Assembly: GCA_017629595.1 (NCBI GenBank)
Contig: JAGBWW010000025.1
Location: 1 to 33,731, forward strand
Direction: 5' to 3'
From: Clostridia bacterium
GTDB lineage: Bacteria > Bacillota > Clostridia > Christensenellales > CAG-314
DNA length: 33,731 nt
Shown: positions 1 through 33,731 of the stretch, piece by piece
Position numbering within the stretch: the stretch's first letter is position 1
Layout: each line of letters starts with the position of its first letter
The notes under the pieces: model-generated
The model's input: only the letters and a program-made list of their open reading frames with translations
Databases searched by the model: none
What the model was told of the DNA's origin: nothing
Made by a program: the position numbers and the translations under genes

Positions 1-1296
1 CTTATCTTGTTTGTCATCATGTATGTATTGATGCTTACTTTCCCCAAGTATCGTCCTTGGATTGCATTGTCAACAGCTGGCATTTTCATCATTTTGGGAT
101 ATTGCAATCTTTTCCAACTTGATATCTTGTCCGCACTTGGTGCAATTGACTACAACGTATTGTTGATGATTGGTGGCACGATGGGCACCGTTTCTTTGTT
201 TATTGCAAGCAAAATGCCCTCTCGCCTTGCCGAATGGCTCATCACAAAAGTTCCCAACGTTATGTGGGCAGTAACAGTCTTGTCCTAGTTTGCCGGCATC
301 ATCAGCGCCTTTGTGGATAACGTTGCAACCGTTTTAATGGTCGCCCCCATTGGTTTGGAAATTTCACGCAAACTCAAGATTTCCCCCGTTCCCGTACTTA
401 TCTGCATTGCAGTATCTTCCAACTTGCAAGGCGCAGCAACCCTTGTTGGCGACACAACAAGCATTTTGCTTGGTGGCTTTGCAGGCATGAACTTCTTGGA
501 TTTCTTCTGGATGAACGGCCATCCCGGCATCTTCTTTGCAACGGAACTTGGTGCTCTTGCATCCATGTTCGTTTTGCTCTTCTTGTTCCGCAAGGAAAAA
601 CAACCCGTTACGGCTACAGTTGAAACACAAGTAAATGACTTCTTCCCCACAATCTTGATGTTGAGCACAGTCGTTTTGCTTATTTTGGCATCTTTCCTCC
701 CTGCACCTCAAGAAGGTTTTTGGTTGACCGTCTATAACTTGAGAAGTGGTTTAATTTGCCTTGCTTTGTGCATTATCGGCGTTGTACGTGCTTGCATCAA
801 AGGAAAAGGCCCTCAACCTCTTAAACAAGTTGTTGCCGATTTGGACACCGACACACTTTTGCTTTTGTGCGGTTTGTTCATCGTTATTGAAGGCATCACG
901 GCAGCAGGCGTAATTGACGCAATTGCCGACTTGTTCTACAACGTTGCAGGCGACAGCCCCTTGTTGTTGTACGTCATGTTGGTTGGTGTATCCGTTGTTC
1001 TTTCCGCATTTATTGACAACATTCCTTACGTTGCAACAATGTTGCCCGTCGTACAAAGTTTGGCAGGCCTTATGGGCGTTGAACCTTTCGTGTTCTACTT
1101 TGGTTTGCTTATCGGCGCAACCCTGGGCGGAAACCTTACCCCTGTTGGCGCATCTGCAAATATCACGGCAATTGGCATTTTGCGTAAAAACGGTGAAGAA
1201 GTTTCAACAGCAGACTTTTTGAAAATCGGCGTGCCCTTTACGTTGGTAGCCGTTCTTGTTGGATCAGCGTTTGTTTGGATTTTCTGGGGCGTTTAA
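1..1296 (+). pseudogene. SLC13/ArsB/NhaD-type ion transporter (5' truncated, interrupted by in-frame TAG)
   Basis: This is the C-terminal part of a polytopic permease of the ion-transporter superfamily (ArsB/NhaD/CitM type). It starts before the window and runs in one frame to a TAA at 1294-1296. Two family-typical repeats are visible: SAFVDNVATVLM with a following SSNLQGAATLVGD, and later SAFIDNIPYVATMLP with GNLTPVGASANI. Hydrophobic helices fill the rest. A TAG at 286-288 interrupts the frame, and homology continues directly after it (FAGIISAFVDN) with no shift. TAG ends other genes here (dnaA, the TetR gene), so it should stop translation. The downstream part has no ribosome binding site of its own. 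The gene is therefore probably inactivated by a point mutation (for example TTG or CAG to TAG), unless it is a sequencing or assembly error. The substrate cannot be told from sequence. Confidence 0.8.
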
Positions 1297-1317
1297 TAAG
1301 TACAATAACTTTATCTA

Positions 1318-1349
1318 AAAAAAGCACACCACATTTGGTGTGCTTTTTT
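1318..1349 (+). terminator. Intrinsic terminator after the permease
   Basis: A 9-bp stem, AGCACACCA/TGGTGTGCT (1323-1331 and 1336-1344), has a 4-nt loop and is followed by a T run, with an A run in front. It lies 20-odd bp past the TAA. The stem core AGCACACC recurs in the hairpins at 13235 and 18465. Confidence 0.9.
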
Positions 1350-1416
1350 GTTTACGTCTTTTCAAAAGGATTTTTCCACTTGTTTCAACTTAGTCCCTTT
1401 GGTATTGTTTAATTTT

Positions 1417-1431
1417 TTGTCAAATTGACAA
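1417..1431. promoter_or_regulatory. Palindrome upstream of tspO, possible operator
   Basis: TTGTCAA-A-TTGACAA is a perfect 7-bp inverted repeat with a 1-bp centre, 35 bp before the tspO start. The right arm contains TTGACA and another TTGACA follows at 1436-1441, but no convincing -10 box sits at the right distance. It could be an operator overlapping the tspO promoter. Confidence 0.4.
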
Positions 1432-1466
1432 TATTTTGACAGTAAACTTTTACCAAGAGGTGTTTT

Positions 1467-1931
1467 ATGCAAAAAGATTTTGTAAAGGATATTTTTTTGA
1501 GTTTTGCTCCCGTTGCTCTTGTGGCAGGTTTGGGCAGTTTGTTTTCGCAAATGGGAATGGAGTGGTACGACCAACTTCAAAAGCCCGACCAATGGTTGCC
1601 CAATTTTGTAATACCTTTAATTTGGTCGGTCATCTACGTCGTTGGAGCAATCATTATTTTTAGATTATTGCAAACAAAACGGATGGAAACGAGCCTTGCG
1701 ACGTTGTTTATCATCAACGGAGTGTTGAACGTTTTATGGTGCTTGGTGTTTTTCACTTTGCGCCAACGATTTTTAGCAATGATAATCATCACGACAAACG
1801 CAATTTTTGCTTGGCTTTTGCTGGGTGGAATTTTCAAGCGCAACAAACTGTTTGCCGGATTGTTGCTTATCTACCCTATTTGGTTGAACATTGCCACCAC
1901 ATTGAACTTGGCGACGTGGATTTTGAATTAA
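1467..1931 (+). CDS. tspO: TspO/MBR family protein
   Basis: A 154-aa integral membrane protein of the TspO/MBR (tryptophan-rich sensory protein, translocator protein) family, which binds porphyrins and cholesterol-like ligands. Family marks are WYDQLQKPDQWLPN near residue 32 (the W.xLxKPxWxP region), IWSVIYVVGA, LNVLWCLVFF, and the end YPIWLNIATTLN. Five hydrophobic helices fit the family's five-helix fold, and the length is close to the usual ~160 aa. The start is preceded by AAGAGGTG at a good distance. It stands alone between two terminators, with a palindrome in its upstream region. Bacterial homologues are linked to tetrapyrrole handling and stress, but nothing here shows its ligand. Confidence 0.9.
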   Translation: MQKDFVKDIFLSFAPVALVAGLGSLFSQMGMEWYDQLQKPDQWLPNFVIPLIWSVIYVVGAIIIFRLLQTKRMETSLATLFIINGVLNVLWCLVFFTLRQRFLAMIIITTNAIFAWLLLGGIFKRNKLFAGLLLIYPIWLNIATTLNLATWILN

Positions 1932-1944
1932 TTTTAATATGCAC

Positions 1945-1976
1945 AAAAGCCCTTGCAAAACTGCAAGGGCTTTTGG
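1945..1976 (+). terminator. Intrinsic terminator after tspO
   Basis: A 13-bp perfect stem, AAAAGCCCTTGCA/TGCAAGGGCTTTT, with loop AAAC, starts 13 bp after the tspO stop. Its A and T ends let it work in both directions. Confidence 0.9.
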
Positions 1977-2055
1977 CTTAAAGAGGGGAACAACTAAAGG
2001 AGTTTTTGACGTTTTCTTTATACCGAAAAATCCCGACAACAAGAAAAACAAAAAA

Positions 2056-2129
2056 CTTAAACAAAGACAACAACTTTTCTTTGTGGTTTAAGTATAACAA
2101 TCATATGTTGACAATGCTTGTCAGCATTG
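2056..2129. other. Intergenic hairpins with no gene
   Basis: No gene is visible between 1977 and 2159. Two inverted repeats are present: CTTAAAC/GTTTAAG (2056-2062 and 2086-2092) and CAATGCT-TGTC-AGCATTG (2112-2129). Neither is followed by a T run, so they do not look like terminators. No role can be assigned. Confidence 0.3.
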
Positions 2130-2159
2130 AAAAGATTTATTAAAATTTATGAAACAAAA

Positions 2160-2186
2160 AAAAGACTTGTTCTTTCAAGTCTTTTT
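2160..2186 (-). terminator. Terminator for the small membrane protein gene
   Basis: Stem AAAGACTTG/CAAGTCTTT with loop TTCTTT, flanked by A and T runs on both sides. It lies just beyond the leftward gene ending at 2195. Confidence 0.8.
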
Positions 2187-2194
2187 TATGTATT

Positions 2195-2638
2195 TTACAA
2201 CAAAATAATGATAGTTAAAACAATTCCAACGCCGAGGGCAGAAAGCATCATTGCCGAAGCAAGACCTGCCAAAGCATCAAAAACGACGTTTGTGTTTTGT
2301 ACGGGCTGTTCTTTTTCAAACGCATCTTGTTCCAAAGTAAACATTGGCTTTTTTTGAAAAGAGCGAAGGGCAACCAACATCATAACAAAAAGTTTTGCAA
2401 TGGTAATGACGCTTGTCACAAAACTCGCCACGCCAAGCAAATACACCCACAAAAGGGAATCTGCGCCCATTACTTGATAAACTCTTATTGTGGCAGTAAG
2501 CAACAAAACCGATGCAACAACCCAAAGGGACAAAAAGATAAGTTTCAGCACGTTTTGTTTTGTGCTGTTTGTTCGATAAGAGTATTCAACGTTTGCAAAC
2601 CAAACTTTGTAATTAAATCTTTTTGGAAAATCTTTCAT
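2195..2638 (-). CDS. Hypothetical small membrane protein
   Basis: A 147-aa protein that I do not recognise. It has a short charged N-terminus (about residues 1-30), hydrophobic segments at roughly 30-50, 58-90 and 115-147, and a polar loop near 93-112. The last segment runs to the C-terminus (ending ILL). No catalytic or binding motif is visible. The start is supported by a promoter 32 bp upstream and a weak purine-rich site (GTGAG). It follows the Lys-rich protein gene by 60 bp on the same strand but has its own promoter and terminator, so it is probably expressed alone. Confidence 0.65.
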   Translation of the reverse strand: MKDFPKRFNYKVWFANVEYSYRTNSTKQNVLKLIFLSLWVVASVLLLTATIRVYQVMGADSLLWVYLLGVASFVTSVITIAKLFVMMLVALRSFQKKPMFTLEQDAFEKEQPVQNTNVVFDALAGLASAMMLSALGVGIVLTIIILL

Positions 2639-2669
2639 TGTGTCTCACTAAAAATAGTATGTTGTTTTT

Positions 2670-2698
2670 ATTGTAGCATAGACCAAAAAGAGCTTCAA
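2670..2698 (-). promoter_or_regulatory. Sigma-A type promoter of the small membrane protein gene
   Basis: On the minus strand: TTGAAG, 17-bp spacer, TACAAT. It ends right at the stop codon of the preceding gene and points at the start at 2638. Confidence 0.6.
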
Positions 2699-4009
2699 CT
2701 ATTTTTGTTTTGCTTGGGTTTTTAATTCTTTTGCCTTTTGACGGGCTTTTTCTTTGATGATTTTTGCCTTTTCTTCTGCTTTAATTTTGAGCGCAAGGGC
2801 TTTTTGTTTTGCCTTTGCCTTTTCTTTGGCTTCGGCAATTCGTTCTTTTTCTTTTGCTTTTTCCTTTTCTTTCTTTTGTTTTTCTTTGGCTTTTTCTTTT
2901 TCCTTTTGTTTTTCTTTTTGCTTTTTAACCGTTGCCTTGTCAACGGGGGTTGCGTTTTCTTCTTGCAAAGACATTTCAAATTCTATTGCACGAGACAAGA
3001 CGTGTTGCATTTTTCTTTCTTCTTGCGCACGTTTTTCCAAGTTTTCCAAGGCGTTTTGATTGTCGTCTCTTGTGCCTCTTACCGTCAAAGCCATTTTTGC
3101 CGAGTTTTCACCGAACTCTTGCTTGTATCCATTTTTTGTTTGACGTACAAAGTTTTCTTCGTTAAAAAGACAGCAGTTGAGTGCCAACGTAGAGCAAAGG
3201 TTGTGCAAATAATCGTCTTGGTCGTTATCCACCATTTCCACAACACGAACGGTAAATCCGTTTTGTTCGTACGTTGCCATAAATTGCCAAAGGTCAAAAA
3301 GTCTTTTGTATTGAGGATCATCCAAAATTTTGGGTGTTCTCACAATGGGAGGACGAACCATCATTCCACGAAAAGCTTGCATAAAAGGTTTGTCTTTGTA
3401 CGATTGAAGTTTTGCATTGATTTTATCAATACGTTTTTCCCTTTTTGCTTGTTTGTCGCCTCCGCCTTCAAAAGTAATCATGGACAAAGAGTATTGCTTT
3501 TTGCCGTCTTGCGCTGAAATTTGCGTCTCTTTTGAAAGGTGTGCTACGGTAGATTTTTTAACGTCTTTAATTCCTTGTGCACGTCTGCCAAAGAAATATT
3601 GCAAGTTGACAACCAACGTGTATGCAAACTTGTTTTCGTAGTTAAAATACAAATGCTCGCTATCGGCATAGGTTTGACCCTTTTGACTTTGACGGGAACG
3701 CTCCAACAATCCGTTGTTAAAAGCGAGAGTTTTGGAATACTCTTGCGTACCTTTACCTATATTTTGGCGCGCTTCCGAAGCTATTTGTTTTTCGTATTCT
3801 TCAAAAATATGTTCTATGGCGGGAAGTGTTTTTTCCGTCTCTAAAATCCAGCAGTCGTCAATATTTTCTTCCACTTGCTTTTTAGTCACGTTAATTTGCG
3901 CCTCGCCTTTTCCAACGGAATTTACAACCTGCGTATAATAGCGCTGGTTGTGAACTTCTTCAAAGGATTGGGTGTATTTGGGTTTTTTATCTCCTTCGCT
4001 GATAAACAT
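2699..4009 (-). CDS. Unrecognised protein with Lys/Glu-rich helical tail
   Basis: A 436-aa soluble protein. Residues 1-350 look like a folded domain that I do not recognise. The stretch near 219-245 (RPPIVRTPKILDDPQYKRLF) faintly recalls segments of DUF2357/DUF524-type proteins, but no catalytic motif is visible, so this is only a hint. Residues 358-436 are almost only K, E, A and Q in KEKEKAKEK repeats, the pattern of a long single alpha-helix or coiled coil, rich in positive charge. There is no signal peptide or membrane segment. The start has a strong AGGAGA site lying inside the upstream gene, which overlaps it by 23 bp, so the two are translationally coupled. Its stop is TAG. It probably works with the degenerate HD-GYP/EAL protein. 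Confidence 0.75.
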   Translation of the reverse strand: MFISEGDKKPKYTQSFEEVHNQRYYTQVVNSVGKGEAQINVTKKQVEENIDDCWILETEKTLPAIEHIFEEYEKQIASEARQNIGKGTQEYSKTLAFNNGLLERSRQSQKGQTYADSEHLYFNYENKFAYTLVVNLQYFFGRRAQGIKDVKKSTVAHLSKETQISAQDGKKQYSLSMITFEGGGDKQAKREKRIDKINAKLQSYKDKPFMQAFRGMMVRPPIVRTPKILDDPQYKRLFDLWQFMATYEQNGFTVRVVEMVDNDQDDYLHNLCSTLALNCCLFNEENFVRQTKNGYKQEFGENSAKMALTVRGTRDDNQNALENLEKRAQEERKMQHVLSRAIEFEMSLQEENATPVDKATVKKQKEKQKEKEKAKEKQKKEKEKAKEKERIAEAKEKAKAKQKALALKIKAEEKAKIIKEKARQKAKELKTQAKQK

Positions 4010-5435
4010 TGTTTTTCTCCTGATCGTTTTGTAAGTCCATCAATTCTCTTTGGTTTATTTGATTGCCTGTTATTTTGCCATACATTTTCAAACAACCTAA
4101 GTCAAGCAAAGCGTCCACTTGTTCTTGCGTTTCTACGCCGGCGCAAATCGTTTCCACTTGATATTTTTCCGCCAAAGCAACGATATCTTTTACGGCGTTT
4201 TTAATTTGTTCGTTATTAATCATTTCTTGCGCCAAATAATCGTCCACTTTCAAATAGTCAAAGGTTAAGTAGTCAAAGTTGCGTTGCGTTTGATAATGCG
4301 AACCAAATTCGCAAATGGCAATTTTTATGCCTAATGAACGAAGTTTTTCCAATACGCCAACCACCTTGCTGTCGGAAGTGGCAACGTCTGCCAAAGCAAC
4401 GTCAAACTGCAAACGTCCTTCTTCAATTTCAAAATATTTAATGTTTTTCTCCACTTTTGCCAAGAAGTTGGGAGCAAGCAAACACACGCCGGAAATTCTT
4501 ATTGCGATTTTGGAAACGACGGATTTTTTGCAAACGTAAAGGGATTGCATAACCTGTTCCAAAGCAACGTCGGTGATTTTTACAATTTGCCCACTTCGTT
4601 CGGCAATGGAAAAATATTCAACACTAGAAAACGTTCCGTAGAAATTGTCGTTGATGACCACTTCTGCTTGCCAATGATCGCAACTGTTTTCAGCAAAATC
4701 TTTTACTTCTTGATACTTTACTTCAATTGCTCTTTGCGTGTTTTCCGTTTTTACAATTTCCAAACCTTTCGTTTTGGGAACAATTTTCTCTTTTGCCTTT
4801 TGAGGTTCTTTCTTTTGTTCGCTTGTGCAAGTTACAAAAAGGTCTGCCATCGTTTTGAAAAGGTTGACCAAATCGGGGTCAAACTTTTTGCCACTTTCGT
4901 ATTCAATTTGTTCGACGGCGTCTTCGTTGGAAAGGTAATGTTTTTTGACCAAACTGTTTGTCAAACATTCGTATTCAAAACAAATGGCGCACATTCTTGC
5001 CAAAAGGGGAATTTCTTCCTTTTTCAAGCCGTCGGGAAAACCTTGACCGTCCCATCTTTCGTGGTGGAAACAAGCAACGTCTTTTGCTATGGTTCGAATA
5101 AGTTTTTCTTCTTGAGAAAGAGCGGAAAATTCTTTGAAACTTTTTATGTCTTGCATCAACAAGCGAGCGCCCTCTTCGGTGTGTTGAGGACAAACGACGT
5201 TGCCCGAATAAGAAAGTCTTTTTTCTTCTGCCGCATAGCCAATGTCAAAATACTTTACGGCGATCCCTACTAATGGTGCGTTTTCTTTGGTCATTATTGC
5301 ACAATCAGGATAAAGGTCCATTTCCACTGCTTTTTCAAAAAGAATTTGCGTGTTGTGTGCTACACGTTGGCAGTATGCCACGACTTCTATTCCTAACGAT
5401 TGAAAAATTTCTTCTCTAGACAATTGCTTTTGCAT
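3987..5435 (-). CDS. Degenerate HD-GYP plus degenerate EAL domain protein
   Basis: A 482-aa cytoplasmic protein joining two cyclic-di-GMP phosphodiesterase folds, both lacking key residues. In the HD-GYP half (about 20-200) the HD pair is YFDIG (62-66, His lost), while HTEEG (85-89) and HHERWDGQGFP (124-134) are kept. A Lys-rich linker covers about 205-235. The EAL half (about 240-465) lacks the EAL motif near its start. The metal-binding DDFG is CEFG (375-378), while GVETQEQ (433-439) is kept. It is therefore likely a c-di-GMP sensor or scaffold and not an active hydrolase; that is inference. The start has a strong AAAGGAG site. Upstream lies a -10 box with three phased TTGTTACT repeats. It overlaps and probably co-translates the Lys-rich protein downstream. 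Confidence 0.85.
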   Translation of the reverse strand: MQKQLSREEIFQSLGIEVVAYCQRVAHNTQILFEKAVEMDLYPDCAIMTKENAPLVGIAVKYFDIGYAAEEKRLSYSGNVVCPQHTEEGARLLMQDIKSFKEFSALSQEEKLIRTIAKDVACFHHERWDGQGFPDGLKKEEIPLLARMCAICFEYECLTNSLVKKHYLSNEDAVEQIEYESGKKFDPDLVNLFKTMADLFVTCTSEQKKEPQKAKEKIVPKTKGLEIVKTENTQRAIEVKYQEVKDFAENSCDHWQAEVVINDNFYGTFSSVEYFSIAERSGQIVKITDVALEQVMQSLYVCKKSVVSKIAIRISGVCLLAPNFLAKVEKNIKYFEIEEGRLQFDVALADVATSDSKVVGVLEKLRSLGIKIAICEFGSHYQTQRNFDYLTFDYLKVDDYLAQEMINNEQIKNAVKDIVALAEKYQVETICAGVETQEQVDALLDLGCLKMYGKITGNQINQRELMDLQNDQEKNNVYQRRR

Positions 5436-5466
5436 AAAAAGACTCCTTTGTTGTTATATCAAATAA

Positions 5467-5524
5467 AGTATATCAAAGATGCAGTAACAAAAGAGTAACA
5501 AGGCAACTTTTTCAATAGTAACAA
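5467..5524 (-). promoter_or_regulatory. Promoter with three phased TTGTTACT repeats
   Basis: On the minus strand a -10 box TATACT (5472-5467) lacks a good -35 box. Upstream are three identical TTGTTACT octamers (plus-strand positions 5517-5524, 5494-5501 and 5483-5490), whose starts are 23 and 11 bp apart. The last ends 10 bp before the -10 box. Direct repeats of ~11-bp period just upstream of a -10 box are how SARP-type activators are known to bind. A SARP-like response regulator is encoded at 5602-6405. Confidence 0.55.
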
Positions 5525-5557
5525 TTTAGTAAAAGTTTCAATAGGAAAAATTGCATC

Positions 5558-5586
5558 AAAAAAGCCGTCGTTTGACGGCTTTTTTT
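5558..5586 (-). terminator. Terminator of the two-component operon
   Basis: A 12-bp stem, AAAAAAGCCGTC/GACGGCTTTTTT, with loop GTTT lies 15 bp past the response regulator stop. It ends in a T run on the minus strand. Confidence 0.9.
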
Positions 5587-5601
5587 ATAAAGTTTTTTAA
5601 A

Positions 5602-6405
5602 TTATTTTCCCAAATGGAATTTCATTTCGGAAAGTTCTGCCAAGGTTTCTTCTGCCCAAGCATAGTCTGTCATATAAGTGTAGGAAAAACGGTTGATTGT
5701 TTTTTGATCGCCATCCAAAAACTTGAAATAGTCGCAATCAACTTTTTCGCATCTGAGACTTTTTTCCATTTTTTCGTCAATGACAATGTCCGAAAGGTCG
5801 TTTTCTTGCAAATATCTTCTAAGACGTTGCCACAGCATACGATATTTGGTTGCATTTTGGTTGTTGTAAGGTTCGCCTTCCCACAAACGAGCAAAAGCTT
5901 CTTCGGTGTTGAGGTTTTTACCACGTTTGTCCACCAACAAGGCAAACAATTCTTTGACTTTTTTGCCTCCAAAATTTGCAGGTTTTCCGTCAATAAACAC
6001 TTCAAATTGACCAAAGGTACAAATGCGGACACGTTTTTCTTGACGTTTTACCAACAATTTTGCTCTATCAAAAACGCTCTTTATTTCTTCGCTGGAATAA
6101 GGTTTCAAAATGTAATAGTCAGCGTTGAGGCGGATGAAATCGGGCAAATATTCGCTGTACGCAGTAACAAACACGATTACGATTTGAGGGTGAATGTCTC
6201 GCAATTTTTGTGCCAATTCAATACCGTTCATGCCGGGCATTTCAATGTCCAACAACGCCAAGTCAACGACGTTGCTTTTTGCATACTCCACGGCGACAAA
6301 AGGATTGTTGAAATATCCCATCAAAGAAACGCCTTCTATTTTTTCGCTTTCTTGCTTAAACTGTTCAACGCTCCACAATTCGTCATCTACGATAATTGTT
6401 TTCAT
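5602..6405 (-). CDS. Response regulator, REC plus SARP-like DNA-binding domain
   Basis: A 267-aa two-component response regulator. The REC domain (1-118) has the acidic pair D7-D8, phospho-acceptor D53 (LLDIEMPGMNG), T81 and K101 (LKPYS). The C-terminal part opens with RICTFGQFEVFIDGKPANF and continues with the KVKELFALLV helix and LRRYL. This is the OmpR-like winged helix of SARP/AfsR-type activators. A short remnant of the following BTAD-like helical region (YMTDYAWAEE) ends the protein. This REC-SARP layout occurs in Firmicutes and differs from the LytTR or AraC outputs usual for LytS-type kinases. Its ATG overlaps the kinase TGA (ATGA), so the two are coupled. A likely nearby target is the TTGTTACT repeat promoter just downstream. 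Confidence 0.88.
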   Translation of the reverse strand: MKTIIVDDELWSVEQFKQESEKIEGVSLMGYFNNPFVAVEYAKSNVVDLALLDIEMPGMNGIELAQKLRDIHPQIVIVFVTAYSEYLPDFIRLNADYYILKPYSSEEIKSVFDRAKLLVKRQEKRVRICTFGQFEVFIDGKPANFGGKKVKELFALLVDKRGKNLNTEEAFARLWEGEPYNNQNATKYRMLWQRLRRYLQENDLSDIVIDEKMEKSLRCEKVDCDYFKFLDGDQKTINRFSYTYMTDYAWAEETLAELSEMKFHLGK

Positions 6406-8171
6406 CTTTCTTCCCCCTTAAAGGTTACTAAAACTCTTGTACCAATGCCTTCTTGACTGTTTATTTCTAACGTTGCACCAACGGCATCTTGCAAGCGTAT
6501 TTTTATGTTTTTGAGGCCTGCAACTTCGTCTTTGGGTTTTGTTATAAGATGTTCCACGTTGAAGCCAACGCCGTCATCAACAATTTCCACGCAAACGTTG
6601 TCGCCTTTTCTATAGGTGGAAAGGACAATTTTGCCCCCTTCCAATTTTTTGCAAATCCCGTGCTTGATGGCGTTTTCCATCAAAGGTTGAATGGTCATGC
6701 TAGGCACGGAGAAGTTGCTTTCATCAATTTTATATTCTACTGCCAATCTATCCCTAAAACGAACCTTTTCAATATCTACGTAGGCACGAATAAGGGCAAG
6801 TTCTTTTGCAAACGGTATGATAGTATCCACATTTTCCACGTCCATTGTGGAACGAAGATATTTGGAAAAGTTTGTCGTCATGTCGTAGGCAACTTTGGGT
6901 TCGGACACGATAAGTGCACGAATTGCTGCCAACGTATTAAAAATGAAGTGCGGTCGTCTTTGACTGAACATCAAATAACGTTTTGTCTTTTCCAATTCTT
7001 TTTCCGCAACGTAACCTTTTTCTGCTTCGTAAATGGTACGCACGACGGTAGATGCGTGAACCACTGTCAAGAATACCAAAAAGCCCAAACCGGAAATAAG
7101 CCCTGTAGGAAGAAATACATTAAAAACGTAGAACAAAACGTATTCTACCAAAAAACTTGTCAAAGCAATTACAACGCCAACTACTCGTGTAACAAAGTTG
7201 GGACTCTTTTTGCTTTTTCTAAAATTGATAAAGAACGGTACGCAATATACGATTGCTTCCAACAAAATGATGACGTTGGTCAAAACGTTGAGATCGGTCA
7301 ACTCTGCCCAGCCCAACATATACAATGCCATTTCTGTAACAAGGTTAAGTGCCGAAACATACTCCAACGCCTTGGCAAAAGGTTTTGCCCATTTGTCTCG
7401 CGTAGAAAGTCTTATGTACGAGGCAAAAAAGAGGGCAAACATCATAAGGGCAATATAAGTTGCTAAATAAACTAATTGTTCATTTACAAACAAGCCGATG
7501 ACTTTTGATTCAAACACCAACCAAATTCCCAAAAAGAGCGCTGCAACACCCAAAAACGTTTGTGCGCGTTGTTCCCATCTTCTTTTAAGAAATACGCCTG
7601 AAGAAACGGAAACAAACAAGCCTGTGCAAAGCACAAAAACCCCAACCATCATTTGAGGTAGATGTTGCCAACAAATGTATTGGAACAAGGCAACGTTTGT
7701 ACCGAACTCCACTTCGTAGGTTTTGCCACTTGAACTTTTTAAAGGCGATTGCAAAGTGATGGAAATTTCTTTTCCCGCCATGTCGCTTGTGATTTCCAAA
7801 AAGTGCCATCTGCTGTAATTTGTTTTGCCAAACATTCGGATTCCATCAGTGTCATAAAAGTAAACAACTTTGCCATCAATGGCGACCTTTACACTTTGTT
7901 TGGAAGAACGCATCATCATCACGGGAATTTCCGACACGTCTTGAGGCAAAGTGGCGGTTATTGTAAACGCTTCGCCCTTTTCAACGTCAAGGTTTTCAGG
8001 CAAAGAAATGGCCTCGCCTTCATAAAACCATTGCAAGCGAGTTAAACTGTCTTGATAGGGCGTATTTGTCTTGTCAAACTGAAAAATGCTTATCCAAAGG
8101 ACAACCGTCATTGTCAAAAAACAGACAAGAAAGACGGAGCCCAATATCCAACCAAGAGTTTTTCTTTTCAT
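6402..8171 (-). CDS. LytS/YehU-type sensor histidine kinase with 7TM-like sensor
   Basis: A 589-aa membrane sensor kinase. An N-terminal signal anchor (about 8-30) is followed by an extracytoplasmic beta-rich domain (about 45-165). Seven or so hydrophobic helices follow (about 172-375), resembling the 7TMR-DISM layout. A short coiled linker (380-398) leads into the His_kinase domain. The phospho-acceptor is H408 in SQRRPHFIFNTL, where the usual residues before PHF are IN. N500 lies in QPLMENAIKHG, the ATP lid acid motif is DDGVGF (532-537) and GLKNI is at 552. The ligand is unknown; the extracellular domain has a carbohydrate-binding look, but that is inference. The start begins a clear signal anchor, though its ribosome site is weak. 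It is coupled to the response regulator by ATGA and follows the reductase gene by 43 bp. Confidence 0.9.
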   Translation of the reverse strand: MKRKTLGWILGSVFLVCFLTMTVVLWISIFQFDKTNTPYQDSLTRLQWFYEGEAISLPENLDVEKGEAFTITATLPQDVSEIPVMMMRSSKQSVKVAIDGKVVYFYDTDGIRMFGKTNYSRWHFLEITSDMAGKEISITLQSPLKSSSGKTYEVEFGTNVALFQYICWQHLPQMMVGVFVLCTGLFVSVSSGVFLKRRWEQRAQTFLGVAALFLGIWLVFESKVIGLFVNEQLVYLATYIALMMFALFFASYIRLSTRDKWAKPFAKALEYVSALNLVTEMALYMLGWAELTDLNVLTNVIILLEAIVYCVPFFINFRKSKKSPNFVTRVVGVVIALTSFLVEYVLFYVFNVFLPTGLISGLGFLVFLTVVHASTVVRTIYEAEKGYVAEKELEKTKRYLMFSQRRPHFIFNTLAAIRALIVSEPKVAYDMTTNFSKYLRSTMDVENVDTIIPFAKELALIRAYVDIEKVRFRDRLAVEYKIDESNFSVPSMTIQPLMENAIKHGICKKLEGGKIVLSTYRKGDNVCVEIVDDGVGFNVEHLITKPKDEVAGLKNIKIRLQDAVGATLEINSQEGIGTRVLVTFKGEER

Positions 8172-8201
8172 TTTATAACCGTTTTTAACCTTTTTTATGC
8201 T

Positions 8202-8221
8202 CCCCTAAAAGAGTTTAGGGG
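8202..8221. other. Hairpin across the reductase stop codon
   Basis: CCCCTAAA-AGAG-TTTAGGGG is an 8-bp stem containing the reductase stop codon. On the minus strand no T run follows, so it is a weak terminator at best. It may partly separate the reductase from the kinase operon or stabilise the mRNA end. Confidence 0.45.
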
Positions 8222-9339
8222 TTTTTGGTTTGTTTGGCAAAAGATGCCAACTCTTTGCTTATTTCTATTTGTTGAGGGCAAACTTCCTCACAACTTTTAC
8301 AGCCAATACAACAAGAGGGTTTTTTGTTTTGTGGAAGATTATCTATCGCCATCTTTGTAAAAAAGTCGCCGGGCGCAAAACAATATTCGTTATATAATCT
8401 CAAAAGTCGTGGAATCTCCAATTTTTGAGGACAATAGTCCACGCAATATTTGCAAGAGGTGCAAGAAACTTTTTCTATCATACTTTTGCCAAGAGCAACA
8501 AGCTGATCAAACTGTTGTGCTGACAAAGGTTTTTCTTGGTCAAAATATTTTACGTTTTCTTCCAACTGTTCCAAAGTGGACATACCGGACAAAATCATAC
8601 CAACGCAATCAATGGAAGAAAGCCATCTAAATGCACTTTCAATATGTCCAAAGCCAGAAATTTCTTTTACCTTTTCTTGGATTTGTTGGTTTAAATTTAC
8701 CAGTTTGCCACCACGCAAAGGTTCCATAATCCAAACGGGCAAGTTATATTTTTTGCATAATTCAATCTTTTCTTTGCCCTTTTGCCAAGTCCAATCCAAA
8801 TAGTTTATTTGAAGCTGGCAAAATTCCATATGTTTGCCATACTTTTGTAAGAACTTTTCCAAAACGGGAATATCGCCGTGCGCCGAAAAGCCAAGATGCT
8901 TGATTTTTCCTTCTTCTTTTTGTTTGACCAAGTATTCCACCACTGAATACTTTTCATCCAAAAAGTTATCCACGTTTCTTTCGTTTACGTTGTGACAAAG
9001 GTAAAAATCAAAATATTCCACTTTGCACTTTTCAAGTTGTTTGGAAAAAACTTCTTCTTTTTTCTCAAAAGTAGAAAGGTCGTATCCGGGGAATTTACTT
9101 GCAAGGTAGAATCTTTCTCTATCAAATTTGGACAAAATTTCGCCAATAACAATTTCCGATTGACCACCGTGATAGCCCCACGCCGTATCAAAATAGTTGA
9201 TACCCAAGTCAATGGCTTTTTGAACCATCAAAGATGCTTTTTCCACGTCAATTTGATCGTTTTTTTCAAAGGTGGGCAAGCGCATTGCACCAAAACCCAA
9301 CAAGGACAACTTTTTATCTTTGAACTGTTTGTAAATCAT
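8215..9339 (-). CDS. Aldo/keto reductase with C-terminal double 4Fe-4S domain
   Basis: A 374-aa oxidoreductase. Residues 1-285 form an AKR barrel with the catalytic tetrad D51, Y56 (FDTAWGYHGGQSE), K82 (ASKFPG) and H116 (YLCHNVNE). The C-terminus carries two CxxCxxCxxxCP clusters (C293-C303 and C344-C354), as in ferredoxin-like 4Fe-4S proteins. This fusion is common in anaerobic Clostridia and points to electron flow between reduced pyridine nucleotide and an iron-sulfur partner. Its substrate is unknown. The ATG at 9339 is chosen because GAGG sits 6 nt before it and the conserved FGAMRLP segment follows at once. The open frame continues upstream, but that extension crosses the promoter and the neighbouring gene. 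Confidence 0.9.
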   Translation of the reverse strand: MIYKQFKDKKLSLLGFGAMRLPTFEKNDQIDVEKASLMVQKAIDLGINYFDTAWGYHGGQSEIVIGEILSKFDRERFYLASKFPGYDLSTFEKKEEVFSKQLEKCKVEYFDFYLCHNVNERNVDNFLDEKYSVVEYLVKQKEEGKIKHLGFSAHGDIPVLEKFLQKYGKHMEFCQLQINYLDWTWQKGKEKIELCKKYNLPVWIMEPLRGGKLVNLNQQIQEKVKEISGFGHIESAFRWLSSIDCVGMILSGMSTLEQLEENVKYFDQEKPLSAQQFDQLVALGKSMIEKVSCTSCKYCVDYCPQKLEIPRLLRLYNEYCFAPGDFFTKMAIDNLPQNKKPSCCIGCKSCEEVCPQQIEISKELASFAKQTKNP

Positions 9340-9366
9340 ATCATCCTCAAAAGTACAGTTTTTTAT

Positions 9367-9395
9367 ATTTTGCCACAAAAATTGAATTTTTGCAA
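9367..9395 (-). promoter_or_regulatory. Promoter of the aldo/keto reductase gene
   Basis: On the minus strand: TTGCAA, 17-bp spacer, CAAAAT, with the reductase start 28 bp further on. The -10 box is imperfect. Confidence 0.45.
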
Positions 9396-9406
9396 TATAA
9401 AAGTAT

Positions 9407-9438
9407 AAAAAAAGCATCGTTCTCTTTTGACGATGCTT
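9407..9438 (-). terminator. Terminator of the feo operon
   Basis: A 9-bp stem, AAGCATCGT/ACGATGCTT, is followed by a T run on the minus strand. It lies just past the stop of the FeoB-associated gene. Confidence 0.85.
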
Positions 9439-9445
9439 CTTTTTA

Positions 9446-9595
9446 TTATTTTTCTTTTTTAGATTGACAATTTTTACTATGTGCACAACCACAACAGTTG
9501 CCACAGCCTTTGTTTTCTTTTTTGTCTTTGACGCTCTTAACAATTGTACCAACGACGATTGCTCCTGCCAAGACAACGATTAATATATCTATCAT
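9446..9595 (-). CDS. FeoB-associated Cys-rich membrane protein
   Basis: A 49-aa protein starting MIDILIVVLAGAIVVGTIVK, a single membrane helix, followed by a short basic stretch and a Cys-rich tail with five cysteines (CGNCCGC, then C43). This is the layout of the FeoB-associated Cys-rich family found beside feoB in Firmicutes. It is proposed to help FeoB, possibly by handling iron; its exact role is not settled. Its ATG overlaps the feoB TGA (ATGA), so it is translated by coupling. An operon terminator follows immediately. Confidence 0.9.
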   Translation of the reverse strand: MIDILIVVLAGAIVVGTIVKSVKDKKENKGCGNCCGCAHSKNCQSKKEK

Positions 9596-11844
9596 TTTTT
9601 CACCTTTCTATTGAACAACTTTCCTTTGGAGTGCAATCTTATCAAGACAAAGACCACCGCCCAAATGCCTGCAAAGATAAACGCCGTCCACAACCAAGTA
9701 CCGATGACGTACACCATCATAGATACAACGTAGCTTGTTGCAAGCCAAAAGACAAGGGTGTTTGTAAAAGTCTTTTTGTCTGGAGACTCTAACTTGGCTG
9801 TTGCAACTGCGGCAAAGCAAGGGATTGTAGTCATATTAAACGTAATAAACGCCAACAAAGCAGGGATTGTTGCTCCCGTTGTTTCAATCATTTGAACGAC
9901 GGAGGAAACACCTTCTTGACTGTCAACAAAACCACTTACAATGCAAGCGGCCAATGCCGAAAACGTTGCAACGACGTTTTCTTTTGCAATCAAACCTGTA
10001 ATTGCTGCAACGCCAAATACCCACGCCCAATTGGACAATTGACTGCCAAAGCCCAAAGGAGTAAACAGAGGAACAATCAGACTTCCGACACCTGCCAAAA
10101 TGCTCTTGTCAATATCTTCGTCTGGAAGAAAATGCCAATTCCAATCAAAGTGACTTACAATCCAAATAATTACGGTGCTTGCCAAAATGATTGTAAACGC
10201 CTTTTCCAAAAAGTGTTTCAACTTGTCCCAAACGTGCAACAACAAGCTTGTTGTTTGGGGTTTTCTATACGTAGGCAATTCCATAATAAAGGGGGTTACG
10301 TCGCCTTTTTGAGTTGTTGCGCGCATCAAAATTACCGAAACAATTGCACAAATAATGCCTATCACGTACATTCCGTATGTAATAACGTCTGCATTGCCTA
10401 CGCCAAATTTCATAACGATTGCGCCGGAAACCGCCGTCAAAATGGGAAGTTTAGCCCCACAACTGAAGAAAGGAATTACTCTAATCGTCGTTGTTCTTTC
10501 TTTTTGGTCCAACAACGTTCTTGTATTTACCATTGCAGGCACAGAGCAACCAAAACCCATAATCATGGGCATAACTGCACGACCGGAAAGACCGAATTTT
10601 CTAAACAATCTATCCAAAATGAAAGCAACTCTTGCCATGTATCCTGTGTCTTCCAAAATGGAGAACAACAAGAACAATACCAAAATTTGAGGTAGGAAAG
10701 ACAAAACACCTGCCAAACCACCCAAAACACCGTCACAAAGAAGACCTATTGCCCACTCGCTTGCACCAAGAGTTTCCAAACCTGCGTTTACCCATTCAAT
10801 AACGGTTGCAGTAACTATGTCCATCAAATTGAACAAAACAACACCGGGGGAGGCCAATGCTCCGTCGCCAAATAAACCTTCAAACGCAGTGCCGGACAAA
10901 CTTGTCCAATCGCCCAACAACCAACCCAAAAACAGGAAGTTTTCAGAAAAAGTTACGTGAAACACTACAAACAAAATTGCCAAGAAAATGGGAATGCCCC
11001 AAATTTTGTGAGTGATAATTTTGTCGGCTTTATCCGATTTTGTGTTTTTGTCCTTTCCTTTTGTTACGCTCTTTTTGACGGCTTTCGTGTAGTGCTTTGT
11101 AATATATTTGTATCTTGCATCTGCTACGATAGCATCAAAGTCCGTTCCAAACGTGTCGTCTTTGAAAGTCTTTTTAAACTCTTCAACAACCTTCGTAGGT
11201 TGAGGGTGTGCCGCAACTTCCAATTCATCCATTTCAACAAGTTTAACTGCGTGGAAAAGGCTATCTTTTACGCCAAGTCCGTCAAGAGCAATTTTGCAGT
11301 CGCCAATTAAGTGTACAAGTTCGGAATTTTCCAAAACAGTTTTTCCTTGACGTTTTGTTTTGCTTGCTTCATAGGCTTTTTTCATTAACTCGTCAACGCC
11401 TTCTCCGTGAAGTGCCGATATGCTGACAACGGGCAAACCTATTTTTTCTTCCAACAATTTGACGTCAATTTCTACACCGCTTTTTTTGACTTCGTCCATC
11501 ATATTGAGAGCAACAACGACGGGGACGTCTATTTCCAAAAGCTGTGTTGTCAAATAGAGGTTTCTTTCAATGTTGGTTGCGTCAACGATGTTTATGATGC
11601 AATCGGGATTTTCGTTGAGTATGTAATTTCTTGAAATTACTTCTTCGGGAGTGTAGGGCGAAAGGGAATATATGCCGGGCAAATCCAAAATAGAAATGGG
11701 GTCTCCAAACTTTTTGTAAACACCTTCTCTTTTGTCAACCGTTACTCCGGGCCAGTTGCCCACGTGTGCAGTTGCTCCCGTCAAAGTGTTGAAAAGCGTT
11801 GTTTTTCCAGCATTGGGATTTCCTGCAAGAGCAAACTTTTTCAT
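9592..11844 (-). CDS. feoB: Ferrous iron transporter FeoB
   Basis: A 750-aa inner-membrane Fe2+ transporter. The N-terminal GTPase has G1 GNPNAGKT (8-15), G3 DLPG (54-57), G4 NMMD (114-117) and G5 near SALHGEG (143). A helical linker domain reaches about residue 275. It includes a Lys-rich insert (about 258-275). Then come the membrane helices with two Gate regions, including MIMGFGCSVPAM and the VIPFFSCGAKLPI segment, both with the conserved cysteines. The length is normal for the family. It overlaps feoA upstream and the Cys-rich gene downstream by ATGA, so all three form one coupled unit for ferrous iron uptake, as expected for an anaerobe. Confidence 0.97.
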   Translation of the reverse strand: MKKFALAGNPNAGKTTLFNTLTGATAHVGNWPGVTVDKREGVYKKFGDPISILDLPGIYSLSPYTPEEVISRNYILNENPDCIINIVDATNIERNLYLTTQLLEIDVPVVVALNMMDEVKKSGVEIDVKLLEEKIGLPVVSISALHGEGVDELMKKAYEASKTKRQGKTVLENSELVHLIGDCKIALDGLGVKDSLFHAVKLVEMDELEVAAHPQPTKVVEEFKKTFKDDTFGTDFDAIVADARYKYITKHYTKAVKKSVTKGKDKNTKSDKADKIITHKIWGIPIFLAILFVVFHVTFSENFLFLGWLLGDWTSLSGTAFEGLFGDGALASPGVVLFNLMDIVTATVIEWVNAGLETLGASEWAIGLLCDGVLGGLAGVLSFLPQILVLFLLFSILEDTGYMARVAFILDRLFRKFGLSGRAVMPMIMGFGCSVPAMVNTRTLLDQKERTTTIRVIPFFSCGAKLPILTAVSGAIVMKFGVGNADVITYGMYVIGIICAIVSVILMRATTQKGDVTPFIMELPTYRKPQTTSLLLHVWDKLKHFLEKAFTIILASTVIIWIVSHFDWNWHFLPDEDIDKSILAGVGSLIVPLFTPLGFGSQLSNWAWVFGVAAITGLIAKENVVATFSALAACIVSGFVDSQEGVSSVVQMIETTGATIPALLAFITFNMTTIPCFAAVATAKLESPDKKTFTNTLVFWLATSYVVSMMVYVIGTWLWTAFIFAGIWAVVFVLIRLHSKGKLFNRKVKK

Positions 11845-12074
11845 TGTATTTCCTCCACCGTAACGATTGATGCTTCGGTTTTTCTCAATGCAACTTCATA
11901 GCCTCGCAAGGTGATTTCAATAGGATCGCCTAAAGGGGCTTTTTTGCGAACGAAAACTTCCGTTCCGGGGGTGATTCCCATATCAAAAAGACGACGTCTA
12001 ATTTTTCCTTCCCCTGCAACAAAGTTTACCGTTGCGCTTTTTCCAATTTCCAATTGGCTAAGTTTAAGTTTCAT
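11841..12074 (-). CDS. feoA: FeoA SH3-like protein
   Basis: A 77-aa cytoplasmic protein of the FeoA family (SH3-like fold) that supports FeoB. Marks are the conserved RRRLFDMGITPGTEV segment, then APLGDPIEITLRGYEVALRK. The start at 12074 is chosen because AGAGGAG lies 6 nt upstream. An earlier in-frame ATG at 12089 would put that ribosome site inside the gene. The stop overlaps the feoB ATG. Transcription comes from the strong promoter at 12122-12150. Confidence 0.95.
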   Translation of the reverse strand: MKLKLSQLEIGKSATVNFVAGEGKIRRRLFDMGITPGTEVFVRKKAPLGDPIEITLRGYEVALRKTEASIVTVEEIQ

Positions 12075-12121
12075 TTTTTCTCCTCTCAAAAAAATGTGAA
12101 CATTGTTTCATATTTGCCTTT

Positions 12122-12150
12122 ATTTTAGTTTTCCACGTCAAAATTGTCAA
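12122..12150 (-). promoter_or_regulatory. feoA: Strong promoter of the feo operon
   Basis: On the minus strand: TTGACA, 17-bp spacer, TAAAAT. Between it and the feoA ribosome site is an imperfect dyad TGAACA-T-TGTTTCA (12097-12110), a possible operator. It does not match a classic Fur or DtxR box. Confidence 0.8.
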
Positions 12151-12210
12151 GTAAAAACTCGTCAAACGTGAAAGATTTTTCATATTTATGCTCTACTTAT
12201 ATGCTTTCCG

Positions 12211-12239
12211 TTGCAAAATTTTGCTTTTCATTGTATAAT
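12211..12239 (+). promoter_or_regulatory. Promoter of the TetR-family gene
   Basis: TTGCAA, 17-bp spacer, TATAAT. The start codon lies 24 bp past the -10 box with GGAGG between. It is divergent from the feo promoter, with about 60 bp between the two -35 boxes. Confidence 0.8.
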
Positions 12240-12263
12240 AGAAATACTTTTGGAGGCAAATTT

Positions 12264-12857
12264 ATGGCTGACGTCATCCGAATGCCCAAACAACAACGGG
12301 CAATTGACAAGAAAAACCGAATAATTGAAGCCGGATACGAACTTTTTGCAACGGTTGGCTATTTCAACACAAACACCGAGCAAATTGCAAAAAAAGCAGG
12401 TGTTTCAACAGGTATCGTTTACAGTTATTTTCACGACAAATTGGGTATTTTGGTGGAAGTGTTGGACGTGTATGCCGACAACGTTTTTATGCCAATTGTT
12501 AATAAAATTGAAAGGTTGCAATCAATTGATTTTGACGAAATTTTGCCTGCCATGTTGGAGGATGTTGTTCGTTTGCACAAAAACAACCATCAAATGCACG
12601 AAGCGTTGCACTCTTTGACGGCAAGTGTACCCGTTGTAAACGACAAATTTATTGCTTTGCAAGATGACGTAACTGCAAAAATTGCAAAAAAACTTATCTC
12701 GCTTGGCTATGACAAGCCCAACCTTTTGGAGAAAGTCCATTTGGCGGTGGAGATTATGCAACTCTTCAGTCACGAATGCGTTTTTGACAATCACGCCTAC
12801 ATTGACTATCCTGCAATGAAAACCATCGTTTTGAACATGTTAAGAAATTTATTCTAG
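12264..12857 (+). CDS. TetR/AcrR-family transcriptional regulator
   Basis: A 197-aa one-component regulator. The N-terminal TetR helix-turn-helix is clear: KKNRIIEAGYELFATVGY, then TEQIAKKAGVSTGIVYSYF. The C-terminal ligand domain is helical and not identifiable to a subfamily. The start at 12264 has GGAGG 7 nt upstream and a consensus promoter. A longer reading frame exists but would cross that promoter. It is the only rightward gene between 2 and 16.6 kb and is divergent from feoA, so it may regulate feo or itself; this is inference. Its stop is TAG. Confidence 0.9.
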   Translation: MADVIRMPKQQRAIDKKNRIIEAGYELFATVGYFNTNTEQIAKKAGVSTGIVYSYFHDKLGILVEVLDVYADNVFMPIVNKIERLQSIDFDEILPAMLEDVVRLHKNNHQMHEALHSLTASVPVVNDKFIALQDDVTAKIAKKLISLGYDKPNLLEKVHLAVEIMQLFSHECVFDNHAYIDYPAMKTIVLNMLRNLF

Positions 12858-12860
12858 AAA

Positions 12861-12893
12861 AAAGCCACAACAAAATTGTTGTGGCTTTGCTTT
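12861..12893. terminator. Bidirectional terminator between TetR and zinc ribbon genes
   Basis: A 12-bp stem, AAAGCCACAACA/TGTTGTGGCTTT, with loop AAAT. T runs follow on both strands, so it serves the convergent genes on either side. A 14-bp palindrome GCTTTTCGAAAAGC follows at 12889-12902. Confidence 0.88.
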
Positions 12894-12919
12894 TCGAAAA
12901 GCGTTCTTCTTTTTTTACT

Positions 12920-13054
12920 TTACTTTTTGTTGAAAGTTGTGTTTGTACATCTGGGGCAAGGGGGCAACGTTTGATTTGTGTCCATTTCCAAATTTTGACC
13001 GCAGTTGCGGCAAACGTACGTTCCTTGTCCGATTGTTTCGCCTGTCTTGTACAT
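12920..13054 (-). CDS. Zinc ribbon-containing small protein
   Basis: A 44-aa protein beginning MYKTGETIGQGTYVCRNCG and ending in LPPCPRCTNTTFNKK. The two CxxC knuckles (C15/C18 and C33/C36) form one zinc ribbon. Similar stand-alone mini ribbons of the form MYKxGxxVxxGxYxCxxCG...LPPCPxC are common in Clostridia. Their role is unknown. The start has a near-perfect AAGGAGG ribosome site 6 nt upstream. It is a single gene, convergent with the TetR gene; I see no clear promoter in the 219 bp upstream. Confidence 0.88.
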   Translation of the reverse strand: MYKTGETIGQGTYVCRNCGQNLEMDTNQTLPPCPRCTNTTFNKK

Positions 13055-13234
13055 ATTGGCCTCCTTTTCAGAGAGATATTTATTTGTAACGCTACTGATT
13101 TTATTGTGTTGCTTTTTGTCAAATAAATACCCTATTTTTTTGAAAAATTCTTCTCGGCAGGAATTTTCTTTGCCTTGTTTTTCACAACCCTTTCTTTACT
13201 TTTTTGACTTTGCGTTGAACTTTTTTCAAAAATT

Positions 13235-13262
13235 AAAGCACACCTTTTTCTGGTGTGCTTTT
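13235..13262 (-). terminator. Terminator after glf
   Basis: A 10-bp stem, AAAGCACACC/GGTGTGCTTT, with a 7-nt loop lies 12 bp past the glf stop. T-rich sequence follows on both strands. The stem core is shared with the hairpins at 1323 and 18465. Confidence 0.8.
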
Positions 13263-13273
13263 TAATTTTTATT

Positions 13274-14380
13274 TTATTCGCCCAAAATTTCTTTTGATAC
13301 GTTTAATGCTCTTTCAATGACCAAGTGCATGTCATAATATTTGTATTCGCCCAAGCGACCAACAAACAAAACGTTTTGCATCTTTGCTTTTTCAGCATAC
13401 TTTTGATAAAGTTGGTTGTTTCTATCGTTGTTTACAGGGTAATAAGGCTCGTCGCCCATTTTCCACGTTTTGGAATATTCTCTTGTTACTACGGTGCCAA
13501 CTTGACCTTGTTGTGTATCAAAATGCTTGTGCTCAATAATTCTCGTGTAAGGAGTTTCTTTATCGGTGTAGTTTACGACTGCGTTGCCTTGATAGTTGTC
13601 AACGTCCAAAAAGTCCGTTTCAAAACGCAAACTTCTGTATTCCAACGCGCCATAGCAATAGTCAAAATATTTGTCAATTTGTCCGGAGAACAAAACTTTG
13701 TCGCAAATGCTGTCCAACTCTTCTTTGTGATCAAAATAGTCGCAATTAAGTTTGACGTCACAACCAGCGAACATTTTTTCCACCATTTGGGTGTATCCAC
13801 CAACAGGGATTCCTTGGTATGTATCGTTGAAATAGTTGTTGTCAAAAGTAAAACGCAAGGGCAATCTTCTTATGATGAAAGACGGCAACTTTGTGCATTC
13901 TTGACCCCATTGTTTTTCGGTATAATCTTTTACCAACGTTTGGTAAATGTCTTTGCCTACCAAAGAAATTGCTTGTTCTTCCAAGTTTTTGGGTTCAACA
14001 ATGCCACTTTCTTTTACTTGTTGAGCAATTTTTTCTTTTGCTTGGTCGGGGGTGATAACTCCCCACATTTGATAAAAAGTGTTCATGTTGAAAGGAAGAT
14101 TGTAAAGTTTTCCTTTGTAGTTTGCAACGGGAGAGTTTGTAAAACGATTGAACGTTGCAAATTGATTTACAAAATCCCACACCGTTTTGTTGCTTGTATG
14201 GAAAATGTGTGCGCCATACTTATGTACGTGTATTCCGTTGTGGCAATAGGTATAAATGTTGCCTGCAATGTGATCTCTTTTTTCCACAACCAAACAGGTT
14301 TTGCCTTTTTTCGTTGCGTTGTGTGCAAATACTGCGTTGAAAAGTCCTGCACCTACCAATAAATAATCATAACGTTTCAT
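13274..14380 (-). CDS. glf: UDP-galactopyranose mutase
   Basis: A 368-aa FAD enzyme converting UDP-galactopyranose to UDP-galactofuranose for cell-surface glycans. The dinucleotide fold begins YDYLLVGAGLFNAVFA, with VVEKRDHIAGNIYT and YGAHIFHTSN next. Later come YTEKQWG, RLPLRFTFDNNYFND and the closing FVGRLGEYKYYDMHLVI. The length is typical (~365-390 aa). The start has GAGGTG 5 nt upstream. It lies 20 bp downstream of uppP in the same direction, so the two are likely co-transcribed, linking lipid carrier recycling with galactofuranose synthesis. Confidence 0.97.
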   Translation of the reverse strand: MKRYDYLLVGAGLFNAVFAHNATKKGKTCLVVEKRDHIAGNIYTYCHNGIHVHKYGAHIFHTSNKTVWDFVNQFATFNRFTNSPVANYKGKLYNLPFNMNTFYQMWGVITPDQAKEKIAQQVKESGIVEPKNLEEQAISLVGKDIYQTLVKDYTEKQWGQECTKLPSFIIRRLPLRFTFDNNYFNDTYQGIPVGGYTQMVEKMFAGCDVKLNCDYFDHKEELDSICDKVLFSGQIDKYFDYCYGALEYRSLRFETDFLDVDNYQGNAVVNYTDKETPYTRIIEHKHFDTQQGQVGTVVTREYSKTWKMGDEPYYPVNNDRNNQLYQKYAEKAKMQNVLFVGRLGEYKYYDMHLVIERALNVSKEILGE

Positions 14381-14400
14381 TTTTCACCTCAATAAGGATT

Positions 14401-15174
14401 TTATATAATAAAAAGCACGATAGCCAACGCCGTCAAATAGACGGAGAACCATTTGTAATCGGCTTTTTGTATCAATTTAAGCAACAGTTTGATGGCAATA
14501 ATTCCCATAATTGCCGACGTTGCGACTGCCGTTGCAAGGTTGTACCAAGGAGTGCTTCCCAACAAAACAACGTCTTTTGGTTGAAGGGCTATTTTTACCA
14601 CTTGCAAAAGTAAGCTTCCCAAAATTACGGGTATAGACATCAAGAAAGAAAATTTTGCTACTTCTTCTTTTTCGCCTTTTGCAAAAACGCCTGCCGAAAT
14701 GGTGCAACCGCTTCTGCTAAGTCCGGGAATAACTGCCAATGCCTGACCAATACCCATAAAAATTGCAATTTTTGTGTTCACTTGATACGTTTTTTGTGTC
14801 CTTTTCGCCACGTATTGACAAACGAGCAAAACAACTGCCGTTGTCAAAAAAGTATATGGCAAAACTTTTGTCGAATACAAATATTTATCTAAAATATCGC
14901 TAAAAAGAAATCCAATAAGTCCGGCTGGAACGGATGCCACCACCCACAACAACAGTTTTTTTGGATTTTTAATCGTTTCAAAAACATACTTGTGAAGAAC
15001 GACGCTTACGGCAACCAACGTTCCCAAATGCAACAAAACGGACAGCAACAAGTTGCTTTCCACGTCAATATTTAACCATTGTTGCACCAAAAGCAAGTGG
15101 CCGGAACTGGATACGGGCAAAAATTCGGTTAGCCCTTGTACAGCGCCAAGCACCAACGCTTGCCAAAAATTCAT
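14401..15174 (-). CDS. uppP: Undecaprenyl-diphosphatase
   Basis: A 257-aa multi-helix membrane enzyme of the BacA/UppP family that dephosphorylates undecaprenyl diphosphate, recycling the lipid carrier for peptidoglycan and glycan export; overproduction is linked to bacitracin resistance. Signature one is QGLTEFLPVSSSGH (E17, 13-26) and signature two is PGLSRSGCT (150-158). The length is usual. The ribosome site GGGAG precedes the ATG. A consensus promoter with nested palindromes lies 32 bp upstream, suggesting regulated expression of uppP-glf. Confidence 0.97.
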   Translation of the reverse strand: MNFWQALVLGAVQGLTEFLPVSSSGHLLLVQQWLNIDVESNLLLSVLLHLGTLVAVSVVLHKYVFETIKNPKKLLLWVVASVPAGLIGFLFSDILDKYLYSTKVLPYTFLTTAVVLLVCQYVAKRTQKTYQVNTKIAIFMGIGQALAVIPGLSRSGCTISAGVFAKGEKEEVAKFSFLMSIPVILGSLLLQVVKIALQPKDVVLLGSTPWYNLATAVATSAIMGIIAIKLLLKLIQKADYKWFSVYLTALAIVLFII

Positions 15175-15206
15175 TTTTCTTCTCCCTGTTTGCTTTTTGT
15201 TTTATT

Positions 15207-15240
15207 ATTTTACCAAATATAGTTTGGTCGGTCAATGACC
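15207..15240 (-). promoter_or_regulatory. uppP: uppP-glf promoter with nested palindromes
   Basis: On the minus strand: TTGACC (15235-15230), 17-bp spacer, TAAAAT (15212-15207). The spacer holds ACCAAA-N5-TTTGGT (15212-15228), and GGTCA-A-TGACC (15230-15240) covers the -35 box. Both are perfect dyads and could be repressor sites. Confidence 0.7.
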
Positions 15241-15263
15241 TTTTTATTTTTACGTAATTAAAA

Positions 15264-15290
15264 AAGCGAAAATCTTTTTGATTTTCGCTT
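15264..15290 (-). terminator. dnaA terminator
   Basis: An 11-bp stem, AAGCGAAAATC/GATTTTCGCTT, with loop TTTTT starts 7 bp after the dnaA stop and is followed by a T run on the minus strand. Confidence 0.92.
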
Positions 15291-15297
15291 AGTTTTT

Positions 15298-16659
15298 CTA
15301 TCTTTTAAGAATTTTGTCCTTTATGTCTTTTACTTGGGCAGCAGTGTTGCTGTTTGTTTTTATTTGTTCGCTGATGATATCTCTTGCGTACATAATCGTC
15401 GTGTGATGTCTGCCACCAAAATAATCGCCAATTGATTCCAAAGGAATGGGCAACAATTCTCTTGCCAAGTACATTGCAATTTGTCTGGGGAAAGCAATTT
15501 CTTTGTTTTTCTTTTTGCTTACCATCATTTCTTTTGTGATACGGAAATATTCACACGTTGCTTCGACAATTTTGTCTATGGACAAAATTTCTTTTTGATT
15601 GTCGCCATAGTCTTCCAAAGCTTGCCAAACAACCGACATATCGTTGTAATCTCCGCCAACCAACATTGCTTGTGAAATGATACGATTGAGCAAACCTTCC
15701 ATTTCTCTTACGTTTGTTTTGCAACGATCGGCAATAATGCGCAAAACGTCCATGGAAACTTGTGCATGGAAATTGATGGCTTTCTTTTGCAAAATGGCAA
15801 TTCTTGTTTCAAAATCGGGGGGATTGATGCTGGAAATGACACCCATTGCAAAACGTGTGCGCAATCTTTCTTCAATATTTATTTCTTTGGGGGGTCTGTC
15901 CGAGCAAATGACAAGTTGTTTGTTTGCCATATACAAATCGTTGAAAGTGTGGAAAAACTCTTCCAAAGTAACTTCGGTGTTTGCCAAAAATTGAATATCG
16001 TCAATCATCAAAAGGTCAACGCTACGATATTTGTTTCTAAATTTTTTGGTTGCGTCGGGATCTTTTGCTCCTGCACGGACGGCTTCAATAAGTTCATTTG
16101 TAAACTTTTCGCTCGTTGTGTAAATGGTTTTCTTTTCGGGATGATGCTTTTTAACGTAGTTGCCAATTGCGTGCAAAAGGTGAGTTTTACCCAACCCTAC
16201 ACCACTGTGAATAAACAAAGGATTATATTTTCCACCAGGAGCTTCGGCAACTGCTTTACAAACGGCTGCTGCGTGTTGGTTGCTTTTGCCAACGATAAAA
16301 TTGTCAAACGTATAATTTTCTACAAAGGTGGTTTGTTCAATACTGTCCAAAAAGTTTTCTTTTGAAACGGGAACGTCCACTTCTTTTTCAATTTTTTCAA
16401 TATCAGCCAATTCTTTTTCCAACAATACTTTTACGTCGGTAATGGTAGGGAAAATTGTTGACGTTGCAAGTTTGAGCAACTCTTTATAGTTTTCGTTTAC
16501 AAGTCTTTTTAATGCAGGTGTTTGAGCAAGCAAAATAAAGGTGTCGTTGTAAACACCAACGGGTTCCAAATTGCTGATATATACGTCGTATGCAAGGGTG
16601 GAAACTTTGCTTTGAACTTCAATCAAAACGTTGTTCCATAATTGGTTTAATTTAATCAT
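15298..16659 (-). CDS. dnaA: Chromosomal replication initiator DnaA
   Basis: A 453-aa replication initiator. Domain I (1-80) and a short linker precede the AAA+ domain with Walker A GVGLGKT (153-159), Walker B LLMIDD (216-221) and the sensor region around RLRTRF (265-270). Domain IV ends with GGRHHTTIMYA (415-425). The DnaA signature there is normally GRDHTT; the Asp (D433 of E. coli, a DNA contact) is replaced by His418. The start at 16659 has CGAGGA 8 nt upstream; a longer frame is open but has no such site and crosses the promoter. The gene ends in TAG and is transcribed away from dnaN, the reverse of the usual arrangement. Confidence 0.97.
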   Translation of the reverse strand: MIKLNQLWNNVLIEVQSKVSTLAYDVYISNLEPVGVYNDTFILLAQTPALKRLVNENYKELLKLATSTIFPTITDVKVLLEKELADIEKIEKEVDVPVSKENFLDSIEQTTFVENYTFDNFIVGKSNQHAAAVCKAVAEAPGGKYNPLFIHSGVGLGKTHLLHAIGNYVKKHHPEKKTIYTTSEKFTNELIEAVRAGAKDPDATKKFRNKYRSVDLLMIDDIQFLANTEVTLEEFFHTFNDLYMANKQLVICSDRPPKEINIEERLRTRFAMGVISSINPPDFETRIAILQKKAINFHAQVSMDVLRIIADRCKTNVREMEGLLNRIISQAMLVGGDYNDMSVVWQALEDYGDNQKEILSIDKIVEATCEYFRITKEMMVSKKKNKEIAFPRQIAMYLARELLPIPLESIGDYFGGRHHTTIMYARDIISEQIKTNSNTAAQVKDIKDKILKR

Positions 16660-16677
16660 TTGTTTTTCCTCGCCTAT

Positions 16678-16705
16678 ATTATACACTAAAAAACTCATTT
16701 TGCAA
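16678..16705 (-). promoter_or_regulatory. dnaA: Promoter of dnaA
   Basis: On the minus strand: TTGCAA, 16-bp spacer, perfect TATAAT. The predicted RNA starts only a few bases before the ribosome site, giving a very short leader. Confidence 0.65.
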
Positions 16706-17003
16706 GTATTTTTATTTATACTGCATTTTTCATTGTTTTGGTGTATTTTGGAGTATAAAAACAAAGAAAACTCTTGATTTTTTCTTTTGTTTTCTTTATA
16801 ATAAATACAAGAGTTTGAACAAGAAAAACAAGTGATTTTTGTGTATAAAAACGAGTTTTCCACAAAACTTATCCACACAAATTATGTCTAAAATAAAACT
16901 ACATTTTGTAGTTTGTGTTTGGATAAAAATCTATATATTGAGTTTTTGGTTAAAAACACTCCACTTTTGCACAAACTCACACAAACTACTACTACCACTA
17001 CCT
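16706..17003. other. Probable oriC between divergent dnaA and dnaN
   Basis: AT-rich, gene-free DNA. DnaA boxes: TTATCCACA at 16869-16877 (+, perfect), TTATACACA at 16840-16848 (-, matches TTATNCACA), and one-mismatch boxes TTTTCCACA 16856-16864 (+), TTATCCAAA 16918-16926 (-) and TTTTGCACA 16965-16973 (+). A 9-bp inverted repeat AAACTCTTG/CAAGAGTTT (16768-16776 and 16808-16816) and a direct repeat GTATAAAAAC (16753 and 16843) are also present. Gene direction flips here. Position between dnaA and dnaN, box clustering and base composition together support an origin. Confidence 0.8.
16986..17000. other. Candidate DnaA-trio element
   Basis: Plus strand CTA CTA CTA CCA CTA; the lower strand read 3' to 5' is GAT GAT GAT GGT GAT. 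DnaA-trios (3'-GAT-5' repeats next to DnaA boxes) form the strand-opening element of B. subtilis oriC. This run follows the box-like TTTTGCACA by 12 bp and precedes an AT-rich stretch on the dnaN side, the same polarity as in B. subtilis. Confidence 0.55.
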
Positions 17004-17044
17004 TTGAAATTGTTAATAACAATCGTCAACAAACGGAGGACTCT

Positions 17045-18151
17045 ATGAAAATTATCGTCAACGGATTGGATTTCAACTCAGCAGTAACTTCTGTATCAAA
17101 AGCATTGCCTCAAAAAGAATTTTCTCCCATCTTGGAAGGAATTAAAATTGTTGCTCACGACGACAAAGTTGTTTTATTTGCATCCGACACAGATTTATCC
17201 ATTGAAAAAACAATTTCTGCAAGAGTTGAAGAAGACGGCGAAATTTTGGTACCCGGCAAACTTTTGACCGACTACATCAGAAATATTGCCGATTCCAACG
17301 ATATTATTCTCACTTGCGAAGACGACAACAAACTCACAATCACTTATGCAAGAAGCGAATGTAATATCCAATGTTTGCCTTTTGAAGAATATCCCGAAAA
17401 GGAAGCAATTGATAAATCAAGTTATTTTGTAACGACACAAAAAAATCTTAAAGACATTGTTTCAAAAGTAATTTTCTCCGTTGCAACGGAAGACACAAGA
17501 CCAATTCTCAAAGGTATCTTTATTGAAGCAAAAGAATACACACTTTCCGCAGTAGCAACAGACGGTTACCGTTTTGCAAAATGCAACAAACCTTTGGAAG
17601 AAAGAAACGACGGTTTGTCGGCAATTATTCCTGCAAGAAGTCTTAACGAACTTTCCAAAATGCTTTCCGACGATGATGATTTGGTAAAGGTTTATATTGA
17701 AAAGAACTATATGTCTGTTGATTTGCCCGGCACAACGTTGTCTGCAAGACTTTTCACCGAAGGACAATATATCAGTTACGAAAACCTTATTCCCAAAGAA
17801 TTTGTAACGACGGTTGTAGCAAACAAAGAAATTGTAGAAAAATCTTTGCAAACGGCAGCAATTATGTCTCGTGGTGACAAAAACAATTTGGTTTCTTTTG
17901 ACATTGAAGAATACACAATGCTCATCACTTCTTCCAGCGAAGTAGGTAAAATCAAAGAAAGTGTTTCCATTTCCTTAAAAGGTAAAGATATTAAATGCAG
18001 TTACAACCAAAAGTACATTTTGGATTGTTTGAAAGGTATGGATTGTGATGCAATCAAAATGGAATTTACACAACACGCAAACTGTGTAATCACAATGAAC
18101 GGCAGTGACGAAGCATTGTACTTCATTTTGCCCGTAAGAACCTACGCATAA
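17045..18151 (+). CDS. dnaN: DNA polymerase III subunit beta (sliding clamp)
   Basis: A 368-aa sliding clamp that tethers the replicative polymerase to DNA. The N-terminus MKIIVNGLDFNSAVTSVSKAL, the DLSIEKTISA segment, VATDGYRFAKC in the middle domain, and the end ALYFILPVRTYA (the family ends in LP.R) are all typical. The length is normal. The ATG at 17045 has GGAGG 6 nt upstream. It is divergent from dnaA across the origin and followed by its own terminator, so it is a single-gene unit, unlike the common dnaA-dnaN operon. Confidence 0.97.
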   Translation: MKIIVNGLDFNSAVTSVSKALPQKEFSPILEGIKIVAHDDKVVLFASDTDLSIEKTISARVEEDGEILVPGKLLTDYIRNIADSNDIILTCEDDNKLTITYARSECNIQCLPFEEYPEKEAIDKSSYFVTTQKNLKDIVSKVIFSVATEDTRPILKGIFIEAKEYTLSAVATDGYRFAKCNKPLEERNDGLSAIIPARSLNELSKMLSDDDDLVKVYIEKNYMSVDLPGTTLSARLFTEGQYISYENLIPKEFVTTVVANKEIVEKSLQTAAIMSRGDKNNLVSFDIEEYTMLITSSSEVGKIKESVSISLKGKDIKCSYNQKYILDCLKGMDCDAIKMEFTQHANCVITMNGSDEALYFILPVRTYA

Positions 18152-18177
18152 ACCGAAATCTAAAAAACATAAAAATA

Positions 18178-18208
18178 AAGAGCAAGAAAAAAAATCTTGC
18201 TCTTTTTA
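18178..18208 (+). terminator. dnaN terminator
   Basis: A 10-bp stem, AAGAGCAAGA/TCTTGCTCTT, with an all-A loop and a T run, 27 bp past the stop. Confidence 0.9.
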
Positions 18209-18464
18209 TTAACAAAAAAAATGGATTATCAAATATTTTATTTAAAAAACAATACTATTAAAGAATCCTATTTTGGCTGGATGTATAAAGAAAAAAATAT
18301 TTTGAGGGTTAATAAAGTTGTAAATAAATTGGAAAATTTTGTTTACAGTGTTAACTTAATAATTCAAGAAAAAAGTTAAAAAAATAAAATATTTTTAAAA
18401 TTGTAAACAGGATAAGATGAACTATACCCTACAATACAATAAAACAACAAACTAAATTAAAAGT
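18209..18464. other. AT-rich gap with no recognised gene
   Basis: Very AT-rich DNA between the dnaN terminator and the next hairpin. A 52-codon frame (18221-18379) has no ribosome site and unusual codon use, so I do not call it. A weak promoter (TTGTAA at 18401, 16 bp, TATACC at 18423) could make a short RNA ending at the hairpin at 18465. Confidence 0.4.
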
Positions 18465-18500
18465 GGTGTGCTTAGTATCTAAGCACACCCTTTATTTTTT
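18465..18500 (+). terminator. Orphan terminator hairpin
   Basis: An 11-bp perfect stem, GGTGTGCTTAG/CTAAGCACACC, with loop TAT and then a T-rich tail (TTTATTTTTTT). No gene ends nearby, since dnaN already has a terminator, so it may end a short non-coding transcript. The core is shared with the hairpins at 1323 and 13235. Confidence 0.75.
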
Positions 18501-18505
18501 TACCC

Positions 18506-18534
18506 TTGACAACCGATTTTTCTCAATATATAAT
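18506..18534 (+). promoter_or_regulatory. Perfect consensus sigma-A promoter
   Basis: TTGACA, 17-bp spacer, TATAAT: a full match to consensus, the best in the window. It is followed within 50 bp by an intrinsic terminator and not by a gene. Confidence 0.85.
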
Positions 18535-18540
18535 TTAAAC

Positions 18541-18606
18541 ACCTACCAATACGACAACCGAGGCAACTGCACAAAAACAAAAGCGCCGATACTTGGCGCT
18601 TTTTTA
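18541..18606 (+). ncRNA. Possible ~66-nt small RNA
   Basis: The stretch from the predicted start of the consensus promoter to a 7-bp GC-rich terminator stem (AAGCGCC/GGCGCTT, 18581-18601, loop GATACTT, T run to 18605). It has no ATG and no open frame with a ribosome site. It could be a small RNA, or an attenuated leader of argS, but argS has its own promoter after the terminator. It does not match a family I know. Confidence 0.5.
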
Positions 18607-18631
18607 TTGCAAATGGAAAAGGTGCATTTGC

Positions 18632-18660
18632 TTTACATTTTACCCCTTTGCCTTTATAAT
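18632..18660 (+). promoter_or_regulatory. argS: argS promoter, leaderless arrangement
   Basis: TTTACA, 17-bp spacer, perfect TATAAT. The -10 box ends only 8 nt before the argS ATG, so RNA should start at or within a few bases of the start codon. There is no Shine-Dalgarno. Confidence 0.7.
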
Positions 18661-18668
18661 TACCTATT

Positions 18669-20357
18669 ATGATTGATTTTAAATTAGAAATTGTTAAATT
18701 ATTAAAAGTTGACCTTCCTCAAGAAGAAATATATTCCTTGCTCAGCAAAACTGCTGACGAATCTTTTGGCGACTACACGTTCCCTTGCTTCAAGTTGGCA
18801 AAAAGTTTGAGAAAAAGCCCCGTTGCAATTGCCCAAGACTTGGCAAACGAATTTCCTTGCGACGGCATTGTAAGCAAAGTAGAAGCCAAAAACGGTTATC
18901 TCAACTTCTATTTGGACAAAGTTTCTGCCCAAGCAGACATTCTTAGAAATATTGAAAGCGCAGGCTCAACTTACGGCGAAAGCAACGTGGGTCAAGGCAA
19001 AACCATTTGCATTGACTATTCTTCGGTGAACATTGCAAAGCCTTTCCATATCGGTCACCTTTACACAACGGCAATCGGTAGCAGTTTGTACAAACTTTAC
19101 AAAGCGCTTGGCTACAATGTTGTCGGTATCAACCACTTGGGCGATTGGGGTACACAATTCGGTAAACTTATCGTCGCATACAAATTGTGGGGCGATGACG
19201 ACAAAATTGCAAAGGGTGGCACACACGCCTTGCAAGAAATTTACGTCAAATTTCACCAAGAAGCCGAAAACAACCCTCAATTGGAAGACCAAGCAAGACA
19301 ATGGTTTGCCAAAATTGAAAAGGGCGATCAAGAAGCAATGCGTCTTTTTGAACTTTTCAAGGGTATCACTTTGGAAGAAGTCAAAAAGATTTACACACGC
19401 TTAAACGTTCAGTTTGACAGTTGGGCAGGCGAAAGTTTTTACAACGACAAAATGCAACCTGTCGTAGATTTGTTGAAAGACAAAAACTTGCTCAAAGAAG
19501 ACAACGGCGCACAAATTGTTGACCTTTCCGATTACAACATGTCTCCTTGCCTCATTTTGAAATCGGATGGCTCCACGTTGTACGCAACAAGAGATTTGGC
19601 AGCAGCAGTCTATAGAAAGCAAACGTACGATTTTGATAAATGTTTGTACGTTGTTGCATACCAACAAAGTTTGCACTTCAAACAATTTTTCAAAGTTTTG
19701 GAATTGGCAGGTTTTGATTGGCACAAAGATATGGTTCACGTTTCCTACGGTTTGGTGTCTTTGGAAGAAGGCGCAATGTCCACAAGAAAGGGCAACACCG
19801 TTTGGTTGGACGACGTTTTGAACAAAAGTTGTGCAAAAGCCTTGCAAATCATCAACGAAAAGAACAGTTCTTTGGAAAACAAAGAAGCCGTTGCCGAAGC
19901 AGTTGGCTCAGGCGCAGTAGTGTTCTCTGCATTGCAAAATGCAAAAATAAAAGACGTTGTTTTCTCCTACGACAAAATGCTCAACTTTGACGGAGAAACC
20001 TGTCCTTATTTGCAATATACACACGCCAGATGCAATTCCGTTTTGGCAAAAGCCCCCACCCTCAACGTTCCCGTTGACTATTCTGCATTAGACAATGCCG
20101 AAAGTTGGACTTTGGTAAAACTTTTGAACAGTTTTGAAGAAACCATTGCCACATCAGCCACAAAATACGAACCTTGCCTTTTGTCCAAATATCTCATTGA
20201 TACGGCACAAGCTTTCAACAAGTTCTATTTTGAACACAGAATTTTGACGGACAACGCCAACAAAACGGTGGCATTGTTGCAAGTGGTAAAAAGCACTCAA
20301 AAAGTGCTTAAAAAAGGTTTGGCACTTTTGGGCATTGCAACTCCCGAAAAAATGTAA
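18669..20357 (+). CDS. argS: Arginyl-tRNA synthetase
   Basis: A 562-aa class I enzyme charging tRNA-Arg. The N-terminal additional domain (1-90, with FGDYTFPCFKLAK) is followed by the HIGH motif (127-130, in NIAKPFHIGHLYTT) and the KMSKS-equivalent MSTRKG (369-374). The C-terminal DALR anticodon-binding domain holds the YLIDTAQAFNKFYFEHRIL segment. The length is normal. The ATG at 18669 is fixed by the conserved N-terminal domain, yet no ribosome site precedes it and a -10 box lies 8 nt upstream, so translation is probably from a leaderless mRNA. A terminator follows. Confidence 0.97.
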   Translation: MIDFKLEIVKLLKVDLPQEEIYSLLSKTADESFGDYTFPCFKLAKSLRKSPVAIAQDLANEFPCDGIVSKVEAKNGYLNFYLDKVSAQADILRNIESAGSTYGESNVGQGKTICIDYSSVNIAKPFHIGHLYTTAIGSSLYKLYKALGYNVVGINHLGDWGTQFGKLIVAYKLWGDDDKIAKGGTHALQEIYVKFHQEAENNPQLEDQARQWFAKIEKGDQEAMRLFELFKGITLEEVKKIYTRLNVQFDSWAGESFYNDKMQPVVDLLKDKNLLKEDNGAQIVDLSDYNMSPCLILKSDGSTLYATRDLAAAVYRKQTYDFDKCLYVVAYQQSLHFKQFFKVLELAGFDWHKDMVHVSYGLVSLEEGAMSTRKGNTVWLDDVLNKSCAKALQIINEKNSSLENKEAVAEAVGSGAVVFSALQNAKIKDVVFSYDKMLNFDGETCPYLQYTHARCNSVLAKAPTLNVPVDYSALDNAESWTLVKLLNSFEETIATSATKYEPCLLSKYLIDTAQAFNKFYFEHRILTDNANKTVALLQVVKSTQKVLKKGLALLGIATPEKM

Positions 20358-20372
20358 CACAAAACAAAAGAC

Positions 20373-20406
20373 AAAGGCAGGAACGTAAAATTCGTCCTGC
20401 CCTTTT
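20373..20406 (+). terminator. argS terminator
   Basis: A 7-bp stem, GGCAGGA/TCCTGCC, extended by CG pairing across a bulge and by A/T ends (AAA...TTTT), with a T-rich tail. It lies 15 bp past the argS stop. Confidence 0.75.
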
Positions 20407-20426
20407 AATTTTTCAATAGAGAGAAA

Positions 20427-22166
20427 ATGAAATTATTTAAAAACAACAAAGTGCTTTCCATCGTGTTTTCTCGCAAAAAGTTGGTATTCTCCCTTGCCAT
20501 AAGTTATCTTTTGTCGGCATTGGCGACGTTGACCATGCCTTATTTGATGAGCGAAATGGTGGAAGCAATAGAATTTTTCCCCCAAACGGAAAGACACATT
20601 TACGTTTTGGCTGTGGCAATGGCGTTGTCGGCATTGCTCATTTTGGGTTGCGCAATTTTCAATCAATGGGCAGCAACAAAAATGGCAACTTCCGTCGTTG
20701 CCGATTTGCAAAAGGAAATTTTCCAAAAGGTAAACAGTTTGTCTTTTGACGAATTTTCCGCCATTGGCACAAGCAGTTTGCTTACACGAAGCACAGAAGA
20801 TGCAGGTTTTATTCGTGAGTCTGCAGCGGAAATCGTATATGCGTGCATTGCCGTCCCCACCTATTTTATCGGTGGCGTAATCATGTCCTTTTTGACAGAT
20901 TGGACGTTGGCGCTTATCGTTTTGGCGTTTTGTCCGTTGGTATTGTTGTTTACACAACTTGTTACCAAAAACATTTGGCAAGTTTGGGAAACGGCAGACG
21001 TTTTGACGGACGAACAAAACCGCATTGTCCGTGAACGTCTTTCGGGCGTTAGAGTTGTGCGCGCTTTCAACCGTGACGAACACGAACACAAACGCGCCGA
21101 AAACGCAACGCTCAAGATGAATTGGCAATATTTCAAAGGCAACACGCGTGGTGGTTTGGTTTCGCCCATTGCAACCTTGTTGCTTAACGTTGCCGTGGTA
21201 CTTATCGTTTACATATCCAAAGTTCGCATTGACAACGGAACAAGCAATCACCCCGAAAGTGTAATTGCCGTGGTGCAATACATTGCCTATATTGTCAATG
21301 CCGTCATCATGTTGTCTTGGACAATGGTAATGTTGCCTCACGTCAAAGTTGCCATAAGACGCATAAACACCGTTTTAGACTTGCAAGGAGGCCTTGACGG
21401 AGAGTCAAGTGGTAAAAAGTTGGACGGAACGGTTGAAATGAAAGACGTTTGTTTTAGATACGACGGCGCAAAAAAAGATACGTTAAACAACGTGAATTTT
21501 TCTGTTAAATCGGGGAAAACGGCAGCAATCATTGGTGGCACGGGTTGTGGCAAAAGTGCAATTACAAAGGTTTTGATGGCGTTTTATCCTGTGCGAAGTG
21601 GCTCCATAAGTTTGGGTGGCGAAGACTATTCAACTTTGTCTAACGCAACGGTTAGAGACAACGTTTCCGTTGCTCTTCAAAACGCAATGATTTTTGAAGG
21701 CACAGTCAAAGAAAATATTCAAATGGGCAATCCCAATGCCACTGAAGAACAAATTGTGGAAGTGGCAAAAATTGCTCAAATTCACGATTTCATTATGACT
21801 TGCCCCGACCAATACAACTACCAACTTAAACAAGCAGGCACCAACCTTTCGGGTGGTCAAAAACAAAGATTGAATATTGCTCGTACCATTTTGAAAGATG
21901 CTTCCGTCTATATTTTTGACGACAGCTTTTCGGCATTAGACTTTTTGACCGAGAAAAACTTGCGTACTGCGCTCAACAAATATTTAAAGGGCAAAACTCA
22001 AATTATAATCACTCAAAGAGCCTCCACGGCAATGAAATGCGACGTAATTTACGTTATGGACAAGGGGGAAATTGTGGGCGTTGGCACTCACGACAGCCTT
22101 GTGAAAGATTGCAAAATCTACAAAGAAATTTGTCAATCCCAACTTTCGGGAGGTGACGTCTTATGA
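20427..22166 (+). CDS. ABC exporter half-transporter, degenerate ATPase site
   Basis: A 579-aa membrane-ATPase half-transporter: six-helix exporter domain (about 15-315) then an ATPase domain. Walker A is GGTGCGKS (370-377) and the signature LSGGQ (474-478) is intact. The Walker B catalytic Glu is Asp (IFDD, D499) and the switch His is Gln (Q530 in IIITQR). These changes mark the subunit with the non-hydrolysing site in heterodimeric exporters such as TM287/288 or BmrCD. Its partner is the next gene, which its TGA overlaps (ATGA). The substrate is unknown, probably a drug, lipid or peptide. The ribosome site GAGAG is weak. Confidence 0.93.
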   Translation: MKLFKNNKVLSIVFSRKKLVFSLAISYLLSALATLTMPYLMSEMVEAIEFFPQTERHIYVLAVAMALSALLILGCAIFNQWAATKMATSVVADLQKEIFQKVNSLSFDEFSAIGTSSLLTRSTEDAGFIRESAAEIVYACIAVPTYFIGGVIMSFLTDWTLALIVLAFCPLVLLFTQLVTKNIWQVWETADVLTDEQNRIVRERLSGVRVVRAFNRDEHEHKRAENATLKMNWQYFKGNTRGGLVSPIATLLLNVAVVLIVYISKVRIDNGTSNHPESVIAVVQYIAYIVNAVIMLSWTMVMLPHVKVAIRRINTVLDLQGGLDGESSGKKLDGTVEMKDVCFRYDGAKKDTLNNVNFSVKSGKTAAIIGGTGCGKSAITKVLMAFYPVRSGSISLGGEDYSTLSNATVRDNVSVALQNAMIFEGTVKENIQMGNPNATEEQIVEVAKIAQIHDFIMTCPDQYNYQLKQAGTNLSGGQKQRLNIARTILKDASVYIFDDSFSALDFLTEKNLRTALNKYLKGKTQIIITQRASTAMKCDVIYVMDKGEIVGVGTHDSLVKDCKIYKEICQSQLSGGDVL

Positions 22167-23959
22167 GAAAGCAATTCATAAACGAAAAATCTCCTGCAAA
22201 ACACGTAATTGTACGCTTGTTGCAAGAAACAGTCCCCATTTGGTGGGTTTTGGCTCTTTGTGCCTTGGTGGACGTTGTTTCCATAGTTACCAGTTTATAT
22301 GGACCACAACTGTTGTCCGACCTTATCAATGCTATTTACACTAAAGGTGTTTTTGGCATAGACATTGAAAGTCAACAATTCATAAACAAATCGGTTTTGT
22401 TGTTGATTGTCTATTTGGTTGCAGGTGGTTGTTCCATTGCAACTATGTATATTCAATGTACGGCAACAACAAAGTTCTTCACATACCGTCACAGGGTGGG
22501 TATCTCGGCAAAATTGACAAAATTGCCCGTCAGTTTTGTGGACAAAACACCCCACGGCGAAATTATTTCTCGTATGATAAACGACGTCAGCTCTATGAGC
22601 AACACCGTATATTCCATTTTGGAAATGCTTATTGCAGGTGTTATCAAAGTTGTCGGTCTTGTTATCGTACTGTATTCCAGCAATGCACTTTTGGCAACGG
22701 CAATCGTGGTACTTGTGCCTTTCTCAATGGCATTTTCCACCATTTTGGCAAACAAAAGTGAAAAACTCTTTTCCAAGTATCGCAAGATAAACGGTAAATT
22801 GTATTCTTTTATTGAAGAAGATTACACGGGCTTTGCCACCGTCAAAGCCTTCAATTTGGAAGGTCAACAAGCTCAAAAGCAAAATGCAATTATTGAAGAG
22901 CACCGCCAAACAGGACGCAAAGCATTTTTTACCAACGGACTTATTCAACCGGTAATAACGTTGTGCAACAACGTCAGTTACGTCGCCGTTTGCCTTATTG
23001 GTTGCCTAATCATCGCCAATCAAGTCGGTGGTGTTCAAGGACAACTCGGCCCGGGCGATTTGGTAGCATTTTTGATGTATGCAAAGATGTTTGCCGGCCC
23101 TTTAGAATCCATTGCTTGGTGCATGGGCTCTATGCAACACACCATTACGGCAGCACGCAGAGTTTACGACGTTATGGACAAAGAAGAAATGGACCAAACG
23201 GTAACTGCCACTTTGCCCCAAAATTTGTGTGGCAACGTCAAATTTGAAAACGTTGACTTTTCTTATTCGTCCGACAAACCCTTGATTCAAAATCTCAATT
23301 TTGAAGTTAAAGCAGGTCAAAAGGTGGCAATCGTCGGCCCTACGGGTGGTGGCAAAACAACGTTGGTAAATCTTTTGATGCGTTTTTACGAAGTTCAAAA
23401 AGGCACGATTTCCATTGACGGAGTGGATATTTCACAAATTTCTCGCGAAGAATTGCGCAACGCTTTTGCAATGGTGTTGCAAGACACTTGGCTTTTCAAC
23501 GGCACGATTAAAGACAACATTGCCTACGGCAAAAAAGATGCCACCGATGAAGAAATTGACAACGCTGCAAAACAAGCCCACTTGGACTTTTTCGTGGAAA
23601 CGTTGCCCGATGGTTATCAAACGATAATCAACGAGGAAAGCACCAATATTTCCTCTGGGCAAAAGCAATTGTTGACAATTGCTCGAGCATATTTGGCAGA
23701 TAGAAAAATGCTCATTTTGGACGAAGCCACAAGCAACGTGGACACTCGTACCGAACTCATTATTCAAGAAACGATGGACCAATTGATGAAAGACAAAACG
23801 TCCTTCGTCATTGCCCACCGACTTTCTACCATTGTCAACGCCGACGTCATTTTGGTGGTAAACAATGGACAAATTGTGGAAACAGGTACTCACAAAGAGT
23901 TGTTGGCAAAGGGTGGTTTTTACGCAAATTTGTACAACAGTCAATATGCCGAAATCTAA
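22163..23959 (+). CDS. ABC exporter half-transporter, catalytic ATPase site
   Basis: A 598-aa partner of the preceding exporter subunit. Six membrane helices (about 28-330) precede an ATPase domain with Walker A GPTGGGKT (392-399), Walker B with catalytic E521 (LILDEATSNVD) and switch H552 (VIAHRLST). Its signature is ISSGQ (496-500) in place of LSGGQ. It therefore supplies the intact Walker motifs, pairing with the normal signature of the first subunit to form the single active site, while its altered signature faces the degenerate site. Start is coupled by ATGA. A palindromic terminator ends the operon. Confidence 0.94.
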   Translation: MRKQFINEKSPAKHVIVRLLQETVPIWWVLALCALVDVVSIVTSLYGPQLLSDLINAIYTKGVFGIDIESQQFINKSVLLLIVYLVAGGCSIATMYIQCTATTKFFTYRHRVGISAKLTKLPVSFVDKTPHGEIISRMINDVSSMSNTVYSILEMLIAGVIKVVGLVIVLYSSNALLATAIVVLVPFSMAFSTILANKSEKLFSKYRKINGKLYSFIEEDYTGFATVKAFNLEGQQAQKQNAIIEEHRQTGRKAFFTNGLIQPVITLCNNVSYVAVCLIGCLIIANQVGGVQGQLGPGDLVAFLMYAKMFAGPLESIAWCMGSMQHTITAARRVYDVMDKEEMDQTVTATLPQNLCGNVKFENVDFSYSSDKPLIQNLNFEVKAGQKVAIVGPTGGGKTTLVNLLMRFYEVQKGTISIDGVDISQISREELRNAFAMVLQDTWLFNGTIKDNIAYGKKDATDEEIDNAAKQAHLDFFVETLPDGYQTIINEESTNISSGQKQLLTIARAYLADRKMLILDEATSNVDTRTELIIQETMDQLMKDKTSFVIAHRLSTIVNADVILVVNNGQIVETGTHKELLAKGGFYANLYNSQYAEI

Positions 23960-23975
23960 TTTGTTTTTTCAAAAC

Positions 23976-24013
23976 AAAACCCACTGTATTCAAATTTGAA
24001 TACAGTGGGTTTT
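23976..24013. terminator. Bidirectional terminator, 38-bp perfect palindrome
   Basis: Two 19-bp arms (23976-23994 and 23995-24013, beginning AAAACCCACTG) are exactly complementary with no spacer. It sits between the convergent ABC exporter and queH genes and has A/T ends that give U tracts both ways. Confidence 0.9.
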
Positions 24014-24039
24014 TATTTGTCAATTTTAGTTAAAAAAAG

Positions 24040-24657
24040 TTAATCCAAGTTATCTTCAACACGAGGGGTGCAACCACAATAGTGTTGTCTATAAAGTGCG
24101 TATTTGTTGCAAAACTCAATGGTGTAGTTGTATCCGCCTTTTTTCTTGAAATCGCAAGGCAACCATTTTGCCGTTGTTATTTGGGCTTTGCCAATTTGAT
24201 CCAACCAATTTGCGTTTTTATATGGAGAAACAGACAAGGTGGTTGCAAACCAATCGAACTTTTCGTTTGCAAATTCAGCCGTTTTCAAAAGGCGCATTGC
24301 ATAACAATCAAAGCATCTTTGTCCGCCCTCTGGCAAGTCTTCTCTGCCACAAGCAACCGTGTGAAATACTTGCTCATCATATTGCTTTTTGACCAACTTG
24401 ACGGGTTTTACAGCCTCTATGTCGCACTTTTTGTCATTTACAAGGGCAACCAACTTTTCCAATTCGCCAAAGCGTTTTTCAAATTCGGCTTGTGGCAAAA
24501 TGTTGTCATTTGCATAAAACAACGTTACGTCAAAGTGTGGTGCAAGTTTTTTCAAACACCACGTTGCACAAGGAGCGCAACAGGCGTGAAGCAACAAAGT
24601 GGGCACGGCGTCCAAACTTTCAATGATTTTATCTTGTTCTTTGTCCAAATTTACCAT
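24040..24657 (-). CDS. queH: Epoxyqueuosine reductase QueH
   Basis: A 205-aa protein of the QueH (DUF208) family, which makes the last step of queuosine synthesis in tRNA, reducing epoxyqueuosine, with Fe-S and metal sites. Marks: LLLHACCAPC (21-30), EGGQRCFDCYAMRL, FATTLSVSPYKN and the YRQHYCGC near the end. The ATG at 24657 overlaps the TAA of the radical SAM gene (TAATG). A longer upstream frame is open but overlaps that gene by nearly 60 bp. It is last in the metG-tatD-radical SAM-queH operon, before a palindromic terminator. Confidence 0.93.
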   Translation of the reverse strand: MVNLDKEQDKIIESLDAVPTLLLHACCAPCATWCLKKLAPHFDVTLFYANDNILPQAEFEKRFGELEKLVALVNDKKCDIEAVKPVKLVKKQYDEQVFHTVACGREDLPEGGQRCFDCYAMRLLKTAEFANEKFDWFATTLSVSPYKNANWLDQIGKAQITTAKWLPCDFKKKGGYNYTIEFCNKYALYRQHYCGCTPRVEDNLD

Positions 24658-25253
24658 TATTCTTTTGCGCGCACTCTCAAAGGAACGCCTATTTTGTCGG
24701 CGACCTTTCGGCAAAGTTCAATTTCTTTTTGTGTGATGCAGTCCACAACGGACAAAACCACCTTTGCACCTTTTGATTTAACCTTCTTTGCAAAATCCAA
24801 CAATTCGTCAAAGGCTTTTTCTTTGTAAATGCTGTGGCAAACTGCGTCGTAGGCTTTTGCGTTGGAAGCGTTCAGCGAAACGTTTACAACGTCGCAAGTG
24901 TCGGCAATAAGGGAAGAAATATCCGTTTTGTTGATTAAACTGCCTTGACCGTTCGTGTTGATGCGAGTGGTTTTTCCTTTGCAATGCAAAAAAAGTGCAA
25001 CGTCTTCCAAAGCATCCAAATTGTAAGTGGGTTCGCCAAAACCACAAAAAACGACTTCGTCGTCAAAATCGTCAAGATTTTCGGGAAGTTGTGCAATTAC
25101 GTCGTTTGCCGAAGGCAATTCCGTCAACCACAATTTTTGGTTTGCCATACCTTCACGATCTCTTCTTATGCAAAAATCGCAATTGTTGCTACATTGATTG
25201 GTAAGGTTTATATAAATTTTGTTGTTTAAGTAATATACGTAAATATTGCTCAT
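24657..25253 (-). CDS. TatD-associated radical SAM protein
   Basis: A 198-aa small radical SAM enzyme. The 4Fe-4S motif CSNNCDFC (22-29) follows the NLTNQ segment, and GFGEPTYN is the SAM-binding GGEP-like motif. This matches the short radical SAM family found coupled to tatD (TIGR04038-type). The reaction is unknown. It is shorter than most radical SAM enzymes and has no extra cluster domain. It overlaps tatD upstream by ATGA and shares one base with queH downstream, so all are co-translated. Confidence 0.9.
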   Translation of the reverse strand: MSNIYVYYLNNKIYINLTNQCSNNCDFCIRRDREGMANQKLWLTELPSANDVIAQLPENLDDFDDEVVFCGFGEPTYNLDALEDVALFLHCKGKTTRINTNGQGSLINKTDISSLIADTCDVVNVSLNASNAKAYDAVCHSIYKEKAFDELLDFAKKVKSKGAKVVLSVVDCITQKEIELCRKVADKIGVPLRVRAKE

Positions 25254-26017
25254 CGTTTGATCCTATCAAACACTTTCAAAGTGTTTTGGTAAAGAATTTT
25301 TTCCATTTCTTCAAAGGACAATTGATAAACTTGTGCCATTTTTTCAATTACAAGTTTTGTCAACTTCGGCTCGTTTCGTTGTCCTCTAAAAGGTGTGGGT
25401 GCCATATAGGGGCAGTCGGTTTCCGACATAATTCTGTCGGTGGGGATTGCAAGCAAAACCTCTTCTTTTTTTGCATTTTTGAAAGTTATTGCTCCACCAA
25501 AAGAAAAATAGTGTCCCATTTTGACCAATTGTTTGGCAAATTCGGCGCTTCCCGAATAACAATGCCAAACCACGGGCTTGTTTAGATATTGTTTGTTTTC
25601 AGTCAAAACGTCCAAGGCGTCTTGATAGGCATCTCGTATATGCAAAGTTACGGGCAAACCCAATTTGTCGGCAATTTGAAGTTGCGCGCTAAACATTTGT
25701 TTTTGAGCTTCTTTATTGCAAGGCAAGTGATAATCCAGTCCAATTTCGCCAACGGCAACCACTTTGGGGCTTTTTGCATACTCTTCCATATCGGCGACAA
25801 ATTTTGGAGTGAATTTTTCGGGATAATAGGGATGCATACCCACCGTGCAATAAATTTTGTCATATTTTTGTGCAAGCAAAAAACCTGCCGTCATTTCTTC
25901 AACGTCGCAACTGTTGTTTATAACAAAATCTATGCCGTCTTTTTCAAAGTTGTCAATAATTTGTTGACGGTCTTGGTCATAGGCATGGTCGTCTAAATGT
26001 GCGTGGGTGTCAATCAT
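25250..26017 (-). CDS. tatD: TatD-family metal-dependent hydrolase/DNase
   Basis: A 255-aa TIM-barrel hydrolase. The N-terminal metal motif THAHLDDH, then VGEIGLDYH, TLHIRDA, WHCYSGS and the end SETDCPYMAP are the family's metal-binding residues. TatD proteins act as 3'-5' DNases or related phosphoesterases. The ATG at 26017 overlaps the metG TGA (ATGA); a longer frame exists inside metG but adds only basic sequence. The metG-tatD neighbourhood is widespread in Firmicutes. Confidence 0.95.
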   Translation of the reverse strand: MIDTHAHLDDHAYDQDRQQIIDNFEKDGIDFVINNSCDVEEMTAGFLLAQKYDKIYCTVGMHPYYPEKFTPKFVADMEEYAKSPKVVAVGEIGLDYHLPCNKEAQKQMFSAQLQIADKLGLPVTLHIRDAYQDALDVLTENKQYLNKPVVWHCYSGSAEFAKQLVKMGHYFSFGGAITFKNAKKEEVLLAIPTDRIMSETDCPYMAPTPFRGQRNEPKLTKLVIEKMAQVYQLSFEEMEKILYQNTLKVFDRIKR

Positions 26018-27954
26018 CTTACTGTTTTGCCCGATTCTACTTCTTTTTCGGTGGTTACAAAGATAACTTTGCCGTCTGCATCTGCGCACAAAATCATACC
26101 TTGAGATTCAATGCCACGCAATTTTGCAGGTTTCAAGTTTGCAACGAGAACAACAGTTTTTCCAACGAGGCTTTCGGGTGTGTAGTGTTGTGCAATGCCG
26201 GAAACGACTTGTCTAATTTCGTTACCTACTTGAAGTTGGAATTTCAAAAGTTTGTCGCTCTTTTCCACTTTTACACATTCCAAAACTTTTGCCGTAACCA
26301 ACTGAATTTTTGCAAAGTCGTCAATTGTGATTTCTTCTTTCTTTTCAATGGGGCTTCCTGATGCCACCATTTTTTGTTGAGCCAACTTTTTGGAAATTTC
26401 TTGAAGGGCAACCAATTCTTTTTCAACGTCCAAACGGTTGAAAATGTTTTCGCCTTTTTCCACCGTTGCGCCAATTTGAATTTGACCAAACTGCTTTACC
26501 GAATCAAAGTTGTCGGGAATTTGACCAATACCAAGTTTTGCATAAACCTTTTCTGCTGTGGAAGGGATGAAAGGACGAAGCAAAACGGAAGCGAATCTAA
26601 GGCATTCCAAAAGGACGTACATAACCGTTGCCAAACGGTCTTTGTCACCTGCTTTGTCCAAAGCCCAAGGAGCGTTTTCGTCAATATATTTGTTTGCGCG
26701 TTGAACAACCTTAAAGATGTCCACAAGTGCTGTGGGAACGTCCAAAGAGTCCATATCAAGCGTTACTTTTTCCAAAACGCCGTTGCACAAATCAATTAGT
26801 TGTTGGTCAAGGTCGTTAAAGGAATTGGGCTGAGGAACTTTTCCGTCAAAATACTTTTTGACCATTGCCGCCGTTCTGGAAGCAAGGTTGCCCAAATCGT
26901 TTACCAAGTCGGAGTTTGTTCTGTTGAGCAATGCTTCGTTGGAATAGGCTCCGTCGTTGCCGAAAGGAATTTCTCTCAACAAATAATATCTAATGGGGTC
27001 AAGACCGTATCTTTCAATAAGTGCAAAGGGATCAACAACTGCGTTGCCTTTGGACTTGCTCATTTTTTCGTTTCCAAAAACAAGCCAACCGTGACCATAA
27101 ACTTGTTTGGGCAAAGGAATATCCAAAGCCATCAACAATGCAGGCCAAATAATGGTGTGAAAACGGACGATTTCTTTGCCGACCATATGCAAATCTGCAG
27201 GCCAAAACTTGTCAAACAAAGTTTGGTCGTCTTGAAGATAGCCAAGTGCGGTGATATAGTTGGACAAAGCGTCAATCCAAACGTAAGCAACGTGTTTAGG
27301 GTCAAAGGGAAGTTTTACGCCCCAATCAAAGGTGGTGCGAGAAACGCAAACGTCTTTCAAACCGGGTTTGATGAAGTTGTTTATCATCTCGTTCATGCGT
27401 GATTTTGGAGAGATAAAGCAGGGGTTTTGTTCATAAAACTCAATCAAACGGTCTTGATATTTGGAAAGTTTGAAGAAATAACTTTCTTCTTTCATGGGTT
27501 TTACTTCTCTGCCACAGTCGGGACATTTGCCGTCAACAAGTTGGCTTTCCGTCCAAAAAGATTCACAAGGAGTGCAGTACAAACCTTCGTATTCCGACTT
27601 GTAAATGTCGCCACTTGCCAAAAGTTTTTCGTAGATTTTTTGAACGGTTTTTTCGTGATAGTCGTCCGTCGTACGAATAAACTTATCGTAAGAAATGTCC
27701 AAAGCGCTCCAAAGTTTAACAATTTGGTCGTACAATTTATCAACGTATTGTTGAGGCGTCGTGCCGGCGAGTCTTGCTTTTTCGGCAACTTTTTGACCGT
27801 GTTCGTCTGTTCCTGTAAGGTAAAAAACATCAAAACCGCACATTCGTTTGAAGCGTGCCAAAGCGTCGCACACAACTGTCGTATAGCAATGTCCCAAGTG
27901 GAAATCGCCACTGGAATAGTAAATGGGGGTTGTAATGTAGTAAGGTTTTTTCAT
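26014..27954 (-). CDS. metG: Methionyl-tRNA synthetase
   Basis: A 646-aa class I synthetase charging tRNA-Met. HIGH-like HLGH (19-22) and KMSKS (near residue 297) are intact. A zinc knuckle region has CTPCESF and CPDCGRE. The anticodon-binding helical domain follows, and the C-terminus (about 540-646) is an EMAP/Trbp-type tRNA-binding domain (FAKIQLVTAKVLE to the end), common in bacterial MetG. The ATG at 27954 has AGGAGG 8 nt upstream. A promoter lies 43 bp before it. It heads the metG-tatD-radical SAM-queH operon. Confidence 0.97.
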   Translation of the reverse strand: MKKPYYITTPIYYSSGDFHLGHCYTTVVCDALARFKRMCGFDVFYLTGTDEHGQKVAEKARLAGTTPQQYVDKLYDQIVKLWSALDISYDKFIRTTDDYHEKTVQKIYEKLLASGDIYKSEYEGLYCTPCESFWTESQLVDGKCPDCGREVKPMKEESYFFKLSKYQDRLIEFYEQNPCFISPKSRMNEMINNFIKPGLKDVCVSRTTFDWGVKLPFDPKHVAYVWIDALSNYITALGYLQDDQTLFDKFWPADLHMVGKEIVRFHTIIWPALLMALDIPLPKQVYGHGWLVFGNEKMSKSKGNAVVDPFALIERYGLDPIRYYLLREIPFGNDGAYSNEALLNRTNSDLVNDLGNLASRTAAMVKKYFDGKVPQPNSFNDLDQQLIDLCNGVLEKVTLDMDSLDVPTALVDIFKVVQRANKYIDENAPWALDKAGDKDRLATVMYVLLECLRFASVLLRPFIPSTAEKVYAKLGIGQIPDNFDSVKQFGQIQIGATVEKGENIFNRLDVEKELVALQEISKKLAQQKMVASGSPIEKKEEITIDDFAKIQLVTAKVLECVKVEKSDKLLKFQLQVGNEIRQVVSGIAQHYTPESLVGKTVVLVANLKPAKLRGIESQGMILCADADGKVIFVTTEKEVESGKTVR

Positions 27955-27996
27955 AATGTTTCCTCCTAGCAAATTTTGATGTTTTTGATAGTGTTC

Positions 27997-28025
27997 ATTA
28001 TACAACTTAAAAGAAATATTGTCCA
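27997..28025 (-). promoter_or_regulatory. metG: Promoter of the metG operon
   Basis: On the minus strand: TGGACA, 17-bp spacer, perfect TATAAT, 43 bp before the metG ATG. It is divergent from spmA. Confidence 0.7.
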
Positions 28026-28070
28026 CAAAGTAGGCGAATATGCAAACACATACTTTCAAATTTTGTCAAA

Positions 28071-28076
28071 TAAAAT
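28071..28076 (+). promoter_or_regulatory. spmA: spmA -10 box, probable leaderless start
   Basis: TAAAAT ends 7 nt before the spmA ATG, and there is no Shine-Dalgarno. No good -35 box lies 16-18 bp upstream, so this is weaker than the other three leaderless cases. A sporulation sigma factor could also drive it. Confidence 0.4.
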
Positions 28077-28083
28077 AACTATT

Positions 28084-28638
28084 ATGAACTTATTGTGGAC
28101 GATTTTGGTATCAGCAGGCATCGTTTTTTGTGCAATTCAAAGCCCGCAGGCGGTGTTGCCTGTTATGATTGACTCGTGTCAAGGGGCGTTTGACTTGACA
28201 ATTTCTTTCGTTGCCGTCTATTGCGTTTGGTTGGGATTTTTCAACGTATTGCAAAGTTGTGGAGCGCTAAAAGGCTTGTCCAAGTTATTAAACCCCACTA
28301 TAAACTTTCTTTACGGAGACGTTTCTGAGCCAGTAAAAGAATATTTGCTTCTCAACATGTCGGCAAATTTATTGGGATTGGGAAACGCTGCAACGCCGTC
28401 GGCAGTAAAAGCCGTTTCCATTTTGGAAAGAAACACAAAGGGCAAATGCACTTTTGCCACGACAATGTTGTTTGTATTAAACGCCACGAGTTTGCAACTT
28501 TTACCCACAACCGTCATTGGAATGCGCGCCCAAGCAGGCTCAATTAACAGTGCCGACATAATTTTGCCAACGCTCGTTTCGTCGGCAATAACTACGGTGT
28601 TTGGTGTGTTGTTGGTGCATTGTTTCGTTAAAAAATGA
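28084..28638 (+). CDS. spmA: Spore maturation protein A
   Basis: A 184-aa membrane protein of the SpmA family, which with SpmB is needed for spore core dehydration in Bacillus and Clostridium; the pair also occurs in non-sporulating bacteria. It belongs to the nucleoside-recognition (Gate) domain group. The NMSANLLGLGNAATPSAVKAV segment and the closing helices are typical. The ATG at 28084 starts a hydrophobic helix; an earlier in-frame start at 27976 would read through the divergent promoter. No ribosome site is visible. Its TGA overlaps spmB (ATGA). Confidence 0.93.
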   Translation: MNLLWTILVSAGIVFCAIQSPQAVLPVMIDSCQGAFDLTISFVAVYCVWLGFFNVLQSCGALKGLSKLLNPTINFLYGDVSEPVKEYLLLNMSANLLGLGNAATPSAVKAVSILERNTKGKCTFATTMLFVLNATSLQLLPTTVIGMRAQAGSINSADIILPTLVSSAITTVFGVLLVHCFVKK

Positions 28639-29138
28639 ATTACTTGTTACCCCTTTTGTTTGTAGGAGTCTTTTTGTTTGCCTTGTGCAAAAAGATAAAC
28701 GTATATCACTCTTTTGTTGACGGTGCAAAAGACGCTTTTTCTCTTGCAATCGGCTTGTTGCCTTATTTATGCGCAGTGTTGATTTTGGTCAACTTGTTGG
28801 AAAAAAGTGGTCTATTATCAAAAATTATTGATTTTGTTTCGCCACCTTTCGTCGCGGTGGGCATACCCAAAGAATTGGTGCATTTGACGTTGCTTCGTCC
28901 CTTTTCGGGAAGTGGCAGTTTGGCTGTGTTGAACAAGGTGTATCAAACTTACGGCGCCGACAGTTACGTTGCCCGTTGTGCATCGGTGCTTATGGGTTCA
29001 ACCGAAACGGTCTTTTATTTGTCGGCAGTATATTTTGCGGGTACCAAGGTAAAAAAGACGGGACTTGCCTTGCCCATTGCACTTTGTTGCACCTTTTTGT
29101 CTTGCATACTGACGTGCCTGTTATGTAAAGTGTTGTAA
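28635..29138 (+). CDS. spmB: Spore maturation protein B
   Basis: A 167-aa membrane partner of SpmA, also of the nucleoside-recognition group. RPFSGSGSLAVLNKV and GSTETVFYLSAVYF are the family marks. The start is coupled to spmA by ATGA. The pair suggests descent from a spore former; no other sporulation gene is visible, so sporulation itself is not shown. Confidence 0.95.
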   Translation: MNYLLPLLFVGVFLFALCKKINVYHSFVDGAKDAFSLAIGLLPYLCAVLILVNLLEKSGLLSKIIDFVSPPFVAVGIPKELVHLTLLRPFSGSGSLAVLNKVYQTYGADSYVARCASVLMGSTETVFYLSAVYFAGTKVKKTGLALPIALCCTFLSCILTCLLCKVL

Positions 29139-29146
29139 CTATGTAT

Positions 29147-29175
29147 TTGCCAAGAGTATTTTTGTATGTTATACT
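29147..29175 (+). promoter_or_regulatory. tilS: tilS promoter, leaderless arrangement
   Basis: TTGCCA, 17-bp spacer, TATACT. The -10 box ends 6 nt before the tilS ATG, so the RNA should begin at the start codon. No Shine-Dalgarno is present. Confidence 0.7.
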
Positions 29176-29181
29176 TTTGGC

Positions 29182-30447
29182 ATGAAAATTTCCGTTGATT
29201 TGACAAAAAAATATGCTTTGGCAGTTTCCGGTGGAGCAGACAGTATGGTGTTGTTGCATTTGTTTGCAATGCACAAACCTCGTGTCAATTTTTTTGTTGT
29301 AACAATCAACCACAATTTACGAAACACGGCAAAAAGTGATTGCCAATTCGTGCAATCGGTTTGTCAAAAATATCAAGTAGAGTGCGTATATAAAGAAATT
29401 GATTGTGCAAAATTCAGCAAAGACAACAAAGTTTCAATAGAAACGGCAGGCCGAGTCTTGCGCAGACAAATTTTTGAAAGTTTAGATTGCGACTTTGTCG
29501 TTACAGCGCACCACAAAGACGACAACGTAGAGTCTGTTTTGATGCACGTTTTGCGTGGAAGTGGCTTAAAAGGTGCTTCGGGCATCAAAGAAAAAGACGG
29601 CAAATATTTTCGTCCGTTACTTGCCTTTTCCAAACAAGAAATCGTTGATTTTGCAAAAGAAAACGAAATTGGTTGGCAAGAAGACGAAACAAACCAAGAA
29701 AACGTCTTTTTGCGCAACAAAATTCGCAATCAAGTGTTGCCCCTTTTGGAAGAAAGTTTTGCCAATTGTAAAGATAACGTTATTCGCTTTGCCGAAAACG
29801 CAGAGCAAGACGAACAGTTTTTGTGGAGTTTGGCAGACGTTTCCAAAGTAAAGGTGGAAAATAACACTGCAACTATTCCCATTGAATTGTTGTGTCAACC
29901 TTTCCCTATTGCCGTCCGTGTACTGCAAAAAACATTTCAACTTTTAAACGTTTTTTGCGACGTAGAAAAGACGCACCTTTTGTCGCTTGTCCAACTTGCT
30001 CAAAAACAAGGTGGCAAAAAAGTGCATTTACCATTTGACCTAATTGCCGTCAACGATTATAATTGCATTACCATTTTCAAAAATGACCAACGAAAAAACG
30101 TCGTAGAGCAAATTGTTTTTGAAAAAAACGCCCAAACGTATTTTACGGCACAAGGCAAAGTGCAAGTGAGTGAAGGCCAAGGCAAATTGCATTTTGATAT
30201 GGATAAAATTCCAAGTGGCGCAGTTTTGCGTACACGAGAAAGTGGCGACGTCTTTTGTCCTTTTGGTGGAGGCACCAAAAAGTTGAAAGAGTGGCTGATT
30301 GACAAAAAGGTTTGTCAAAGAAAGAGAGACGACCTATTGTTGGTTGCAAAAGGAAAAGAAATTTTGATTGTCGTGGGTATGGAAATTTCCGACCGAATCA
30401 AAATTGATCAAAGCACAAAAAATATTTTTCACGTAGATAAGGAGTAA
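29182..30447 (+). CDS. tilS: tRNA(Ile)-lysidine synthase
   Basis: A 421-aa ATP-dependent enzyme converting C34 of the CAU anticodon tRNA-Ile to lysidine, so that it reads AUA. The N-type ATP pyrophosphatase P-loop is SGGADSM (16-22 region), followed by TINHNLR and a second motif AHHKDDNVES. The C-terminal TilS domain follows, with RTRESGDVF and KLKEWLIDKKV. The length is usual. The start is immediately after a -10 box with no ribosome site, suggesting leaderless translation. Its end carries the AAGGAG ribosome site for hpt. Confidence 0.95.
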   Translation: MKISVDLTKKYALAVSGGADSMVLLHLFAMHKPRVNFFVVTINHNLRNTAKSDCQFVQSVCQKYQVECVYKEIDCAKFSKDNKVSIETAGRVLRRQIFESLDCDFVVTAHHKDDNVESVLMHVLRGSGLKGASGIKEKDGKYFRPLLAFSKQEIVDFAKENEIGWQEDETNQENVFLRNKIRNQVLPLLEESFANCKDNVIRFAENAEQDEQFLWSLADVSKVKVENNTATIPIELLCQPFPIAVRVLQKTFQLLNVFCDVEKTHLLSLVQLAQKQGGKKVHLPFDLIAVNDYNCITIFKNDQRKNVVEQIVFEKNAQTYFTAQGKVQVSEGQGKLHFDMDKIPSGAVLRTRESGDVFCPFGGGTKKLKEWLIDKKVCQRKRDDLLLVAKGKEILIVVGMEISDRIKIDQSTKNIFHVDKE

Positions 30448-30455
30448 AAGATACC

Positions 30456-31001
30456 ATGGACAAGCACCCTTTGATTGCAGAAATTTTGATTACAAAAGAA
30501 CAAATTCAACAAAGAGTAAAAGAACTTGCAGAACAAATTACAAAAGACTATCAAGGCAAAGAATTGGTTGTCGTTGGTTTGTTGAAAGGTTCTTGGGTTT
30601 ACATGGCGGACTTGGTTAGAGAAATTCAAGTGGACTGTGTTTGCGACTTTATGATTGCATCAAGTTATGGCAGTGGCACCAGTTCTTCTCACCACCTCAA
30701 AATTACACGCGACCTTTCCACAGACATTTCAGGCAAAGACGTTTTGATTGTTGAAGACATCATTGACACAGGCACAACGCTTGACGCAGTACAAAAATTG
30801 TTGGCAAGTCGCAATGCCAACTCGGTAGAAATTACAACGTTGGTTACAAAACCCAGCCGTCGTGAAATTGACATTGACGTAAAATACATTGGCTTTGAAG
30901 TCCCCGACAAATTTATCGTTGGTTACGGTTTGGACTTTGACGAAAAATTCCGTGGTTATTCCAGCATCGGAGTTTTGAAAGAAGAAGCATATAAAAACTA
31001 A
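30456..31001 (+). CDS. hpt: Hypoxanthine phosphoribosyltransferase
   Basis: A 181-aa purine salvage enzyme making IMP (and GMP) from hypoxanthine (guanine) and PRPP. The PRPP-binding motif is VLIVEDIIDTGTT, with VVGLLKGSWVY near the N-terminus and KYIGFEVPDKFIVGYGLD later. The length is typical. The ribosome site AAGGAG lies in the tilS stop region, 11 nt before the ATG. tilS-hpt is a conserved pair in Firmicutes, often followed by ftsH, which is not here. Confidence 0.97.
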   Translation: MDKHPLIAEILITKEQIQQRVKELAEQITKDYQGKELVVVGLLKGSWVYMADLVREIQVDCVCDFMIASSYGSGTSSSHHLKITRDLSTDISGKDVLIVEDIIDTGTTLDAVQKLLASRNANSVEITTLVTKPSRREIDIDVKYIGFEVPDKFIVGYGLDFDEKFRGYSSIGVLKEEAYKN

Positions 31002-31011
31002 ACTGAAAAGA

Positions 31012-31039
31012 AAAGAGTTTGGCAATTGCCAAACTCTTT
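31012..31039 (+). terminator. Terminator after hpt
   Basis: A 28-bp perfect palindrome (arms AAAGAGTTTGGCAA and its complement) lies 10 bp past the hpt stop. The following T run is short, so strength is uncertain. Confidence 0.7.
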
Positions 31040-31101
31040 GTTTATAGAAAAAGTATAAAATAAGTGCCGTTTGTGCAACAATTGCATAGGAGGATTTTTC
31101 T

Positions 31102-31248
31102 ATGACCTGTGACAATTGCAAAGAACAACAAAAAGGTTTTCGCTCGTACGTATGTAAAAAATGTCGCAAAAGATATTGTGATCTTTGCGCAAGCGTATTG
31201 GGATTTACCTGTCCAAATTGTTTGGAAGAATTACTTTATACAAGTTAA
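31102..31248 (+). CDS. Eight-cysteine mini-protein, probable double zinc site
   Basis: A 48-aa protein, MTCDNCKEQQKG to ELLYTS, with four CxxC pairs (C3/C6, C18/C21, C26/C29, C37/C40). The spacing suggests two zinc sites, as in a double zinc ribbon or a RING/B-box-like cross-brace. I do not recognise its family or function. It has an excellent AGGAGG site 8 nt before the ATG, which supports a real gene. It stands alone between the hpt terminator and the yycJ-like promoter; the -10 region upstream is unclear (TATAAA near 31055). Confidence 0.75.
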   Translation: MTCDNCKEQQKGFRSYVCKKCRKRYCDLCASVLGFTCPNCLEELLYTS

Positions 31249-31266
31249 TTTATTTTTAAGGCAGTA

Positions 31267-31295
31267 TTGCAAAACGAACGGCGTTGTGTTATAAT
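31267..31295 (+). promoter_or_regulatory. Promoter of yycJ-like gene, leaderless arrangement
   Basis: TTGCAA, 17-bp spacer, perfect TATAAT. The -10 box ends 7 nt before the ATG at 31303 and no Shine-Dalgarno is present. Confidence 0.75.
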
Positions 31296-31302
31296 ACAAT
31301 TT

Positions 31303-32079
31303 ATGAAATTCACGTCGCTCTATTCTGGAAGCAAAGGAAATTGCTATTTAATACAAAGCAAAGAGGCTAACGTTCTTGTGGACTGTGGGCTTTCTTTGGC
31401 TATGATAAAAGAACGTCTTGCCGAAATGCATTTGTCTTTCAAGTGTATATCGGCAGTTTTCGTTACCCACGAACACACCGATCACGTCAGCGCACTTCCC
31501 CAATTGGAATTGTTTGAAAAAGTGCCTATTTTTGCTCACGAAAAGGGAGCAAAAGCCATTGCCGAAAAAACAATGTGCAAAAGCATCAACACAATTGGTG
31601 CATCGTTGCAATTCAAAGATATGACGGTGGACACCATTAGTTGCAGTCACGACGCATCTTTTTGTTGTGGTTACCGATTTACCGACCAAACTGGCTCGGT
31701 AGGAATTATCGCCGACACAGGTTCGCTTCCCGTTGGTATCGTGGAGTTTTTGTCGCCGTGCAAAACAATTTTGATAGAATCCAACCACGATGAAGATATG
31801 TTGATGGGTGGAAACTATCCGTACAAACTTAAACAACGCATTTTGTCGGAAAAAGGACATCTTTCCAACAAACAAGCAGGGCAAATCATCAAAAGGCTTG
31901 TTGAAAACAAATGTGCAGTCAAAAACATTGTTTTGGGACACGTTTCTCAAAACAACAATATGCCCGAACTTGCCTTTTACAACGTAGTAAAAATTTTGGA
32001 AAATATGGGACTTTACGAAGGTAAAGATTTAAACGTTTGCGTTGCATTGCAAGATAAAAGGAGTCCCACTTTTGAATAA
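31303..32079 (+). CDS. yycJ: YycJ/WalJ-like metallo-beta-lactamase fold hydrolase
   Basis: A 258-aa MBL-fold hydrolase. It begins MKFTSLYSGSKGNCYLIQS and has the metal motif THEHTDHVSAL (HxHxDH), then IIADTG, IESNHD and the closing LGHVSQNNN, as in YycJ/WalJ. In Bacillus the family sits with the walKR genes and has been linked to DNA end processing; no walKR is here. The start at 31303 keeps the conserved N-terminus; an earlier alternative start would lie upstream of the -10 box. It leads the yycJ-CPBP-rlmH group, and its last codons hold the next gene's ribosome site. Confidence 0.9.
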   Translation: MKFTSLYSGSKGNCYLIQSKEANVLVDCGLSLAMIKERLAEMHLSFKCISAVFVTHEHTDHVSALPQLELFEKVPIFAHEKGAKAIAEKTMCKSINTIGASLQFKDMTVDTISCSHDASFCCGYRFTDQTGSVGIIADTGSLPVGIVEFLSPCKTILIESNHDEDMLMGGNYPYKLKQRILSEKGHLSNKQAGQIIKRLVENKCAVKNIVLGHVSQNNNMPELAFYNVVKILENMGLYEGKDLNVCVALQDKRSPTFE

Positions 32080-32947
32080 TCTTATCAACAGACAACACTC
32101 ATATTCGGCTTTTGCTTTTTCCGTTGCCTTTTCCTTGTTTGCAGGCCTTTTGATTTCGGGATTGTTTACCCTATCTGACTCTACCGAAATGTATTGGTTT
32201 GCAAACGCATTGTACTCTTGTGTGCTTGGTGGAAGCGCAATTTTGTTTTGCAAAATGCAAGGAATTGACTTTTACAACAGCGTAAAGGTTTCTTCGGCTC
32301 GTTGGTACGATTTTGTGTTTGTGGCGGTTGCCGTGTTTGTTACCATAAACTTTGCCACTCCTATAAACACGTGGTTTTGCTCCTTTTTGGAAAGCATTGC
32401 CCCCAATTACAGCGCAGGCGTGAGCATTCCCGAAGACAGCACTTGGGTGCAGTTGATTGGCGTTGTATGTGTATTGGCAGCCATCAACGAGGAAATTTTG
32501 TTCCGTGGAGTTATTGCAAACGGACTTCTTTCAGGCAACCCCGCCAAAGGAATAATCATTTCGGCACTTTTGTTTGCCCTTTTCCACATGAATCCTGCAC
32601 AAACGTTGCCTCAATTTGTTTTGGGTTGCGTTTTTGCCGTTGGATATTACAAATCTCAAAGCATCGTTGTCCCCATTTTTGCGCACTTTTTCAGCAATCT
32701 TTCGGCATTGCTTTTGAGCGAGTTTGTGGAGCCTTATGGTTTTTATGAAAACTACGCCACGGAATTGGCAATCGTTGGCGCAATAGTGTTTGCAGTCATT
32801 TTCTTTGCTTATTGCTTCTTTGCACCTAAAAAAGGCGAAAAGGAAAAATTTGAACAACCCAAGGTTTCTGCGCCAATTTGGGTAGGCTTTGCCTTTGCCA
32901 TTTTGTGGTGTTTATTCAATTGGGTAGGAAATATGGTGCTGGTATGA
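32072..32947 (+). CDS. CPBP-family intramembrane glutamic endopeptidase
   Basis: A 291-aa multi-helix membrane protein of the CPBP (CAAX protease/bacteriocin-processing) family. The active-site motifs EEILFRG, FALFHMNP and FAHFFSN are all present. Members cleave membrane-bound peptides or act in bacteriocin self-immunity; the target here is unknown. I choose a TTG start at 32072, because AAAAGGAG ends 8 nt before it. It overlaps the yycJ-like gene by 8 bp and its TGA overlaps the rlmH ATG. An earlier TTG at 32042 has no ribosome site. Confidence 0.88.
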   Translation: MNNLINRQHSYSAFAFSVAFSLFAGLLISGLFTLSDSTEMYWFANALYSCVLGGSAILFCKMQGIDFYNSVKVSSARWYDFVFVAVAVFVTINFATPINTWFCSFLESIAPNYSAGVSIPEDSTWVQLIGVVCVLAAINEEILFRGVIANGLLSGNPAKGIIISALLFALFHMNPAQTLPQFVLGCVFAVGYYKSQSIVVPIFAHFFSNLSALLLSEFVEPYGFYENYATELAIVGAIVFAVIFFAYCFFAPKKGEKEKFEQPKVSAPIWVGFAFAILWCLFNWVGNMVLV

Positions 32948-33417
32948 TAAAAGTAAAGGTCGTATGCGTTGGCAAGGTAAAGGAAAAATATTTTTCCCAA
33001 GCCATTGACGAATATTCAAAAAGATTGTCAAGATTTTGCTCTTTTGAAATAATTGAAGTTGCCGAAAGCAATTTGCCGTTGAAACCAAGCCCTGCGCAAA
33101 TTCAACAATGTGTTGAACAAGAAGGGCAAAGACTTGTTGAAAAATGCTCAGGATACGTAATTGCTTGTGATTTGCATCACGAACAATGGTCCAGTGAAGA
33201 ATTCAGCAAAAAGTTGCAACAAATCAAGTTGACAAACTCCACCGTAACTTTTTTGATTGGTGGCAGTTATGGTTTAAGTTCCCAAGCAAAACAAAAAGCA
33301 AACGCTTATTTTTGTTTTGGCAACGTTACGTTGCCCCACACCCTTGCACGAGTGGTGTTGTGCGAACAAATTTATCGTGCATTTATGTTAGAAACCAATT
33401 CTTGCTATCACAAATAA
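32944..33417 (+). CDS. rlmH: 23S rRNA (pseudouridine1915-N3)-methyltransferase
   Basis: A 157-aa SPOUT methyltransferase that modifies pseudouridine 1915 in helix 69 of 23S rRNA. It begins MIKVKVVCVGKVKEKYF, with FLIGGSYGLS as the cofactor-binding motif, and ends in the family's YHK tail. The length is standard. The ATG overlaps the upstream TGA (ATGA). The yycJ-rlmH neighbourhood is typical of Firmicutes, where rlmH lies near the end of the walKR group. Confidence 0.96.
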   Translation: MIKVKVVCVGKVKEKYFSQAIDEYSKRLSRFCSFEIIEVAESNLPLKPSPAQIQQCVEQEGQRLVEKCSGYVIACDLHHEQWSSEEFSKKLQQIKLTNSTVTFLIGGSYGLSSQAKQKANAYFCFGNVTLPHTLARVVLCEQIYRAFMLETNSCYHK

Positions 33418-33427
33418 CGAGGTAATT

Positions 33428-33731
33428 ATGAAACACTTGTTGGCACCCCAAGAGATTTGGGAAAAGGTTATTGACGAACAGGTCAATTTAGAAGAAGAAA
33501 TCGTCTTAAAAAGACAAGAGGACGACGTCATTGTTGAAAGGGTATATTTCAACGGTGCTGTTCGTGGTCTTTCCAAAACTCGCATACATGGTGTCGCTTG
33601 TTACAAACCTAGCAAAAAGCCCCTTACGGCATTGTTGTTTGTTGGAATTACTGGCGAAATCAACATGGAAGAGTTAAAAACAATTGCAAGAAGTGGCTTT
33701 TACGCTTTCCAAATTGACTATTTGGGACAAA
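33428..33731 (+). CDS. Partial gene, possible alpha/beta hydrolase
   Basis: The first 101 residues of a gene cut by the window end. It starts MKHLLAPQEIWEKVIDEQ with GAGG 5 nt upstream. The segment LTALLFVGITGE followed by IARSGFYAFQIDYLG resembles the beta-strand and oxyanion region of acetyl xylan esterase or other alpha/beta hydrolases, but the nucleophile is not in view. It lies 10 bp after rlmH, on the same strand. The assignment is tentative. Confidence 0.5.
   Translation, partial: MKHLLAPQEIWEKVIDEQVNLEEEIVLKRQEDDVIVERVYFNGAVRGLSKTRIHGVACYKPSKKPLTALLFVGITGEINMEELKTIARSGFYAFQIDYLGQ

Follow-up and report, generated by a model that had tools for sequence, protein, structure and literature searches.

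Divergent dnaA and dnaN genes at a functional-looking replication origin in a family of small-genome Clostridia

Few gene neighbourhoods in bacteria are as stable as the dnaA-dnaN pair, which serves to fix position 1 of genomes and as a guide to replication origins. In Bacillus subtilis and Clostridioides difficile the gene order is rnpA-rpmH-dnaA-dnaN, with dnaA lying between two sub-origins (PMC7561715). A basal unwinding system (BUS) with DnaA-trios was described in B. subtilis (PMC6669920); under the criterion of a DnaA-box no more than 16 bp from at least three DnaA-trios, 85% of 2070 bacterial origins are predicted to have one (PMC8287927). At the locus described here the parts are known ones, while their arrangement is new and family-wide, with promoters and regulation being predicted. 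A search of the literature found no divergently transcribed dnaA and dnaN, although subscription journals could still contain such a case.

The stretch of DNA analysed (the window, 33,731 nt) carries the two genes in divergent orientation, separated by a gap of 385 bp:

15298-16659, minus strand: dnaA, replication initiator of 453 aa, apparently monocistronic
17045-18151, plus strand: dnaN, sliding clamp of 368 aa

DnaA was identified by TIGR00362 (471 bits against a cut-off of 343.9) together with the Pfam domains DnaA_N, Bac_DnaA and Bac_DnaA_C, and DnaN by TIGR00663 (250 bits against a cut-off of 137.65) together with three DNA_pol3_beta domains. The divergence of the pair had been reported in a first-pass annotation of the window, for which the outer stops (15298-18151) proved correct and the start codons were amended. 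The likely starts are the ATG codons at 16659 (dnaA) and 17045 (dnaN), with the longer open reading frame starts at 16878 and 16913 being disfavoured. The same annotation described a flip of gene direction at this point, and this was confirmed: between 2.2 and 16.7 kb almost every gene lies on the minus strand, whereas the genes from dnaN to 24 kb are on the plus strand, with dnaN, argS and two ABC transporter genes to the right of the gap all reading rightward. Its placement of both dnaA and dnaN on leading strands was likewise supported. Past the rightward run starting with dnaN, a minus-strand block occurs again at 24.0-28.1 kb. Rfam and tRNA scans of the window gave zero matches.

Within the gap, TTATCCACA is matched four times, with no more than one mismatch each, in 87 bp (16840-16926), as against approximately 0.1 expected by chance in 385 bp (Poisson P ~3e-6). 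The DnaA-box cluster claimed between the two genes is therefore present and denser than chance. Between this cluster and dnaN lie further elements, the tandem boxes being located by a family profile and the A+T-rich stretch being read from the sequence:

16840-16848, minus strand: DnaA box
16856-16864, plus strand: DnaA box
16869-16877, plus strand: DnaA box, the one exact match
16918-16926, minus strand: DnaA box
16965-16981, plus strand: tandem boxes of the unwinding element, TTTTGCACA at 16965-16973 and the weak AAACTCACA at 16973-16981
16986-17002, plus strand: DnaA-trios, CTA CTA CTA CCA CTA CC, of the 3'-GAT-5' type on the opposite strand, directed toward dnaN
17003-17036, no strand: A+T-rich stretch, probable duplex-unwinding region, reaching the dnaN ribosome-binding site

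Together the tandem boxes and trios form a canonical DnaA unwinding element (16965-17002), which is directed toward dnaN and lies 59 bp 5' of its ATG. It has the composition of a BUS, as TTTTGCACA (two mismatches) is followed after 12 bp by the trios. The origin that had been placed in the gap could thus be refined to this element, which belongs to dnaN. By analogy with B. subtilis, the adjoining A+T-rich DNA would probably be the region where the duplex unwinds.

When the DNA upstream of dnaN was read in all relatives, they were seen to share a block consisting of a box, a weaker box, a short spacer, CTACTACTACC-like triplets, A+T-rich DNA and then dnaN. A box-trio profile was built from 23 family members, each genus being left out in turn for scoring; the trios for it were picked by eye, and the later matches in canonical Bacillota came without tuning. 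With the genus left out, scores of 23-45 bits were obtained ahead of dnaN in every one of the 23 members used. The window element (at 16986) scored 41.1 bits when its own genus was excluded and 47.4 bits otherwise, the second-best place reaching 9.4 bits, and the element was the top profile site in nine of nine family contigs (window included) as well as in the scanned contig of genome G032. The DnaA-box consensus alone was rejected as an origin locator in relatives because clusters elsewhere compete, and the box-trio profile was used in its place.

To establish how widespread the arrangement is, 40 relatives were searched with both proteins, and the fetched loci were additionally compared by blast. 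A divergent adjacent pair was found in 14 genomes from eight genera of the window's family of small-genome Clostridia (G000, G001, G002, G005, G006, G007, G008, G010, G011, G013, G014, G015, G017, and G019), the dnaA gene of G010 being split between two contigs, of which the one with its start also carries dnaN. The nearest named records to the window's genome are Clostridia, several of them labelled Christensenella, and the order is therefore probably one near Christensenellales. In the sister genome G001, which is independent, DnaA is 90% identical and the gap has the same length (385-386 bp). The remaining members of the family (genus g3, G004, and G009) have the two genes apart. Beyond the family, gene orders in the taxonomic order, read by eye, showed a co-directional pair in most families, genes far apart in several, other neighbouring orders in a few f3 genomes, and a divergent pair with a 1.4-kb gap in G097. 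Among 80 named loci, all with both genes were co-directional except L033, from an uncultured Clostridia MAG. The statement that dnaA and dnaN are usually co-directional thus holds for nearly all other adjacent pairs, across the order plus about 70 named genomes. In the DnaA tree the window's family forms one clade (support 100/99), with divergence basal in the family and three lineages later undergoing separation. L033 and G097 are placed outside this clade, near canonical genomes, and divergence therefore probably arose more than once.

The minimum of cumulative GC skew had been predicted at 16.7-17.0 kb, and this was only approximately borne out: in this short contig the curve is a broad plateau, with hardly any slope between about 15 and 27 kb, and reaches its lowest value at 20.3 kb, so that skew of the window by itself was not decisive. 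In the 112-kb contig of G007, which is also divergent, the minimum (76375) is inside the dnaA-dnaN gap (75945-76404); in G008 and G015 it is outside the gap by 2 and 9 kb, respectively. Seven relatives from three families, in which dnaA is 3-131 kb from dnaN, allow the two genes to be told apart. In 7/7 contigs that carry both genes and have an interior minimum, this minimum is closer to dnaN than to dnaA, both in the window's family (0.6 vs 7.0 kb in G003, 3.0 vs 130 kb in G004, 0.07 vs 3.0 kb in G020, 0.6 vs 11 kb in G021, and 5.8 vs 20 kb in G023) and in two others (0.2 vs 39 kb in G032 and 1.4 vs 46 kb in G054). These seven relatives, along with G073, G049, and G104, have the unwinding element by dnaN and none by dnaA.

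When the same profile was applied to canonical Bacillus, Planococcus, Paenibacillus, and Clostridium, the element was found in most loci upstream of dnaN, mostly by 50-150 bp, and pointing at it. Its position and polarity relative to dnaN are therefore ancestral, and dnaA would therefore be the part that flipped, with the origin unmoved. In most testable cases the element and origin stay with dnaN. The wider statement that the origin always follows dnaN was discarded as too broad. In family f28 (G086 and G099) neither gene is at the skew minimum and the skew passes straight through both, so that the link with dnaN does not hold across the whole order; the profile found no element by either gene in G009, and no well-scoring element in families f13, f14, f19 and part of f15.

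Some observations were made apart from these comparisons. The f28 contigs G086:C4 (L235-L239) and G099:C2 (L240-L244) have no element by either gene, and their origin must be elsewhere. Five DnaA boxes, four of them exact, occur at positions 82-310 of L163 (G032:C4, ~5.08-5.31 kb), about 10 kb from the dnaN origin, and are possibly a DnaA-titration or regulatory site. Dense clusters at G007:C10:52468-52700 and G015:C6:39593-39890, which are 24 and 67 kb from the origin, are candidates for the same roles. L033 has three exact boxes just downstream of dnaN (8003-8093) besides the element upstream of it.

The analysis shows the gene order and how far it is conserved, as well as the element, the direction in which it points and its association with dnaN in relatives, and it is very probable that the gap is the chromosomal oriC, with dnaA inverted relative to the origin and the origin keeping its place beside dnaN. 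On grounds of parsimony, the ancestral order would have been rpmH reading left, followed by dnaA reading right, the unwinding element, and dnaN reading right. In the family ancestor a segment with dnaA and its promoter would have inverted, leaving dnaA reading left, then boxes and unwinding element, then dnaN reading right, the element having retained its place and polarity beside dnaN. The region upstream of dnaA and that between dnaA and dnaN are now one 385-bp gap, through which a Bacillus-type two-part origin would have become a one-part origin: boxes and element share this gap, rather than dnaA lying between two box clusters and co-directional with dnaN. By analogy with B. subtilis and C. 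difficile, DnaA from the left-facing gene would bind the box cluster (16840-16926) and the tandem boxes, then assemble on the trios and open the A+T-rich DNA just 5' of dnaN, with replication forks departing both ways, along dnaA and along dnaN.

The neighbouring genes bear on this history. G017 has gyrA, gyrB, recF, and dnaN reading left, followed by dnaA, rpmH, yidC, jag, mnmE, and mnmG reading right, which is the canonical order with dnaA alone inverted, exactly as predicted. G005 and G013 have gyrA, gyrB, recF, and dnaA reading left, and dnaN, rpmH, and yidC reading right, the G017 order with the entire dnaA-origin-dnaN unit turned. In these three genomes the neighbours other than rpmH are presumed to be the genes named, from the order in Mesobacillus locus L038 and the usual order of these genes. 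In the window's genome rpmH is on another contig. As dnaN heads the rpmH cluster in G005, G013, G006, G008, and G010, further inversions must be assumed, and the simplest history is a single dnaA inversion at the family base with later inversions about the origin.

The main rival to this history reverses the order of events, with dnaN jumping over the origin to join the rpmH-rnpA-yidC cluster while dnaA stayed by recF-gyrB-gyrA. The gene order of G005 and G013 would be accounted for in this way, as would the position of dnaN ahead of rpmH in G006, G008, and G010. However, the element is ancestral in position and polarity to dnaN, so that the origin must have moved too; G017 and G019 show the simpler inversion of dnaA only, and inverting the whole dnaA-origin-dnaN unit interconverts both states. 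Movement of dnaN is thus unlikely, while deserving some weight.

Two further explanations call the origin or the junction itself into question. Were the gap merely a shared regulatory region with DnaA boxes, and replication initiated elsewhere, the lack of a sharp skew minimum in the window would be understandable, as would the f28 genomes, whose minimum is marked by neither gene. This is very improbable given that the minimum falls within the gap in G007 and no more than 0.6 kb from dnaN in four other genomes, and that the gap holds a complete unwinding element. An assembly or binning artefact, in the form of a misjoined inversion between dnaA and dnaN, had been raised as a concern by the first-pass annotation, and the window's genome is indeed a draft in 90 contigs. 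Synteny leaves this with a negligible probability: the junction recurs with the same gap length in the independent G001, divergent order is conserved across the 14 genomes, and the gap promoters and unwinding element are conserved; misassembly was therefore rejected.

With regard to transcription, four further features were predicted:

15264-15290, minus strand: terminator-like hairpin just past the dnaA stop, an 11-pair stem and then TTTTAATTAC
16678-16705, minus strand: putative dnaA promoter, TTGCAA-16-TATAAT, at 24 nt from the ATG of dnaA, hexamers identical in sister G001
16774-16802, plus strand: putative dnaN promoter, TTGATT-17-TATAAT, lying upstream of every DnaA box in the gap, 1/100 shuffles as good
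18177-18205, plus strand: terminator-like hairpin of 11 pairs after dnaN, listed on the minus strand by the scan, with a T-rich tail visible on the plus strand

In place of the co-directional, co-transcribed genes of a dnaA-dnaN operon there are thus two divergent genes, both having a promoter-like and a terminator-like site of their own, the hairpins probably making each a single-gene unit. In 13/13 divergent family gaps tested, the best promoter directed at dnaN lies upstream of the unwinding element. Its individual scores are modest (in most gaps 0-9 of 100 shuffles did as well, in G006 52/100), a consensus promoter scan of the whole region found no excess over shuffles, and the weight for the dnaN promoter comes from its repeated position and not from individual scores. 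In the interval between dnaN and argS (18506-18660) there are also two near-perfect sigma-70-like promoters, TTGACA-17-TATAAT and TTTACA-17-TATAAT, plus hairpins, perhaps an argS leader.

It had been suggested that dnaN escapes the DnaA-controlled dnaA promoter. This stands insofar as dnaN is off the dnaA transcript, but the best promoter for dnaN is upstream of the boxes and element, so that its transcription would cross DnaA-bound origin DNA; if this promoter is right, dnaN transcripts would run across boxes and trios and dnaN would not escape DnaA. The putative dnaA promoter has no box within ~135 bp, and because no strong box is near it, dnaA may be less autoregulated here. In B. subtilis, surplus DnaA leads to repression of the dnaA-dnaN operon and to depletion of DnaN, according to work cited in PMC6669920, and by analogy the separation of the two genes would loosen DnaA repression of the DnaN supply. 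One tentative reading, which we consider possible but less than even in likelihood, is that the dnaN leader incorporates the unwinding element and thereby ties the origin to dnaN in this order, with a transcript that would start at a promoter upstream of the origin and pass through boxes and trios; DnaA would then throttle clamp synthesis, and dnaN transcription would aid or hinder opening. If so, dnaA would be free to flip, drift or leave.

A pair that is inverted in one family and repeatedly broken in that family's order represents a natural experiment. The origin follows dnaN in most of the cases open to testing, so that in such lineages it is better marked by dnaN than by dnaA. The arrangement also makes testable whether a two-part origin can become a one-part origin, and for what reason DnaA autoregulation was uncoupled from clamp supply.

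Compared with known systems, the locus resembles Synechococcus elongatus in having its origin by dnaN independently of the placement of dnaA, which in that organism is elsewhere and encoded separately from dnaN (PMC7198777); S. elongatus is of an unrelated phylum, and the available text of that source describes no divergent dnaA-dnaN pair. The likeness to oriC of B. subtilis and C. difficile (oriC1 and oriC2; PMC6669920, PMC7561715) is in the boxes, tandem boxes and trios directly upstream of dnaN and directed toward it. Unlike in those species, dnaA is inverted here, the sub-origins are merged in one gap, and there is no dnaA-dnaN operon. The box, the 12-bp spacer with a weaker box and the DnaA-trios are the same in kind as the BUS (PMC8287927), and here serve as a marker separating the histories of dnaA and the origin. 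The locus is thus a genuine family-wide rearrangement at a functional-looking origin, an origin of a known kind in a new arrangement.
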